Shown here in pieces: positions 1 through 64,000 of a stretch of 64,000 bases of DNA; positions within the stretch are counted from its first letter, which is position 1; the number at the start of each line of letters is the position of its first letter. The position numbers were made by a program, and so were the translations under genes. This stretch comes from Burkholderiales bacterium. Its GTDB lineage: Bacteria; Pseudomonadota; Gammaproteobacteria; Burkholderiales; Casimicrobiaceae. The notes beneath the pieces are model-generated. The model was not told the origin of the DNA. It saw nothing but the letters and a program-made list of their open reading frames with translations, and ran no database searches. The stretch is from NCBI GenBank assembly GCA_905339295.1, contig CAJPFI010000013.1:62001-126000 (forward strand), written 5' to 3'.

Positions 1-654
1 GCGGAGCCGGCCAACCAGGCCGAGGCGTGGCTCGTCGAGACGGTGCGCCGGCTCGCGACGAAGGCGGGCATCGGCATGCCGGAGGTCGCGATCTACGAGG
101 GCGAGGCGAACGCGTTCGCCACCGGGGCGTTCAAGAATTCGGCGCTGGTCGCGGTCTCGACCGGGCTCCTGCAGTCGATGAACAAGGAAGAGGTCGAGGC
201 AGTGCTCGGCCACGAGGTCGCGCACATCGCCAACGGCGACATGGTGACGATGACGCTGATCCAGGGCGTCGTGAACACGTTCGTCGTGTTCCTGTCGCGC
301 ATCGTCGGCACGATCGTCGACCGCGCCGTGTTCAAGACCGATCGCGGCACCGGCCCGGGCTACTTCGTCACGGTGATGGTGTGCCAGATCGTGTTCGGGA
401 TCCTCGCGTCGATGATCGTCGCCTGGTTCTCGCGCCATCGCGAGTTCCGCGCCGACAGGGGCGCCGCCGCCTACCTCGGCAGCCCGACGCCGATGGTGAA
501 CGCGCTCCGCAGGCTGGGCGGGCTCGAGCCGGGGAAGCTGCCGCAGGCGATCCAGGCCTTCGGCATCACCGACAGGGCCGGTATCATGGCGCTGTTCTCG
601 ACGCACCCGCCGATCGAGCATCGCATCGCCGCGCTGCAGTCGCAGGCGGGCTGA
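1..654 (+). CDS. htpX: Membrane zinc metalloprotease HtpX (5' end missing)
   Basis: C-terminal 217 residues of HtpX, an inner-membrane M48 zinc endopeptidase that helps degrade misfolded membrane proteins. The reading frame is open from base 1, so the start lies upstream of the window. The zinc motif HEVAH is at about visible residue 71, followed by two hydrophobic segments (around [19 protein letters not shown] and a second after GPGYF), then REFRAD, which carries the third zinc ligand, as expected for the family. The end [13 protein letters not shown] is a typical HtpX C-terminus. HtpX is normally about 280-300 residues, so roughly a quarter is missing. Identity is secure; the product acts in the cytoplasmic membrane with its active site facing the cytoplasm. 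Confidence 0.95.
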
Positions 655-842
655 CCGACGCGACGGGCGCGACGCGGCCCGGGCGCAGCCGGACTTTTCG
701 CCGCGGATTCGCTGACGCCAAGGAGCGCGCGACGGATTCGGCGGGCACGTCCCGCCGCGCCGCGGGTGGCGCGCACGGAGGCGGGCGGGAACTCCCGTTG
801 CGTCGACCGGTCTGTCCTGCATCCTCTCACTGGAGTTCGCCG

Positions 843-1421
843 ATGATTTCCACCCTTGCTCTCCGGGCCGCGCTGACGGTCGCGGCGCTGGCCGTTTCGA
901 CCGCGTCACAGGCGCAGGCGCCGTCCGCCACCACCGAGCCCGCCCCGCCGGCGGCCACCGCGCCGGCCACCGCGGCCGCGCCCGCCGCGACGCCGCAGGC
1001 GGGCGCTCCGGGCGCAGGCGCGCCGGCCGCCGACGGCAAGGCGGCAAAGCGGGAACGCCGCGCCACGCGCGGCAACTTCATGCGCGCCAATCCGGATGCG
1101 ACGCCCGTGCTGCCCGGGCAGACGCCCAAGGGTGCCGGCAGGACCGCCGCCGCGGGCGCGGACACCCCGGGCGGGCAGGGGACGTCGCGACAGCGCGGTC
1201 GCGGCATGGCATGGGCCTTCGCCGAGCTGCAGTCGGACACGGAGAAGGCCGCCTACGTCGAGAAGGTAAGGGGCGTCAAGACCTACGCGGAGTGCATGTC
1301 GTTGCTCGACTCCACGAAGAAGGCGCTCGAGCCGCGCGCGAAGGCGCAGAACAAGACGATCAGCGTCGACGCGACCGAAATCTGCGAACGGCGCAAGCAG
1401 CGCGGCCGCATCACCGGCTGA
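843..1421 (+). CDS. Secreted Ala/Pro-rich hypothetical protein
   Basis: 192-residue protein of unknown function. ATG at 843 follows a weak ctggag ribosome site and opens a clear signal peptide (MISTLALRAALTVAALAVS, likely cut after SQAQA), so export to the periplasm is predicted. Residues about 28-65 are a low-complexity Ala/Pro/Thr linker, then a basic region (KAAKRERRATR), and a C-terminal globular part of about 70 residues with a pair of cysteines (YAECMS and ATEICERR) that could form a disulfide. No recognised domain. It lies 188 bases after htpX, probably as a separate unit. A much longer reading frame that is open upstream is rejected because codon bias and the signal peptide both favour 843. 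Confidence 0.7.
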   Translation: MISTLALRAALTVAALAVSTASQAQAPSATTEPAPPAATAPATAAAPAATPQAGAPGAGAPAADGKAAKRERRATRGNFMRANPDATPVLPGQTPKGAGRTAAAGADTPGGQGTSRQRGRGMAWAFAELQSDTEKAAYVEKVRGVKTYAECMSLLDSTKKALEPRAKAQNKTISVDATEICERRKQRGRITG

Positions 1422-1508
1422 CGCCGCGAACGGCGCCGCGCGCGCCGCGCCGGCCGGAGGGTGGCTGCAGCGAGCGGCGCCGCGCCGATCCCTTCGGCTG
1501 CGATGCAC

Positions 1509-1526
1509 CCGGGCGCTCGCGCCCGG
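1509..1526. other. GC-rich perfect hairpin
   Basis: An 8-bp perfect inverted repeat (CCGGGCGC, 2-nt loop, GCGCCCGG) lies between the convergent 843-1421 gene and the SWIB gene. A short A-run follows on the plus strand, so it is not a standard intrinsic terminator for the plus-strand gene; a T-run precedes rather than follows the stem on the minus strand. It may still slow polymerase between the convergent genes. Confidence 0.3.
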
Positions 1527-1616
1527 CAAAAAGCAACGGCCGACGGGCGCGATGACGAACCGCGCGCGCCGGCCGCTTCATCGCGCCGCGCGAGCGCGGC
1601 GCAACGGCAGGGCGAG

Positions 1617-2021
1617 TTACTTCAGGTGATTCGAGATGAGCTTGGTCATCTCGAACATCGACACCTGCGCCTTCTTGAAGATCTCCCTCAGCTTGGCGTC
1701 GGCGTTGATCATGCGCCGGTTGACCGCGTCCTGGAGCTTGTTCTTCTTGATGTATTCCCAGATCTTCTTGGTGACCTCGGTGCGCGGCAGCGGGCTGGCG
1801 CCGACGATCGCGGCAAGGGCCGCGGACGGCGTCAACGCCTTCATGAACGCGGCATTCGGCTTGCGCTTGCCGCCGGACTTCTTGGCGGCCTTCTTGGCGG
1901 GAGCTTTCCTGGCGGGGGCTTTCTTCGCGGGGGCCTTCTTCGCCGGGGCCTTCCTGGCGGCGGGCTTCTTCGCGGCGGGCTTCTTGGCAGCTTTCTTCGC
2001 AGCTTTCTTGGCAGTGGCCAT
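1617..2021 (-). CDS. SWIB/MDM2-domain protein with histone H1-like tail
   Basis: 134-residue predicted nucleoid or DNA-associated protein. Residues 1-50 form a lysine/alanine/proline tail built of near-repeats such as KKAPAKKAPARKAPAKKA, like eukaryotic H1 and bacterial H1-like proteins, and should bind DNA nonspecifically. Residues about 58-134 are a SWIB domain (KPNAAFMKALTPSAALAAIV, then KKIWEYIKKNKLQD and the C-terminal FEMTKLISNHL). In eukaryotes SWIB domains occur in chromatin remodellers; the bacterial role is not established. GGAAGG upstream of the ATG is a good ribosome site. A TATAGT -10 candidate lies about 95 bases upstream. H1-tailed SWIB proteins are known in Chlamydia and many betaproteobacteria. 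Confidence 0.9.
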   Translation of the reverse strand: MATAKKAAKKAAKKPAAKKPAARKAPAKKAPAKKAPARKAPAKKAAKKSGGKRKPNAAFMKALTPSAALAAIVGASPLPRTEVTKKIWEYIKKNKLQDAVNRRMINADAKLREIFKKAQVSMFEMTKLISNHLK

Positions 2022-2338
2022 GGTTATCCTTCCTGTCGATCGTGGGCGAGCGGACGATGCCGATCACGCTGAAGCGGCCCTCCTGTCATGGGTACCCCGC
2101 TCCATCGGCGGCGACTATACCGCATTTTCACAGGGCGCAACCGGCTTTTCATAGGGAAAAACCGCCCTCGCCCCGGGACTGCTGCGCGCGCGCGACGCCT
2201 CGAGACCGGCGACCCGACGTGGCGCCGCGCTTGTCCGCGCGAACCGACGGTGCAAGACTTGCCTTCGCCACGCGGGCATTCGACGGCGGCGCGCTTCGAC
2301 CTGCGCTCCGCGTCGCCCGCGCCCTCGCGGGGCACGCG
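2022..2338. other. Intergenic region holding the SWIB promoter area
   Basis: 317 bases without a convincing gene. It carries the presumed minus-strand promoter of the SWIB gene and a pair of direct 11-mers. The plus strand is open in the TraB frame but the translation before 2339 is not protein-like. Confidence 0.5.
2114..2140 (-). promoter_or_regulatory. Candidate promoter of the SWIB gene
   Basis: Read on the minus strand: TTGCGC (2140-2135), a 15-base spacer, then TATAGT (2119-2114). The -10 is strong; the -35 is weak and the spacing short. Two direct repeats TTTTCACAGGG (2125-2135) and TTTTCATAGGG (2146-2156), plus-strand reading, are 21 bases apart, two helical turns, and overlap the -35 side, so a regulator could bind there. 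Inferred from sequence only. Confidence 0.35.
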
Positions 2339-3517
2339 ATGCCAGGGCCACCTGTCGCACGAACGATCCCGCACCAGGACCGACCCTTCGGAGGCGGCGG
2401 CCGCGCGCGTGGCGCGCGGGCGGGGCCGCGCGCGGCGCATCCGGGAGCGGCCGCCTGCGCCGTCGCCGTGCTGCTCCTGTCGGCGAGCCCGTGGACCGCC
2501 GCGGGCCCGCTCTACCGGATCGAGCGCGCCGGGACGCCGCCGTCGTACCTCTACGGAACGCTGCACTCCGCCGACCCGAGGGTCGCGAGCCTCGGCGCGC
2601 CGGTGAAGGACGCGCTCGCGCAGACGCGCCGGCTGGCGCCGGAACTGGTGTTGTCCGAGCGCGACCTTCCCGGGTTTGTCGCCGGCGCGAGCTACGACGA
2701 CGCGCGGCGGCTCGCCGACCATTTCGACGCGGACACGATCGCCGCGATCCGCGCGGCGCTCGGCGCGCGCGCGCCGGACGACGCAACGTTCGCGCGGTTG
2801 AAACCGTGGGCGGTGATGCTGCTGCTCGCGCAACCGGTTGCCGGCGAGGCGCATCCGACGCTCGACTCGATGATCGTCGACGCCGCGCGCGGCCGCGGCA
2901 TGACGGTCGAAGGCCTCGAGATGCCCGAGGAGCAGGTCGCCTCGTTCGACGCGATCCCGGTCGACAGCCAGGTCGCGCTCGTTCGCTGGACGCTCGCGCG
3001 CCAGACTGCGCTCGCGGCCGACCACGAGGCGACGGTGCGGGCATTCGTCGATCGCGACCTGCCGCGCCTGCGGTCGCTCGCGCTCGACGCCGCGCGCGAC
3101 GACGCCACGATGCGCTCGCACCTCGCCGCGCTGCTGCGCCACCTGGTCGACGACCGCTCCGCGCTGATGGCGCACCGGCTGTTCCTGCCGCTCAGGGGCG
3201 GGCGCGTGTTCGTGTCGGTGGGTGCGCTGCACCTCGACGGGCCGCGCGGCCTCGTGGCGCTCCTGCGCGCGCAGGGCTACCGCGTGCGGCGCGTCTGGCG
3301 CGCCCGTGCGGCGCGCGGCGCGCGCGCCGATGATAGAATGAAGGCCGTCCGCGCCCGGCGACAGGCGCGAGCGCATCGATGGATTTCGCGACCCTCCGCA
3401 ACGACTACATGCGCGCGTCGCTCGACGTCGCCGACGTCGACCCCGACCCGTTCCGGCAGTTCGCGCGCTGGTTCGACGACGCCTACGCGTCCAAGGTCCC
3501 CGAAGTCAACGCGATGA
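2339..3517 (+). CDS. TraB/GumN family protein with overrun into pdxH
   Basis: Predicted exported TraB/GumN-family protein (PF01963). The family includes the eukaryotic Tiki proteases; bacterial function is unknown. A hydrophobic signal segment ([13 protein letters not shown]) precedes the mature start. The two conserved GxxH motifs are present, GTLH in [10 protein letters not shown] and GALH in [10 protein letters not shown], with the central [12 protein letters not shown] segment. The recognisable domain ends at VRRVW near base 3300, but the frame stays open to 3517 and overlaps pdxH by 139 bases. The tail is arginine/serine/threonine-rich and unlike a real domain. TGA-TAG stops in a neighbouring frame at 3331-3336 suggest a one- or two-base change in the GC repeat at about 3300-3328, natural or a sequencing error. 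The start is uncertain: ATG 2339 is chosen, but a GTG nearer the hydrophobic stretch is possible. Confidence 0.75.
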
Positions 3518-4020
3518 CGCTCGCGACGGTCGGCGAAGACGGCCGCCCGTCCGCGCGCATCGTGCTCCTCAAGGGCGTCGACCCGCGCGGCTTCGCGTTC
3601 TACACGAATCGCAGCTCGCGCAAGGGGCGCGAGCTCGACGGCCATCCTCACGCGGCGTTGCTGTTCTTCTGGCCCGACCTCGAGCGGCAGGTGCGCATCG
3701 AGGGGACGGTCGAGCGCATCGTCGACGCGGACTGCGACGCGTACTTCGCGAAGCGCCCGCGTCTCGCGCAGGTGGGCGCCTGGGCGTCACCGCAGAGCGA
3801 ACCGATCCCCGACCGCCGCTGGCTCGAGCGCGCGTTCGAGGACGCCGACCGGCGCCACGCGGCGCTGGGCGAGGCGGTTCCGCGCCCCGCGCACTGGGGC
3901 GGCTACACGGTCGTTCCCTCGAGCTTCGAGTTCTGGCAGGGGCGCCCCTCGCGGCTCCACGATCGCATCGTCTACGGGCGCGAAGGCGACGGCTGGTCGG
4001 TCGGGCGGCTCGCTCCGTGA
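3379..4020 (+). CDS. pdxH: Pyridoxamine 5'-phosphate oxidase
   Basis: 213-residue cytosolic FMN flavoprotein that oxidises pyridoxamine or pyridoxine 5'-phosphate to pyridoxal 5'-phosphate, the last step of vitamin B6 supply. Visible family signatures are the N-terminal [16 protein letters not shown], the FMN-binding [20 protein letters not shown], the central [11 protein letters not shown], and the C-terminal [20 protein letters not shown] with RLHDRI. Length matches the family. The ATG at 3379 is the natural family start even though the upstream TraB frame overlaps it. The stop overlaps the GTG of the next gene by 4 bases, so the MFS gene is probably co-translated. Confidence 0.96.
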
Positions 4021-5171
4021 CCGGCGCCGCGCGCGCGCGGCGCCGCGCCTTCGCGGCGCTCCTCGTCCTCGGCGTCCTCAACCACGCGGTCCTCACCGGC
4101 GCGCGCGTCGACGTGTCGCTCGACGCGCTCGCGCGCGGCGCGTCGCCGGCGACCGTCGGCGTGCTGATGGCGCTCTTCGCGCTGCTGCCGATGCTGTCGG
4201 CCGTCGCGATCGGGCGATTCTCCGATCGCGTCGGCGCGGGCACGCCGATGATCGCGGGCTCGGCCGGCCTCGCCGCGGCGACCGCGCTGCCGGCGGCCGT
4301 TCCCGGCTACCCGGCGCTGTTCGCCGCGGCGGCGCTCATCGGGTTCTCGTTCGCGATGTTCCAGGTCGCGTTGCAGCACGTCACCGGCGAGATGGGCGAG
4401 CCGCGAGAGCGCGCCCGGCGCTATTCGCAGCTCGCGCTCGCCTTCTCGGTCTCCGGCATCCTCGGGCCGCTCGCCGCCGGGTTCGGGATCGACTTCGCGG
4501 GGCACCGCGCGACATACGCGATCCTCGCGATCGTTCCGCTCGTCCCGCTCGCCGTCATGCTCGCGCGCCGCGTCCCGCTGCCGGCGCCGGTGGCGCGCGA
4601 GGTGGCGACCCCGCGCGGCATGTTCGACCTCGTGCGTCACCGGCCCCTTCGCCGCGTGTTCGCGATCAACGCGCTGTTCGCGCTCGGATGGGACCTGCAC
4701 ACGGTGTTCGTGCCGATCTTCGGCGCGCAGATCGGGCTCACGGCCAGCGAGATCGGCGGCGTGCTCGCGGCGTTCGCCGTCGCGACGCTGGCGGTGCGCG
4801 TCGTGATGCCGTGGGTCGTGACACGCGCGACCGAGACCCGGATCCTCGCCGGCGCGCTGTTCGTCTCGGCGGCGGCCTATGCCGCGTTCCCGTTCGCCAC
4901 CGGCGCGGCCGTGCTCGCCGCACTGTCCTTCGCGCTGGGCCTCGGCCTCGGCAGCGGCCAGCCGGTCGTGATGTCGCTCCTGTCGACGCGCGCGCCGCCG
5001 GGGCGGATGGGCGAGGCCGCGGGACTGCGCATGTCGCTCATCCAGTCGATGGCGGTCGCGGTGCCGCTCGCGTTCGGCACGCTCGGCGCGACGCTGGGTC
5101 TCCTGCCGGTGTTCTGGGGCGTGGGAGCGTGCCTTGCGACCGGCGGGGTCGCCGCGCGTCGCGGCGCGTAG
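4017..5171 (+). CDS. MFS transporter
   Basis: 384-residue inner-membrane major facilitator superfamily permease with about 12 hydrophobic segments. The cytoplasmic loop between helices 2 and 3 reads [11 protein letters not shown], matching the MFS motif GxxxDRxGRR. A second charged loop, [18 protein letters not shown], lies between helices 4 and 5. The GTG start sits in GTGA over the pdxH stop, indicating translational coupling, but no functional link with vitamin B6 is evident. Substrate cannot be told from sequence; drug or metabolite efflux is the default guess for this subfamily. Confidence 0.9.
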
Positions 5172-5402
5172 CGTGAATCGCCCGGGGCGCGCCTGGCTCG
5201 CCCTCCCCGAGGGTTCGCACGGCCGGGGAGCCGCAGGACGCGATCCCCCGAAGGTGCCGGCGGCTTCGGGGCGGCCGCGTGACCGTGCCCGGGGCGCGCT
5301 TCGCTCGCTTGCATCCGAGGGGGGCGACCCCGGGGCAACCCTGCATTCGCCGGGCACCGGCACCGGTGGGCTCTCCCGAGGCGCGCGGGCCTCGCGAACG
5401 GC
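5172..5402. other. GC-rich convergent spacer
   Basis: Between the MFS gene and msrA, which converge. The text is low-complexity and resembles the degenerate ATPG/QPC-type intergenic filler of high-GC proteobacteria. No gene or clear terminator was recognised. Confidence 0.5.
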
Positions 5403-5963
5403 TCAACCCGCCGGCGAGCGGCGCTTCAGACGCTCGAGGAACTGCTTGCGGAATTTCGCGACCTTCGGCGCGACCACGCCCATGCAATACGGCTGCGCCG
5501 GATTGTTCGCGAAGTAGTCCTGATGGTAGACCTCGGCCGGCCAGAACGTCTGCGCCCCGGCGATCTCGGTGACGATCGGCGCTGGCCACAGGCGCGCGGC
5601 GTCGAGTTCGCGCACGAGGTCCTCGGCGATGCGCCGTTGCCCGGGCGTCTGCGCGAAGATCGCGGACCGGTACTGCGTGCCGACGTCGTGACCCTGACGG
5701 TCCTTCGTGGTCGGGTCGTGGATCGCGAAGAACACGCCGAGGAGGTCGCGGTAGCGAAGCACCGTCGGGTCGAACGTCACGCGCACGACCTCAGCGTGGC
5801 CGGTCTGGCCGCCGCACACAGCATCGTAGTCCGGCTGCGGGGTCGTGCCGCCCGCGTAGCCGGATTCGACGCCGGTCACGCCGTCCAGTTCGCGGAACAC
5901 CGCGTCGAGGCACCAGAAGCAGCCGCCGCCGAGCACGGCGATTTCCTGCGTCGAGGCATTCAT
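5403..5963 (-). CDS. msrA: Peptide methionine sulfoxide reductase MsrA
   Basis: 186-residue enzyme that reduces the S-epimer of methionine sulfoxide in proteins, using thioredoxin. The catalytic motif GGGCFWC is at residues 12-18 (nucleophile Cys15), followed by the conserved GVESGYAGG, PDYDAVCGGQTGHAEVV and TEIAGAQTFWPAEVYHQDY. A later cysteine in QPYCMGVVAPK is the likely resolving residue. Start ATG at 5963 gives the family N-terminus; an upstream extension of the frame is not conserved-looking. Stands alone between convergent and divergent neighbours, so it is probably transcribed by itself as part of oxidative damage repair. Confidence 0.97.
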   Translation of the reverse strand: MNASTQEIAVLGGGCFWCLDAVFRELDGVTGVESGYAGGTTPQPDYDAVCGGQTGHAEVVRVTFDPTVLRYRDLLGVFFAIHDPTTKDRQGHDVGTQYRSAIFAQTPGQRRIAEDLVRELDAARLWPAPIVTEIAGAQTFWPAEVYHQDYFANNPAQPYCMGVVAPKVAKFRKQFLERLKRRSPAG

Positions 5964-6160
5964 GTCGTTCTCCGGATCGAGGGGTTCATCGTACCGCGGC
6001 CGCGGCGCCTTCGGCGGGGGCGCGGGGCGGTGCACGGAGGTCGGACGAGCCTTCGTCGACCTTACGCCGGCACGGTTGCGGCGATAATGGCGCGTTCGCC
6101 GCTCTTCCAGCGCTCTCGCATGCCATCGCATCGCGCGGCCGCGGCCGGACGCGCCGGACC

Positions 6161-6976
6161 ATGACCGCCTTCCTGCAACGGGTCGCCGCCCGGCTCACGG
6201 GCGTCCGGATCTCGAGCACCGCGTCCAGCCTCGCGTTCACGACGCTGCTCGCGCTCGTGCCGCTCGCCACCGTGGCGATCGCCGTGGTCGCGCGCTTCCC
6301 GATCTTCGAGGAGGGGCTCGCGGCGCTCGAGCAGTGGCTCGTGCGCGTGCTGCTGCCCGGCGGCGGCACCGGGGTCGTGCGCGAGGCGATCAGGGGATTC
6401 GCCGAACAGGCGGCGCAGCTGACCGGCGTGACGCTCGCGTTCGTGGCGGTGGCCGCCTTCGTGCTCGTCGCGATGATCGAGGCGGAGATCAACCTGATCT
6501 TCGGCGTCCGGCGCGCGCGGCCGCTCGCGCGCCGCGTGCTCGTGTACGTGATCGGCGTGACGCTGGGGCCGCTTCTCGTCGGCGCGAGCCTGTCGGCAAC
6601 GACCTGGCTCATCGCCCGCTCGCTCGAGGCGGTGCCGTTGCACGAGTCGCTGGCGACGCTGGCGGGGCGGCCGCTGCCGTGGCTCATCGCCGCGATCGCG
6701 TTCACGCTGGTCTACAAGGTCGTGCCGTACTGTCCGGTGCGCTGGCGCCACGCGATCGCCGGCGGCGTGCTCGCCGCCGCCGGATTCGAGGCGGCGAAAT
6801 CGGGCTTCGCGTGGTACGTGTCGACCGCCTCGACGCACCGGCAGGTCTACGGGGCGCTGGCCGCGCTCCCGCTGTTCATGCTCTGGCTCTACCTGTGCTG
6901 GTTCATCGTGCTCGCGGGCGCCGCGGTCGTCTCGGCTCTGACACCCGGCACCCGGAGCGTGTCGGGCCGCTGGTGA
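6161..6976 (+). CDS. yihY: YihY/BrkB family inner-membrane protein
   Basis: 271-residue polytopic membrane protein of the YihY (UPF0761/BrkB) family, once misnamed ribonuclease BN. The N-terminus RISSTASSLAFTTLLALVPLATVAIA and the central FVLVAMIEAEINLIFGV and YKVVPYCPVRWRHAIAGGVLAA segments, plus the C-terminal LPLFMLWLYLCWFIVLAGA, are the family hallmarks; about six membrane helices are expected. Function is unproven, with envelope roles suggested. ATG 6161 lies closely after the divergent msrA upstream region. Ends 103 bases before the exbB-like gene and could be read with it. Confidence 0.93.
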   Translation: MTAFLQRVAARLTGVRISSTASSLAFTTLLALVPLATVAIAVVARFPIFEEGLAALEQWLVRVLLPGGGTGVVREAIRGFAEQAAQLTGVTLAFVAVAAFVLVAMIEAEINLIFGVRRARPLARRVLVYVIGVTLGPLLVGASLSATTWLIARSLEAVPLHESLATLAGRPLPWLIAAIAFTLVYKVVPYCPVRWRHAIAGGVLAAAGFEAAKSGFAWYVSTASTHRQVYGALAALPLFMLWLYLCWFIVLAGAAVVSALTPGTRSVSGRW

Positions 6977-7079
6977 CGCCGGTAGACGCACCGGCGCGGG
7001 GCGCCGCCTCGCCGCGCCTTGCCGAAACCCGGGCCAGAAGCTACAGTCGCGCGGACTTCGCAACGAGGAGAAACGCAAC

Positions 7080-7685
7080 GTGTGGTCGTTCATCCAGGCG
7101 GCCGGATGGCCCATCTGGCCGCTGCTCGCAGCGTCCGTGATCGCGCTTGCCCTCATCTTCGAGCGACTCTACTCGCTGCGGCAGAGCCTCGTGGCGCCGC
7201 CCGGACTGGTCGACCAGGTGCTCGCGGAGTACCGCCAGACGGGCGCGACGCCCGAGCTGCTCGCGAAGACCGCGCGCAGCGCGCCGCTCGGGCGGCTGCT
7301 CGCGGCCGGTCTCGCGAACGTCAGGAGCCCGCGGCCGGTGATGAAGGAGGCGATCGAGGAAGTCGGCCGCGTCGTGATCCACGAGCTCGAGCGATTCCTC
7401 ACCTCGCTGGGCACGATCGCGGCGATGGCGCCGCTGATGGGGCTGTTCGGCACCGTCGTCGGGATGATCGAGATCTTCGGCTCGCAGACGTCCACCGGCA
7501 GCAACCCGATCCAGCTCGCGCACGGCATCTCGATCGCGCTGTACAACACGGCGATGGGCATCGCCGTCGCGATCCCGGCGATGATCTTCTACCGCCACTT
7601 CCGCGCCAAGGTCGACGCGCTGATCGTCGAGATGGAGCTGCAGGCGACCAAGCTCGTCGACCTCGCGCACGGCGAGCGCGCGTGA
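7080..7685 (+). CDS. exbB: MotA/TolQ/ExbB proton channel family protein
   Basis: 201-residue inner-membrane protein forming the proton channel of an Exb/Tol energy-transducing complex that powers TonB-type outer-membrane transport. Three membrane segments are visible: WPIWPLLAASVIALALIFE near the N-terminus, then LGTIAAMAPLMGLFGTVVGM, and GISIALYNTAMGIAVAIPAMI. GLFGTVVGMI and the threonine-rich central helix are typical ExbB. The start is GTG at 7080, eight bases after AGGAGA, a strong ribosome site. The ExbD partner follows after 10 bases, so the two form one operon. No TonB gene is adjacent, so the partner TonB must be elsewhere. Confidence 0.93.
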   Translation: MWSFIQAAGWPIWPLLAASVIALALIFERLYSLRQSLVAPPGLVDQVLAEYRQTGATPELLAKTARSAPLGRLLAAGLANVRSPRPVMKEAIEEVGRVVIHELERFLTSLGTIAAMAPLMGLFGTVVGMIEIFGSQTSTGSNPIQLAHGISIALYNTAMGIAVAIPAMIFYRHFRAKVDALIVEMELQATKLVDLAHGERA

Positions 7686-7695
7686 GGGATCCGGC

Positions 7696-8121
7696 GTGAA
7701 CCTGCGCGGCCACCGCATGCGGGAGGATCCGGAGATCAACTTCATCCCGCTGATCGACGTGCTGCTCGTCATCCTGATCTTCCTGATGGTGACGACGACC
7801 TACCAGCGCTTCGCCGAGCTGCAGATCACGCTGCCCGAGGCGGACGCGGACCCGGCGCGGGAGCGTCCGCGCGAGATCAACGTCGGCATCGACTCGCAGG
7901 GCCGCTACGTGATCGACAGGACCGTGTTCACGTGGACCAACGCGGGGGCGCTCGCCGACGAGCTGCGGCGCGCGGCCGGCGGCGTGAAGGATCCGGTCAT
8001 CATCATCAGCGCCGATGCGAGCGCGACGCACCAGTCGGTCGTCAACGTGATGGAGGCGGCACGCCAGGCCGGCCTCGTGCACATCACGTTCGCGACGCAG
8101 ACCGCCGGCGCGGGGAAGTAG
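7696..8121 (+). CDS. exbD: ExbD/TolR family biopolymer transport protein
   Basis: 141-residue partner of the ExbB-like channel. A single N-terminal membrane helix NFIPLIDVLLVILIFLM carries the conserved proton-relaying aspartate (Asp21), and the rest is a periplasmic domain with the usual IDSQGRYVIDR and DPVIIISADASATHQSVVNVM stretches. GTG start at 7696, ten bases after the exbB stop. Length is normal. This exbB-exbD pair immediately before lpxK and kdsB is a frequent gene order in Betaproteobacteria. Confidence 0.94.
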   Translation: MNLRGHRMREDPEINFIPLIDVLLVILIFLMVTTTYQRFAELQITLPEADADPARERPREINVGIDSQGRYVIDRTVFTWTNAGALADELRRAAGGVKDPVIIISADASATHQSVVNVMEAARQAGLVHITFATQTAGAGK

Positions 8122-8152
8122 CCGGCGCCGGGCCGCGCGGCCGGTGCTCCGC

Positions 8153-9190
8153 ATGACGCTCGCCGACCGGCTCGTGGCCGCGTGGTACGCGCCGCGGATG
8201 ACGCCGCTCGCGGCGGCGCTCGCGCCGCTCTCCGCCGTGTTCGCCGCCGCGGTCGCGGCGCGGCGATCGCTCTATCGACTTCGGGTGCTGCGCAGCGTGC
8301 GCGTCCGCGCGCCGGTCGTCGTCGTCGGCAACGTCACCGTGGGCGGCGCGGGGAAGACGCCGCTCGCGATCGCGATCGCCGAGGCGCTCGCCTCGCGCGG
8401 CTGGCGTCCCGGCTTCGTCAGCCGCGGCCACGGGCGCACGACGGACGCGTCGCGGTTCGTCGCCCCCGGCGACGATCCCGCCGACGTGGGCGACGAGCCG
8501 CTGCTGCTCGCCGCCACGGGGCGTCCGGTGGCGGTGGGCCGCGACCGCGTCGACGCCGCGCGGATCCTGCTCGACGCCGAGCGCGGGTGCGATGTCGTCG
8601 TCGCCGACGACGGGCTGCAGCACTACGCGCTCGCGCGCGACGTCGAGATCGCCGCGATCGACGCCGCGCGGGGGCTCGGCAACGGATGGATGCTGCCCGC
8701 GGGGCCGCTGCGCGAGCCGCGCTCGCGACTGTCGGAGGTCGACGCAATCGTGCACCTGGTCGACGCCGGCGCGTGGCGCGTGACCGGGAACGCGCGCGAG
8801 ACGCTGATGGCGCACGAGCCGGTGCGCTGGCGCAACCTCGCGCGCCCGTCGGCGAGCGAGGATCCGGCGCGACTGCGGCCCGCGGCCGCGTGGGCGATCG
8901 CCGGGATCGCGCATCCGGCGCGCTTCTTCGCGCTCGTGCGCGCGCTCGGCATCGACGCGCGCACGCGCGCGTTCCCCGACCACCACCGCTTCGTCGCGGG
9001 CGACCTCGCGCTGCCCGGCGCGGACGCGATCCTGATGACCGCGAAGGACGCGGTAAAATGCGCCGCGTATGCCGACGAGCGCTGCTGGGCGCTCGACATC
9101 CGCGCGCGCATCGACCCCGCGCTCGTCGACCGCATCGAGGAGAAGCTCACGTGGACCCGAAACTGCTCGAGATCCTCGTCTGCCCCGTGA
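8153..9190 (+). CDS. lpxK: Tetraacyldisaccharide 4'-kinase LpxK
   Basis: 345-residue inner-membrane-associated kinase that phosphorylates the 4' position of the lipid A disaccharide precursor, giving lipid IVA. The Walker A GGAGKTP is at residues 64-70, preceded by [11 protein letters not shown], then [19 protein letters not shown] and [13 protein letters not shown], all typical of LpxK. The C-terminal [11 protein letters not shown] and [13 protein letters not shown] segments are also family marks. ATG 8153 is preferred over GTG 8144 because the family begins close to the WYAP motif. Its 3' end overlaps the Trm112 gene by 40 bases, so the two are translationally linked. Confidence 0.95.
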
Positions 9191-9336
9191 CCAAGGGCCC
9201 GCTCGTGTACGACCGCGAGAAGCAGGAGCTGGTCTCGAAGGCGGCGCGCCTCGCCTACCCGATCCGCGACGGCATCCCGGTGATGCTCGAGGACGAGGCG
9301 CGCAAGCTGACGCCGGAGGAAGCGGAAAGGGCGTGA
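9151..9336 (+). CDS. Trm112/YcaR family protein
   Basis: 61-residue protein of the Trm112/YcaR (UPF0434) family. It starts at GTG 9151 just after GAGGAGAAG, which serves as ribosome site inside lpxK. The sequence has the family core [32 protein letters not shown] and a short acidic end. Eukaryotic Trm112 activates methyltransferases. The bacterial homologue has only one cysteine here, so zinc binding as in longer forms is doubtful. Position between lpxK and kdsB is conserved across many proteobacteria. Confidence 0.92.
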
Positions 9337-9343
9337 CGGATGA

Positions 9344-11011
<1,668 letters not shown>

Positions 11012-11237
11012 TTCCTGCCGTGTGCGCGGCGGCGAGCCCAGGCCCGTGAAGAGTGCCGGCGGGCCGCCGCGAGGACGGCGCGATCCCCGGGGGGAGCTCT
11101 CGGGCGCGAGGGGCGGGCCGTCCCGAGGCCGCGGCGCCGACCCGGGGGAGGCCGGCGATGCGAGCCTCGCGGGGATGCCATCCGTTCGCCCTCCCCTCCT
11201 TCAGGGGGGCGGGCGCGAAGGCAGCGAGGCGTCGGGC

Positions 11238-12311
11238 GTGCGGGCGGCGCGATTCGCGCCCCTCGTCAGCGTTGTCGTTCGGAGCATGGACCCGCCCACC
11301 CTGCCGCGCGCGCTTGCGTCGGTCGCGATGCAGGACCATCCCGCCGTCGAGGTCGTGCTCGTCGCCGCGTGCGGCCCGTCGCACCGTCCCGTCGAGGCGT
11401 CGGCGTACCCGTTCAGGCTGAACTGGGTCGTGCGCGACGGCCCGCTGCGGCGCCCGGCCGCGGCCAACGCCGGCATCGAGGCGGCGACCGGCGAGTTCGT
11501 CACGATGCTCGACCACGACGACGAGTTCCTCGACGGCCACCTGTCGGCGCTGGTCTCGGCGCTCGCGGCGCATCCCGACGCCGGCGCTGCGTACACGCGC
11601 TTCGAGGTCTGCGAGCGCGGCGCGCGGTTCACGACGGTCGGCCGGCCGTTCCACCGCCTCGCGCTGTTCGAGAAGTCGTACATCCACCACTCGGCGCTCC
11701 TCTACCGCCGGACGCTGCTCGACACGGGGATCCGCTACGACACCGCGCTCGACATCCACGACGACTGGGACTTCGTGCTGCAGCTCTCGGAGCGGACGCG
11801 CTTCGCGTTCGTCGACCGCGTGTCGTTCCGCTGGCACGCGGACACGGGCACGTCCGGCGGCGGTGGCGAGGGGAACTTCGACGCGGCGAAGTACGCGCGG
11901 CAACGCAACTACGTGCACGCGAAGTGGGCCGCGGTGCGCGGGCGCCACGAGGCGGCCTTCCGCGCCGGCATGGAGCGCGCCACGGCGCAGGCGAACGCGG
12001 GCGACCTCGCGGGCGCCGAGTCGGCGCTGCGCGCGCTCGAGGGCGACGCCGCCGACGATCCGGATCTCCTCAACCTGCTCGCGATGGTGCGCCACCGGTC
12101 GGGCGCGCCGCGCGAGGCCGCCGCGATCATGGAGCGCGCCGTGCGCGCCCGGCCCGACGACGCGAACCTGTGGTTCAACGGGGGCATCGCCTGCGCCGCC
12201 GCGTCGATGCCCGGCGCGGCGCGGCACTGCTTCGAGCGCGCGCTCGAGCTCGCGCCGGATCACGCGGGCGCTCGGTCGTGGCTTGCGCGGCTCGCGCGCA
12301 CGGCGCGATAG
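11238..12311 (+). CDS. Family 2 glycosyltransferase with C-terminal TPR repeats
   Basis: About 357 residues. The N-terminal part is a GT-A fold family 2 glycosyltransferase: PLVSVVVRSMD opening strand, NAGIEAATGEFVTMLDHDDEF with the metal-binding LDHDDE, and a later DIHDDWDF stretch. From about residue 265 come tetratricopeptide-like repeats (AGDLAGAESALRALEG, ARPDDANLWFNGGIACAAA, GAARHCFERALELAPDHAGA), probably for protein interaction. Donor and acceptor unknown; surface polysaccharide or protein glycosylation is likely. The start is uncertain: GTG 11238 gives the family-like N-terminus, while ATG 11175 would add 21 residues of low-complexity sequence. Confidence 0.82.
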   Translation: MRAARFAPLVSVVVRSMDPPTLPRALASVAMQDHPAVEVVLVAACGPSHRPVEASAYPFRLNWVVRDGPLRRPAAANAGIEAATGEFVTMLDHDDEFLDGHLSALVSALAAHPDAGAAYTRFEVCERGARFTTVGRPFHRLALFEKSYIHHSALLYRRTLLDTGIRYDTALDIHDDWDFVLQLSERTRFAFVDRVSFRWHADTGTSGGGGEGNFDAAKYARQRNYVHAKWAAVRGRHEAAFRAGMERATAQANAGDLAGAESALRALEGDAADDPDLLNLLAMVRHRSGAPREAAAIMERAVRARPDDANLWFNGGIACAAASMPGAARHCFERALELAPDHAGARSWLARLARTAR

Positions 12312-12362
12312 AATCCCCTGTCGCCCGCATCCGCCTGCCGACCTTTCCCCGCCGGTGCCGCC

Positions 12363-13625
12363 ATGTCCAAGCGCAATGTCTTCTACGCCCAGTCCGGCGG
12401 CGTCACCGCCGTCATCAACGCCACGGCCGCCGGCGTGATCGAGACGGCGCGGCGCCACCGCACGAGGATCGGCAAGGTCTACGCGGGCCGCAACGGCATC
12501 ATCGGCGCGCTGACCGAGGACCTGATCGACACGTCCAAGGAGAGCGCGGCGTCGATCCGCGCCCTCGTGCACACGCCGGGCGGCGCGTTCGGCTCGTGCC
12601 GCTACAAGCTGAAGGGCCTCGACGAGTCGCGCACGCAGTACGAGCGGCTGATCGACGTGTTCCGCGCGCACGACATCGGGCATTTCCTCTACAACGGCGG
12701 CAACGACTCGGCCGACACCTGCCTCAAGGTGTCGCAGGTCGCGGCGAAGCTCGGCTATCCGCTGCAGGCGATCCACGTGCCGAAGACGGTCGACAACGAC
12801 CTCGCGGTCACCGACAACTGCCCCGGGTTCGGCTCGGTCGCCAAGTACGTCGCGACGTCGATGCGCGAGGCCGCGTTCGACGTCGCGTCGATGGCGAAGA
12901 CCTCGACGAAGGTCTTCGTGCTCGAGGTGATGGGGCGCCACGCCGGCTGGATCACCGCCGCGGTCGGCATGGCCGACGACGCCGGAACGCCGATCCCGCT
13001 CGTACTGCTGTTCCCGGAAGTGCCGTTCGACGAGCAGGCGTTCCTCGCGGCGGTCGACGCGAAGACCCGGGCGCACGGCTACTGCTGCATCGGCGTCTCG
13101 GAGGGGCTGCGGAACGCGCAGGGGAAGCTGATGGCGGAGGCGGGCACGAAGGACGCGTTCGGGCACGCGCAGCTGGGCGGCGCGGGGCCGCTGATCGCCT
13201 CGCTCGTCAGGGACAGGCTCGGCTACAAATACCACTGGGCGGTCGCCGACTACCTGCAGCGCGCGGCGCGCCATCTCGCCTCGAAGACCGACGTCCTCCA
13301 GAGCTACGCGGTGGGCCGCGCGGCGGTCGAGTACGCGCTGGCGGGGAGAAACGCCGTGATGCCTGCGATCACGCGCGTGTCGGACAGGCCATACCGATGG
13401 AGGATCACCGAGGCGCCGCTCTCGAAGGTCGCGAACGTCGAGAAGATGCTGCCGCGAGACTTCATCGCCAGCGACGGCTACGGGATCACCGACCGGGCGC
13501 GGCGTTACCTGGGGCCGCTGATGAAGGGCGAGGCGCCGCCGCCGTACCGGGACGGATTGCCGCGCTACATCCGATTGAAGAACGTGGCCGTGCCGCGGAA
13601 GCTGGCCGCGCGCTTCGACATCTGA
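12363..13625 (+). CDS. pfp: Pyrophosphate-type 6-phosphofructokinase
   Basis: 420-residue cytosolic enzyme of group II phosphofructokinases. It phosphorylates fructose 6-phosphate, most likely using pyrophosphate and reversibly. The PPi signature is visible: HFLYNGGNDSADT with Asp where ATP enzymes have Gly, and IHVPKTVDNDLAVTDNC, where Lys replaces the Gly of ATP-dependent PGTIDND. Substrate motifs MGRHAGW and GVSEGLRN follow. The gene lies close to a proton-pumping pyrophosphatase at 14479 with one gene between, a linkage known from methanotrophs and other proteobacteria. ATP use cannot be excluded by sequence alone, but the Asp/Lys pair is strong evidence. Confidence 0.93.
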   Translation: MSKRNVFYAQSGGVTAVINATAAGVIETARRHRTRIGKVYAGRNGIIGALTEDLIDTSKESAASIRALVHTPGGAFGSCRYKLKGLDESRTQYERLIDVFRAHDIGHFLYNGGNDSADTCLKVSQVAAKLGYPLQAIHVPKTVDNDLAVTDNCPGFGSVAKYVATSMREAAFDVASMAKTSTKVFVLEVMGRHAGWITAAVGMADDAGTPIPLVLLFPEVPFDEQAFLAAVDAKTRAHGYCCIGVSEGLRNAQGKLMAEAGTKDAFGHAQLGGAGPLIASLVRDRLGYKYHWAVADYLQRAARHLASKTDVLQSYAVGRAAVEYALAGRNAVMPAITRVSDRPYRWRITEAPLSKVANVEKMLPRDFIASDGYGITDRARRYLGPLMKGEAPPPYRDGLPRYIRLKNVAVPRKLAARFDI

Positions 13626-13718
13626 CGCCGCGGGAGAGACGGGACCGGCGCGCGCAGCGCGTCCGGCGCCGATCCGCCGATCTCCCGACCCTTTTCCCGC
13701 ACCGCCGAGGGCACGACC

Positions 13719-14318
13719 ATGGACAAGATCGTCGACTACTTCCTCGCGCCGGTCTCGCCGTGGACCTACCTGGGACACGAGCGATTCGTCGCGCTGCTGC
13801 AGGCGAGCGGCGCGTCGTGCCGCCTGCATCCGATCGACCTCTCGAAGGTGTTCCCGGTCTCGGGAGGATTGCCGCTGCCGAAGCGCGCGCCGCAGCGCCA
13901 GGCCTACCGGCTGGTCGAGCTCGCGCGCTGGCGAGACTGGCTGCAGATGCCGCTCAACGCGACCCCGAAGTTCGGCGCGTCGCCGGGTGACGCCGCGTCG
14001 CGCTGGATCCTCGCGGCGGCGGAGCGCGGCGCCGCCGCGGGACTCGCGATGGCCGGCGGCGCGATGCGGGCGCGCTGGGCCGAGGAGCGCGACATCGCCG
14101 ACCCGGGCACGCTGCACGCTATCGCGCAAGACTGCGGACTGGACGCCGCAGCGATCGCCGTACGGGCGGATTCGCCCGACATCGCGGCCGCGTACGACGC
14201 CGCGACGCAGCGCGCGATCGACGAGCAGGTGTTCGGCGTGCCGTGGTACGTCTACCGGGGCGAGCCGTTCTGGGGACAGGACCGGCTCGACTTCCTGGCC
14301 CGCGCTCTGGCAAAATAG
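13719..14318 (+). CDS. 2-hydroxychromene-2-carboxylate isomerase family (DsbA/GST-kappa fold)
   Basis: 199-residue protein of the HCCA isomerase/GST-kappa group in the DsbA superfamily. Family marks: MDKIVDYFLAPVSPWTYLGH (the SPWTY site where glutathione binds), VFPVSGGLPLPKRAPQRQAYR, and the C-terminal EQVFGVPWYVYRGEPFWGQDRLDFL. The true NahD reaction is part of naphthalene degradation, but no other naphthalene genes are here, so the substrate is unknown; many relatives are annotated only by fold. It sits between pfp and hppA on the same strand with gaps of about 93 and 160 bases. Confidence 0.88.
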   Translation: MDKIVDYFLAPVSPWTYLGHERFVALLQASGASCRLHPIDLSKVFPVSGGLPLPKRAPQRQAYRLVELARWRDWLQMPLNATPKFGASPGDAASRWILAAAERGAAAGLAMAGGAMRARWAEERDIADPGTLHAIAQDCGLDAAAIAVRADSPDIAAAYDAATQRAIDEQVFGVPWYVYRGEPFWGQDRLDFLARALAK

Positions 14319-14478
14319 CGCGTTTGCCCGAAGGGCGGCCGGGAGGGTTGACCGGTCGCCTCCCGGGCCGGGGGATTCCCGGCGCGCCGACGCGCCGCGG
14401 GCAGCGCGAGGGACGCGGCTCCACGAGCGGCCCCGGGCCCGATCAGCCTTGCCAATTCGTTTCTAGGGAGAGACTCGC

Positions 14479-16671
<2,193 letters not shown>

Positions 16672-16694
16672 CGCGCGCGGCGCAGTGTCGGCGG

Positions 16695-16726
16695 AACGGC
16701 AGCGGGCGACCGCTGCCGTTTCCGTT
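16695..16726 (+). terminator. Intrinsic terminator after hppA
   Basis: A 10-bp perfect stem AACGGCAGCG / CGCTGCCGTT with a 6-base loop (GGCGAC), followed by TCCGTTTG. It starts 24 bases after the hppA stop. The T-tract is interrupted, so efficiency is uncertain. Confidence 0.65.
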
Positions 16727-16821
16727 TGCGGCGCCGGAGGAGTGCCGGGCAGGTCCCCTTCGCGCCCCCGTGCGGCACGTCTGCTAGTATTTCGCGATAC
16801 GAACGTTTGCGGAGAGCGCCG

Positions 16822-17472
16822 ATGAAGGCCGTGCCGGCTTTGATGGCCGCCGTGGTGTTGCTGGCGGCTTCCTTCCACGTGGCCGCCCAGCCGAAGGGCA
16901 AGGCGGCCGCGCCTGCCCAGGCGGAGTCGCCCGCCGGCGTCGATCTCAAGCGCGCCGAGCAGATCGTCGCCGCGCGCTGCTCGCTTTGCCACGGCAACGA
17001 GGGCGAAAGCGCCAGTCCCGTGTTTCCGCGCCTGGCGGGCCAGCACCCGGAGTACATCGCCAAGCAACTGGACGACTTCCAGAGCGGCCGTCGCAAGGGC
17101 ACGATGAACGACCAGGCCAAGGATCTCACCGCGGACGAGATGCGCGCGCTGGGTGTCTTTTTCGGCCGGAAGAAGCCGCTGGCGTACACGGTCCGCGACG
17201 AGGACCTCGCCGCGGTCGGCCGCTACATCTACCACAAGGGGAATTCGTACTCCGGCGTGGCGGCCTGCGCGAGCTGCCACGGACCCAAGGGCGACGGCAC
17301 GATCCAGTTGCCGCGACTCGCGGGCCAGCACGCCGTCTACCTCGAATCGCAGCTCAAGGAGTTCGACAAGCGCGAGCGCACCAACGACAACGCCGTCATG
17401 CACGCCATCGCCTCCAAGCTCACGGAGCTGGAGACGCGTGCCGTGGCGCTGTACGTCAGCGGGATGAAGTAG
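16822..17472 (+). CDS. Diheme cytochrome c4-type protein
   Basis: 216-residue periplasmic cytochrome with a signal peptide (MAAVVLLAASFHVAAQ) and two heme-binding motifs, CSLCH at residues 53-57 and CASCH at 149-153. The two halves repeat the pattern FPRLAGQHPEYIAKQLDDF / LPRLAGQHAVYLESQLKEF, and methionine ligands follow in KGTMND and NDNAVMHAI. This is the classic tandem-duplicated cytochrome c4, which passes electrons to terminal oxidases such as cbb3. ATG 16822 follows GGAGAG. Alone between an hppA terminator and a spacer, so probably its own transcription unit. Confidence 0.94.
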   Translation: MKAVPALMAAVVLLAASFHVAAQPKGKAAAPAQAESPAGVDLKRAEQIVAARCSLCHGNEGESASPVFPRLAGQHPEYIAKQLDDFQSGRRKGTMNDQAKDLTADEMRALGVFFGRKKPLAYTVRDEDLAAVGRYIYHKGNSYSGVAACASCHGPKGDGTIQLPRLAGQHAVYLESQLKEFDKRERTNDNAVMHAIASKLTELETRAVALYVSGMK

Positions 17473-17849
17473 CGCACCCGCCGCTCGCGCCGGGGTTCGT
17501 GCCGCGACGGACGGGCGAGGGCGGCCCGGCGAGACGGCAGGGCGTTTTCCCGGGGCGGTGCGCCGTCCGGAAGCGTCGACCGCGCCGGCATTGGTGTCCA
17601 CGCCGACGCCAGGACACGGCGGGCGACGGCCCGCACGCTGCCGACGGACCCCGTGCCGGCCGTGCGGCTCGGCCGGGCCGACGGGTCCGGTCCGGCCTGT
17701 CTCCGAACAACCCCGGCACGCTCCGCCGGTGCGAAGATTCGCCCGGCGCCGAACGTGCCGCGCCGCAGCCACGATCGCGACACGACGATGCCCCTGCGGT
17801 TCTCCCGAAGCAAAGCCCTGGCCCACGGTGCCGCGCTTGCCGCGTCCGC
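17473..17849. other. GC-rich intergenic region
   Basis: 377 bases after the cytochrome c4 gene. Nothing recognised: no convincing frame, promoter or terminator. Confidence 0.45.
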
Positions 17850-18029
17850 GTCATCGCGATCACCGCGCGGTGCCGCTTCGCCGGCGATCCGATCGAGTTC
17901 GCCGCCGGCCTCGCGCACGCCGCGGCGAGCGGCGATCTGATCGCGGGCCACGGCGTGCAGGATCGCCGCGCGATGCTCGCGACCGTCGAGGCGGACGGGG
18001 TTCGCCGCGCGCGGGCCGGACTGCCGTGA
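17850..18029 (+). pseudogene. Coding-like fragment without a start codon
   Basis: The third frame reads VIAITARCRFAGDPIEF, then an alanine-rich stretch with AGHGVQDRRAML, to a TGA that overlaps the GTG of the next gene as GTGA. Amino-acid composition and third-position G/C are those of a real gene, but no ATG, GTG or TTG opens the frame near position 17850 and the sequence upstream is not protein-like. It may be the 3' remnant of a lost first gene of the operon, or a real small gene whose 5' end suffered a frameshift. No homologue recognised. Confidence 0.35.
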
Positions 18030-19639
18030 CGTACTCGCCGTGCCGCCTGTCGGGCGACGATCTCGCCGTCGGGCTGCGCTTCCTCGCCGCGTTGCCGCGC
18101 TTCCTGCGCACGCCGCTGCCGATGGGCGCGATGCGCGCGATCGTGCGCGAGCGGTTCGCGCAGCGCGACGAGCGCTTTCTCGCGCGGTTCGCCGAGGCGC
18201 TGCGCCTGCCGGGGTCCCCGTACGCGCGGCTCGCGGAACACGCGGGATGCGGCGAGGGCGACGTCGCCTCGTCGGTGCGCCGCGACGGCGTCGAAGGGGC
18301 GCTCGCGATGCTCTACCGCGCCGGCGTCTACCTGGCGGGAGACGAGTTCAAGGGCCGCCGGCCGGTCGTGCGTGGCAGCCTCGCGTTCACCGTCGACCCC
18401 GCGACGCTCGTCAATCCGCGCGGGGTCGTCCACGGTCTGTCCGAGTCGAGCGGCAGCCGCGGCGCGCGCACGCCCGTCCCGATCGACCTCGCGTTCGTGC
18501 GCGACCACGCGGTCAACACGCACATCGCGCTCGACGCGCACGGCGGCTGCGGCTGGACGCACGCGCACCATGGCGTGCCCGGCGGCACCTCGGTGACCAA
18601 TCCGCTCGAGTTCGCGAAGGGGGGACGCCCTCCGGCGCGCTGGTTCACGCCGGTCGACGTCGCCGCGCCGGGACTCTCGCCACGCTACCGCTGGGGCGTG
18701 CGCGCCATGCGGCTGGGCAGCCTCCTCGCGGGCGTGCCGCTGCCGGGCCCGACGCTCGCGCCGTTCGACGACCCGATGCCGGTCGTGCGCTGGATGGCCG
18801 ACGAGCTCGCGCGCGGCCGCGTTCCGCACCTGTGGGGATTCGCGAGCACGGCGGTGCTGATCTGCCAGGCCGCGGCGGACGCCGGCGTCGAGCTCCGCGG
18901 CGCGCGCTTCACGATGGGCGGCGAGCCCACGACCGGGGCGAGGCGCGCCGTCGTCGAGGCCGCCGGCGCCGTCGCGCTCCCGCGCATGGGCGCGACGGAG
19001 ACCGACATCCTGTCGTACGCGTGCGCACGTCCCGATGCCGCCGACGACATGCACTTCCTCGACGACCGCCACGCGATCGTGCAGCCGGGCGACGGGAACG
19101 GGCGTCCCGGCGTGCCGGGCGACGCCATGCTGCTGACCTCGCTCCTCGCCAGCGCGCCGATCCGGCTCCTCAACGTGTGCATGGGCGATCGCGCGACGCT
19201 CGCGCGGCGCGACTGCGGCTGCGGGCTCGCTCGCGACGGCTGGCGACTGCACGTGCACGACGTGCGCTCGTTCGAGAAGCTCACGGCCGGGGGCATCACG
19301 TTCCTCGACGTCGACGTGGTCCGCGTGCTGGAGGAGGTGCTTCCCGCGCGTTTCGGCGGCCGGCCGGCCGACTGGCAACTGGTCGAGCGGATCGACGGCA
19401 CGCGCGCGCGGCCCGAGGTCGCGCTCGTCGTCGACCCGTCGGTGGGGCCGCTCGACGCGGCCGAGGTCGCGGACGCATTCCTCGCCGCGATCGGCGGCGG
19501 CGGCGGCGGAGAACGGCTGATGGAGCTGCAGTGGCGGGACGGACGCGTGCTCTCGGTGGTACGCGAGGCGCCGTCCCGGACCGCGTCCGGCAAGATCCTG
19601 CACGTCGCATGTCGGGGCGACCTTGGGCGCATCGACTGA
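18026..19639 (+). CDS. PaaK-like acyl-CoA ligase / acyl-activating enzyme
   Basis: 537-residue adenylate-forming protein resembling phenylacetate-CoA ligase rather than classical acyl-CoA synthetases. Marks: SSGSRGARTPVPIDLAFV in the place of the nucleotide-binding loop, GFASTAVLICQAAADAGVEL, FTMGGEPTTGARRAVVEAAG, and LPRMGATETDILSYAC for the adenine/Thr-Glu motif. The end RTASGKILHV matches the family lysine loop. A CGCG cluster (DCGCGLARDGW) is present around residue 395. Starts at GTG 18026 and heads a run of four closely spaced genes. Substrate unknown; it would supply the acyl-CoA used by the genes downstream. Confidence 0.8.
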   Translation: MTYSPCRLSGDDLAVGLRFLAALPRFLRTPLPMGAMRAIVRERFAQRDERFLARFAEALRLPGSPYARLAEHAGCGEGDVASSVRRDGVEGALAMLYRAGVYLAGDEFKGRRPVVRGSLAFTVDPATLVNPRGVVHGLSESSGSRGARTPVPIDLAFVRDHAVNTHIALDAHGGCGWTHAHHGVPGGTSVTNPLEFAKGGRPPARWFTPVDVAAPGLSPRYRWGVRAMRLGSLLAGVPLPGPTLAPFDDPMPVVRWMADELARGRVPHLWGFASTAVLICQAAADAGVELRGARFTMGGEPTTGARRAVVEAAGAVALPRMGATETDILSYACARPDAADDMHFLDDRHAIVQPGDGNGRPGVPGDAMLLTSLLASAPIRLLNVCMGDRATLARRDCGCGLARDGWRLHVHDVRSFEKLTAGGITFLDVDVVRVLEEVLPARFGGRPADWQLVERIDGTRARPEVALVVDPSVGPLDAAEVADAFLAAIGGGGGGERLMELQWRDGRVLSVVREAPSRTASGKILHVACRGDLGRID

Positions 19640-19687
19640 GCGCGCGCGCCGACCGGGTCCCGGCTCGGGAGGCATTACACTTCGCCC

Positions 19688-20449
19688 ATGCAGCTCACGC
19701 TCGACGGCAAGGTGGCGCTCGTCACGGGCGCGTTCGGCGGCCTCGGACGCGATTTCGCCCGGATGCTCGCGCGCGCCGGCGCGACCGTGGCGCTGGCCGG
19801 CCGCCGCATCGAGGACGGCCGCGCCATCGCGCAGGCGATGCGCGACGAGGGAGTGAAGGCGTCCGCGTTCCGGATGGACGTGACCGACCGGGGAAGCGTC
19901 GACGCCGCGGTCGACGAAGTCGTGGCGACGATGGGCGGCGTCGACGTGCTCGTCAACAACGCCGGCGTCGCGCTGACCCGACCGTTCCTCGACCTGACCG
20001 AGTCCGACTGGACGTCGATCCGCGCGGTCAACCTCGACGGCGCGTTCCGCGTCGCGCAGGCGGCCGCGCGCGCGATGCGCGACGCCGGACGGGGCGGCAG
20101 CATCGTCAACATCGCCTCGGTGCTCGCGACGCGAGTGGCCGCGCAGGTCGCGCCGTATGCGACGACGAAGGCCGCGCTCGTCCAGCTCACGAAGGCGATG
20201 GCGCTCGAGCTCGCGCGCGAACGCATCCGCGTCAACGCGCTTGCGCCCGGCTACATCGAGACGCCGATCAACCGCGACTTCTTCGCCACCGAGGGCGGAC
20301 GCGAGCTCGTCAAGCGCATCCCGCAGCGCCGGCTCGGCCGCGTCGAGGACCTCGAGGGACCGCTGCTGCTCCTCGCGTCCGACGCCTCGGCATTCATGAC
20401 CGGCGCGGTGATCGCGGTCGACGGCGGCCACGCGGTCAGCTCGCTCTGA
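19688..20449 (+). CDS. Short-chain dehydrogenase/reductase (SDR)
   Basis: 253-residue NAD(P)-dependent classical SDR. The cofactor motif TGAFGGLG is at residues 13-20, VLVNNAGV lies near residue 90, and the catalytic YATTK follows a serine in NIASVLATR. The C-terminal LASDASAFMTGAVIAVDGG is typical of the FabG-like branch. In this operon a ketone/alcohol interconversion on an acyl-CoA is the likely job. Starts 48 bases after the ligase; GGAGG-type site for the next gene lies right after the stop. Confidence 0.92.
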   Translation: MQLTLDGKVALVTGAFGGLGRDFARMLARAGATVALAGRRIEDGRAIAQAMRDEGVKASAFRMDVTDRGSVDAAVDEVVATMGGVDVLVNNAGVALTRPFLDLTESDWTSIRAVNLDGAFRVAQAAARAMRDAGRGGSIVNIASVLATRVAAQVAPYATTKAALVQLTKAMALELARERIRVNALAPGYIETPINRDFFATEGGRELVKRIPQRRLGRVEDLEGPLLLLASDASAFMTGAVIAVDGGHAVSSL

Positions 20450-20460
20450 AGGAGGGCCGG

Positions 20461-21690
20461 ATGGACTTCACGCTGGACCCCACGATCGACGGCGTGCGCC
20501 GCCGGGTGCGGGCGTTCGTCGACGAAAGGCTGATCCCGCTCGAGGCGGACCGCGCGAACTACGACGAGCACGAGAACGTGCGCGAGGACGTGCTCGGGAC
20601 GATGCGCTCGGCGGCGCGCGCCGAGGGACTGTGGGCGCTGCAGACGCCGACGTCGCGCGGCGGCGGCGGGCTTCCGTTCGTCGGCATGGCCGCATGCTAC
20701 GAGGAGATGAACCGCTCGATCTTCGGGCCCGCGACGTTCAACAGCGCGGCCCCCGACGACGGCAACATGATGGTGCTCGAGCGCGTCGGCACCGAGGCGC
20801 AGAAGACGCGCTGGCTGCAGCCGATCGTCGACGGGCGCGTGCGCTCGGCGTTCGTGATGACCGAGCCCCATCCCGGCGGCGGCTCGGACCCGGCGATGAT
20901 CAGCACGACCGCCGAGCGGCGCGGCGGCAAGTGGGTCGTGCACGGCCACAAGTGGTTCATCACCGGCGCCGCGGCGGCCGCGCACTTCCTGCTGATCGCG
21001 CGCACGTCCGGCGATGCCCGAAAGGGCCACACGGCGTTCATGTTCCACCGCGACGCGCCGGGATGGCGGCTGCTGCGCCGGATCCCGGTCATGGGTCCCG
21101 AGGAGCACGGCGGCCACGGCGAGCTCGTCCTCGAGGGACTCGAGATCCCCGACGAGGACCGGCTGCTGGGCGTGGGCGACGGCCTCAAGGTCGCGCAGAT
21201 CCGGCTCGGGCCGGCGCGGCTGACGCACTGCATGCGCTGGCTGGGGCTCGCGCGCCGCAGCCTCGAGATCGCCGGCGCGTACACCGGGATGCGCATGAGC
21301 GGCGGAAAGCGGCTCGCCGAGCGCGAGTCGGTGCAGCTCCTGATGGGCGAGGCCGCGTTGCAGGTGCGCATCGGGCGGCTGCTCGTGATGCACGCGGCGT
21401 CGAAGCTCGACGCCGGCGCGATGGCGCGCAACGAGCTGTCGATGGCGAAGGTGCACGTCGCCGACGCGCTGCACCGCGCCGTCGACACCGCGATCCAGCT
21501 GAACGGCGGCCGCGGCTACTCGAAGGACACCCCGCTCGAGTGGATCTATCGCTACGCGCGGCAGGCGCGGCTCGTCGACGGCGCGTCGGAGGTGCACAGG
21601 ATGGTGATCGCGCGCCACCTGTCGGATTCGCCCGAGGCGTTCTTCGACTGGAACCACCTCGACCCGCCGAAGCGTCCGGGCGGCGGATGA
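20461..21690 (+). CDS. Acyl-CoA dehydrogenase (ACAD10/11- or LvaC-like)
   Basis: 409-residue FAD enzyme. AFVMTEPHPGGGSDP and KWFITGAAAAAHF are the flavin/substrate signatures, and IQLNGGRGYSKDTPLEWIYRYAR with DGASEVHRMVIA form the C-terminal helices. This subgroup is close to ACAD10/11 and Pseudomonas LvaC, in which a phosphorylated 4-hydroxyacyl-CoA loses phosphate. The start ATG 20461 follows AAGGAGGGCC, a strong ribosome site. The stop TGA overlaps the ATG of the phosphotransferase, so the two are made together, as expected if they act in sequence. Confidence 0.9.
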   Translation: MDFTLDPTIDGVRRRVRAFVDERLIPLEADRANYDEHENVREDVLGTMRSAARAEGLWALQTPTSRGGGGLPFVGMAACYEEMNRSIFGPATFNSAAPDDGNMMVLERVGTEAQKTRWLQPIVDGRVRSAFVMTEPHPGGGSDPAMISTTAERRGGKWVVHGHKWFITGAAAAAHFLLIARTSGDARKGHTAFMFHRDAPGWRLLRRIPVMGPEEHGGHGELVLEGLEIPDEDRLLGVGDGLKVAQIRLGPARLTHCMRWLGLARRSLEIAGAYTGMRMSGGKRLAERESVQLLMGEAALQVRIGRLLVMHAASKLDAGAMARNELSMAKVHVADALHRAVDTAIQLNGGRGYSKDTPLEWIYRYARQARLVDGASEVHRMVIARHLSDSPEAFFDWNHLDPPKRPGGG

Positions 21691-22730
21691 TCCGCGTCGA
21701 CGCGGCGGCGCGCGAGGTCGCCGGGGCGGCGGGCTTCGACGCCGGGCGGCTCGACGCCTTCCTGCGCGAGGCGGTCGCCGGGCTCGGCGGAGCGATGCGC
21801 CTCGCGCGGATCGGCGGCGGGCAGTCGAATCCGACCTTCTTCGTCGACTACGACGACCGCGCGCTGGTGCTGCGCAAGCAGCCGCCGGGCGAACTGCTGC
21901 CCTCGGCGCACGCGGTCGACCGCGAGTACCGCGTGATGCGCGCGCTCGGGCCGACGGACGTCCCGGTGCCGCGCACCGTGCTGTTCCACGTCGGGCGCGA
22001 CGTCGTCGGCACGCCGTTCTACCTGATGGAGAAGCTCGAGGGGCGCGTGTTCGCGGCGCACGCACTGCCGGGGATCGCGCCCGCGGAGCGTGGCGCGATG
22101 TACCGCTCGATGGCCGAGACGCTCGCGACGCTGCATCGCGTCGACCCGGCCGTCGTCGGACTGGCCGACTACGGCAAGCCCGGCAACTACTTCGCGCGGC
22201 AGGCCGCGCGCTGGTCGAGGCAGTGGCAGGCGTCGCGCACGCGCGACAACCCGTGGCTCGACCGGATGATCGCGTGGCTGCCCGCGCACCTCCCCCCGGG
22301 CGAGGAGGTCGCCATCTGCCACGGCGACTACCGGATCGGCAACCTGATGTTCGACGCGCGCGCGCCGCGCGTGATCGCGATCCTCGACTGGGAGCTCTCG
22401 ACGCTCGGCCATCCGCTCGCGGACCTCGGCTTCAACGCGATGGCCTGGCACACGCGCCCCGACGAGTACGGCGGGTTGCGCGGGCTCGACCTCGAGGCGC
22501 TGGGCATCCCGTCGCTCGACGACCATGTCGCGCACTACCTGCGGTCGGCCGGGCGGGCGGACGGCATCGCGCCGTTCCACGTCGCGTTCGCGCTGTTCCG
22601 CTTCGCGGTGATCTTCGAGGGCATCGCCGCGCGCGCCGCGGCAGGCAATGCCGCGGCGGACGACGCCGCGGAGGCGGGCAAGCTCGGGCCCGCGTTCGCG
22701 CGGCGCGCGGTCGAGCTGGTCGGCGCGTAG
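21687..22730 (+). CDS. APH-fold phosphotransferase (LvaA/ACAD10-kinase-like)
   Basis: 347-residue kinase of the aminoglycoside phosphotransferase fold. IGGGQSNPTFFV is the nucleotide loop, HGDYRIGNLMF the catalytic Brenner motif, and ILDWELSTLGHPLADLG the metal-binding segment, the variant found in the kinase domains fused to ACAD10/11 and in LvaA. By analogy it phosphorylates the 4-hydroxyl of a short hydroxyacyl-CoA rather than an antibiotic. ATG 21687 lies in ATGA over the stop of the acyl-CoA dehydrogenase. Last gene of the operon. Confidence 0.9.
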   Translation: MIRVDAAAREVAGAAGFDAGRLDAFLREAVAGLGGAMRLARIGGGQSNPTFFVDYDDRALVLRKQPPGELLPSAHAVDREYRVMRALGPTDVPVPRTVLFHVGRDVVGTPFYLMEKLEGRVFAAHALPGIAPAERGAMYRSMAETLATLHRVDPAVVGLADYGKPGNYFARQAARWSRQWQASRTRDNPWLDRMIAWLPAHLPPGEEVAICHGDYRIGNLMFDARAPRVIAILDWELSTLGHPLADLGFNAMAWHTRPDEYGGLRGLDLEALGIPSLDDHVAHYLRSAGRADGIAPFHVAFALFRFAVIFEGIAARAAAGNAAADDAAEAGKLGPAFARRAVELVGA

Positions 22731-22866
22731 GCGTTCGCGCGCCCGGCCGCCGTCGTTGCCCGGACTGGCTTGACACCGCAGGATCGACGTCCCACATTGT
22801 TCCCGACGGGATCCGGAACGACGCGTGAGCGAGAGCCTTGCCGATGGGGGTGCCGGACAGCGGTTG

Positions 22867-23532
22867 ATGCGCTCGGCGGGCGCCGTCGGGTCCGCGATCG
22901 TGCTCCTGATCCTGGGCTGCGCCGGATTGGGAACGCCGCCCCCCGACGCGCTGTCCCGGAGCAGCCCGCGGCAAGCGGGAACCGAAGCCGTGGCACCCGC
23001 GGTTCCACCGCCGGCACTGCCGGGCGCACCGCCCCCGCGCGTCGAAACCCAGGGCGGACTCGCCGCGGTGCCGCCGTCGTCGACCGGTCCGGCGGTGCCA
23101 CGTCCGGCCGCTTCCGTTCGCCAGGCCGCCCCGCCGGTCGCGAAGGCGCCTTCGAAGTCCGCCGCGCCTCCCGCTTCGGCTGCGCAGCCTTCGGGCAAGG
23201 GCGTCATTCCGCCGGAGATCGCCAAGCCGAAGGCGCCGCCGCTGGACCTCGCCTCTCTCGAACAGCGGCTCGAGGAAACCAGGGCCATCGGCGTTCTCAC
23301 CAAGATCACGCTCAAGAACCAGGTCGATGACCTGCTGGATCGGTTCCGGGCGTTCTACCAGGGGAAGCTCGAGACCGACCTGGCCGATCTCCGGCGATCG
23401 TATGACCTTCTGGTCCTCAAGGTGCTCTCGCTGCTTCAGGACGGCGACCAGGCGCTGGCCACGGCGATCGTGGCGTCGCGCGAGGCGATCTGGGGCATTC
23501 TCTCCGATCCGGCGAAGTTCGCGACGATCTGA
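22867..23532 (+). CDS. Putative lipoprotein, unknown function
   Basis: 221 residues from ATG 22867, the start that gives a clean lipoprotein signal (MRSAGAVGSAIVLLILGC with lipobox LILGC). GTG 22825 would add 14 residues. After the lipobox cysteine comes a 95-residue Pro/Ala/Ser-rich linker, then a helical C-terminal domain (LASLEQRLEETRAIGVLTKI, LLDRFRAFYQGKLETDL, LRRSYDLLVLKVLSLLQDGD). That layout suggests an envelope-anchored protein with a coiled C-terminal domain. It is followed after 18 bases by a small secreted protein, likely in the same operon. No family recognised; base composition is somewhat lower in GC than neighbours. Confidence 0.72.
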   Translation: MRSAGAVGSAIVLLILGCAGLGTPPPDALSRSSPRQAGTEAVAPAVPPPALPGAPPPRVETQGGLAAVPPSSTGPAVPRPAASVRQAAPPVAKAPSKSAAPPASAAQPSGKGVIPPEIAKPKAPPLDLASLEQRLEETRAIGVLTKITLKNQVDDLLDRFRAFYQGKLETDLADLRRSYDLLVLKVLSLLQDGDQALATAIVASREAIWGILSDPAKFATI

Positions 23533-23550
23533 ATCGACGCGGAGGATTCC

Positions 23551-23805
23551 ATGAAGACACCTGCGAGCGCTTCGGCGATCGCGATGCTGACCGCCGCATG
23601 CCTCGCGGCCCCTTCGCTCGCGGCCGACGACGAAGCGACAAGACGGGACTTGTTCGCCGTGATCACGTTGCACGGCTTGCCGTGCGGTGAAGTCGTCGGC
23701 GTCGCGACGCGGGGCGAGAACGACCACCTCGCAACCTGCAAGGACGGGAACCGCTACCGCGTCTTCCTCAACGCGGAGGGACGCGTGGTCGTCGAGCGGC
23801 AATGA
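23551..23805 (+). CDS. Small secreted hypothetical protein
   Basis: 84-residue protein with a signal peptide (AIAMLTAACLAAPSLAADDE, likely cut after SLA). The mature 60 residues contain two cysteines (LPCGEVVG and ATCKDGNRYRVF) that could form a disulfide and read as a compact beta-rich domain. ATG 23551 follows GGAGGATTCC. No function known. It follows the lipoprotein by 18 bases and both may act in the envelope. Confidence 0.72.
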   Translation: MKTPASASAIAMLTAACLAAPSLAADDEATRRDLFAVITLHGLPCGEVVGVATRGENDHLATCKDGNRYRVFLNAEGRVVVERQ

Positions 23806-23914
23806 GGGCGGCATGACCACACTCTCGTGCCGCGGGACGGCGGGGCGTAGCACGGCAGCTCGCGCCGGACAACCTGCGCGAGCGAACGACGGGGCGCCGC
23901 GGGCGCCCCTGACT

Positions 23915-24390
23915 CGGGGGCAAACGCTCGCATTCCCGCTTGGCGACCGCGCAGCGCTCGCATGCATGCGCTTCCAGGCGCGTGCGATCGGCTACGGCAA
24001 TGTGACCACGGCCGCAGCGGGTCGGGCCCGCCTCCCGCAGCCTTCCGGCGGCCTCCGTGACGCCGTCGCGGCGCCCCCCCGGTTTCTCGGCAATGCAATC
24101 GTGCTTCATCGCCAGTTCGTTCGAGGACAACCGGTCGAGGCAGGACAGGATCCACCAGGCCCGATGCGGTTCGAGCAAGTGGTGCCCGTTGCGCACCGCG
24201 ACCTGCCCGACTTGCGTGAGCAGCGCCTGAGCATGGCGCCGCAACAGGTGAGGCAGCGGGCCGTCGTGCGCGAATTCGCGCTTCAGCATGCCCGCGCGCA
24301 TCAGGTAATCATGGCCGGCGCGCAATACCACTGCCTGGCCAGGCGCGCTTCCGCCACCCGGAAACGATGCGACGCCGATCAGGTCGCCGT
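23915..24390 (-). pseudogene. Degraded Crp/Fnr-family regulator
   Basis: The minus strand encodes the C-terminal two-thirds of a Crp/Fnr regulator of a common betaproteobacterial type: GQAVVLRAGHDYLMRAGMLK, REFAHDGPLPHLLRRHAQAL, LDRLSSNELAMKHDCIAEK, GRRDGVTEAAGRLREAG and DRTRLEAHACERCAVAKRE align in order with the family. The N-terminal cyclic-nucleotide-like part (about 80-90 residues) is gone and the helix-turn-helix carries a disruptive change (KPGGRR where NMLGVRR is usual). Hence a decaying gene, not a functional regulator, even though the frame has no stop in this stretch. The intact Crp/Fnr at 53589 is a different subfamily. Confidence 0.75.
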
Positions 24391-24601
24391 GGGGGTGTTT
24401 TTCCGCGTTGCGCGGGTGGCGCGGACCCGCCGACGTGCGCGCCGGTTGCGCATGACGGCCGCAGGCGCGAGCCGGCCCGTCGTGGCGCACCGACGACGGG
24501 CGGTCGCGGTCGACTACCAGGCGACGCGCCGATCGAACTCGTAGTCCGGTGCCGGCTGGGCCTGAGGAGCGATTTCGCGCTGCCCTGCGGGCGGCAATGG
24601 G
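24391..24601. other. Spacer with decayed regulator 5' region
   Basis: Presumed former 5' part of the Crp/Fnr pseudogene. The minus strand ends another frame in PDYEFDRRVAW, which resembles a protein C-terminus but has no body attached. No intact gene. Confidence 0.4.
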
Positions 24602-25660
24602 CTAGTCGGCGCCGGGAAGGGAGAGCTTGTAGCCTTTTTCGCGAAACAGACGCAAGCACGAGGCAACGACAGCAGGATCGAACAGTACGCCGGCATGGGT
24701 TTCGATCTCGGCGAGCGCCTTCTCGATGCCGAGCGCCGGCCGATACGGGCGGTGCGACGCCATCGCTTCCACGACATCGGCGACCGCGAGAACCCTGGCC
24801 TCCATGCAGATCGCGTCTCCGCGCAGGCCGTCGGGATAACCGCTTCCGTCCAGCCGCTCGTGGTGCTGCAGCACGGCATTCGCGACCGGCCAGGGGAAAT
24901 GAACTCCGCGCAGCACGTCGTAGCCCTTCCGTGGATGTTCCTGCACGAGGAGAATCTGGATGGGACTCAATCGTCCCGGATAGTTCAGGATTTCCGACGG
25001 CACACCCACCTTGCCGATGTCGTGCAGCACGCCCGCGATACGCAATCCCTTCGCGATGTTGTCGCCCATGCCGAGATCGAGCGCGATGGCGGCGGCGAGC
25101 GACGCCACGCGGCTTTCGTGGCCGTGCGTGTAGGGATCGCGCAGCTCGACCATCATCGAGATCGACGTCACCGTTTCCATGAGCGCCTGTTCGAGCTGCT
25201 GCGCATACTGCCGCGACTGCGCTTCGCCCTTTCTCAGCGCCTCTTCGAAGCGCTGCCGCTCGCTGACGTCGCGAAACGCCGCCAGCAGCAGGCGCTGCCC
25301 GTTCCAGACGACCGTCGTGGCGCTCACTTCGATAAGCAGCGCATCGCCGTTCTTGTGGCGATGCCTGCGGACCTCGCGAGTGGTCTTCCCGTCGCGTTCG
25401 GCGGTACGGATATGGTTGATCGTCTTCTCGGGTTCGAGGCTCAACCCGGTCACGGGCATTGCACGGAACTCGGCGATGCTGTAGCCATACAGGGTGATCG
25501 CCGCCGGATTCGCGAACAGGACGTGCATCGTCGTCGCGTCGCAGATCAAAATGGCATCGGAAACAGAGTCGAACAGCGGGAGCGCCAGTTCGCCCAGGGA
25601 CAGTTCCGCGTCAACGCCGGTGCATGCCTCGGCGGTCGGGGGCGTCGCGTGCATCAACAT
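24602..25660 (-). CDS. PAS-HD-GYP cyclic-di-GMP phosphodiesterase
   Basis: 352 residues. An N-terminal PAS domain (residues about 25-140; SVSDAILICDATTMHVLFAN) is followed by a short coiled region and an HD-GYP domain. The catalytic pairs are intact: VLHDIGKVGVPSEIL with His213/Asp214, HHERLDGSGYPDGL with His266-His267 and GYP at 274-276. HD-GYP enzymes hydrolyse c-di-GMP to GMP or pGpG. No membrane helix, so it is cytosolic and the PAS domain likely senses redox or a ligand. It lies 208 bases downstream of, and on the same strand as, a diguanylate cyclase, giving an opposing enzyme pair. A second start codon at 25654 is equally possible. Confidence 0.93.
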   Translation of the reverse strand: MLMHATPPTAEACTGVDAELSLGELALPLFDSVSDAILICDATTMHVLFANPAAITLYGYSIAEFRAMPVTGLSLEPEKTINHIRTAERDGKTTREVRRHRHKNGDALLIEVSATTVVWNGQRLLLAAFRDVSERQRFEEALRKGEAQSRQYAQQLEQALMETVTSISMMVELRDPYTHGHESRVASLAAAIALDLGMGDNIAKGLRIAGVLHDIGKVGVPSEILNYPGRLSPIQILLVQEHPRKGYDVLRGVHFPWPVANAVLQHHERLDGSGYPDGLRGDAICMEARVLAVADVVEAMASHRPYRPALGIEKALAEIETHAGVLFDPAVVASCLRLFREKGYKLSLPGAD

Positions 25661-25868
25661 GATCGAAGCGTACCTGCAGGCTGTACGCCGCCCGCCTCAA
25701 CGGCAGTCGAACCCCACGGGCCGTCGCGCGCCGGCAGCGGTCCCGACGGCGCCGATGCGCGAGGCCCGGCGCGCCGCGCCCGGGCCATGGTGCCACGGCG
25801 GTCGCGCATCGCCGTCGCGGGGCCGTGGCAGCGAATGCGGGCACCCGCGCACGTGGTGGCCAGGGTGT

Positions 25869-28800
25869 TCAACACCGGGTAACGGCGGGTTCGAGTGCCG
25901 CGACGACGACGCGGTCGCGGCCAAGCTCCTTGGCCCGGTAGAGCGCGACGTCCGCGGCGCGCAGGATCGCCTCGGGATCGGCGCCATGCTCCGGCAGCAT
26001 CGCGATTCCGATGGACACGGTGACCGTGCCCAGCCGCTGGCCTTCCCACTCCAGGCGCAGGTTCCTCACCGCGACGCGAATGTCTTCGGCGCGTCGCGTC
26101 GCGACGTCGCACGCGGTGTCGGGCATCAGCAGCACGAATTCCTCTCCGCCGTAGCGGCATGCGGTGTCCGATTGGCGGGCGGCGTGGCGCAGCACTTCGC
26201 CGAGTTCGTGCAGCACGTAATCCCCCGCGGCGTGCCCGAAGTCGTCGTTGAAACGCTTGAAGTGGTCGATGTCGAGCATGATGACCGCAACGGGACTGCG
26301 CGTGCGGCGGGCGCGGGCGACTTCCTGCTCGAGCCGTGCATTGAGGTAGTGCCGGTTGTAGAGACCGGTCAGCTTGTCGTGGGTCGCCCGCTCGCGCAGC
26401 ACTTCGCGCACCGTCAGGTTGGCGAAGGCGAGCGAGACGTGTTCGGCGACGGACTTGAGTGCCGGCCATGACGACGCCGCGTCGCATCCGGCTTCGTCCG
26501 GGTGCGGGTATTGCACGTGCAGCAGACCGAGCAGTTCGCCCTGCGACGAAAGCGGCAGGCAGGCGTAGGACGGCGGGGTCTCCGCGAAGTGCCGGCAGTT
26601 GAGTTGCTTGGCCGAGTCGGCGACACAACGAGGGTGGCCGCGGCGGATCGCCACGCAATCGCTCGCGGCCAGTGCGTCGACGAACGCTTCCGGCGGCCCC
26701 CAGCCGCCGCAGCGGACGCCGCCCCGGGATCCCGACTCCATCCGATACAAGGTTCCGACGCTGCGCGGAACGAGCCGAGGCAGGAATTTCGCGATCGTCT
26801 CGTAGGCGTCGTCCAGCCCGACGCACGCCTGCAGCGACTCGCCGAACTCCGCCAGCAGTTCGGCGAGCCTGGTGCGGCGATCGAGTTCGGTCACCGTCCG
26901 CTCGAGTCGATCCTTGGTGGCGCGCATCTCGGTCACGTCGAAGGCGACGCCGACCAGGCCTTCGATCGCGCCATCCTCGGCGGCGTAGCTGGCCTTGTGC
27001 AGCACCACATGCCGCAGCTCGCCCTTCGCGTTCATCAGTTCGGTGTCGATGCTCTCGGTTCCGACGCCGGTGAGCAGGCGGCCGTCCTGCGCGCGGATGG
27101 CGTCGACGTGGTCGCCGGGCAGGATTTCGCCGATGGTGCGGCCAAGTATCGTGTCGCGACTCTTGCCGAGGAACCGGCACCAGGCATCGTTGCACGCCTG
27201 GAAGCGCCCGGCCGGGTTCTTCTGGAATACCGGAATGGGGATGCTGTCCATCATCGTCTGGATGAATCGGAGGTGCGCGCGCTCGCGCTCGCGCGCGCGC
27301 CATTCGTCGGTGATGTCCCGTACGGTGCCGACAATTCGCGTGCGGGCACCGTCGTCGGCGTCTTCGAGCTGCGCGATGGTCGTGACGATGCGCTCGCTGC
27401 CGTCCGGCCGCACGATTCGGCATTGCAGCGTCACCGGACCGCAATCCTCGAGCACGCGGGCGACGGCCGCGCGTGCCGCGGGGATCTCGTCGCGATGGAC
27501 GACGGTGCCGAAGAAGAAGTCCGGGCCGGGCTCCGGCGGGTCGCCAACCTCCCGTCCGAGGATCCGGTACAGCTGATCGGACCAGCGCTGGCGGCGATCG
27601 CGCGTATCCCATTCATAGCCGCCGATGTTGGCCATTACCTGCGTTTCGGCAAGCCGCACCCGTTGAATCTCCAGGGTCCTGAGGGTGCGCTGCAGCGATA
27701 CGCTGCGGACCTCGGCGGCGGCAAGCGCACGAAGCAGGCCGAAGAAGAGCAACGTCAGCAGCAGCACCGCGGCGGCGGCGGCGTAGGGCGCCCAGCGCGG
27801 GGCACGGAGCGCCGGATCCGCGAGCGGCGTTGCCGTGAGCGTCCACGTCCTGTCGCCTACGATGAAGTCCTGACTCGCGGCGTATTGCGCGAACGCCACC
27901 GGCGTCGATGGCCCGTCCACGGCGCTGTCGAAGAGCATCTGCGATTCGGTCACACCGTCGCCGGCTGCCGGCGCCGCGGTCGAGTCCTCGAGGCGAATCC
28001 GAAGATGCTGGCGTGCTTCCGTGCTCAACGCGGCGGCGAAGAAGTCCGGGAGATGGACGGTCGTGCCGCCGACACCGGTGAACGCCCGGCGCCGGGCATC
28101 GATCGTGTCGGGGACGCCCCCGCCTTCGTAGTTCGCGATCCGCAACAGCACGCTCGTCGCGCGCGTGCCGCGGTCGCGCATGAGCGTCAGGCCGGAGGTG
28201 GTCGTCGTTGTGCCGCGGTCGCGCGCATTGCGCACCGCGGCTCCCCGCACCGGGTCTCCGAGGAGGTCGAGACCGAGTGCGGGCGCATTCGGCCGCAACG
28301 GTTCGATGTACGTCAGCGCGACGTACTCCGCACGCGATCCCGCCTGCGAGATGGCGAATGGCGGCAGCCCGGACAATTGCCGGCCTCCCTCGGCGTTCTG
28401 CCGGTGAACGAAGGCGGCGGCCTGTTCGCCGCTGACGCGAAACGCGTACGAGACGTTGGTGATGCCGGGATATCTCTCGTCGATGGCGAGGCCCTGCGCG
28501 AACCGTCTGAACCCGTCGCGGTCGACATACCCCGAGGCGTCGAACAACGCCCGCACGGCGTACGAGACCTCCTCATAGGCTCGGAAGCGCTTCTTGACGG
28601 TCTCGGCGACCTCGCGCGCGCTTTCGGTGAAATGGACGCGGGCCTCGCGTTCCACCTCGCCTTGCGTCCATAAGCCGGCCAGCACCGCCAGGACGACGCC
28701 GCAGGCCAGCGCAAGCCACGAAAGCCATGGAAAGCGCATCGGTGTGCGACGCAGCACGGCGTATAGTGACGAGTTCCTGGACTCGGCGCCGGCGGTGATG

Positions 28801-28871
28801 CTTGCGCCCGTTCCCGGCGCGGAGGGCGCTCTGGCGCCTGCGCGCGGGGTGCTCGGGACGGCTGTTTGCAT
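25869..28871 (-). CDS. CHASE-PAS-PAS-GAF-GGDEF diguanylate cyclase
   Basis: 1000-residue sensor cyclase that makes c-di-GMP. Order seen: first membrane helix at residues 48-67, periplasmic CHASE domain to about 310, second helix (WAPYAAAAAVLLLTLLFFGL), two PAS domains, a GAF domain (about 660-830), and a C-terminal GGDEF. The active site RYGGEEF is intact near residue 907 and an RQSD inhibitory I-site precedes it, so product inhibition is expected. ATG 28871 is chosen because CGGAG sits nine bases upstream; ATG 28739 lacks one. The long ligand-binding half suggests an extracellular signal sets c-di-GMP levels. HD-GYP neighbour at 24602. Confidence 0.93.
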   Translation of the reverse strand: MQTAVPSTPRAGARAPSAPGTGASITAGAESRNSSLYAVLRRTPMRFPWLSWLALACGVVLAVLAGLWTQGEVEREARVHFTESAREVAETVKKRFRAYEEVSYAVRALFDASGYVDRDGFRRFAQGLAIDERYPGITNVSYAFRVSGEQAAAFVHRQNAEGGRQLSGLPPFAISQAGSRAEYVALTYIEPLRPNAPALGLDLLGDPVRGAAVRNARDRGTTTTTSGLTLMRDRGTRATSVLLRIANYEGGGVPDTIDARRRAFTGVGGTTVHLPDFFAAALSTEARQHLRIRLEDSTAAPAAGDGVTESQMLFDSAVDGPSTPVAFAQYAASQDFIVGDRTWTLTATPLADPALRAPRWAPYAAAAAVLLLTLLFFGLLRALAAAEVRSVSLQRTLRTLEIQRVRLAETQVMANIGGYEWDTRDRRQRWSDQLYRILGREVGDPPEPGPDFFFGTVVHRDEIPAARAAVARVLEDCGPVTLQCRIVRPDGSERIVTTIAQLEDADDGARTRIVGTVRDITDEWRARERERAHLRFIQTMMDSIPIPVFQKNPAGRFQACNDAWCRFLGKSRDTILGRTIGEILPGDHVDAIRAQDGRLLTGVGTESIDTELMNAKGELRHVVLHKASYAAEDGAIEGLVGVAFDVTEMRATKDRLERTVTELDRRTRLAELLAEFGESLQACVGLDDAYETIAKFLPRLVPRSVGTLYRMESGSRGGVRCGGWGPPEAFVDALAASDCVAIRRGHPRCVADSAKQLNCRHFAETPPSYACLPLSSQGELLGLLHVQYPHPDEAGCDAASSWPALKSVAEHVSLAFANLTVREVLRERATHDKLTGLYNRHYLNARLEQEVARARRTRSPVAVIMLDIDHFKRFNDDFGHAAGDYVLHELGEVLRHAARQSDTACRYGGEEFVLLMPDTACDVATRRAEDIRVAVRNLRLEWEGQRLGTVTVSIGIAMLPEHGADPEAILRAADVALYRAKELGRDRVVVAALEPAVTRC

Positions 28872-29301
28872 GCGTGCTCCGGGGTGGTTCCCCGTCCGCA
28901 CGCACTTCGCATGCCATCGGAGGGCAGGCGCCCGGGCGCCGCGGGTCGGGGGCGCCAGGCAAGGTGTGTTCCCCGTGCCCCGCGGACAACGGCGATTGTC
29001 GACGTTCCGGTCCGGTCCCGCGCCGTTCCGGCGACCAGGCAGTGATACGGATGGCGTCGTTTCGTGGTTCCGCGCTAGCGTCTCCTCCTGTCGCTCCTGC
29101 GCATCGTCTTCCCGTTCCTGAAAGGTGGAGCGTGAAGTCTCCGGGCATGCCGAAGATCGAAATCGAACGCGTGCCGCTGCCGGAAGCGCCTCCTCGCGGG
29201 TTCCCCGCCCGCGGCCGCGACGGGTGACTGGATCAGTCGTCGCGCCGTCCGCAGGGACGAATTGCTGCCTGCGGACAGGAAGCCGGGAGAGCGCGTCGCG
29301 T
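28872..29301. other. Spacer with short coding-like stretches
   Basis: About 430 bases upstream of the cyclase. A 31-codon frame at 29136-29231 (GTG after GGTGGAGC; MPKIEIERVPLPEAPPRG) and a following stretch in another frame (WISRRAVRRDELLPADRK) look weakly coding, perhaps a decayed gene, but I recognise no family. Otherwise nothing seen. Confidence 0.3.
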
Positions 29302-29580
29302 TCAGGCGGCTCGCGACCGACGCGCAGGCGGCGGTTGCAGCAGCGCGGGGACCTCGCGATCGACGTCGCGCGTTTCTGTGGCGTTGTCGTCCGGATCGCC
29401 GGCGTCGCACGCCGCCCCGATTCGCAACGACGTCGGGCGACGGCCCGCACGGCTGCGTGGCATCGGCGCGCCGGGTAACGGAGGCATCGCGCCGTCCCTG
29501 GTCACGACGAGGGCGTCGTCGTCCGGATCGGTGAGGCCGGCGACGCGCAGGCGCGCGTCGCGGCGGTCCGCGGCCATCAT
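29302..29580 (-). CDS. Small coupled ORF, unknown
   Basis: 92-codon frame beginning MMAADRRDARLRVAGL. Its ATG overlaps the stop of the upstream 29577-29927 gene as ATGA, and the first 35 codons show the genome's strong G/C third-position bias. The remainder (RRPTSLRIGAACDAGDPDDN and after) is less convincing. No known domain. Could be a real small protein translated by coupling, or chance. Confidence 0.35.
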   Translation of the reverse strand: MMAADRRDARLRVAGLTDPDDDALVVTRDGAMPPLPGAPMPRSRAGRRPTSLRIGAACDAGDPDDNATETRDVDREVPALLQPPPARRSRAA

Positions 29581-29927
29581 GAGCGGGCGTCGGCGGGCGC
29601 CGACGGTCCGTGCGACGGCGAGGCGACCTGGCGCGACATGCCCGTCGCCTCGATCTCCGGCCAGCCGGCGTCGCGCCACTCGCCCTGCATGCGCTCGACG
29701 CTGCTGGCGCCGGTGGCATCCAGCACGTGGATCGCGTCGTCGTCGCGCGCCGAGTCGCCCACGCGCACCGCGACGGTCACGCGCACCGGGCGGCGCAGCG
29801 AGCGCCCGCGTTGGAGATCGACGTACACGCGGATCGACGATCGAGGAAATCCGCAGGCTTCCAGGCGCTCGCGCGCGCTCTCGGCGGCGTCGAAGCCGTC
29901 GAAACGTCCGGCGATAATCGTGTCCAT
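29577..29927 (-). CDS. YflT-like stress protein domain
   Basis: 116-residue cytosolic protein. The opening TIIAGRFDGFDAAESARERLEACGF matches the general stress protein 17M/YflT-type domain, a small alpha/beta module often found in stress-induced proteins. Beta-strand VRVYVDLQRGRSLRRPVRVTVAVRV follows; the C-terminal 30 residues are polar and probably disordered. Function not established. Stands divergent from ggt with about 120 bases between start codons, space for two promoters. Confidence 0.7.
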   Translation of the reverse strand: MDTIIAGRFDGFDAAESARERLEACGFPRSSIRVYVDLQRGRSLRRPVRVTVAVRVGDSARDDDAIHVLDATGASSVERMQGEWRDAGWPEIEATGMSRQVASPSHGPSAPADARS

Positions 29928-30045
29928 GCCCGCCTCCGTTGGCGTCGGTGCCGCAAGGATGGACCGGCGAGCGGGATCGACCTATCGGCGGATCGCGCGC
30001 GGCGATGTCGGAACCGGCCTACACGGTGCGGCGTAGAATCGGCCC

Positions 30046-31812
30046 ATGCGCCGACGTTCGCTGCGGCCGTCGTTGCCGATCGTCGCGGCCTGCGCATGGG
30101 GGCTCGCCTGCGCATCGGGTTTCGCCGGCGGGCAGCCGGTGCGCGAGGCTCCCGCCGCCGTGCTCGAGAAGCCGGCGGTCCACGCGCGCCGCTTCCTCGC
30201 GGCGACCGCGAATCCGCACGCGACCGACGCGGCGTACGCGATGCTCGCGCGCGGGGGCTCGGCGGTCGACGCCGCGGTCGCGGCGCAGTTCGTGCTGGGG
30301 CTGGTCGAGCCGCAATCCTCGGGCATCGGCGGTGGCGCGTTCATGCTGGTGCACGATGCGCGCCGATCGCGCCTGCGCGCCTACGACGGCCGCGAGACCG
30401 CGCCCGCGTCGGCGACGCCGGGGCGCTTCCTCGGGCCGGACGGGACGCCGACGGCTTTTCGCGACGCGGTCGCGACCGGGCTCGCCGTCGGCGTGCCCGG
30501 CACGATGCGCGTGCTCGAGCTCGCGCACGCCCGGCACGGGAAGCTTCCGTGGGCCGAGCTGTTCGCGCCCGCGATCGCGCTCGCCCGGGACGGATTTCGG
30601 GTGTCGCCCCGGCTCGCGGCGCTGCTCGCCGCCGACCGCCAGCTCGCGGGCGACCCGCGCGCATTCGCGTACTTCCACGACGCCGCGGGCCGGCCGCTCG
30701 CCGCCGGGACGTTGCTGCGCAATCCCGCCTACGCGGCGACGCTCGCGACGCTCGCGCGCGACGGCGCCGGTGCGTTCTACCGCGGGGCGATCGCCGACGA
30801 CATCGTCGCGACCGTCCGCGGCCACCCGTCGCATCCGGGCGATCTCGCGCACGCCGACCTCGCGGGTTACCGCGCGCTCGAGCGCGAACCCGTGTGCGGC
30901 ACCTACCGCCGCCATCGCGTTTGCGGCATGCCGCCTCCGTCGTCGGGCGGGACGACGGTGCTCGCGATCCTGGGACTCCTCGAGCCCTACGACGTCGCGT
31001 CGATGGGCGCGTCGTCGTTCTGGAGCGCGCACTTCGTGAGCGAGGCGGGCAGGCTCGCCTACGCCGACCGCAATGCCTACGTCGCCGATCCCGCGTTCGT
31101 CGACGTGCCTCCCGGACTCGTCGATCCGGCGTACCTGCGCGGGCGTTCCCGCCTCATCCGCGCGACGGCGAGCATCGGCCTCGCCTCGCCGGGCGAGCCG
31201 CCGCTCCGCGAGCCCGAGCGCAGGGTCGCGTACGCGCCGGCGGACGGAGAGGAAATGCCGTCGACGTCGCACCTGTCGATCGTGGACGCGGACGGCAACG
31301 CGGTGTCGATGACGACATCGATCGAGGACATGTTCGGCGCCCGCCTGATGACCGCCGGCGGATTCCTGCTCAACAACCAGCTCACCGACTTCGCCTTCGC
31401 GCCGGCCGTCGACGGAAGGCCGGTCGCCAACCGCGTCGAGCCCGGCAAGCGCCCGCGCTCGTCGATGGCGCCGACGATCGTCTACGATCGCACCGGCCGC
31501 GTGCGCCTCGTCACCGGCTCGCCGGGCGGATCGTCGATCATCAACCACGTGGCGAAGGCGATCGTCGCGTCGATCGACTGGGGACTCGATCCGCAGGCCG
31601 CGGCGGCATTGCCCAACGTCGGCAGCCGCAACGGGCCCACCGAGCTCGAGCAGGACACGGCGGCGGTCTCGCTCGCCCCGAAGCTGCGCGCGCTGGGCCA
31701 CGAGGTGTCGGTCCGCGCCCTGACGAGCGGCCTGCACACGATCGAGCGCGTGGGGCGCGGATGGGCGGGCGGCGCGGATCCGCGGAGGGAGGGCAGCGTG
31801 CGCGGAGACTGA
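30046..31812 (+). CDS. ggt: Gamma-glutamyltranspeptidase
   Basis: 588-residue periplasmic enzyme that hydrolyses or transfers the gamma-glutamyl group of glutathione. The precursor splits itself into two subunits at the catalytic threonine, here Thr407 in MPSTSHLSIVD. Other marks: GGSAVDAAVAAQFVLGLVEP, SSGIGGGAFMLVHD, RETAP (substrate arginine region), AGYRALEREPVCGTYR, and NNQLTDFAF, GKRPRSSMAPTIV and TGSPGGSSIINHV. A signal peptide-like start (IVAACAWGLACASGFAGGQ) is present. ATG 30046 is accepted. Likely role: glutathione breakdown and cysteine salvage. Confidence 0.95.
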   Translation: MRRRSLRPSLPIVAACAWGLACASGFAGGQPVREAPAAVLEKPAVHARRFLAATANPHATDAAYAMLARGGSAVDAAVAAQFVLGLVEPQSSGIGGGAFMLVHDARRSRLRAYDGRETAPASATPGRFLGPDGTPTAFRDAVATGLAVGVPGTMRVLELAHARHGKLPWAELFAPAIALARDGFRVSPRLAALLAADRQLAGDPRAFAYFHDAAGRPLAAGTLLRNPAYAATLATLARDGAGAFYRGAIADDIVATVRGHPSHPGDLAHADLAGYRALEREPVCGTYRRHRVCGMPPPSSGGTTVLAILGLLEPYDVASMGASSFWSAHFVSEAGRLAYADRNAYVADPAFVDVPPGLVDPAYLRGRSRLIRATASIGLASPGEPPLREPERRVAYAPADGEEMPSTSHLSIVDADGNAVSMTTSIEDMFGARLMTAGGFLLNNQLTDFAFAPAVDGRPVANRVEPGKRPRSSMAPTIVYDRTGRVRLVTGSPGGSSIINHVAKAIVASIDWGLDPQAAAALPNVGSRNGPTELEQDTAAVSLAPKLRALGHEVSVRALTSGLHTIERVGRGWAGGADPRREGSVRGD

Positions 31813-32030
31813 TCCCTGACGCGTGCGGTCATTCCCGGGCGCGGCGCAAAGCGGGCGGCGCGGGATCGGGCGCCGTGTCCGCGGGAAAGCGCGCCGCACG
31901 ATGGCGCAGGCGCAACCGGCGTCGGCGGCTTTACGGATGCCGTCCGCGAGTCCATGATTCGCGCATGCGCGGCACGCGGGAGGCGGCGCGACGGAGGACG
32001 TCATGACGAGAACGCGAATGGCGCCCCGCC
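31813..32030. other. Spacer after ggt
   Basis: 218 bases with no recognised gene; joins the degraded NADH dehydrogenase remnant on the right. Confidence 0.4.
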
Positions 32031-32485
32031 ATGCGTCATCCGGTCCGGCGTCTGGCTGAGCGCGGCCGGGCCGCCGACGCGGCGCACTTCGATGCGCTCG
32101 CCCCCGACGACGCGCCACTGCACTTCGGCGCACCGCTCCCGCCGCAGGCGGTCGCCGCCTGCGGCCCCCGCGTCGACGGCGACGGCGGCGCCGTCTTCGC
32201 GCTGCTCGCGACTCCGATGCGCGCGCGCCTGGACGGCCGGCCGCTGCCCGAGTTCACGTTCCGCGACCACGGGTCGCTCGTGTCGCTCGCGTACGGCCGG
32301 CGGTCGGCACGCTGATGGGCCGGCGCATCGGCGGCAGCCTGCTCGAGCGGGAACTGATCGCGCGCCGGATGTACGCGTCGCTCTGCAAGACGCACCGGTT
32401 CGCGATCCACGGCGTGCTGCGCGTCGCGTTCGACACGATCGGCCGGTTCCTGCGCGGCGGCGAGCCGCGGATCAGGCTGCATTAG
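32031..32485 (+). pseudogene. ndh: Remnant of type II NADH dehydrogenase (ndh) 3' end
   Basis: Two adjacent frames together spell the C-terminus of NADH:quinone oxidoreductase type II. Frame A carries PLPPQAVAAC, DGRPLPEFTFRDHGSLVSLA, then breaks; frame B resumes GTLMGRRIGGSLL, MYASLCKTHRFAIHGVLR and ends RIRLH with TAG at 32483-32485. This matches the order PPRAQAAHQ, KDHGSLVSL, VGSLMGN, LYRMHQIALHG, RLKLH of Ndh. The catalytic FAD/NAD domains upstream are missing, and a one-base frameshift lies near 32290-32310. Not expected to make an enzyme. Confidence 0.8.
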
Positions 32486-32489
32486 GCCC

Positions 32490-32885
32490 ATGAGCCCGCT
32501 GCTCGCCGGCCTCACGTGGCTGCTCGTGTTCCAGAGCGCGGGCGAGGCGATCGCGGTCGCGACCGGCCTGCCGGTGCCCGGCCCGGTCATCGGGATGGCG
32601 CTGCTGCTCGTCGCGCAGCGCGTGCGCCAGGGACGGGACGCGGAGGCGTCCGCACCGCTCGGCGTGGCGGCCGACGGTCTCGCGCGGCACCTGTCGCTGC
32701 TGTTCGTGCCCGCGGGCGTCGGCGTGATGCTGCATGCCACGCGTCTCGCCGACGAGGGCGCGGCGCTCGCCGTCGCGCTGGTGGCGAGCACGCTGCTCGC
32801 GCTCGCGGCGGCGGCGCTCACGTTCCAGGCGCTGGCGCGACGCACGGCGCCCGACGGTGGCGGTGATCCGCCGAGCCATGGCTGA
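32490..32885 (+). CDS. lrgA: CidA/LrgA family membrane protein
   Basis: 131-residue holin-like membrane protein with four hydrophobic segments. Family marks are the N-terminal TWLLVFQSAGEAIAVATGL, LPVPGPVIGMALLL, and LSLLFVPAGVGVM. In Staphylococcus LrgAB/CidAB affect lysis and, in plants and some bacteria, move glycolate or pyruvate. Starts at ATG 32490, right after the ndh remnant. Its stop overlaps the start of lrgB by 8 bases (ATG at 32878), so the pair is co-translated. Confidence 0.93.
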   Translation: MSPLLAGLTWLLVFQSAGEAIAVATGLPVPGPVIGMALLLVAQRVRQGRDAEASAPLGVAADGLARHLSLLFVPAGVGVMLHATRLADEGAALAVALVASTLLALAAAALTFQALARRTAPDGGGDPPSHG

Positions 32886-33609
32886 CGAGCTCTTCCGCCT
32901 GTGGGTCTACCTGTCGTCGACGCCGCTCGCGGGGCTGACGCTCACGCTGGTCGCGTACGCGATCGGATACGCGGCCTACGCGCGCTGCGCGTTCCACCCG
33001 CTCGCGAACCCGGTGCCGATCGCCGTCGCGGTCGTGGTCGGCGCGCTGGCCGCGACGGGCACGCCGTACCGGACCTATTTCGAGGGCGCCCAGTTCGTCC
33101 ACTTCCTGCTCGGGCCGGCCGTGGTCGGGCTCGCGGTGCCGCTCGCGCGCGAGTGGGAGAGCGTGCGGCGGCTGGCGGTGCCGATCGCCGCGTCGCTCGC
33201 CGTCGGGTCGGTGGTGGCGGCGTCGAGCGCGGTCGCGATCGCGTGGGCGCTCGGCGCGTCGCCGTCGACGCTGGCGTCGCTCGTCCCCAAGTCGGTGACC
33301 GCGCCGGTCGCGATGGGCATCGCGGAGCGCATCGGCGGCCTGCCCGCGCTTGCGGCGGTGCTCGCGGTCGCGACCGGCGTGATCGGCGCGGTGCTCGGCC
33401 GCTACGTGTTCGACGCGGCCGGCGTGCGCGACCTCCGCGCGCGCGGATTCGCGCTCGGCCTCGCGGCGCACGGGATCGGCACGGCGCGCGCCTTCCAGGT
33501 CGACCGGGAGGCCGGCAGCTACGCCGGTCTCGCCTTCGGGCTCCATGCGCTCCTGGCGTCGCTCGCGATGCCGCTGGCCGTGGCGGCGTGGCTGGCGCTG
33601 GCCGCATGA
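32878..33609 (+). CDS. lrgB: LrgB/CidB family membrane protein
   Basis: 243-residue polytopic membrane partner of LrgA. Signatures: NPVPIAVAVVVGALAATGTPY, FLLGPAVVGLAVPLAREWE, LVPKSVTAPVAMGIAERIGG and GLAAHGIGTARAFQ. The PKSVTAP and HGIGTA motifs are invariant in the family. Begins inside the last codons of lrgA. Recent work ties LrgAB-type complexes to pyruvate or glycolate transport, but which applies here is unknown. Ends 43 bases before marC. Confidence 0.94.
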   Translation: MADELFRLWVYLSSTPLAGLTLTLVAYAIGYAAYARCAFHPLANPVPIAVAVVVGALAATGTPYRTYFEGAQFVHFLLGPAVVGLAVPLAREWESVRRLAVPIAASLAVGSVVAASSAVAIAWALGASPSTLASLVPKSVTAPVAMGIAERIGGLPALAAVLAVATGVIGAVLGRYVFDAAGVRDLRARGFALGLAAHGIGTARAFQVDREAGSYAGLAFGLHALLASLAMPLAVAAWLALAA

Positions 33610-33651
33610 CTCGCCCCGACGGGTATACTCCGTCGGCCGCAATGCTCCGTC

Positions 33652-34254
33652 ATGCCGTCCGAGCTCGTTTCCGCGATCGTGCTACTGATTCTCGTTACCG
33701 ATCCGTTCGGCAATGTTCCGCTCGCGGTGACGGCGATGCGGGGCGTCCCCCGCGAGCGTCGCGTGCGGGTGATCGTGCGCGAGTGCCTGATCGCGTACGC
33801 GGTGCTGCTCGCCTTCCTGGTCGGCGGACGGGCGTTCCTCGCGCTGATGCAGCTCTCCGAGGCATCGCTGTCGATCGCCGGCGGGGTGATCCTGTTCCTG
33901 ATCGCGTTGCGCATGGTGTTCGCGCACCGCGACGGCGTGTTCGGCGAAACGGGCGCCGACGAGCCGTTCATCGTGCCGCTCGCGATCCCCGCGATCGCGG
34001 GGCCGTCCGCGCTGGCCACGGTGATGCTGCTGGCGTCGCGCAGCCCCGGCTCGATGGGGACGCTCGTCGTCGCCGTGTCGATCGCGATGCTGGTGTCCGT
34101 GGTCGTGCTCGCCGCGGCCGATCGGGTGCAGCGTGTGATCGGCGAGCGCGGCGTGGTCGCGATGGAGCGCCTGATGGGTCTGGTGCTGACGGCGCTCGCG
34201 GTGGAAATGCTCCTGTCCGGCATCCGGACGTTCGTCCTGCAACTCGAACGCTGA
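33652..34254 (+). CDS. marC: MarC family integral membrane protein
   Basis: 200-residue membrane protein of the MarC (UPF0056) family with about six helices. Conserved LVTDPFGNVPLAV near the start, ASLSIAGGVILFLIALRM in the middle, and PLAIPAIAGPSALATVMLL are diagnostic. Originally linked to multiple antibiotic resistance, but later work did not support that; function unknown. ATG 33652 sits 43 bases after lrgB. Membrane and envelope gene cluster context continues. Confidence 0.92.
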   Translation: MPSELVSAIVLLILVTDPFGNVPLAVTAMRGVPRERRVRVIVRECLIAYAVLLAFLVGGRAFLALMQLSEASLSIAGGVILFLIALRMVFAHRDGVFGETGADEPFIVPLAIPAIAGPSALATVMLLASRSPGSMGTLVVAVSIAMLVSVVVLAAADRVQRVIGERGVVAMERLMGLVLTALAVEMLLSGIRTFVLQLER

Positions 34255-34264
34255 AAGGGCTTCG

Positions 34265-34978
34265 ATGCCTCCTCCCGACAGCCGGCACGGCGCCGGCGGA
34301 TCACGCGCCGCGCAGGACCTTGTGGTGGACTCCAAGGCATTGCAGGGCGCGGGCGCGCGCGATTCGTGGCGGACGCTGTCCGGTGCGACCGATCGCGACC
34401 GGGCCCGCGCGGCGCGCGACGCGCTCGCGGACACGTTCTTCGCTCACTTCCTTCGCGCGCCCGCGCTCGTCGGCGGCATCGTCCCGTCGTCGCGTGTGCT
34501 CGCGCGCGCGATGTCGCGTCACGCGACTGGCTACGACGCGATCGTCGAGCTGGGCGCGGGCGGCGGGTCGATCACGCGCTGGCTGGCCGCCGACCACCCG
34601 CGCGCCGCGCTGACGGTCATCGAGCGCAGTCCCGAGATGGCGCGGCGCCTGGCGCGCGCCTGGCCGCGCGCGCACGTGCACCACGGGTGCGTGCACGAGC
34701 GGGCCGAGTGCCTCGAGTCGCTGCCTGCCCGCACCGTGGCGGTGTCGTCGCTGCCGTTCCGCTCGCTTCCCGCCGACCTCGCCCACGCGACGATCGCGGT
34801 GATCGAGCGGTTCCTGCTCGGACACCGCGGGCGCAGTCTGGTCCAGTACAGCTACGGCCTGCGCGAGCCGTTCGCGTTCGGCTCGACGGCGCTCGCCTGG
34901 CGGCGCGCCGAACGCGTGTGGCGCAACGTGCCGCCGGCGATCGTCTGGATCGCGGAACAGGCGGTGGAGGGCAGGTGA
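34265..34978 (+). CDS. SAM-dependent methyltransferase, phospholipid N-methyltransferase-like
   Basis: 237 residues. The SAM-binding motif IVELGAGGGSITRWLA is at about residue 95, preceded by FLRAPALVGGIVPSSRVLARAM, the opening typical of PmtA-like phospholipid N-methyltransferases and related ribosomal-RNA dimethylase folds. The middle SLPFRSLPADL and LVQYSYGLREPF segments match the same group. An extra 45-residue N-terminus is unlike most relatives. The stop overlaps the GTG of the cytochrome b gene (GTGA). Target is a guess: phosphatidylethanolamine is the leading one. Confidence 0.78.
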   Translation: MPPPDSRHGAGGSRAAQDLVVDSKALQGAGARDSWRTLSGATDRDRARAARDALADTFFAHFLRAPALVGGIVPSSRVLARAMSRHATGYDAIVELGAGGGSITRWLAADHPRAALTVIERSPEMARRLARAWPRAHVHHGCVHERAECLESLPARTVAVSSLPFRSLPADLAHATIAVIERFLLGHRGRSLVQYSYGLREPFAFGSTALAWRRAERVWRNVPPAIVWIAEQAVEGR

Positions 34979-35679
34979 GCGCGTCGGCCGCGCCCGACCC
35001 CGGGCGCGCGGACGTCGAGCGCATCGCCGTCTGGGACTGGCCGGTGCGCGCGGTGCACTGGGCGCTGGTCCTGCTGCTGATCGGCCTCCTGGTCACCGGG
35101 CTGGTCGGCGGCGGATGGCTCGAGTGGCACATGCGCTTCGGGCAGGTCCTGCTCGCGGTCGTGGCGTTCCGCGTGCTGTGGGGGTTCGCCGGCAGCCGCA
35201 ATGCGCGCTTCCGCACCTTCGTGCGGCGTCCGGGCGCGGTCGTGAGCTACGCCCGATCGAGGATCGCGCGCACGCCCGAGATCCACGTCTCGCACAACCC
35301 GGCGGGCGGCTGGATGGCGGTCGCGCTCCTGCTCGCGCTCGCGGTGCAGGCCGGCACCGGCCTGTTCTCCAACGACGGCGAACTCTGGGAGGGGCCGCTC
35401 GCGCAGCGCGTCACGCAGGACTGGTCGGACGCGCTGGCCTGGTTCCACCGGCGATTCTGGTGGATCGTCGTCACGCTCGCCGCCGTGCACGTGGCCGCGG
35501 TGCTCGCCTACCTGGTGGTGCTGCGGGAGAACCTGATCGTGGCGATGATCCGCGGCACCAGGACGCTGCCCACCGGTCTCGCTCGTCCGGAGGACGCGTC
35601 CGCGTCGACCGCACGCGCGTTCGCGCTGCTCGCGCTCACCCTGGTCGCGGTGTTCGGCCTGCTGTCGTTGGCGTACTGA
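34975..35679 (+). CDS. Cytochrome b561 (Ni/Fe-hydrogenase/c-type anchor-like)
   Basis: 234-residue membrane cytochrome b with four main helices. Histidine-bearing helices such as WPVRAVHWALVLLLIGLLVTG, EWHMRFGQVLLAVVAFRVLWG and FWWIVVTLAAVHVAAVLAYL carry the expected heme b ligands; NPAGGWMAVALLLALAVQAG is also typical. GTG 34975 overlaps the methyltransferase stop, indicating co-translation. A cytochrome c556-type gene lies convergent 65 bases downstream; relatives often pair such proteins in electron transfer. Confidence 0.9.
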   Translation: MSASAAPDPGRADVERIAVWDWPVRAVHWALVLLLIGLLVTGLVGGGWLEWHMRFGQVLLAVVAFRVLWGFAGSRNARFRTFVRRPGAVVSYARSRIARTPEIHVSHNPAGGWMAVALLLALAVQAGTGLFSNDGELWEGPLAQRVTQDWSDALAWFHRRFWWIVVTLAAVHVAAVLAYLVVLRENLIVAMIRGTRTLPTGLARPEDASASTARAFALLALTLVAVFGLLSLAY

Positions 35680-35744
35680 AACGGGCCGTGCCCCGCGGCG
35701 CCCGGGCGTCGTGCGTATCGGGCCGCCCGGCGCCGCCCGCGCCT

Positions 35745-36197
35745 TCACTCGGCCTGGAACTTGTCGTGGCAATTCTTGCACGCGGTTCCGGTCGCCTGCA
35801 CCTGGGCACGCAGTGTCGGGAGGTCGACGCCCGCCGCGGCGACCAGCTTCGCGGTCTCCACCTTGGCGTCGCGTCCGAGCTTGTCGAAGGTCGCCCTGTC
35901 CTTCCAGATCTCCGGCTTCGCCTTCGTGTTTCCCCCGGTCTCGCTGCCTGGCGCGAAGCCGTCCCACGGCATCTCGATCAGCGCGTCGACGTACCGGGCG
36001 CTGCGGGTCGCGGCGTCCCGGTCGTAGGGGCGCGTCCCTTTCGCCATGCCTCCCAGGATGCCGTAGAAATGGTAGCCCTGCGCGGCCATCACCGACTGGC
36101 GGTACTTGATCTGGCGGTCGGGCGTCTGGGCATGCACTGCGGCGACGAACGCGCCGACGAGCGCCAGGGCGGTCAGGACAGGAACGACGGGCTTCAT
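35745..36197 (-). CDS. Cytochrome c'/c556 family protein
   Basis: 150-residue periplasmic monoheme cytochrome. Signal peptide MKPVVPVLTALALVGAFVAA, mature four-helix fold, and a C-terminal heme motif CKNCH (Cys140, Cys143, His144), the layout of cytochrome c' and c556. Met37 in KYRQSVM is in the position of the axial methionine of c556, favouring low-spin c556 over true NO-binding c'. The start ATG 36197 follows GGAGG. Convergent with the cytochrome b561 gene; a shared redox job is plausible but unproven. Confidence 0.9.
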   Translation of the reverse strand: MKPVVPVLTALALVGAFVAAVHAQTPDRQIKYRQSVMAAQGYHFYGILGGMAKGTRPYDRDAATRSARYVDALIEMPWDGFAPGSETGGNTKAKPEIWKDRATFDKLGRDAKVETAKLVAAAGVDLPTLRAQVQATGTACKNCHDKFQAE

Positions 36198-36359
36198 GCA
36201 TTTCCTCCGGGGGTGGACGACGAGGGCGCCGCGCCGGCTTCCGCGGCTCGACTGCATCGAACAGTGACGGCGCGGCGGGTATTCCACTGGATTCTCCACG
36301 ACGCGCAAGCGCGTGCAAGGGTGCTGCCGGCCGGGCATGCGAGGTCGTCGTGCGGCGCG

Positions 36360-37298
36360 TCAGCCGGCCTCGCCGGTCGCGGGCACGAGGTCGCCGCCCT
36401 CGCGTCGGATCGCGCCGGCTCGCAGAAGTTCATCGACGAGCCACGCGGCGAACGCCTGCGGCGCCATCCGCAGCACGGCCGCGTTCAGGTCCCTGTGGAA
36501 GCCCACCTGCTGGACGTAGTCGGCCAGCCGCGCCTCGGGGAAGCGGCGGCGGTGCAGCAGCGAATAGCTGAAGATCGCCTTGGCGGCGTAGCGCGCGACG
36601 CGCTCGTCGTCGGCCTCGAACGCCGCGAGCCGCTGGTACGCGTAGTCGAGCGACGACGCGACCTCGTCGAACGGCTCGCCATGGCCGGGGATCACGGTCC
36701 GGACGTCGAGCGACGCCAGCATGTCGAGCGTCGCGCGCGTCGCCGGCATCGCCGCCGGATCCATCGCGCGCGGCATCACGAAGCCGAACCCGCGCTGCCA
36801 GAGCGCGTCCCCCGAGATCAGCACGCGGTGCTCCGCGTTGTAGAAGACGAGCGCGCCCATGTCGTGCCCCGGGGCGGCGAGCGCGAGCCATTCGAGGTCG
36901 CCCCACGGGTGAACGCTGCCCGACCCGATGCGCTCGTCGACGGCGAAGCGGTCGACGTGCTGGTCGGCATAGCCGTAGAGAAGCCTGCGCTCGTCCCACG
37001 CCTCGAACAGCGGCGCCTCGGCGGCCGGCACCGCGATCGGGCAGGCGTAGCGCGCGGCCAGCGCCGCGTTGCCGCCGACGTGATCGGAGTGGCCGTGCGT
37101 GTTGACGATCTTCGCGAGCGGCTCGCCGGCGAGCCCGCGGTGGCTCGCGACCAGCGCGAGCGTGAGGTCGGCGTGCTGCACGTAGCCGGTGTCGACCAGA
37201 ACGTGGCCGTCGCGGCTCTTCAGGAGCACGTTGTTGGCGGACAGCCAGTCGCGCACGAACACGTGGACCGACGCCGGCAGGCGCGGAGCGGAGCTCAC
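36360..37298 (-). CDS. MBL-fold metallo-hydrolase
   Basis: 312-residue metallo-beta-lactamase fold enzyme. The metal site NTHGHSDHVGG is complete, with later ligands in APGHDMGAL, ISGDALWQ and TVIPGHGEPF. VDTGYVQHADLTLAL, YLSANNVLL-type opening and YAYQRLAAFEADDE helical C-terminus place it among small MBL hydrolases of unknown substrate. GTG start at 37298 overlaps the stop of mfd (GTGA), so it is read and translated after mfd. This pairing may link it to DNA repair, though it could be only positional. Confidence 0.87.
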   Translation of the reverse strand: MSSAPRLPASVHVFVRDWLSANNVLLKSRDGHVLVDTGYVQHADLTLALVASHRGLAGEPLAKIVNTHGHSDHVGGNAALAARYACPIAVPAAEAPLFEAWDERRLLYGYADQHVDRFAVDERIGSGSVHPWGDLEWLALAAPGHDMGALVFYNAEHRVLISGDALWQRGFGFVMPRAMDPAAMPATRATLDMLASLDVRTVIPGHGEPFDEVASSLDYAYQRLAAFEADDERVARYAAKAIFSYSLLHRRRFPEARLADYVQQVGFHRDLNAAVLRMAPQAFAAWLVDELLRAGAIRREGGDLVPATGEAG

Positions 37299-40200
37299 CG
37301 CAGCGTTTCCAGGAACCCCCGCACCAGCGCGACGCGCTCGTCGAGCCCGGGCGCGGCGCGGTCGATGCGCACGCGGTCGGGGCCGGCGAAGCGCGTGCGG
37401 CCGTCGCGCTGCATGTGCAGGATCAGCTTGCCTGCGTCGAACGGAGGATCCGGCACGAACTGCACGGTCGTGCGCTCCGGACCGGCGTCGATCTTGCGCA
37501 CGCCCAGCGGCTTCGCCGCGAGACGCAGCCGGTGCGACGCGACGAGCGCGATCGCCGGCTCCGGGAGCGGCCCGAAGCGGTCGACCAGCTCCTCGACGAT
37601 CGCGTCGATGCCTGCGGCGTCCTCCGCGGTCGCGAGCCGCTTGTACAGGACGAGCCGCTCGTGGATGTCGTTGCAGTACTGCTCGGGCAGCCGCGCGGGC
37701 AGGTGCAGCTGGATCTCGGTCGTGACGCCGAGCGGCTCGGCGAGATTGGGCTCGCGGCCGGCCTTCAGCGCCGACACCGCGGATTTCAGCATGTCGGCGT
37801 AGAGCTGGAAGCCGACCTCCGCCATCTCGCCCGACTGCTCGTCTCCCAGCACCTCGCCCGCGCCGCGGATCTCGAGGTCGTGCATCGCGAGGTAGAACCC
37901 CGAGCCCAGCTCCTCCATCGCCTGGATCGCCTCGAGGCGCTTCCTCGCCAGCGCGGACAGCGCCTCCTCGGGGGGCGTCAGCAGGTAGGCGTACGCCTGG
38001 TGGTGCGAGCGGCCGACGCGGCCGCGCAGCTGGTGGAGCTGCGCCAGCCCGAAGCGGTCGGCGCGTTCGATGATGATCGTGTTCGCCGTCGGCACGTCGA
38101 TGCCGGTCTCGACGATCGTCGAGCAGACGAGCAGGCTGGCGCGTTGCGCGTAGAAGTCGCGCATCACCTGCTCCAGCTCGCGCTCGCCCATCTGGCCGTG
38201 CGCGACCGCGACGCGCGCCTCGGGCACCAGCGCGGCGAGGCGCTCCGCGGTCGTCCGGATCGTGTCGACGTCGTTGTGCAGGTAGTACACCTGGCCGCCG
38301 CGCTTGAGCTCGCGCAGGCACGCCTCGCGAACGATGCCCGACGAATGCTGCGTCACGATCGTGCGGATCGCGAGCCTCCTCTGCGGCGCGGTCGCGATCA
38401 CCGAGAAGTCCCGGATGCCCTCGAGCGAAAGCGCGAGCGTGCGCGGGATCGGCGTCGCGGTCAGCGTCAGCACGTCGACCTCGGCGCGCAGGCGCTTGAG
38501 CCGTTCCTTCTGGCGCACGCCGAAACGGTGCTCCTCGTCGATGATCACCAGGCCGAGGTTGGCGAACGTCACGTCCGGCTGGATCAGCCGGTGCGTGCCG
38601 ATCGCGAGGTCGATCGTGCCGGAGGCCAGCCCGTCGAGCGCCGCCTTCACCTCCCTGGGCGAGCGGAAGCGCGACAGCTCCGCGATCCTCACCGGCCATT
38701 CCGCGAAGCGGTCGGAGAACACGTGGAAGTGCTGCTCGGCGAGCAGCGTGGTGGGCACGAGCACCGCGACCTGCTTGCCGTCGGCGAGCGCGACGAACGC
38801 CGCGCGCAGCGCGACCTCGGTCTTGCCGAAGCCCACGTCGCCGCAGACCAGCCGATCCATCGGCGTGCCCGACGTGAGGTCCGCGATCACCGCCTCGATC
38901 GCGGCCTGCTGGTCCGGCGTCTCGTCGAAGCCGAACCCCTCGGCGAACGCCTCGTAGTCGTGCGCCCTGAACGCGAAGGCGTGGCCCTTGCGCGCCGCGC
39001 GCTGCGCGTACAGGTTGAGGAGCTCGGCGGCGGTGTCGTGCGCCTTCAGCGCGGCGCGCCGCTTCGCCTTCTCCCACTGGCCGCTGCCCAGCTCGTGCAG
39101 CGGGGCGCTCTCGGGCGAAGCGCCGCTGTAGCGCGAGATCAGGTGCAGGCCCGACACCGGCACGTAGAGCTTCGCGTCGTTCGCGTAGACGAGCTCGAGG
39201 AACTCCGACGGGCCGTCGCCGAGGTCGAGGTGCGTGAGGCCGAGGTAGCGGCCGATGCCGTGCTGCTCGTGCACCACCGGGTCGCCGACGCGGACCTCGG
39301 AGAGATCGCGCACCATCGCATCGACGTTCGAGCGCCGGCCCCTCTCGCGCCGCGCATGGTGCACGGCGCCCGCGTAGAGCTCGGCTTCCGTGACGAACGC
39401 GATCCTCGCCGCGCGCCACGCGAAGCCGGCGTGCAGCGGCGAGGCGGCGATCGCCGCCTTCGCGCCGCCCGCGACGAACGCCGCGAAGCCGTCGGCGGCG
39501 GGCAGCCGGAGCCCGTACTCGGCGAAGTACTGGAGCATCGTCTCGCGCCGTCCCGCGCTCTCTGCGCAGACGAGCACGCGCACGTTCGGCGTGGCGGCGA
39601 GCGCCTTGAGGCGCACGAGCGGGTCGTCGGCGCGGCGGTCGACCACCACGTCGGGCAGCGGGACCGCGGGCGCGTCGGCCGCGAACGCCGCGCCGGCCTC
39701 GGGCACGCCCAGCTCGACGCGCGCGAACGCCTTCGCGCGGCCGGCGAACTCGTCCGGCGGAACGAAGATCTCGCGAGGCGGGAGGAGCGGGCGCGCCTTG
39801 TCGCCGCGCAGCAGCCGGTAGCGCGACTCGGCGTCCGCGAAGAAGCGCGCGGCCGCGCCGTGCGCGTCGCCGTGCAGCGCGACCACGGCGTCGGCCGGCA
39901 GGTAGTCGGCGAAGGTCGCGGTGGACTCGAAGAACAGCGGCAGGCAGTACTCGATGCCGCCGGCGAACACGCCGTTCGACACGTCCCTGTAGAGGGCGGA
40001 GCGCGACGGGTCGCCCTCGAACACTTCGCGGAAGCGGCTGCGGAAGCGCGCGCGGCCCTCGTCGTCCTGCGGAAACTCGCGCGCCGGCAGCAGGCGGATC
40101 TCCGGCACCGGATAGACGGTGCGCTGCGTGTCGGCGTCGAAGGTCTTGATGCTCTCCAGCTCGTCGCCGAACAGGTCGAGGCGGTAGGGCAGGCCCGCGC

Positions 40201-40780
40201 CCATCGGGAACAGGTCGATCAGTCCGCCGCGCACGCTGAACTCGCCGGGCGAGACGACCTGCGTCACGTGCGCGTAGCCGGCCAGCGCGAGCTGCGCGCG
40301 CAGCCTGTCCACGTCGAGGCGCTGCCCCTGCTTCAGGAAGAACGCGCGCGCGGCGAGGAAGGAGGGCGGCGCGAGGCGATGCATCGCCGTCGACACGGCG
40401 GCGACGACGACGCGCGCCTCGCGCTGCGCGAGCCGGTAGAGCGTCGCGAGCCGCGTCGAGATCAGGTCCTGGTGCGGCGAGATCGGGTCGTACGGGAGCG
40501 TCTCCCAGTCCGGGAAGAAGGCGACGTCGACGCCTGGCGCGAACCAGGGGATCTCGTCGGCGAGACGCTGCGCGGCGAGCGGATCGGCGGCGAGCACCGC
40601 GAGCGCGCGACCTTCGCGCACGCAGTCGGCGGCGAGTTGCGCGAGCGCGAGCGCGTCCGCCGAGCCGGCGAGCGGCGCGAGCGAGGCCCGGCGTCCCGGC
40701 GCGGGCAGGGCGGGAGCGAGGCGGGGCAGCGTCGCGAAGGGCGGCGCCTCGAGCGCATCGGGGGCGTCGGGCGCATTCAT
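37295..40780 (-). CDS. mfd: Transcription-repair coupling factor Mfd
   Basis: 1161-residue DNA translocase that removes stalled RNA polymerase and recruits UvrA for nucleotide excision repair. The N-terminal UvrB-like module, the RNA-polymerase interaction domain (LTHLDLGDGPSEFLELVY) and the C-terminal superfamily 2 helicase are all present: CGDVGFGKTEVALRAAF (Walker A), IIDEEHRFGVRQKERLK (DEEH box), TLTATPIPRTLALS, and QLRGRVGRSHHQAYAYLL (motif VI). The TRCF C-terminal domain with a UvrA-contact surface follows. Length matches the family. ATG 40780 is the family start. Divergent from the EamA transporter gene. Confidence 0.97.
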   Translation of the reverse strand: MNAPDAPDALEAPPFATLPRLAPALPAPGRRASLAPLAGSADALALAQLAADCVREGRALAVLAADPLAAQRLADEIPWFAPGVDVAFFPDWETLPYDPISPHQDLISTRLATLYRLAQREARVVVAAVSTAMHRLAPPSFLAARAFFLKQGQRLDVDRLRAQLALAGYAHVTQVVSPGEFSVRGGLIDLFPMGAGLPYRLDLFGDELESIKTFDADTQRTVYPVPEIRLLPAREFPQDDEGRARFRSRFREVFEGDPSRSALYRDVSNGVFAGGIEYCLPLFFESTATFADYLPADAVVALHGDAHGAAARFFADAESRYRLLRGDKARPLLPPREIFVPPDEFAGRAKAFARVELGVPEAGAAFAADAPAVPLPDVVVDRRADDPLVRLKALAATPNVRVLVCAESAGRRETMLQYFAEYGLRLPAADGFAAFVAGGAKAAIAASPLHAGFAWRAARIAFVTEAELYAGAVHHARRERGRRSNVDAMVRDLSEVRVGDPVVHEQHGIGRYLGLTHLDLGDGPSEFLELVYANDAKLYVPVSGLHLISRYSGASPESAPLHELGSGQWEKAKRRAALKAHDTAAELLNLYAQRAARKGHAFAFRAHDYEAFAEGFGFDETPDQQAAIEAVIADLTSGTPMDRLVCGDVGFGKTEVALRAAFVALADGKQVAVLVPTTLLAEQHFHVFSDRFAEWPVRIAELSRFRSPREVKAALDGLASGTIDLAIGTHRLIQPDVTFANLGLVIIDEEHRFGVRQKERLKRLRAEVDVLTLTATPIPRTLALSLEGIRDFSVIATAPQRRLAIRTIVTQHSSGIVREACLRELKRGGQVYYLHNDVDTIRTTAERLAALVPEARVAVAHGQMGERELEQVMRDFYAQRASLLVCSTIVETGIDVPTANTIIIERADRFGLAQLHQLRGRVGRSHHQAYAYLLTPPEEALSALARKRLEAIQAMEELGSGFYLAMHDLEIRGAGEVLGDEQSGEMAEVGFQLYADMLKSAVSALKAGREPNLAEPLGVTTEIQLHLPARLPEQYCNDIHERLVLYKRLATAEDAAGIDAIVEELVDRFGPLPEPAIALVASHRLRLAAKPLGVRKIDAGPERTTVQFVPDPPFDAGKLILHMQRDGRTRFAGPDRVRIDRAAPGLDERVALVRGFLETLR

Positions 40781-40910
40781 CGCGGTCGCCTGCGTACGGT
40801 GGCGGTCAGGCTGCGGTTCGGCACGGGCGCCGGAAGCGGCGCGAGGCGATCGATTATACGTGCGCGCGGCGGAGCTCCCGTCCGCGCGGCGCGTGCGACA
40901 ATCGCGCCCG

Positions 40911-41864
40911 ATGGAACGCCCCGCTCCCGCGCCGGCCGCCGCGACCCCGACCGCTGCGAGGAGCCGCGCATCGCCCTACCTGCTGCTCACGCTCACTCCG
41001 CTGTTCTGGTCGGGCAACTGGATCATCGGCCGCGGGCTCCACCACGACATCCCGCCGATGGGGATGACGTTCTTCCGCTGGCTCTTCGCGATCGCGATCC
41101 TCGCGCCGTTCGCGCTGTCGCACGTTCGGCGCGACTGGGCGCTGATCGTGGCGAACCGGCGCGCGATGCTTGGGCTGGGCGCCATCGGCATCGGCACGCA
41201 CAACGCGCTCGCCTACCTCGGCCTCAACTACACGACCGCCACCAACGGCGTGATCCTCAACTCGTTCATTCCGGTGATGATCGTCGCCATCGCATGGCTG
41301 TTCCTGCGCGAGCGGCTGAAGCCGCTGCAGGTCGCCGGCGTCGCGATTTCGCTCGCCGGCGTGCTCGCGATCCTGTCGCAGGGCTCGCTCGCGGCGCTCG
41401 CCGCGTTCCGGCTGAACGGCGGCGACCTGCTGGTGATCCTGTCGATGGCGATGTGGTCGGCCTACACGGTCGCGCTGCGCTGGCGGCCTGTCGGGCTCCA
41501 TCCGCTGTCGTTCCTGTTCGCGATCGCCGTGATCGGCGACCTGTGCGTGCTGCCGCTGTGGCTGGGCGAGATGGCGCTCGGGCGGTACATCGCGTGGTCG
41601 CCGGAGGCGCTCGTCGCGCTGGCCTCGGTCGCGCTGTTCTCGTCGGTGCTCGCGTACATCTTCTGGAACCGCGGCGTCGAGCAGGTGGGCGCCGCGGTCG
41701 CCGGGCTGTTCGTCCACCTGATGCCGGTGTTCGGCGTGCTCCTCGCGTGGATCTTCCTCGGCGAGACGCTCGGAGGGCACCACGTGGCCGGCATCGCGCT
41801 GATCCTGACGGGCATCGCGCTGACCAGCCGCGCCGGCGCGGCGAAGGGCGCGACGGCGGAGTGA
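40911..41864 (+). CDS. EamA/DMT-family transporter
   Basis: 317-residue inner-membrane drug/metabolite transporter with ten hydrophobic segments and two EamA repeats. Marks: LTPLFWSGNWIIGRGL, PPMGMTFFRWLFAIAILAPF, ALAYLGLNYTTATNGVILNS, IAWLFLRERLKPLQVAGVAI, and in the second half VGAAVAGLFVHLMPVFGVLL, FLGETLGGHHVAGIALILTG. ATG 40911 begins a short Pro/Ala-rich cytosolic tail. Divergent from mfd with about 130 bases between. Seven bases separate its stop from the glycosyltransferase-like gene, so the two are co-transcribed. Substrate unknown; many relatives export amino acids or metabolites. Confidence 0.93.
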   Translation: MERPAPAPAAATPTAARSRASPYLLLTLTPLFWSGNWIIGRGLHHDIPPMGMTFFRWLFAIAILAPFALSHVRRDWALIVANRRAMLGLGAIGIGTHNALAYLGLNYTTATNGVILNSFIPVMIVAIAWLFLRERLKPLQVAGVAISLAGVLAILSQGSLAALAAFRLNGGDLLVILSMAMWSAYTVALRWRPVGLHPLSFLFAIAVIGDLCVLPLWLGEMALGRYIAWSPEALVALASVALFSSVLAYIFWNRGVEQVGAAVAGLFVHLMPVFGVLLAWIFLGETLGGHHVAGIALILTGIALTSRAGAAKGATAE

Positions 41865-41870
41865 GGAGCC

Positions 41871-42734
41871 GTGAGGCACCCGCCCCCCTACAACCTGCTG
41901 CTGGTGTCGCCGTACGGGCTCGCCCCGGCGGGGGCGCTGGGCGGCGCCGCCGAGATGGTGCACAGCGGCCTCGCGCGGCTGGGGCTTCCGGCGAGGATCG
42001 TCGTGAACGAGTACCTGCGCGACGCGACGAACATCGTGTTCGCCGTCCACAACCTCGACCCGTCGCTGGTCGGCGCGCTGCCGCCGGGAACCATCGTGTA
42101 CAACACCGAGATGGTCGTCGAGCGGTCGCACTTCGTCGATGCGATGCTCCCGTTCGTGCGCGCGTTCGAGACCTGGGACTACAGCGCGGCCAACGTTCGC
42201 GGATGGAACGCGCTCGGCGCCGGCGAGCGCGTGCGACTCGTGCGTCCCGCCTACCTCCCGGAGTTCACGACGGTCGCGCCTGACGCGCCGCGCGACGTCG
42301 ACGTCCTGTTCTACGGATGGCCGAGCCCGCGGCGCGACCGGGCGATCGGCGCGTTGCGCGAGGCCGGCCTGGACGTGCGCGCGATGACCGCGATCTTCGG
42401 CGAGGAGCTCCGGTCGTGGATCGCGCGGTCGCGCATCCTGCTCAACGTCCACCATCGCGAGGGCGCCGTGTTCGAGTTCGCGCGCATGTCCACCGCGCTC
42501 GCCAACCGGCGCTGCTTCGTGTCCGAGTCCGGCGGCGAGGAGGACGTCGACCCGTCGCTGCTGCCCGGATTCGTCAGGGGCACGATCGAGGAGCTTCCCG
42601 CGCTGTGCCGCGGACTCGTCGACGACGGGCCGCGGCGCGAGTCGATCGCCCTGGCGGGATTCGAGCGCTACAGCGCGACCGATTTCTCGCGCGAACTCGC
42701 CGACGCGCTCGGGATCGAGCCGCCGCGTCGATAG
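41871..42734 (+). CDS. Glycosyltransferase-like protein (GT-B type)
   Basis: 287-residue protein whose two halves resemble a GT-B glycosyltransferase of the CgeB/YkvP type. Opening YNLLLVSPYGLAPAGALGGA, central VDVLFYGWPSPRRDRAIGAL with NVHHREGAVFEFARMS and RRCFVSESGG are the marks of such proteins. The catalytic residues are not certain. GTG start at 41871, seven bases after the EamA stop. The partner genes on the other strand (DegT aminotransferase, ManC, P450) would suit a glycan pathway, hence a transfer or modification role is a reasonable inference. Confidence 0.68.
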   Translation: MRHPPPYNLLLVSPYGLAPAGALGGAAEMVHSGLARLGLPARIVVNEYLRDATNIVFAVHNLDPSLVGALPPGTIVYNTEMVVERSHFVDAMLPFVRAFETWDYSAANVRGWNALGAGERVRLVRPAYLPEFTTVAPDAPRDVDVLFYGWPSPRRDRAIGALREAGLDVRAMTAIFGEELRSWIARSRILLNVHHREGAVFEFARMSTALANRRCFVSESGGEEDVDPSLLPGFVRGTIEELPALCRGLVDDGPRRESIALAGFERYSATDFSRELADALGIEPPRR

Positions 42735-42754
42735 TGGCGGCGGGCGCGTGCGCG

Positions 42755-44092
42755 TCAGCGCGTGCGCAGCGAAACGACCATCGGGCGCGAAGGCCGCCCG
42801 ACCCAGAATCCCCCGTGCGCAACCGGCACCGCGTCGATCGGCTCGATGCGAAAGCGCAGCAGCGCGCGCGACACGATCGACTTGAACTCGATCTGCGCGA
42901 GCCGCGCGCCGAGGCAGTGCCGCGCCCCGCCCGAGAAGGTCAGGTTGCGGAACGGGCGCGCGAGGCGCGCGCCCGCGGGATCGGCATAGCGATCCGGATC
43001 GAACCGGTGCGGATCCCGGTGCAGGTCCGCGCGCCGGTGCACGCCGCCGACGGCGACGGCGATCCGCGTGCCCCGGCCGACCCGGAAGCCGCCGATGTCC
43101 ACGTCGTCGCCCGCCGTCCGCGGGATGTTGACGATCGGCGGGAAGACGCGGCCGATCTCGAGCATGTAGCGGTCCAGGAACGGCAGGCGGTCGAGCGCCT
43201 CCGGCGACAGCGGCCGATCCGCGGTCGCGCCGGCATCCGCGAGCTCGCGCAACAGGCGAACGCCGAGCGCGGAATGCGTTCCGAGGTGGTGGAGGGCGCG
43301 CGAGTACATGACCATGCCGGTGTCGTGCCCCGCGATCAGCAGGATCGCGAGGAACGGGACCGCCGGATCGCGCGGCCCGCCGTCGGGCGGAAGGGCGGCG
43401 ACAACGAGGTCGGCCATCGTCCCGTCGCCGCGACCCTCGCCCGCGCGGCGTCGCGCGACGATGTCCGCGAGCACGTCGAGGAACGCCGATCGCGCCACGT
43501 TCGCGCGCGCGAGGAACGCCTCGCGCCCCTCGCGCATGAAGTCGTAGCCGTCGAGGACCACCGACACCGCGGCGAATGCGCGGTCGGCTTCGTCGGCGCT
43601 CATGCCGCCCGCGCCGCACGCGACCGCGCGGAAGGTCAGGCGACGCATCGCCGGGAACAGGTCGAGCGTGCCCGCGTCGGCCCATCGGTCGAGCTCGGCG
43701 TCGACGACCGCGAGAACGCCCGGCAGGCAGCGCTGCAGCGCCGGACCGGCAAACGCGGGCACGATCATCCGCCGATGCTCGGCATGCAACGGCTCGTCGA
43801 CGTTGAGCACCGCATAGCCGAACCCGCTCCCCAGCAGCGGCGCCCAGCCGCCCTCGCTCGAGAACGACTCGCGGCGTGTCAGCAGCGCATCCTCGGCGAG
43901 TTCCGGCGCGACCAGGTGGATGCACGGGCCGGCGTCGGGACCGAACGGAATGTCGATGCGCATGACCGGCCCGAGGCGCACGGCGGCCTCCGCCTGGACG
44001 ATCGGCAGCCGCCCCGCCACGACGTCCTCGGCGTCGACCGACAGTCTCGGCGCGGCGGCGAGCGCGTCCGGCAGGTCGATCGCGGCCGTCAT
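42755..44092 (-). CDS. Cytochrome P450
   Basis: 445-residue bacterial soluble P450 with all key elements: LLIAGHDTGM with the AGxDT oxygen-activating motif at 254-258, ExxR (EIGR, Glu312/Arg315), FSGGARHCLGARLAQIE with the heme cysteine at 393, and DPHRFDPDRYAD. It has no membrane anchor and no fused reductase, so it needs a ferredoxin or flavodoxin partner, none of which is nearby. ATG 44092 overlaps the DegT stop as ATGA. It is the last gene of a tightly coupled four-gene operon (manC, GNAT, DegT, P450). Substrate unknown; context suggests a sugar-linked or surface metabolite. Confidence 0.94.
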   Translation of the reverse strand: MTAAIDLPDALAAAPRLSVDAEDVVAGRLPIVQAEAAVRLGPVMRIDIPFGPDAGPCIHLVAPELAEDALLTRRESFSSEGGWAPLLGSGFGYAVLNVDEPLHAEHRRMIVPAFAGPALQRCLPGVLAVVDAELDRWADAGTLDLFPAMRRLTFRAVACGAGGMSADEADRAFAAVSVVLDGYDFMREGREAFLARANVARSAFLDVLADIVARRRAGEGRGDGTMADLVVAALPPDGGPRDPAVPFLAILLIAGHDTGMVMYSRALHHLGTHSALGVRLLRELADAGATADRPLSPEALDRLPFLDRYMLEIGRVFPPIVNIPRTAGDDVDIGGFRVGRGTRIAVAVGGVHRRADLHRDPHRFDPDRYADPAGARLARPFRNLTFSGGARHCLGARLAQIEFKSIVSRALLRFRIEPIDAVPVAHGGFWVGRPSRPMVVSLRTR

Positions 44093-45261
44093 GTCGCGGG
44101 GGTGGCGCGGCGGGTTCCCGCCTGCGCGGTGACGGCGTCGAGCGCCGCCGAGAGCGCGTCGACGACGCGCTGCTGGTCGGCGGCATCCATGCCGAGCCAG
44201 CTCGGCAGCGTCGTGACCTCGAGGTCGGCGTCGCAGCAGTGCGCGCCGCGAGCCTGCGGATCGCCGAACAACGGATGGTGCGAGAGCGACGGGTAGTGGA
44301 CGCTGGTCGCGATCCCGGCGCGCGCCATCGCGCTGCGGATGCCGTCGCGCAGCGGCGCCGGCAGCCGGACGACCGCCATCAGGAAGCTGTCGTCGTCCCG
44401 GCGCTCGAGCATGCGCACGGCGGGCGCGAGCGGGGCGAGCAACCTCGCGTAGCGCTCGAGCAGCGCCCGCCGCTTCGCGCGCGTCGACGCGAGCGACGGG
44501 ATGCAGCCGTTCGCGATCGCGGCGGCGACGTCGCTCATCCGCAGCTTGAGTCCGGGCACGGGCTCGAACGCGTAGTCGGCGTGGCGCAGCGACGACGCGC
44601 GCTGCGGCGTGTCGACCGCGAGCCCGAGGTTCGAGACGGCGCGCGCGAGGTCCTCGAAGGAGGCGTCGCGCCCCCACAGCAGGCCGCCCTCGCCGCACGG
44701 GATCTCCTTCACCGCGTTGAAGCTGTAGCAGGCGATGTCGCCGACCGGGGCCGCCGCATCGAGCAGGTCGACGCGGTGCGCGCAATCCTCGATCAGCACG
44801 AGGCCGCGGCGGTCGGCGAGCGCGCGCAACGCGTCGAGGTCGCGCGCGCGCTGGCCGTAGAGGTGCACGACGAGGATCGCCCGCGTGCGCGGCGTGATCG
44901 CACGCTCCGCCGCGGCGGCGTCGAGCGTCAGGTCGTCCTGCCGCACGTCCGCCAGGACCGGCGTCACGCCCGCCTGCAGGAACGCCATGCCCGACGCGAC
45001 GAACGAGAGCGACGGCACGACGATCTCGGGGCGCTCGCCGCGCGCGCGGTCCGCGAGAAGGCGGCCGGCGAGGTAGAGCGAGGCGGTGCAGCACGTCGTC
45101 GCGAGCGCCCAGCCGCCGCGCCGCGCGGTGAATGCGCCTTCGAGCTCGCGGCACTCGGGGCCGTAGCCGATCCAGCCGCTTCGCAGCGCCGCCGCGGCGC
45201 GCGCCTGTGCCAGCTCCGGCACGACCGCGCGGAACAACGGAACCGGCGACACACCGCTCAT
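44089..45261 (-). CDS. DegT/DnrJ/EryC1-type PLP aminotransferase
   Basis: 390 residues. Family features: LRSGWIGYGPECRELEGAF, an ATTCCTASLYLAG stretch for PLP phosphate, VLIEDCAHR with Asp159 contacting the pyridine nitrogen, and CYSFNAVKEIPCGEGG with the PLP lysine Lys185. C-terminal SVHYPSLSHHPLF is typical of nucleotide-sugar aminotransferases, which install amino groups on keto sugars attached to GDP or TDP. ATG 45261 overlaps the GNAT stop (ATGA) and its own stop overlaps the P450 start. With ManC upstream, a GDP-sugar substrate is likely, but no 4,6-dehydratase (gmd) is present in the window. Confidence 0.9.
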   Translation of the reverse strand: MSGVSPVPLFRAVVPELAQARAAAALRSGWIGYGPECRELEGAFTARRGGWALATTCCTASLYLAGRLLADRARGERPEIVVPSLSFVASGMAFLQAGVTPVLADVRQDDLTLDAAAAERAITPRTRAILVVHLYGQRARDLDALRALADRRGLVLIEDCAHRVDLLDAAAPVGDIACYSFNAVKEIPCGEGGLLWGRDASFEDLARAVSNLGLAVDTPQRASSLRHADYAFEPVPGLKLRMSDVAAAIANGCIPSLASTRAKRRALLERYARLLAPLAPAVRMLERRDDDSFLMAVVRLPAPLRDGIRSAMARAGIATSVHYPSLSHHPLFGDPQARGAHCCDADLEVTTLPSWLGMDAADQQRVVDALSAALDAVTAQAGTRRATPAT

Positions 45262-45923
45262 GGCTCCTCCCCTCGCGCGGCCCCGCCACCGGCCAGCGCC
45301 CGCCACTCGTCGCGCGTCATCTCCAGCCGCAACAGCGCCACTTCCGTGCCGTCGGCGCGCGTCACCGTCACGGAGTCGACCGGTCGCGCCCCGCCCAGCA
45401 GCACGGCGCGCCGCGACAGCGCATTATCGCCGATCACGACGCTGGTCATGCGCCTCACGCCCATCCGGCCGAACGCGAAGTCGCGCAGCGCCATGCCGGC
45501 GTCGGCCGCGACGCCCGGGTAGCCGGCCGGAAACGCCTGCCGGTGCGAATGGAGCGCGCGCGCGTCGACCATCACGCGGCCGAGTTCGAGCTCGGCCCGC
45601 GCCGGGTCGTAGCCGCTCCAGCCGATCGCGCCGACGAAGGTGCCGCTCGCGGAGAGGCGGATCGCGAGGACCGCCTCGCGCGGCCGCGGCATGCCGTGCG
45701 CGAGCCACTCGCGATTGCGCGCGAGGTCGAGCGGACGCGGGTCGAGGAAGCGGTTGCGCACCCCGTCGCGGTTGCGCAGCGCGGTGATCCGGTCGTACTC
45801 GTGCGCCTCGGGCCAGCCGACCGCAACGCAGCGCCCGGCGAAGAGCGGGCCGGACAACGGGATCGGGCCGCGAACGCCGTCCGCCTCGCCGGGCCGGCCG
45901 CCCGTGCCCGTCGCGCCGGTCAC
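45258..45923 (-). CDS. GNAT-family acetyltransferase
   Basis: 221 residues. The GNAT layout is RCVAVGWPEAHEYDRITALR, LAHGMPRPREAVLAIRLSAS, GAIGWSGYDPARAELELGRV and GMALRDFAFGRMGVRRMTSV, in the order of beta strands and the acetyl-CoA loop; the latter replaces the canonical Q/RxxGxG/A. Target may be an amino sugar made by the DegT enzyme, in analogy with perosamine N-acetyltransferases, though those are usually left-handed beta-helix enzymes. GTG start at 45923 overlaps the manC stop and its stop overlaps the DegT start. No other annotation supported. Confidence 0.8.
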   Translation of the reverse strand: MTGATGTGGRPGEADGVRGPIPLSGPLFAGRCVAVGWPEAHEYDRITALRNRDGVRNRFLDPRPLDLARNREWLAHGMPRPREAVLAIRLSASGTFVGAIGWSGYDPARAELELGRVMVDARALHSHRQAFPAGYPGVAADAGMALRDFAFGRMGVRRMTSVVIGDNALSRRAVLLGGARPVDSVTVTRADGTEVALLRLEMTRDEWRALAGGGAARGEEP

Positions 45924-47365
45924 CGCCCGTACCGATCGTCGAAGCGCTCGATGTCGTCCTCGCCCAGGTAGTCGCCGCACTGGACCTCGACGACGACGAG
46001 CGCGTCCTCGCCCGTGTTCTCGAGCCGGTGCACCGAGCCCGCGGGAACGAACGTCGACTCGTCGCGCGCGACGTCGAACGAGCGATCCGCGTTCGTCACG
46101 CGCGCGCGCCCCTGCACGACGACCCAGTGCTCGCTGCGATGGCGGTGCCGTTGCAGCGACAGCGCCTCGCCCGGCGACACCTCGATGCGCTTGATCTTGA
46201 AGTGCGGCGCTTCGAGCAGCACCGTGTACGCGCCCCACGGCCGCGACACCGTGCGATGCGTGCGCCAGGCCTCGTGGCCGCGCGTCCTGAGCGCCGCGAC
46301 CACGTCCTTCACCTGCTGCAGGTGGTCGCGATGGGCGACCAGCGTGGCGTCGGCGGTGTCGACGATGACCAGGTCGCGCACGCCGACGGTCGCCACGACC
46401 CGGTCCTCGGCGTGGATCATCGTGTCGCGCGTGTCGATCGCGACGCTCTCGCCCTGGCGGCGGTTGCCCTCGCCGTCCGGCGCGACGAGGTCGCCCACCG
46501 CCTGCCACGAGCCGACGTCGCTCCAGTCGAACGCGCCGCGCACGGCGACGACGCCGGACGCCTTCTCCATCACCGCGTAGTCGAGCGAGATGTCGGGCAT
46601 CGCGTCGAACGCGACCGGGTCGATCTCGACGCGCGCCTGGTGCGGATCGGCGGGCAGCAGCGCGAACGCGCGGCGCGCCGCCTGCGCGACCGCCGGCGCG
46701 TGCGCGTCGAGCGCGGCGAGGATCGCGCGCGGCGTGAAGCAGAACATCCCGGCGTTCCACAGGTGGCGTCCCGACGCCACGAACGCCTCGGCGTCCGCGC
46801 GCGTCGGCTTCTCGATGAAGCGCTCGACCGCGACGACCGGCGGCCGCTCGCGATCGAGCGGCGCGCCGCACGCGAGGTAGCCGAAGCCGGTCTCCGGGCG
46901 CGACGGCGGGATGCCGAACGTGACCAGGCGACCGGCGGCGGCGAACGCGGCCGCGCGCCCGACCGCCGCGACGAACGCTTCGACGTCGTGGATCAGGTGG
47001 TCGGCCGGCAGCACGAGCAGAGGCGCGTCGTCGCCGACGTGGCGCGCCGCCCACAGCGCGCCGATGGCGATGGCGGGCGCGGTGTTTCGGCCGAACGGCT
47101 CGAGCAGGAACACGGTGCGACCGGATGCCCCGCCCGGCAGCGCGTCGTAGGCGTCGCGCGTCGCGAAATAGTGCTCGTCGCGCGTGATCGTGACGAGCGG
47201 TCCCGCACCGGGAATCGCGAGCGCGCGCGCCGCCGTGCGCCCCAGCAGCGTGCCGCCGTCGGGAAGCCGCATGAACGGCTTCGGCGCGGACTCGCGCGAC
47301 AGCGGCCACAGCCGGGTGCCGGCGCCGCCGGAGAGAATCAGGGGAACGACGGGGCGGGAGGACAT
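45920..47365 (-). CDS. manC: Mannose-1-phosphate guanylyltransferase / mannose-6-phosphate isomerase
   Basis: 481-residue bifunctional enzyme making GDP-mannose. The pyrophosphorylase opening VPLILSGGAGTRLWPLSRES with PKPFMRL is intact, and VERFIEKPTRADAEAFV follows. A cupin-type isomerase domain at the end (RPWGAYTVLLEA, IEVSPGEALSLQRHRHRSEH, FVPAGSVHRLENTG) completes it. ATG 47365 opens the four-gene operon; TAGAGT at 47398-47393 is a -10 candidate on the minus strand. GDP-mannose feeds capsule, LPS or exopolysaccharide synthesis. Here it may feed the amino-sugar branch implied by the DegT gene. Confidence 0.94.
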   Translation of the reverse strand: MSSRPVVPLILSGGAGTRLWPLSRESAPKPFMRLPDGGTLLGRTAARALAIPGAGPLVTITRDEHYFATRDAYDALPGGASGRTVFLLEPFGRNTAPAIAIGALWAARHVGDDAPLLVLPADHLIHDVEAFVAAVGRAAAFAAAGRLVTFGIPPSRPETGFGYLACGAPLDRERPPVVAVERFIEKPTRADAEAFVASGRHLWNAGMFCFTPRAILAALDAHAPAVAQAARRAFALLPADPHQARVEIDPVAFDAMPDISLDYAVMEKASGVVAVRGAFDWSDVGSWQAVGDLVAPDGEGNRRQGESVAIDTRDTMIHAEDRVVATVGVRDLVIVDTADATLVAHRDHLQQVKDVVAALRTRGHEAWRTHRTVSRPWGAYTVLLEAPHFKIKRIEVSPGEALSLQRHRHRSEHWVVVQGRARVTNADRSFDVARDESTFVPAGSVHRLENTGEDALVVVEVQCGDYLGEDDIERFDDRYGR

Positions 47366-47465
47366 CGCAGGGCGAGGTGCGGCGAGGTCGCTACTCTAGC
47401 CTACGGCCCCCGGCGCCCGGGTCCTCCGCTTCCCCCCGTGCCGCGCGCGTACGGGTTCCGCGGGG

Positions 47466-47489
47466 GCGCGCCTCCCCGTGGAGGCGCGC
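47466..47489. other. Perfect 10-bp hairpin
   Basis: GCGCGCCTCC, loop CCGT, GGAGGCGCGC in the divergent gap between manC and the NarL-type regulator. No T-run follows, so it is not an intrinsic terminator; it could be a regulator site or simple structure. Confidence 0.45.
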
Positions 47490-47640
47490 TGTCGGCCGCT
47501 GTAGGACAATCCCCGACAGCGCAATCGTCCCGCGGCCGATCGGGCGGGCGAGGACCCAACCGTACGATCTGGAACCATGTCTCCAACCGGACGACCGTTC
47601 CCATGACCCTCGAATCCACCCCGCGCGCGGAGCGGCGCCG

Positions 47641-48273
47641 ATGATCCGCGTCCTGATTGCCGACGATCACGCGATCGTGCGCGCGGGCCTGCGCCAGTTC
47701 CTCTCCGACCAGTCCGACATGTCGGTGGCGGGCGAGGCGGCGACCGGCGCCGAGACCGTGTCGATGGTGCGTGCCGAGCCCTACGACGTCGTGCTGCTCG
47801 ACATCTCGATGCCCGACCGCAACGGCGTCGACACGCTGAAGCAGCTGAAGCAGATCCGCCCGGAGATGCCGGTGCTGATGCTGTCGGCGTACGCCGAGGA
47901 GCAGTACGCGATCAACCTGCTGCGCGCCGGCGCCGCGGGGTACGTGAGCAAGGAGAGCGCGTCGTCGCAGCTCGTCGCCGCGATCCGCACGGTGGCGCAT
48001 GGCCGCAAGTACGTGAGCCAGGACCTGGCGCAGGTGCTGGCCGACGGCGTGAGCGGGCAGGGCGACGCGCCGCTGCACTCGAGCCTGTCGCAGCGCGAGT
48101 TCCAGATCTTCTGCAAGCTCGCCGGCGGCATGCCCGTGTCGAAGATCGCCGCCGAGCTGTTCCTGTCGGTCAAGACGGTCAGCACCTACCGGTCGCGCGT
48201 GCTCGAGAAGATGGGCATGAAGACCAACGCGGACCTCACGTACTACGCCATCAAGAACCGGTTGATCGAGTGA
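47641..48273 (+). CDS. NarL/FixJ-family response regulator
   Basis: 210-residue two-component regulator: receiver domain with the phosphoacceptor Asp in DVVLLDISMPDRNG, signalling Thr/Ser and Lys in MLSAYAEEQYAINLL and AAGYVSKESASSQL, then a LuxR-type helix-turn-helix (SQREFQIFCKLAGGMPVSKI, SVKTVSTYRSRVLEKMGMKT). ATG 47641 is clear. The histidine kinase at 50365-51735 has a NarL-type HisKA_3 domain, so the two are probable partners even though three genes and opposite strands separate them. Confidence 0.94.
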   Translation: MIRVLIADDHAIVRAGLRQFLSDQSDMSVAGEAATGAETVSMVRAEPYDVVLLDISMPDRNGVDTLKQLKQIRPEMPVLMLSAYAEEQYAINLLRAGAAGYVSKESASSQLVAAIRTVAHGRKYVSQDLAQVLADGVSGQGDAPLHSSLSQREFQIFCKLAGGMPVSKIAAELFLSVKTVSTYRSRVLEKMGMKTNADLTYYAIKNRLIE

Positions 48274-48361
48274 CCTCCGCACGCCCCGACATCGCCGACG
48301 CGGGACCCGGGCGGCCGGCGCCTTCGCGCAGGACGCCGTCCCGCCCCGCGCGAGCGCCGTG

Positions 48362-48748
48362 ATGCCGCTGCGCGTCTTCCTCGTCGAGGACAATCCGGCG
48401 ATCCGCGAGCGACTGATCGAGTCGCTCACGGCGACCGGCAGCATCGACGTCGTCGGCCACGCGGAGACCGAGCGCCAGGCGGTCGAGGCGCTCTCCGACG
48501 GAAGCTGGGACGCCGTGCTGCTCGACCTGCAGCTGAAGCAGGGGACGGGGCTCGGCGTGCTGCGCGCCATCGCGCCGTCGCGGCCGCTCGGCGCGAAGAT
48601 CCTCGTGCTCACGACCTATGCGATCCCGCAATACCGCGACCGCAGCCTCGCGCTCGGCGCCGACGCGTTCTTCGACAAGTCGCAGGAGTACGAGCGCGCG
48701 GTCGACATGCTCTCGGAGCTCGCGCGCTCGCGTTCCGCGCCGGCCTGA
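48362..48748 (+). CDS. Stand-alone response regulator receiver
   Basis: 128-residue receiver domain without an output domain. LRVFLVEDNPAIRERLIESL, AVLLDLQLKQGTGLGVLRAI (phospho-Asp), ILVLTTYAIPQYRDRSLALG and ADAFFDKSQEY (Lys) are all in place. GTG 48359 directly before the ATG is an alternative start. It follows the NarL-type regulator by 88 bases and could act as a phosphate sink or switch in the same signalling circuit. Confidence 0.9.
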   Translation: MPLRVFLVEDNPAIRERLIESLTATGSIDVVGHAETERQAVEALSDGSWDAVLLDLQLKQGTGLGVLRAIAPSRPLGAKILVLTTYAIPQYRDRSLALGADAFFDKSQEYERAVDMLSELARSRSAPA

Positions 48749-48925
48749 GCCCGCCGGCGGTCGGCCGCCGGCACCGGAATGCGCGATGTCCGCGCCGGAG
48801 GCCACGCCACGCGAATCGACGGGCGGCCCCGTGTCGCCCGAGTCAGCTTCCCGGCGGCGCCCCGCGCTGCCATCCCGCGATGCGCGCGGTCTTGCGCCAT
48901 CGCTTCGTCGACAAGGAGAATCGCC

Positions 48926-49066
48926 ATGATCAGGATCCTCGCACTCGCACTTGCCGGCACCCTGGCGCTCGTCGCCGGCTGCAACACGATCGAAGGCGCC
49001 GGCAAGGACATCTCGGCCGGCGGCCAGGCGATCGAGCGCGCCGCCGACAAGTCGAAGCCGAACTGA
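48926..49066 (+). CDS. Entericidin-like small lipoprotein
   Basis: 46-residue protein of the entericidin EcnA/B family. Signal sequence MIRILALALAGTLALVAGC with lipobox VAGC; the mature part NTIEGAGKDISAGGQAIERA matches the EcnB consensus (NTxxGxGxDIxxxGxxIxxA). AAGGAGA five bases before the ATG is a strong ribosome site. In E. coli EcnAB form an antidote-toxin lipoprotein pair; single copies in betaproteobacteria are common and of unclear function. Confidence 0.93.
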   Translation: MIRILALALAGTLALVAGCNTIEGAGKDISAGGQAIERAADKSKPN

Positions 49067-49139
49067 AGACAGCCCGCCACGCCGGGACGCGCGGGCGCGT
49101 CGCCTGGCGGCGCGTCCCTGGTGCGATCGGGACGGCAAC

Positions 49140-50321
49140 GTGATCCTTTCCCGCAGGACCGCCGCCGCGAGCGGCCCGGCGCCGGGCCCCGGCCCGTCGG
49201 CAGCCGCCGCCCCCGCCACCGCGCCGCCCGGGCGCGGCTGGCGGGCGCGCGACGCTGCGGTGGTCGCGCTGGGGATCCTCGCCTCGATCGCCGCGGCGAA
49301 GTTGGCCGCGCCGCTGCTGGTGCCGGTCGTGCTGGGCATCCTCGCGAGTTACGCGTTGCGCCCGCTCGTCACCGGGCTCGAGCGCGTTCGCGTGCCGCGC
49401 GCGGCCGGCGCAGCGCTGGTGGTGGCCGGGATCGTCGGCGCGCTGGGCGCCTCGGCGTGGTGGCTCGCCGACGACGTCTCGGCCGCGGTCGCCGAGTTGC
49501 CGAGCGCGGCACGCAAGCTGCGCTCGATCGTGCATCAATGGCAGCAGTCGGGCCCGGGACCGATCTCGCACGTCCAGGAGGCAGCGTCCGAGCTGGGCAA
49601 GACCGCGGCGGAAGTCGCCGGTCAGAAGGCGCCCGCCAAGGCATCGGCCGCGCCGCCCGCGGAACCCGCGGGCCCGTCGCTCGCGACGCAAATCGCCGAG
49701 AACACCGCCCTGGCGGCCGGCCTCGCGGGCCAGCTCGCGATCGCGGGGCTGCTCGCCGGGCTGATGCTGGCCGCGGGGCGATCGTTCCGGCGCAAGCTCG
49801 TGCGCATCGCAGGGCCGTCGCTCGCGCGCCGGCGGATCACGCTCGAGATCCTCGACGAGATCGACACGCAGGTGCAGCGGCAGCTGCTGATCCTGCTCGG
49901 CGCGAACGTGCTGATCGCCCTCGTCGCCTGGCCGGCGTTCGCGCTCGCCGGCCTCCCGCGTCCCGCGCTGTGGGCGGCGGTGGTGGGGATGCTGCACTTC
50001 ATTCCCTACCTGGGAAGCGCTCTCGCCATGCTCACGGTCGGCGTGGTCGCGCTCGTCCAGACCGGTTCGCTCGCGAGCGCCGCGGGCTACGTCGCGCTCA
50101 CCGCCGCGATCGTCGTCGCGATCGGCTTCCTGCTCACGGGCTGGTGGCAGGGGCGGGCAGTGAGCATGAATGCGGTCGCGACGTTTCTCGCGCTGCTGTT
50201 CTTCGGGTGGCTGTGGGGCGCGTGGGGCCTGCTGCTCGGCGGGCCGCTGATGGCGATCGTCAAGGTCTGCGCCGACCGCATCGAGCCGCTGAAGCCGCTG
50301 GGCGCGCTCCTCGGCGACTGA
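49140..50321 (+). CDS. AI-2E/PerM family transporter
   Basis: 393-residue polytopic membrane protein of the AI-2E (UPF0118/PerM) family. Seven to eight helices are seen, with VALGILASIAAAKLAAPLLV at the start, and the conserved C-terminal FALAGLPRPALWAAVVGMLH and FIPYLGSALAMLTVGV. Known members export autoinducer-2 or act as sodium-coupled antiporters; which one applies is unknown. GTG start at 49140 with a 30-residue Ala/Pro-rich N-terminal tail. Follows the entericidin by 73 bases. Confidence 0.9.
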   Translation: MILSRRTAAASGPAPGPGPSAAAAPATAPPGRGWRARDAAVVALGILASIAAAKLAAPLLVPVVLGILASYALRPLVTGLERVRVPRAAGAALVVAGIVGALGASAWWLADDVSAAVAELPSAARKLRSIVHQWQQSGPGPISHVQEAASELGKTAAEVAGQKAPAKASAAPPAEPAGPSLATQIAENTALAAGLAGQLAIAGLLAGLMLAAGRSFRRKLVRIAGPSLARRRITLEILDEIDTQVQRQLLILLGANVLIALVAWPAFALAGLPRPALWAAVVGMLHFIPYLGSALAMLTVGVVALVQTGSLASAAGYVALTAAIVVAIGFLLTGWWQGRAVSMNAVATFLALLFFGWLWGAWGLLLGGPLMAIVKVCADRIEPLKPLGALLGD

Positions 50322-50364
50322 GGCGGCGGGCCGCGGCGCGATCGTCGCGAAGCGTCGCGCCCGG

Positions 50365-51735
50365 CTACCCGTCCGACAGCGGCAGGTGGACGTCGATCAC
50401 CGTGCCCTTGCCGGGCGTGCCGTGGATCGAGAATTCGCCGTGCAGCGCGCGCACGCGCTGGCGCATGCCGGCGATGCCGTGCGACAGGCGATTGGTCGGC
50501 GCCTTGGCGGGCAGGCCGATGCCGTCGTCGGAGAACGTGAGCGACACGTGGCCGGCGCCGCGGACGAGGTCCACAGTCACGCGCTTCGCCCGTGCGTACT
50601 TGACGACGTTGGTCAGCGCCTCCTGCACGATCCGGTAGATCGCGATCGAGATGTCGGGCGGGAGCGTGCCGACGCGTTCGTCGAGGTTGAGCGAGCACGC
50701 GAGCCCCGCGCGCTCGCAGGTGCCGCGCACCAGCCAGTCGAGCGCGGCGCCGATGCCGAGGTTGTCGAGCAGCGTCGGGCGCAGGTCCTCGGTGATCCGG
50801 CGCTTCACCGCGATCCCGTCGTCGAGCGACTTGATCGCGCGGGCGAGGCGCACGCTGGCGTCCGGATCGGACTGGCCGAGCCGCTTGGCCGCGGACGCGA
50901 CGTCCATCTTCGCGCTCACCAGGATGCCGCCCATCTCGTCGTGCAGGTCGCGCGCGATCTTCGACTTCTCGTCCTCGCGCGCCGTCTGCAGGTGGTTCGA
51001 GAGCTCGGAGAGCTCGGCGGTGCGCTCCTCGACGACGCCTTCCAGCCGCGCATGCTCGTCGGCGAGCCGCAGCCGCTGGGCCTCGCGGCGCGACGTCTCG
51101 CGCCGCACCAGCATCCACACGGCGAGCAGCAGCAGGATCGTGAACGCCGTCATGGCCTGCAGCCCGATCCGGATCACCGCCAGGTCGCGCGTCCACCGCG
51201 TCGCGCCCTCGGTCAGCACGTCGTGCTGCTTCGTGACCATCAGCGCCACCTGCGCGCGGATCTCGTCCATCGTGCGCCGGCCGATTCCCGTGCCCATCAG
51301 CTCGAACGCGACCTCGCGCCCGCTGCGCTCGTAGAGGGCGAGCGTCGCCTCCATCTCGGCCAGGCGCCTGCCGATCAGCGTGTTGAGGCGCGTCGCCGCG
51401 TCCTGCAGCTCGGGCGTTCCGATCGTGCGCGCGAGCTCGCGCAGGCGCGTGTGGCTCTGCTCGATCTTCGGGAGCGCCTCGCGGTAGGGAACGAGGTACT
51501 CCTCGCGCCCGGTGACCAGGAATCCCTGCTGGCCGGTCTCGGCGTCGACGACGAGCGCCTGCGCCTCGTAGAGCGACGACTGCAGCTCGAGCGCGCCGGC
51601 GACGCGCTGCGCGGCGCTCTCGAGCCGCTGGTAGCCCAGTTCGGCGAAGATCAGCAGCACGATCGCGCCGACGATGCCGAGCACGAGCGGGACGACGATC
51701 AGGCGGGGGGCGCGCGGGCGCTCGGCGTCGGCCAT
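50365..51735 (-). CDS. CHASE3 sensor histidine kinase (NarL-type)
   Basis: 456 residues. First membrane helix at 12-31, periplasmic CHASE3 domain with the diagnostic VVDAETGQQGFLVTGREEYL, second helix at 190-210, then a dimerisation domain with the phospho-histidine in IARDLHDEMGG (His265, HisKA_3) and a short HATPase domain (EALTNVVKYARAKRV, FSDDGIGLP, GIAGMRQRVRALHGE, GTPGKGTVIDV). ATG 51735 gives the natural start. It converges with the AI-2E gene. Likely partner: the NarL-type regulator at 47641. The signal is unknown. Confidence 0.93.
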   Translation of the reverse strand: MADAERPRAPRLIVVPLVLGIVGAIVLLIFAELGYQRLESAAQRVAGALELQSSLYEAQALVVDAETGQQGFLVTGREEYLVPYREALPKIEQSHTRLRELARTIGTPELQDAATRLNTLIGRRLAEMEATLALYERSGREVAFELMGTGIGRRTMDEIRAQVALMVTKQHDVLTEGATRWTRDLAVIRIGLQAMTAFTILLLLAVWMLVRRETSRREAQRLRLADEHARLEGVVEERTAELSELSNHLQTAREDEKSKIARDLHDEMGGILVSAKMDVASAAKRLGQSDPDASVRLARAIKSLDDGIAVKRRITEDLRPTLLDNLGIGAALDWLVRGTCERAGLACSLNLDERVGTLPPDISIAIYRIVQEALTNVVKYARAKRVTVDLVRGAGHVSLTFSDDGIGLPAKAPTNRLSHGIAGMRQRVRALHGEFSIHGTPGKGTVIDVHLPLSDG

Positions 51736-52268
51736 CGCGTCAATATACCCCGCGCCTTGGTCCTGGCTGTCCGCGCCGCCGCCGACGCGCGGCAAGGGGC
51801 GGGGCAACTCGGGCGCGACCGCGCCCGCCGAATTCTCGCGCATCGCGATCACGCCGGCCGGGGCCGCCGCCGCACGTGCCGCGGCGGCATCGCCGCGATG
51901 CTCGCCTTCCCCCGGGGTCGCTCAAGTCCAGTCATGCCGCCTCGCGCCTCGCCGGTCCGCGTACGCCGGCGACCGAACTTCAGGACCTTAGCCGGGCGCC
52001 GTCGCCGGCGCGGTAGGCGGCTCCGCGAAGATCGCGTAGGACTGGGCCGACGCCCGCGGCGTCGCCCGCCGGCGCGGGCGGTGCCGCAGTGCGCGTTCCC
52101 GACGTTCACGCAAGGCACCCGCGAGCGCTTGCGATCGCGCGCGGCCGGCCCCATGTTGGAACCGTGCATCCGAGGGCGACGAAGGTGAGCCGTGCCCGAA
52201 ATGCTAGAATGAACATTGTTGACGCCGCGGCACCGAGGATCGTGCCGGCGGGGCGTCCGGCGATTTCC
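51736..52268. other. Intergenic region upstream of tmRNA
   Basis: 533 bases between the divergent histidine kinase and tmRNA gene. A TAGAAT at 52205-52210 is a -10 candidate for ssrA but its -35 is weak and the transcript would need 5' trimming of about 60 bases. No protein gene recognised on either strand. Confidence 0.45.
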
Positions 52269-52642
52269 GGGGGTGACCTGGTCTCGACGGGGGCATCGAA
52301 GCAGCGCGGGGCATGCCGAGGCGTTCGTCCTCGTTAAAAACGGGCAATCGCAAACTTAACTGCGAACGACGAAACGTACGCTCTGGCGGCTTAACCCCGC
52401 CGGACCTCGCTCCGGGCAGCGTCCGGCCCGGGCGGTGAGCGGGTAACCGCAAGCCGCAGCGAGGACATTCAGGACGATCGCGCCCGGCCGGGTCACTTGG
52501 TCGAGGCGCTAAATCTAGGTGACTGGTTTCCGGGCAGCCTGTCGGTCGGCGGCTCGGGAGCGAGATCAAACGATCGACTAAGCATGTAGTCCCGACTGTG
52601 TAGAGTCTTCGGACGGCGGTTCGATTCCGCCCACCTCCACCA
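52269..52642 (+). ncRNA. ssrA: Transfer-messenger RNA
   Basis: 374-nt tmRNA that rescues stalled ribosomes and tags the nascent protein for proteolysis. The 5' end GGGGGTGACC pairs with the 3' CACCTCC before ACCA as the tRNA-like acceptor stem (one G-U), and GGTTCGATTCCGCC forms the T-arm. The tag frame starts at GCG 52362 and reads ANDETYALAA, stop TAA 52392-52394; the LAA end is the ClpXP signal. This tag is the form I recall for Neisseria and Chromobacterium, which supports a betaproteobacterial host. A CCA is encoded. SmpB is not in the window. Confidence 0.97.
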
Positions 52643-52654
52643 ACAGCAGCAATG

Positions 52655-52679
52655 ACGGCCCCCGAGCGGGGCCGTTTTC
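52655..52679 (+). terminator. Intrinsic terminator of ssrA
   Basis: Perfect 8-bp stem ACGGCCCC / GGGGCCGT with loop CGAGC, followed by TTTTC. It starts 13 bases after the tmRNA CCA. Good Rho-independent structure. Confidence 0.88.
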
Positions 52680-52926
52680 ACGGTCGCCTCGCTGCCCGTC
52701 GACGAGCAGCGGAGTGTGCCGACGACTGCGGCCACTGTCACGACCGTGGTGGCTGGTGCAGGTGCGGCACGATCGGTATCCTGCTTCAGCCGCGTGGGCG
52801 CCACGCCGGCGACTTCGAGCGAGCGTGCCGCGCGCCGACCCTGGTTGACATGCAGGCTGCGCAGTGCCGGACCGACGCGGGCGTGCTTTCCGTTCCACCT
52901 CAACCGCCGCCCATGAGTCACCACCG

Positions 52927-53397
52927 ATGCACAAGCTCCTGACCGCCCTGCTCGTCGCCGGCCTCGCGGCGGCGCCGGCGGCCGCGAACACGCTGGCCTG
53001 CCCCGACCTGTCGGGAGCCAGGCAGGTGGCCGCCTGTCCGACCGACGCGGAGTTGCGTTACACGTTCGTCGGTTTCTGCAGCGACAACGCCCGCATGTAC
53101 GACGGCAAGGCGGACGGCTGCGCGGATTTCGCCGCGTATCGCAAAGTGAAGAACATCGCGCTGTGGGAGTCCGCCGATGGCGAGTTCAGCGCCTATCCCT
53201 CGTGCGAGATGGCCCCCGAGGCGATCCGCGCAGCCAGGCCGGTACGCGTCGCGATCCAGCGCAGGGGCGCCATCAGCCAGGTCACCTGCGATTACGGCGA
53301 CGGGATCCGCTTCACCCACCGTACCCGGGCGGCCTGCCGCGTGGACGGCACCGGCAGCTGCGACACGCTGCAGAACTGCCGCGCGACCTGCGATTAG
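52927..53397 (+). CDS. Secreted cysteine-rich hypothetical protein
   Basis: 156-residue exported protein. Signal peptide MHKLLTALLVAGLAAAPAAA is clear. The mature part has nine or ten cysteines (LACPDLSG, VAACPTD, GFCSDN, DGCADF, PSCEMAP, VTCDYGD, AACRVDG, GSCDTLQNCRATCD), mostly near the two ends, so several disulfides are likely. No family recognised. It is alone after tmRNA, with no integrase-like gene beside it. ATG 52927 is supported by the signal peptide. Confidence 0.75.
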   Translation: MHKLLTALLVAGLAAAPAAANTLACPDLSGARQVAACPTDAELRYTFVGFCSDNARMYDGKADGCADFAAYRKVKNIALWESADGEFSAYPSCEMAPEAIRAARPVRVAIQRRGAISQVTCDYGDGIRFTHRTRAACRVDGTGSCDTLQNCRATCD

Positions 53398-53588
53398 CGG
53401 ACGCGCCGTTGCGGGTGACGTCCCGGCTCCGCCGTACCGGAGTCGCGAACGTCACCGACCACGCTTGTGCCCCGGTCCGGGAGGGCGGGCGCGACGGACG
53501 GCGCGATCACGTCGTGGCCGCCGATCCCGGGCCGCCCGTTCGCGCATCCGGTCCACGGACGCGCGCGGCGCGCGGCCCTCGTCCGGGT

Positions 53589-54275
53589 TCAGCGCTTGCG
53601 CGCCGCCGCGAGCCTCCCGGCATCCGGCACGACGATGAGCCGGCCCTCGACGCGAATCAGCCCGCGGTCGGCCAGCTCGCGCAAGGTGCGCGAGAAGTGC
53701 TCGGGCGTGAGGTTGAGTTGCGCGGCGATCGCGGCCTTCGCGGCGGGGAGCCTGACCACGAACTCGCCGTTCGCGTCGTTCCGGCCGCGCAGCAGGTACG
53801 CGATCAGGCGCGACGCGCCGGTGCCGGCGGCGTGGCGCTCCAGCTCGTGAACGAGCGCCTCGACGCGCTTCGAGAGTCCCGCGATCATCCGCCTCGCGAA
53901 GCGCGGGCTGCGCTCGATCTCGGCGAACACGAGCGTCGCGGGCAGGTGCAGCACGAGCGCGTCGGTCGAGGCCTGCGCGTCGACGACCGCCGGGCGCTCG
54001 AGGAACATCACCGGCTCGCCGAAGCTCTGGCCGGGCCCGACCACGCCGGTGAGGCGCGCGCCGCGCGCCGGCGTCGTCGCGATCAGGTTGATCTCGCCGT
54101 ACACGACGACGTACATGCCGGTGGCCGGGTCGCCCTTGCGGAACAGCCGCTCGCCGCGCTTGAGCGCGCGCCGCGACGCGCCCGCCGCGAGCCGCTCGAG
54201 CGAGGCCGCGTCCAGCTCGCGGAACAGCGGCACGCCGGCGAGGAACGCGCGCGGCGGGATCTCCCTGCGGCGCAT
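53589..54275 (-). CDS. Crp/Fnr-family transcriptional regulator
   Basis: 228-residue regulator. Cyclic-nucleotide-like sensory domain at residues about 15-130 (RALKRGERLFRKGDPATGMY, GPGQSFGEPVMFLERPAVVD), a long dimer helix, and a C-terminal winged helix (AAIAAQLNLTPEHFSRTLRE). It has no cysteine cluster, so it is not an Fe-S Fnr; it fits Dnr/Crp-type proteins that sense NO or cNMP through heme or ligand. ATG 54275 chosen. It is followed by FmdE-like, hemerythrin and periplasmic-protein genes on the same strand, a group that suggests nitrogen-oxide or low-oxygen control. Confidence 0.91.
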   Translation of the reverse strand: MRRREIPPRAFLAGVPLFRELDAASLERLAAGASRRALKRGERLFRKGDPATGMYVVVYGEINLIATTPARGARLTGVVGPGQSFGEPVMFLERPAVVDAQASTDALVLHLPATLVFAEIERSPRFARRMIAGLSKRVEALVHELERHAAGTGASRLIAYLLRGRNDANGEFVVRLPAAKAAIAAQLNLTPEHFSRTLRELADRGLIRVEGRLIVVPDAGRLAAARKR

Positions 54276-54288
54276 CGCGCGCGCCCGC

Positions 54289-54891
54289 TCAGCCGGCGAC
54301 GGAAACGAGCGCGGGATCGTGCGCGCGCTCGGCGATGCGGCGCACGCGATCCTGCCAGGCATCCGCGAACTCGCGTCGCGCATGCGCGTCGGCGCCGGGA
54401 TCGAGTGCCGCCTGCAGCAGCGCACGCAGGTTCGGCGGGGGAGCGACGCTCTCGGGGTGATAGCGGGTTTCGACGGATCGACCGGTGTCGGTGCGCGTGA
54501 AGCGCAGGTCGCCGTCGATCGCGACGCCGTACGCGAGCAGGCCGCGCCGCGCGAACCGCCCCGCGAGGCCCTTGAAGCCGCCGTCGCCGGCCGCGCCGGT
54601 CACGAGTCCCGCCACCGCGCCGACGACGCCCGCGACGCCCTCATCCTGCCGCTCGCGCACGTCGACGCGAATCTCCCCGCGGCGCGGCAGGTCATCGCCG
54701 TAGAGGCGCGCGAGCGCCTTCGCGGTCATCAGCCAGGCGCCGGCCACCGTGGGACACGAGTGCCCGGCGGACTTCACCGCGTCGAGGTAGCCGTACTCGA
54801 GGACGCCGTCGGTCGCGGCCCCGAGCGTGTCGGCAAGCGGATCGCGCATCGCGATGCGCGGGAACGTCTCGAAGAACGCCGGGGTCGACAT
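54289..54891 (-). CDS. FmdE-like domain protein
   Basis: 200-residue protein. YLDAVKSAGHSCPTVAGAW with His44 and Cys46 is the metal-binding core of the FmdE (formylmethanofuran dehydrogenase subunit E) family, originally described in methanogens, now seen in many bacteria with no methanofuran. The rest (VDVRERQDEGVAGVVGAV and FARRGLLAYGVAIDGDLRFT) is unassigned. The start codon overlaps the hemerythrin stop by one base (TGATG), so the two are co-translated. Probably a small metalloprotein for redox or NO-related chemistry; function unknown. Confidence 0.78.
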   Translation of the reverse strand: MSTPAFFETFPRIAMRDPLADTLGAATDGVLEYGYLDAVKSAGHSCPTVAGAWLMTAKALARLYGDDLPRRGEIRVDVRERQDEGVAGVVGAVAGLVTGAAGDGGFKGLAGRFARRGLLAYGVAIDGDLRFTRTDTGRSVETRYHPESVAPPPNLRALLQAALDPGADAHARREFADAWQDRVRRIAERAHDPALVSVAG

Positions 54892-55394
54892 CAGGTCACT
54901 CCTCGATGCGCGGCGGACGGCGGTCGATCCCGCTGCTGCCGCACGTAGCGGCCCACGAGGATCGCCGCCGGATACATCACTTCCTCCTCGACGCGGGCAT
55001 GCTGGACCAGGTCGCGCGCGAAATCCACGATCCCGGTCAAGCCGGCGCGCTTCGCCGCGTCCGCGAGCCGTTCCAGCGCCGCGACGATCGCCCGGTGCTC
55101 GTCGAGCATGCCCGCGAGCCCGGCCTCGAGCCGGTCGGTCAGCGCGAGCACGCCCTCCATCGATGCCGTGGGCTCGCCACGGGCGAGGGCGGCGAGGAGC
55201 CCCAGCGGCGGAAGGGCGATCTCGTCCTCCTTGACGAAGTGCGGGTGCATCAGGCGCGCGAGCTCTCGCGCGCGTTCGCCGACCTCTCCCGGCGCGCGCG
55301 TGGCCTCGCGGAGCCGCTCGTGCAGCGCCTCGTGTTCCTGCTTCAACGGCAGCGGGATGTCGAACACTGTCGCGGTTGCGGTGACGTTCGTCAT
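54891..55394 (-). CDS. Hemerythrin-domain protein
   Basis: 167-residue four-helix-bundle protein with the di-iron ligands of the hemerythrin family: EHEALHERL, HPHFVKEDEIALPPLG, LDEHRAIVAAL and HARVEEEVMYPAA. It has the short RIC/YtfE-like layout. Such proteins sense or detoxify O2 and NO, and YtfE repairs nitrosylated Fe-S clusters. ATG 55394. Located between the FmdE-like and a periplasmic protein under a Crp/Fnr gene, which supports a nitrosative or oxygen role. Confidence 0.9.
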   Translation of the reverse strand: MTNVTATATVFDIPLPLKQEHEALHERLREATRAPGEVGERARELARLMHPHFVKEDEIALPPLGLLAALARGEPTASMEGVLALTDRLEAGLAGMLDEHRAIVAALERLADAAKRAGLTGIVDFARDLVQHARVEEEVMYPAAILVGRYVRQQRDRPPSAAHRGVT

Positions 55395-55407
55395 GGCGTC
55401 CTCCCGA

Positions 55408-55908
55408 TCAATGACCGGCGGAGATCGGCTCGAACCCCGGATGGTCGAAGTAGCGTCCGTAATCGCCGAGCGCGGCGACGATCGCGCCCAGCCCCTGCAG
55501 CGGCTTCGCGTTCGGCTCCTTGCCGGCCATCACGTCGGCGCCGTGGACGAGGTCGGCGATCACCAGGTGCAGCATCGCATCGGCCTCGGGCGCGAGCTTG
55601 CAGTTCGCGACGATTCCGGCGACCTCGCCCTCGACCTTGCCGGCGACGTCGCGATACTGCCCGGGCGTGAGCCTGCCCGCATGCGCTGCGGCGAGCTGCG
55701 GCGCGACCAGCGCGCGGATCCTCGTCATGCCTTCGCGCAGCGGCGCGTCGGTCGGCCATTTCCTTCCGTGGTCCAGCGCGAGCTTCGCGGGCGTGGCCTG
55801 ATCGTGCGCGTGCCCGCCGACCTGTGCAAGCGCGGGGGCGGCCAGCGCCATCGCGAAGGCGGCGGCGAGCGCCGCGATGGCGGTCTTCGTACTGTCGATG
55901 CGTGACAT
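55408..55908 (-). CDS. Periplasmic hypothetical protein (DnrO-like)
   Basis: 166-residue exported protein. Signal peptide AIAALAAAFAMALAAPALAQ, then a histidine-rich start (GGHAHDQATP) and helical segments KWPTDAPLREGMTRIRALVA, QYRDVAGKVEGEVAGIVANC and MLHLVIADLVHGADVM. It resembles periplasmic proteins sometimes called DnrO that accompany dnr-type regulators; function unknown, and metal binding via the histidines is possible. First gene of the four-gene set read from here towards lower coordinates; gap to the hemerythrin is 13 bases. Confidence 0.7.
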   Translation of the reverse strand: MSRIDSTKTAIAALAAAFAMALAAPALAQVGGHAHDQATPAKLALDHGRKWPTDAPLREGMTRIRALVAPQLAAAHAGRLTPGQYRDVAGKVEGEVAGIVANCKLAPEADAMLHLVIADLVHGADVMAGKEPNAKPLQGLGAIVAALGDYGRYFDHPGFEPISAGH

Positions 55909-56164
55909 GTCGGTCTCCGTGGTGGGGGGGAGGGCGGTCGTCGCCTTCCTGCGTGATGGATCGCGATGGCGGGCGTCGGTTCGACCGGCCTGCCGCGGAA
56001 TTGAGAACCGTCAAGAACGGAGGGCGATGCCGGGATCAGGGGGCCGTGCGCCGCCGCCGCGCGGGCCGACGGCCGCCGCGGGATGCGGTCCTCGCGCCTC
56101 GCCACGGCGTCCGGGTGCGCGATGGAATAGAATCGGTCGCCGCCCGCCCCGGATTCCGCCCGAA

Positions 56165-57610
56165 GTGAACATCACCGACCCCTTGCGCCGCCACGCGCGC
56201 GAGCGCCCGGACGCGATCGCCGTCATTCGCCCGCGCGGCTCGCCGCTCTCCTGGCGCGAGTTCGACCGGGCGATCGACGTCGTGGCGAGACGGCTGCTCG
56301 CGGCGGGCATCCGCGCCGGCGACATCGTGGTCCTGGCGATCGTCTGGCCGTACCGATTGCTGCTGCTCGAGCTCGCGCTGGCACGCATCGGCGCCGCCGG
56401 CGCGACACCCGGAGTGCCGGCCGAAACGGTGGCCGCCACCGTCGTCGACGTCGCGCGCGATGGCTTGCCGCTCCCGCGCACGATCGTCGTCGACGGCGGC
56501 TGGTTCGACACGCCGGCGTCGGGAGCCGATGCGCCGCCGCTGGCGCCGGATGCGGACGGCAGCGCGGTCGCGATCGTCTGCCCGTCGTCCGGGACCACGG
56601 CCGCGCCGAAGCACATCGCCATCAGCCACGACCGGATGGCGGCGCGCGTCGCGGCCGCGAATCGCGGCATTCCCCTGCCGCCCGCGCCGCGCCAGATCTG
56701 CATTCCCGGCGCGTCCAGCGGCTTCGGGTTCCTGTCGATCCTGCGCGTTCTGTGGAGCGGCGGCACGATCGTCACGGCGGTGACGGCCGGGGAGATCGTC
56801 GCCGCGATCGACGCGCACCGGGTCAACCGGCTCGTGATGATGCCGTTCTGGGTCGACCGGATCGTCGCGGCGTTGCCGGAACGCGGCGGGCCGCTGGCGT
56901 CGCTCGAGCAGGTCGAGTTCGGGGGCGCGTGCCTGCCGTCCCACCTTCGCGACGTTGCGCAGCGGCGCCTGGGCGGCGCGCTCCATTCGGTGTACGGCGC
57001 GACCGAAGGGGGATTCATCGCCACCGGGCCGATGTCGGCGCTCGACGCCGAAGCCGGCGAGGTGGGTCGGCTGATCGACGGCATCGAGCTCGAGGCGGTC
57101 GACGCGACCGGGGTGCCGCTGCCGCGCGGCGTGGACGGGATGCTGCGCGTGCGCGGCGCGGGATTCGTCGACGCGTACCTGGCCGACGCGGAGGCGTCGT
57201 CGGAGACGTTCCGCGACGGATGGGTCCGCACGGCCGACCAGGGAAGCGTCGCGCCGGACGGCACCGTGACCGTTGCCGGGCGCGTCGGCGACATGATCAA
57301 CGTCGGTGGCTACAAGATGAGCCCGGGCCGGGTCGAGAGGATCCTGCTGTCGCTCGACGGAATCGACGACGCCGCGGCGTTCGGCGTGCCGGATGCCCGG
57401 GGAATCACGCGGCTTTGCGCGGTGGTCGTGTCGCGCGTGGCGGTCGATCTCGCGGCGGTCGACGCGATGTTCCGCCGCATGTCGCCGATTCTCGCGCCGT
57501 CGGTCGTGATGCAGGTGGGCGCGGTGCCGCGCAACGAAGCGGGCAAGATCGTGCGCCGCGAGCTGGTGTCGATGGTCGCCGCGTCGGGGGCGCTCCTCGC
57601 GCCGGGCTGA
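56165..57610 (+). CDS. Acyl-CoA synthetase (AMP-forming, ANL family)
   Basis: 481-residue adenylate-forming enzyme. The P-loop motif SSGTTAAPKH is at about residue 141, SVYGATEGGFIATGP forms the A5 motif, GWVRTADQGSV and GRVGDMINVGGYKMSPG the hinge, and the end NEAGKIVRREL has the catalytic lysine. GTG start at 56165 follows GAA. It activates an organic acid as the CoA or another thioester; relatives include benzoate and short-chain acid CoA ligases. Precedes the sulfatase by 81 bases, with no proven link. Confidence 0.88.
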   Translation: MNITDPLRRHARERPDAIAVIRPRGSPLSWREFDRAIDVVARRLLAAGIRAGDIVVLAIVWPYRLLLLELALARIGAAGATPGVPAETVAATVVDVARDGLPLPRTIVVDGGWFDTPASGADAPPLAPDADGSAVAIVCPSSGTTAAPKHIAISHDRMAARVAAANRGIPLPPAPRQICIPGASSGFGFLSILRVLWSGGTIVTAVTAGEIVAAIDAHRVNRLVMMPFWVDRIVAALPERGGPLASLEQVEFGGACLPSHLRDVAQRRLGGALHSVYGATEGGFIATGPMSALDAEAGEVGRLIDGIELEAVDATGVPLPRGVDGMLRVRGAGFVDAYLADAEASSETFRDGWVRTADQGSVAPDGTVTVAGRVGDMINVGGYKMSPGRVERILLSLDGIDDAAAFGVPDARGITRLCAVVVSRVAVDLAAVDAMFRRMSPILAPSVVMQVGAVPRNEAGKIVRRELVSMVAASGALLAPG

Positions 57611-57691
57611 CGCCGCGCCCCGTCCAGGCGTCCGCATGGCCGTTGTGCGGCGGCCGGCACGCCCGCGCACGCCGCGCGGTATCCTTGCCGG

Positions 57692-59095
57692 ATGAAGCCC
57701 AATCTCCTCGTCATCCTGATCGACGACCTGCGCCACGACGAGTTCGGCGCCGGCGGCCACCCGTACATGAAGACGCCGAACGCCGACCGGCTCGCGCGCG
57801 AAGGCGCGCTGTTCGAGCGGGCGTTCCACACGACGCCGATCTGCTCGCCCAACCGCGCGTCGATCGTGACCGGCCAGTACGCGAGCCGCCACGGGATCAT
57901 CGACAACGTCGCGCGCGACGCGATGAGCCACCGGCTGCCGAATTACCACCTCGACCTGCAGCGGCTGGGTTACGAGACCGCGCACATCGGAAAGTGGCAC
58001 ATGGGCAACGACGGGGCGCCGCGGCCCGGCTACGACTACTGGGTGAGCTTCGACGGCCACGGCAGGCTCGTGGACCCGACGCTGAACCACGACGGGCTGC
58101 ACGTGCAGCACAAGGGCTACATCACCGACATCATGAACCGGCTGGCGGTCGAGTACCTCGAGCGCAAGCGGACGAAGCCGTTCTCGCTGTTCTTCGCGCA
58201 CAAGGCGGTGCACCCGGACGCCGAGCAGGCTGCCGACGGCACGCTGCGCATCTCCGCGCTGGGCGCCTACGTCGCGGCCGACCGGCACAAGGATCTCTAC
58301 CGCGACGCCGTGTTCCCGCGCACGCCCAACATGATGACGCCCGACGAGGTCGTGCGGCACAAGCCCGCATGGGCCGAGTGCTTCGCGATGAAGTCGGGCG
58401 AGAACTCGCGCAAGGTGCTCGACGCGCTCAAGTCCGGCTCGCAGGACGAGATACGGGCACGCGCCCGGATGATGGCGGCGGTCGACGAAGGCATGGGCGC
58501 GATCTTCGACACGCTCGAGCGGCAGGGGCAGCTCGACAACACGTTCATCGTGTTCCTCGGCGACAACGGATTCTTCTTCGGCGAGCACGCGCTGGGGCCC
58601 GAGCGGCGTTTCGCCTACGAGGAGGGGATCCGGTCGCCCTTCGTCGTGCGCTATCCGCCCAGGGTGAAGGCCGGCACGCGCGTGCATGACCTCGTGATCT
58701 GCCAGGACATCGCGCCGACGATGATCGGCCTCGCGGGCGGGAAGCCCGGGCCGCAGATCCAGGGGCGGTCGCTGCTGCCGCTCTTCGCGCGCGGCTCGAA
58801 GCCGTCGCGCATCGGCAGCCGCAAGGGGTGGAGAAAGTCGTTCCTGATCGAGTACTGGGCCGAGCAGGCGATGCCCTGGCTCGTCGGCATGACCTACAAG
58901 GCGGTGCGCACCGACCGCTGGAAGTACATCCACTGGGTCAACCGCGGGCGCGCGGGCGAACTGGACGAGCTCTACGACCTCGATAGCGATCCGTTCGAGC
59001 TCGAGAACCTCAACCGCAGCCGCAACGCCGCGCCGGTGCGCGAGCGGTTGCGCCGCGAGGTGCGCAAGCTGATCGCGGACGCAGCGGGGCTTTGA
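57692..59095 (+). CDS. Sulfatase (formylglycine-dependent)
   Basis: 467-residue type I sulfatase. Metal site LVILIDDLRHDE (Asp11-Asp12), the cysteine to be converted to formylglycine in PICSPNRASIVTG (Cys51, Arg55), GKWHMGND, and FLGDNGFFFGEH for the C-terminal metal ligands are all present. Sequence is near the choline-sulfatase/N-sulfoglucosamine group. No signal peptide is evident, so it is probably cytosolic, and a formylglycine-generating enzyme must exist elsewhere in the genome. The substrate is unknown. Plausibly removes sulfate or phosphonate from an organic compound. Confidence 0.93.
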   Translation: MKPNLLVILIDDLRHDEFGAGGHPYMKTPNADRLAREGALFERAFHTTPICSPNRASIVTGQYASRHGIIDNVARDAMSHRLPNYHLDLQRLGYETAHIGKWHMGNDGAPRPGYDYWVSFDGHGRLVDPTLNHDGLHVQHKGYITDIMNRLAVEYLERKRTKPFSLFFAHKAVHPDAEQAADGTLRISALGAYVAADRHKDLYRDAVFPRTPNMMTPDEVVRHKPAWAECFAMKSGENSRKVLDALKSGSQDEIRARARMMAAVDEGMGAIFDTLERQGQLDNTFIVFLGDNGFFFGEHALGPERRFAYEEGIRSPFVVRYPPRVKAGTRVHDLVICQDIAPTMIGLAGGKPGPQIQGRSLLPLFARGSKPSRIGSRKGWRKSFLIEYWAEQAMPWLVGMTYKAVRTDRWKYIHWVNRGRAGELDELYDLDSDPFELENLNRSRNAAPVRERLRREVRKLIADAAGL

Positions 59096-59096
59096 G

Positions 59097-59344
59097 GTTC
59101 GTGGGTCGGGCGATGTTCGTGGGTCGGGCGATGTTCGTGGGTCGGGCTTCAGCCCGACGCAGTTGCCTTCGATGCGGCAAAGGCTGTCGGCCTGAAGGCC
59201 GACCCACGGCGTGTCGAGGTGAATCGCGGACGCGTGACGTTCGTGGGTCGGGCGATGTTCGTGGGTCGGGCTTCAGCCCGACGCAGTTGCCTTCGATGCG
59301 GCAAAGGCCGTCGGCCTGAAGGCCGACCCACGGCGTGTCGAGGT
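59097..59344. repeat. REP-like palindromic element, two full copies
   Basis: Two 106-base near-identical copies (59115-59220 and 59239-59344; one or two differences), preceded by an extra 18-base GTTCGTGGGTCGGGCGAT unit. Each copy holds an opening hairpin GTGGGTCGGGCTTCAGCCCGAC and an inverted partner GTCGGCCTGAAGGCCGACCCAC, both with a TTCA/TGAA loop and a GTGG head. This is the anatomy of REP elements that are mobilised by RAYT transposases. They lie in the convergent gap between the sulfatase and Bug genes and might also end transcripts. A related hairpin is at 61012. Confidence 0.85.
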
Positions 59345-59358
59345 GTGGACGAGCGCGG

Positions 59359-60351
59359 TCAGTTCGACGTCGCGCCGGCCGCCTTGACGATCGGCACCCA
59401 CTTCGCCATGTCGTCGGCGATGAGCCGGCCGAACGCGGCCGGCGTGATCGGCGGCGGGAGGTCGAAGCCCTGCGGACCGAGCTTGTCCCGCGCCTCGGCC
59501 GACGCGAAGACCCTGTTGAGCTCGGCATTGAGCCTCGCGACGATCTCGGGCGGCGTGCCCGCGGGCGCGACGAACCCGAACCAGGTGTTGACCTCGTAGC
59601 CCTTGACGCCCAGCTCGTCGAGCGTGGGCAGGTCGGGCAGCAGCGGCGAGCGCTTGAGGCTCGTGACGCCGAGCGCCTTCACGAGGCCGCCCTTGATCTG
59701 CGAGATCACCGTCGGCGTGTTGAAGAAGCCCATCGCGACCTCGCCCGCCATCACCGCCTGCACGCCCTGCGGCGCGCCCTTGTAGGGCACGTGCACGAGC
59801 TGCGTGCCGGTCACCTGGCCGAACAGCACCCCGGACAGGTGGTGGCTCGTGCCCGCGCCGCCGGACGAGAACGTCACTTCGCCGGGCTTCGCCTTCGCGG
59901 CCGCGATCACGTCGGCGGGCTTCGCCGCGAGACTTCCCGGCGGGACGATCATGACGTTGGACACGCCGCCGGTGAACGCGACCGGCGCGAAGTCCCTGAG
60001 CGAATCGTAGCCCGGCTTCGCGTAGATCGCCTGGTTGAACACGAGCGTCCCCTGCGACGCGAACGCGATCGTGTAGCCGTCGGGCGCGGAGCGCGCGAGC
60101 TCCGCCATCGCGATCGTGCCGCCGGCGCCGGGCTTGTTCTCGACCACGACCGGCTGGCCCACCGCCTTCGAGAGCTCGTTTCCCGCGTAGCGCGAAACGA
60201 TGTCGGCGGTGCTGCCGGCGGCGAGCGGCACGAGAAGGCGGATCGGCTTCGTCGGGTAGCCCTGCGCGGCCGCGGCGCCCGCTGCGAGCGCGAGCGGCAG
60301 CAGGATCAGCGCGCGCGCCGCGCGGCCGGTTCGACGTGCGGAGATTGCCAT
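59359..60351 (-). CDS. Bug-family tripartite tricarboxylate transporter binding protein
   Basis: 330-residue periplasmic solute-binding protein (TctC/Bug). Signal peptide RAARALILLPLALAAGAAAA is followed by the Bug core YPTKPIRLLVPLAAGSTADI, VVENKPGAGGTIAMAELARS, and VPYKGAPQGVQAVMAGEVAM. Bug proteins are hugely expanded in Burkholderiales and bind carboxylates for TctAB-type permeases; no TctA/TctB lies nearby. ATG 60351 follows GGGAG; ATG 60390 is less likely. The adjacent decayed FadR regulator and dehydrogenase suggest a sugar-acid or dicarboxylate locus. Confidence 0.93.
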   Translation of the reverse strand: MAISARRTGRAARALILLPLALAAGAAAAQGYPTKPIRLLVPLAAGSTADIVSRYAGNELSKAVGQPVVVENKPGAGGTIAMAELARSAPDGYTIAFASQGTLVFNQAIYAKPGYDSLRDFAPVAFTGGVSNVMIVPPGSLAAKPADVIAAAKAKPGEVTFSSGGAGTSHHLSGVLFGQVTGTQLVHVPYKGAPQGVQAVMAGEVAMGFFNTPTVISQIKGGLVKALGVTSLKRSPLLPDLPTLDELGVKGYEVNTWFGFVAPAGTPPEIVARLNAELNRVFASAEARDKLGPQGFDLPPPITPAAFGRLIADDMAKWVPIVKAAGATSN

Positions 60352-60484
60352 CGGGACACTCCCGGAGAGGATGAGGCTCGGCCCGATCATACCGGCGTCG
60401 CGCGCAACCGCCAATCGCACGGTGCGCCCGCGATGCCGACGCGTCGGGCCGGCCCGACGCGCCCGCCCGCGCGCCGCACGCGCC

Positions 60485-60944
60485 TCAGTCGTCGCGACCG
60501 CGATCGACCAGCCGACGCCGCGCCTGCGAAAGGCGGAACGTCATCGCGGTGCGCGCGAGCTCGCCGTCGCCCTCGCGGATCGCGTCGAGGATCGCCGCGT
60601 GCTCGTCCAGCACGCGCTGCGCCCGGGCCATCGACGCGGTGCGCGTGAGCGAGAGCGTGAGGCGCATGAAGCCGAGCAGCGTCTCGTGGATCGTCGCGAC
60701 GACCTGCGCGCGCGAACGTGCGGATGCGCGGCGCAGGCTGCGTGCTGACGAACGTGCCGAGCCCCTGGTGCGAGACGACGAGCCCGTCGGCGCGCAACCT
60801 AAGGAGCGCCTCGCGGACGACCGGGCGCGACACGCCCCACGCCTCGCTGATCTCCATCTCGGTCGGCAACCGGTCGCCGACCGCGTAGCGCCGCGACACG
60901 ATCTCGTCGAAGACGCGGCCGTAGATCTGGTCGGACAGCCGCAC
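60485..60944 (-). pseudogene. FadR/GntR-type regulator with internal deletion and frameshift
   Basis: The N-terminal winged helix (VFDEIVSRRYAVGDRLPTEM, SEAWGVSRPVVREALLRL, GTFVSTQ) is intact from the GTG at 60944 to about 60714. It then jumps, in a different frame, to the last part of the FCD effector domain (TIHETLLGFMRLTLS, RAQRVLDEHAAILDAI, FRLSQARRRLVDRGRDD) ending at 60485. About 85 residues of the ligand domain are missing at the junction near 60710. The protein could at most be a DNA-binding stub. It neighbours a Bug protein and a dehydrogenase it probably once controlled. Confidence 0.8.
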
Positions 60945-61011
60945 GCGCTCGCCGGTCGCGCCGTCGCCGCGAGGCGCCGGCGCGTCGGGCGCCGACCGGA
61001 GGCGTTTTCGT

Positions 61012-61036
61012 GTGGGTCCGGCTTCAGCCGGACGCC
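61012..61036 (+). repeat. Variant REP-like hairpin
   Basis: GTGGGTCCGGCTTCAGCCGGACGCC, 25 bases, has the same layout as the 59115 hairpin but swaps CGGGC/GCCCG for CCGGC/GCCGG, keeping the stem paired and the TTCA loop. The compensated change supports selection on structure. It lies in the gap between the broken FadR gene and the dehydrogenase; a looser partner GTCCG...CGGAC lies near 61080-61110. Confidence 0.65.
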
Positions 61037-61139
61037 TTTCCCCAGGGCGTACCGCGTCTGCCGGACACCCTGCGGCTGCCGGTCCGGCGTCGGGCGGACG
61101 CCCTTCGCGCCCGAGCGCGGCCCTGCCGTCATGACGCCC

Positions 61140-62588
61140 TCACGCGCCGACGTAGGCGGTCTTCACCGTCGTGTAGAACTCGGCGGCGTAGCGGCCCTGC
61201 TCGCGCGGCCCGAACGACGATGCCTTGCGGCCGCCGAACGGCACGTGGTAGTCGACGCCCGCGGTCGGCAGGTTGACCATCACCATGCCGGCCTGCGCGT
61301 GGCGCTTGAAGTGGGTCGCGTGCCTGAGCGACGTCGTGCAGATGCCCGACGACAGCCCCATCGGCGTGTCGTTGGCCAGCGCGAGCGCCTCGTCGTAGCC
61401 GTCCGCGCGGATCACGCTCGCCACCGGCCCGAAGATCTCCTCGCGGCTCGTGCGCATCGCGTTGGTCGCGCCGGTGAACACCGCGGGGGTCAGGTAGAAG
61501 CCCGGCGTGGCGCGCTCGACGCGCTCGCCGCCGAAGGCGAGCGTCGCGCCTTCGGCTCTTCCGATGTCCAGGTACTCGAGGTCCTGCGCGAGCTGCCGCT
61601 CGTCGACGACCGGCCCGATGTCGGTGCCGGCCTTGCGCGCGTCGTCGACGACGAGGCTCCTCGTCTTCGCGACCAGCGCCTCGACGAAGCGGTCGTGGAT
61701 GCCGCCGGTGACGACGATGCGCGACGACGCCGTGCAGCGCTGCCCGGTCGAGTAGAACGCGCCCTGCACGGCGCAGTTCACGGCGATCGCGAGGTCCGCG
61801 TCGTCGAGCACGACGAGCGGATTCTTGCCGCCCATCTCGAGCTGGAACTTGGTCATGCCGCCCTCGGCGCGCGCCACGCACGTCTGCGCGATGCGCTGGC
61901 CGGTGACGACCGACCCGGTGAAGCTCACGCCGGCGACGCGCGGATCGCCGACGAGCACGTCGCCGATCTGCGAGCCGCGGCCCATCACGAGGTTGAACAC
62001 GCCCGCGGGCAGCCCGCTGCGGCTCGCGATCTCGGCGATCGCCCACGCGCAGCCGGGCACGAGCTCGGCCGGCTTGAACACGACACAATTGCCGTAGGCG
62101 AGCGCCGGCGCGACCTTCCACGCCGGGATCGCGATCGGGAAGTTCCACGGGGTGATGATGCTGACCACGCCGAGCGGCTCGCGCGTGATCTCGACGCCGA
62201 CGTTCGGGCGCACCGACGGCACGACCTCGCCGCCCGCGCGCAGCGCCTCGCCGGCGAAGAACTTGAAGATGTGCCCGGCACGCGTCGCCTCGCCGATCCC
62301 TTCCGGCAGCGTCTTGCCCTCCTCGCGGGCGAGCAGGTCGCCCAGCTCCGCCCTGCGGGCGAGGATCTCGCTGCCGATGAAGTCGAGCGCGTCGGCGCGC
62401 TGCTGCGGCGTCGCGACCGACCACTTCGGGAACGCGGCATGCGCCGCGTCGATCGCGGTGCGCGCCTGCCCGGCGTCCGCCAGCGCGTATTCGCCGACGA
62501 CGTCGCGCGTGTCCGACGGATTGACGTTGCTGTGCGTGCGGGCGCCGGCGAGCCAGTCGCCGGCCACGTAGTTGCGGTGTTCGCTCAC
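61140..62588 (-). CDS. NAD(P)-dependent aldehyde dehydrogenase (alpha-ketoglutarate semialdehyde type)
   Basis: 482-residue cytosolic dehydrogenase. Conserved TPWNFPIAIPAWKVAPAL, VSFTGSVVTGQRIAQ, the catalytic LEMGGKNPLVVLDDAD (Glu) and FYSTGQRCTASSRIVV (Cys), and TSREEIFGPVASVIRADGY are seen. The sequence is close to alpha-ketoglutaric semialdehyde dehydrogenases of sugar-acid pathways (arabinose, glucarate, hydroxyproline), but other aldehydes are possible. GTG start at 62588; GAGGCACCC precedes. The Bug protein and the broken FadR regulator on the same strand make a sugar-acid catabolic locus likely. Confidence 0.9.
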   Translation of the reverse strand: MSEHRNYVAGDWLAGARTHSNVNPSDTRDVVGEYALADAGQARTAIDAAHAAFPKWSVATPQQRADALDFIGSEILARRAELGDLLAREEGKTLPEGIGEATRAGHIFKFFAGEALRAGGEVVPSVRPNVGVEITREPLGVVSIITPWNFPIAIPAWKVAPALAYGNCVVFKPAELVPGCAWAIAEIASRSGLPAGVFNLVMGRGSQIGDVLVGDPRVAGVSFTGSVVTGQRIAQTCVARAEGGMTKFQLEMGGKNPLVVLDDADLAIAVNCAVQGAFYSTGQRCTASSRIVVTGGIHDRFVEALVAKTRSLVVDDARKAGTDIGPVVDERQLAQDLEYLDIGRAEGATLAFGGERVERATPGFYLTPAVFTGATNAMRTSREEIFGPVASVIRADGYDEALALANDTPMGLSSGICTTSLRHATHFKRHAQAGMVMVNLPTAGVDYHVPFGGRKASSFGPREQGRYAAEFYTTVKTAYVGA

Positions 62589-62921
62589 GGGATGGGTGCC
62601 TCGGGTCGATTGGGTCGATGCGGAGGGCGGACGCGTGGACTGCCCGGGCCCGTCGTCGAGATGCGCGTTCCGCAAGGCGCAATCCCGGCAGGCGGGCGCG
62701 GCAGGATCGACCGCGGCGTGCGCGCCGGCGCGAAGCTCGCCCGCCGGGAGGCGACATCGTACCCGGCGAGGCGGCGTGCGGCCATCGCCGGCGCGTCGCG
62801 GGACTCGAACGAACGTTCCACGACCGTGGCGGCGCGCGCCGCGAAGCTCGCCCGGATTCGCATCGCGGCATTCACCGCAACCTCTCCGTCGCCGGTGGCC
62901 ACGCGCTCGCGACCGCGGCTT
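62589..62921. other. Intergenic region between LysR and dehydrogenase
   Basis: 333 bases on the minus-strand side with no recognised gene or strong promoter; some alternating arginine/proline-coding text only. Confidence 0.4.
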
Positions 62922-63827
62922 TCACGGTTCCCCCGGCATGCCGCGCGATCGCGCGGCGCGACCGCGCGCATTCAGGATCTCGGCGAGGAAGTCGCGCACC
63001 GCGGTGACCCGCGGCTCGCGCAGGAGGTCGGCGTTGACGAACACCATCAGGTCGAGGTGGCCGACCTCGCGGCTGGGCAACACGACCTTGAGGCCGGGCG
63101 TGCCGCTCACCAGCGGCTCGGGCAGCATCGCGAGACCCAGTCCGGCACGCGCGGCGAGCAGGCGCGCGTGCGGGCTGTTGCTGCGGAAGACAATCGTCGC
63201 GCCGCGGCCGCCGGCGCGCAGCCACGGCTTGGGGGCGACGTGCGCCATCGAGTGGTCGAAGCCGATCAGCGCGTGGCCCTTCAGGTCGTCGATGGCGCGC
63301 GGCGCGCCGCAGCGCCGCAGGTACGCAGGCGACGCGTACAGGCCGAAGGGCACGCTGAACGTGCGCTCGAGCGCGAACCCGCCGGCCAGCATGCGCTCGG
63401 CGCGGATCGCGACGTCGACGTCGCGCACCAGCAGGCCTGCGGCGGGGCTGCCCGTCAACAGCTCGACGACCAGGTGCGGATGGCGCCGGGCGAGCTCGGG
63501 CAGCCGGCGCGCCAGCATCAGCCCGACGAACTCGGGCGCGGCGACGCGCACTTCGCCTACGAGCGCTTCCGGCCGGTCGGAGAGCCGCTCCCGGGCGATC
63601 TCGATCGTCCGCGGCACAGTCCCGACCGCCTCGAGAAGCGTCGCGCCGACCGGCGTCAGCACATAGCCCGTGGGCTTGCGCTCGAACAGCGTGGCGTCGA
63701 GCGCGGACTCGAGCGAGCGGATGCGCCGCCACGTCGTCGCCTGCGAGACGCGCGCGCGGCGCGCCCCGGCCGCGAGGCTGCCCGCGCTTGCGACGGCGAG
63801 AAAGATGCGCAGGTCGTCCCAGTCCAT
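62922..63827 (-). CDS. LysR-family transcriptional regulator
   Basis: 301-residue regulator. N-terminal helix-turn-helix (MDWDDLRIFLAVASAGSLAA, RVSQATTWRRIRSLESALDA) and a substrate-binding-like C-terminal domain (VGEVRVAAPEFVGLMLARRL and DVDVAIRAERM). ATG 63827 matches the LysR start; a longer frame to 63890 is rejected. Divergent from the peroxiredoxin gene with a 105-base gap. A TTTCAT/ATGAAA inverted repeat spans its own start codon, so autoregulation and control of the peroxiredoxin are likely. It is not OxyR-like in length or motif, and the ligand is unknown. Confidence 0.93.
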   Translation of the reverse strand: MDWDDLRIFLAVASAGSLAAGARRARVSQATTWRRIRSLESALDATLFERKPTGYVLTPVGATLLEAVGTVPRTIEIARERLSDRPEALVGEVRVAAPEFVGLMLARRLPELARRHPHLVVELLTGSPAAGLLVRDVDVAIRAERMLAGGFALERTFSVPFGLYASPAYLRRCGAPRAIDDLKGHALIGFDHSMAHVAPKPWLRAGGRGATIVFRSNSPHARLLAARAGLGLAMLPEPLVSGTPGLKVVLPSREVGHLDLMVFVNADLLREPRVTAVRDFLAEILNARGRAARSRGMPGEP

Positions 63828-63848
63828 TTCATGTCCCCGAAAATGAAA
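63827..63848. promoter_or_regulatory. Candidate LysR operator (inverted repeat)
   Basis: TTTCAT (63827-63832), ten-base spacer, ATGAAA (63843-63848). It overlaps the LysR start region and lies between the divergent LysR and peroxiredoxin genes, as typical for LysR autoregulatory sites. The half-sites do not exactly match T-N11-A, so this is tentative. Confidence 0.35.
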
Positions 63849-63932
63849 GACAGTCACTCGATTTTGGACTCTTCCTTTCGGATTCTGCAACCCCTAGACT
63901 GGCTGCCCCACTCACCCGAAAGGAGGCCGACG

Positions 63933-64000
63933 ATGGCACTGCACATTGGCGACGAGGCGCCGGATTTCACCGCGGACAGCACCGAGGGGCGGATCGCGTT
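63933..64000 (+). CDS. Peroxiredoxin, 1-Cys type (3' end missing)
   Basis: First 22 codons of a thiol peroxidase: MALHIGDEAPDFTADSTEGR then IAF, the N-terminus of Prx6-type peroxiredoxins. AAAGGAGG eight bases before the ATG is an excellent ribosome site. The catalytic cysteine would fall just past the window. The divergent LysR gene probably controls it. The function, reduction of hydrogen peroxide or organic hydroperoxides, is inferred from this short stretch only. Confidence 0.85.
   Translation, partial: MALHIGDEAPDFTADSTEGRIA

Follow-up and report, generated by a model that had tools for sequence, protein, structure and literature searches.

The window, i.e., the whole stretch of 64,000 nucleotides that was analysed, from a Burkholderiales bacterium of the family Casimicrobiaceae, contains a cassette of four genes which code for a GNAT acyltransferase, a DegT/DnrJ/EryC1/StrS aminotransferase, a cytochrome P450 and, on the opposite strand, a probable glycosyltransferase (GT). 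These four genes are linked, lie in different chromosomal settings, are under purifying selection, and were not found in most of the relatives. That the unit travelling among the relatives is GNAT-DegT-P450-GT, and not manC-GNAT-DegT-P450, is well supported. The cassette's probable role is to build an unusual amino sugar and to transfer it to an acceptor; for its substrate and for the step performed by the P450, we infer the scheme presented below.

Gene content and junctions

The cassette and its neighbours in the window are arranged as follows:

40860-41864, plus strand: EamA transporter (Pfam EamA); putative older neighbour outside the cassette
41871-42734, plus strand: GT-like gene (287 aa), converging on the P450 gene; probable GT-B fold glycosyltransferase, cassette member
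42755-44092, minus strand: cytochrome P450 (445 aa), open frame, PF00067; cassette member
44089-45261, minus strand: DegT/DnrJ/EryC1/StrS aminotransferase (390 aa), open frame, PF01041; cassette member
45258-45923, minus strand: GNAT acyltransferase (221 aa), open frame, PF13302; cassette member
45920-47365, minus strand: ManC, open frame, bifunctional GMP/PMI (NCBIfam TIGR01479); putative older neighbour outside the cassette
41865-45919, no strand: interval missing between EamA and manC in the cassette-free genomes G015 and G001

An earlier note on this DNA had described the frames for ManC, GNAT, DegT and P450 as a translationally coupled operon, and its coordinates and the three 4-nt overlaps (GTGA at manC/GNAT, ATGA at GNAT/DegT, ATGA at DegT/P450) are exact. 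Its further reading, that the overlaps imply joint work of the products, is weakened by the fact that such overlaps are common in the window: according to our own gene calls, they occur at 8 of the 40 same-strand neighbour pairs, these three included, and at 5 of the 37 other pairs. As a sign of shared function, the overlaps are hence weak evidence. Concerning the relatives, in which all junction lengths rest on start codons picked by the analyst, GNAT/DegT is the sole junction kept as an ATGA overlap (in the window's own genome G000 and in G004, G011 and G019; G031 has a 15-nt gap). The DegT/P450 junction is a gap of 5 nt in G004 and of 2 nt in G031, and the GT-like gene intervenes there in G011 and G019; manC and GNAT are separated by 17 nt in G004 and are not neighbours in G011, G019 and G031. 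Co-transcription of EamA and the GT-like gene is possible because the two overlap by 4 nt in G004 and lie 6 nt apart in the window. Neither a consensus promoter nor a terminator was found, a search that is uninformative in such GC-rich DNA.

Family support from NCBIfam and Pfam is strong for ManC (505 bits against TIGR01479, cut-off 373), for DegT (231 bits against PF01041, cut-off 19.8) and for the P450 (128 bits against PF00067, cut-off 22.8), and modest for GNAT (30 bits against PF13302, cut-off 25.4; above the cut-off in all three members scanned, i.e., window, G031 and G011).

The chromosomal site

In the window, the GT-like gene (forward) and the genes for P450, DegT and GNAT (all reverse; together 41871-45923) lie between EamA and manC. 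The gene order in the cassette-free genomes G015 (locus L101) and G001 (L102) is mfd, EamA, manC, small ORF, response regulator, with EamA and manC adjoining and their stop codons 53 nt (G015) or 67 nt (G001) apart; no match to the P450 (E<=1e-40) or to GNAT (E<=1e-8) was found in these two genomes. The succession mfd-EamA-manC without the cassette exists also in G019 (L099), where the cassette is situated elsewhere, in the neighbourhood of metH and a rhodanese gene. On a short contig of G031, manC adjoins EamA (called as two pieces); the cassette of this genome is flanked by a universal-stress-protein-like gene on one side and, on the second of its two contigs, by a SpoVR-like gene. Thus, EamA and manC adjoin each other without the cassette in four of the six manC loci that were inspected in addition to the two at the cassette. 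This adjacency is not universal: four genes separate manC and EamA in G002 (L103), and EamA was not called beside manC in G007 (L105).

The gene manC is found in 45 of 61 relatives (E<=1e-100), with a single TIGR01479 match in G000, but it stands beside the cassette in only two of the five cassette carriers (G000 and G004), and it was not found in G011, a genome that is 87% complete. ManC was therefore rejected as a cassette member, and EamA, which adjoins manC in the cassette-free loci, was rejected as the cassette's exporter on the same ground.

Comparison of the flanking genes suggests that manC and EamA are older residents of the site, and that the cassette either is a newcomer or was lost from G015 and G001. 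These two genomes stand no further from G000 than G004 does, with 89% (G015), 85% (G001) and 84% (G004) for mfd (partly incomplete genes), 79%, 77% and 76% for manC, and 81%, 78% and 63% for EamA.

Co-occurrence and arrangement of the cassette

The earlier note had suggested testing whether manC, GNAT, DegT and P450 always co-occur. Among 149 related genomes, the window's own included, the P450 (E<=1e-40) is found in five and GNAT (E<=1e-8) in five, and these are the identical genomes: G000, G004, G011 and G019, which belong to one genus, and G031 from another genus of the same family. Each of the five carries GNAT, DegT and P450 on the same strand in that order, with the GT-like gene on the opposite strand. 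Judged by the condition that the earlier note had itself named as refuting, neighbours that differ freely across related genomes, manC drops out of the proposed set, the other three genes stand, and the GT-like gene joins them. Likewise, from the supposition that the two opposite-strand genes are partners, the part concerning the GT-like gene holds (5/5) and that concerning EamA does not.

Co-occurrence rests on the P450 and GNAT searches in the 149 genomes; the GT-like gene was searched in 7 genomes, and its profile (E<=0.01) matches in all five cassette genomes and has no second hit in them. Within the family, the GNAT profile matches in 5 of 64 genomes. In wider draws, for which few candidates were scored per genome, the GNAT profile found its own genome only among 398 genomes from the phylum, and the DegT profile (E<=1e-110) the window's own protein only among 399 genomes from the order. 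An alignment scan for DegT over 84,980 species genomes gave eight loci, four of which are the carriers G004, G031, G011 and G019; it requires one of two exact 8-residue patterns, such that missed relatives are likely.

The four genes exist in two relative arrangements: the GT-like gene converges on the P450 gene in G000, G004 and G031, and is situated between DegT and P450 in G011 and G019. In G031, the cassette spans two contigs, and the GT-like gene is present in two pieces at the contig ends (profile positions 173-290 and 5-159), which were kept unjoined. There are three chromosomal settings, i.e., between mfd-EamA and manC (G000, G004), by metH and rhodanese (G011, G019), and between the universal-stress-protein-like and SpoVR-like genes (G031), the names of the metH, rhodanese, universal-stress and SpoVR-like flanks being the analyst's reading of translations. 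This recurrence of the same four genes in five genomes, three settings and two arrangements makes a chance neighbourhood with no common function most improbable, even if 4-nt overlaps are common in the window (8/40).

The cassette genes are open wherever complete, and their identities among genomes broadly follow one order. Their dN/dS values (NG86) range from 0.20 to 0.46 overall, with 0.20-0.29 for the pair G011/G019 and 0.31-0.46 for the pair G000/G004 (0.20 and 0.43 for the GT-like gene); for comparison, 0.32-0.35 was obtained for manC, 0.18-0.29 for mfd and 0.43-0.69 for EamA.

No relative was found in the scan of viral contigs. Plasmid searches gave 200 records for the P450, all distant (best row 31% identity), and 114 for DegT, all below 60% identity; the two plasmid DegT loci inspected (H16, H17) are polysaccharide clusters. 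No mobile-element remains and no convincing repeats were recognised at the cassette edges: among the matches listed (20 of 27 direct families, 25 of 28 inverted pairs), the repeats are imperfect matches in GC-rich DNA, with the exception of a single perfect inverted pair of 17 nt, which lies within genes.

Predicted functions of the proteins

DegT possesses Lys185, presumably the PLP lysine, in the motif SFNAVKE, which aligns to SFHAIKN of ArnB (1mdo) and is invariant in all five carriers. Its nearest solved relatives are mostly nucleotide-sugar aminotransferases, among them ArnB, TlmJ and perosamine synthase; ArnB is the best of them (1mdo, 9e-41), a second list is led by 8sng and 1mdo, and CalS13 (4zas) as well as the perosamine-route structures 3bn1 and 3dr7 are also among the matches. 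By these comparisons, DegT has no close solved relative, and it stays below every NCBIfam equivalog cut-off, with 166.5 bits for ArnB (cut-off 631), 153 for PseC (423.5), and 107 and 139 for the two WecE models (435 and 375). A separate arn-like cluster is situated on contig C42 of the own genome, and its DegT, with 314 bits on the ArnB model, is also below the cut-off.

In a tree of 12 sequences with midpoint root, from which ArnB was left out and in which the Treponema row is of unusual composition, the window's DegT forms a clade with DegTs of Granulicella and Treponema, apart from five other relatives (support 100/100). The clade thus has members in Acidobacteriota and Spirochaetota; planctomycete relatives (L024, L025) group with other DegTs outside it. 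The Treponema DegT is flanked by glycosyltransferases, and the gene after it codes for a remote homologue of GNAT; this homology is weak (hhalign E 5e-5, probability 67%), the protein having no Pfam match and being missed by the genome search. In the genome of Granulicella, which has the DegT, no GT match was found, and the GNAT match does not rise above chance level. No P450 match lies within the fetched flanks of either DegT locus.

The AF2 model of GNAT (pLDDT 84) places GNAT folds at the head of the Foldseek list. Most of the structural neighbours are acyltransferases that act on polyamines or peptides or that are uncharacterised, and sugar substrates are not singled out by this search; the nucleotide-sugar GNAT FdhC ranks 47th among the best 50 matches listed.

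The P450 retains in all five carriers Cys393 (in CLG), E312-x-x-R315 and A254-G-x-[DE]-T258, which we take to be the heme ligand, the ExxR motif and the acid-alcohol pair, respectively. The nearest solved relatives of its profile are CYP120A1, then the unnamed P450 7wzl, CYP51 and CYP46A1, and its best NCBIfam match, far below the cut-off, is pentalenene oxygenase. Because of these matches to CYP120A1, CYP51, CYP46A1 and pentalenene oxygenase, whose substrates are presumably lipophilic, the P450 leans towards a lipophilic substrate or acceptor. P450-derived GT activators of the TIGR04515 type are known to lack the heme cysteine; the window's protein does not fit this type (20 vs 343 bits; Cys393 invariant). 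No gene for a redox partner or for an acceptor was found within the cassette.

The GT-like protein has no Pfam match at gathering score; PF13524 (Glyco_trans_1_2) is weakly reached by all five homologues (best 1.8e-5; the window's own 0.024). Its AF2 model (pLDDT 80) matches GT-B enzymes in Foldseek, e.g., MshA with the best E value of 2.2e-8, at TM scores by query of 0.43-0.68 among the 50 matches listed. N192, H194, E202 and R205 are invariant, G031 being judged by its C-terminal piece. From the model, a glycosyltransferase of GT-B fold is probable.

Possible sugar supply

The earlier note had remarked that no 4,6-dehydratase is present, and that it might lie elsewhere. This applies to RmlB, the product of which is a dTDP-linked 4-keto-6-deoxy sugar: it is above cut-off in all five carriers and is encoded in G000 by an rmlBACD cluster away from the cassette. 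In G000 it does not apply to Gmd, since the five PF16363 matches of this genome (E<=1e-30; 98% complete) comprise RmlB, two GalE, a weak GalE-like protein and one without assignment. Because RmlB is encoded elsewhere in the carriers, its presence suggests that the substrate is a dTDP-sugar and not a GDP-sugar; the gene being common, this support is not specific.

A route in which ManC feeds, within the same operon, a perosamine-like GDP-amino sugar with GDP-mannose appears very unlikely. It agrees with the overlap of manC and GNAT in the window, with the position of manC 17 nt before GNAT in G004, and with Gmd, which passes the cut-off in G004 and narrowly misses it in G019. However, what GDP-perosamine would call for, Gmd in G000 and a constant linkage of manC, was not found: none of the PF16363 matches of G000 was assigned to Gmd, manC accompanies the cassette in two of five carriers (G011, G019 and G031 lack this adjacency, and no manC was found in the 87% complete G011), and it adjoins EamA also without the cassette.

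A possible role of the cassette

Our preferred explanation, to which we give nearly an even chance, is that of a sporadic four-gene glycosylation cassette by which an N-acyl amino sugar would be made and transferred, with the P450 hydroxylating the acceptor. DegT would aminate a keto nucleotide sugar, most likely dTDP-4-keto-6-deoxyhexose from the housekeeping RmlB; GNAT would N-acylate the newly made amine, as WecD does after WecE and PseH after PseC; and the GT-B protein would transfer the finished sugar. The P450 may hydroxylate the acceptor, probably a hydrophobic one, and thereby create or decorate the glycosylation site. ManC and EamA, as putative older neighbours, would stand outside this scheme. 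Beside it can be set the Treponema pair of DegT and GNAT, which lies among glycosyltransferases.

Alternatively, the P450 might act on the sugar itself by N- or C-hydroxylating the nucleotide amino sugar made by DegT, such that acylation by GNAT would yield a hydroxylated or hydroxamate sugar. This is rather unlikely, with a small but real chance. The P450 accompanies DegT, GNAT and the GT-like gene in all five carriers, CalS13 is among the DegT matches, and the Treponema locus, without a P450 match in the fetched stretch, is consistent with the P450 being an add-on to the DegT-GNAT pair; yet the P450 is nearer to CYP120A1 and CYP51 than to any P450 that we know to act on sugars. More specifically, the set might be a compact, mobile betaproteobacterial cassette whose P450 oxidises the nucleotide amino sugar and whose GNAT acylates it, the resulting hydroxylated or N-hydroxy-N-acyl (hydroxamate) sugar being transferred by the small GT-B enzyme; this is improbable. 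To our knowledge, such sugars occur in a few actinomycete antibiotics only.

With a keto substrate made by the P450, an alternative which the earlier note had raised, the cassette might also belong to a non-sugar pathway: the P450 would oxidise a small molecule to a ketone, DegT would aminate this ketone, GNAT would cap the amine and the GT-B enzyme would add an ordinary sugar. DegT's position in a clade of its own, and its fit to no named sugar aminotransferase equivalog, would agree with this, whereas its nearest solved relatives are nucleotide-sugar aminotransferases such as ArnB, TlmJ and perosamine synthase, and the flanks fetched around the DegT genes of Granulicella and Treponema contain no P450 match. 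We consider such a pathway improbable.

The earlier note's idea of a four-gene system is therefore to be divided: GNAT, DegT and P450 belong together (P450 and GNAT in 5 of 149 genomes, DegT beside them in all five), and ManC, which 45 of 61 relatives possess and which neighbours the cassette in two of five carriers, does not. The unit to study is GNAT-DegT-P450-GT, which at about 4 kb is expressible whole, and which with its P450 might yield an oxidised amino sugar or glycolipid of a new kind.

Comparison with known systems

DegT and GNAT are paired for N-acylated amino sugars in WecE/WecD and in PseC with PseH, and sets of DegT, GNAT and GT are familiar amino-sugar machinery. The cassette resembles both pairs in combining a DegT aminotransferase with a GNAT N-acyltransferase, and the PseC and WecE models give weak matches to the window's DegT. 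It differs from them in scores far below the cut-offs, in the lack of a dehydratase within the cassette, and in the added P450. PseH is described in PMC4363471 as the acetyltransferase of a UDP-4-amino sugar. ArnB, the UDP-L-Ara4N aminotransferase, is the best solved relative of the window's DegT; however, the score of 166.5 bits falls far short of the cut-off of 631, and the genome has its separate arn-like cluster. The perosamine synthase route (Gmd and PerA) is similar as regards the relatedness of DegT (3bn1, 3dr7) and differs in that no Gmd was found in G000 and manC is not a conserved partner.

A DegT enzyme together with a P450 occurs in calicheamicin biosynthesis, where CalS13 (DegT) and CalE10, a P450 N-oxidase, reportedly serve to oxidise a nucleotide amino sugar. 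The likeness would be one of function, and we know of no GNAT in the CalS13/CalE10 step. It is unusual for a P450 to belong to so small a set of DegT, GNAT and GT and to be found with it at different chromosomal sites.

Adjacent genes and further matches

EamA lies outside the cassette (GNAT, DegT, P450 and the glycosyltransferase-like gene on the opposite strand), though in one cassette carrier, G004, it shares a 4-nt overlap with the glycosyltransferase-like gene (L013:3871-3874). In the window, the gene for a metallo-beta-lactamase-fold hydrolase (36360-37298) overlaps the last 4 nt of mfd; among the loci compared, the overlap of these two genes is also found in G019 and G007, and in the cassette-free relative G015 one ORF separates them. 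A sulfatase with an SGSH C-terminal domain adjoins an AMP-binding enzyme at window positions 56165-59095.

Apart from the cassette, the window's genome possesses an arn-like cluster (G000:C42, locus L104:678-8007) with genes for an aminotransferase, an ArnC-like protein, a formyltransferase, a UDP-4-keto-pentose/UDP-xylose synthase and an ArnD-like deformylase. A second, weaker P450 match is situated in the same genome (G000:C23:29520-29834), and another such match is present in the cassette-free G015, on its contig C4.

Related DegT genes in other genomes

A Granulicella MAG contains a single DegT (L022:9833-11113) with around 48% identity to that of the window, flanked by an ileS-like gene on one side and a uvrA-like gene on the other (names read from the translations); this MAG genome yielded no match to the glycosyltransferase-like gene and a GNAT match at chance level only. 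In a Treponema MAG (L023:3189-11329), the genes that follow a DegT of the same clade as the window's encode a remote GNAT homologue and a pair of group 1 glycosyltransferases, together with a protein kinase, a histidine phosphatase and an AMP-binding enzyme; this unusual combination merits separate study.
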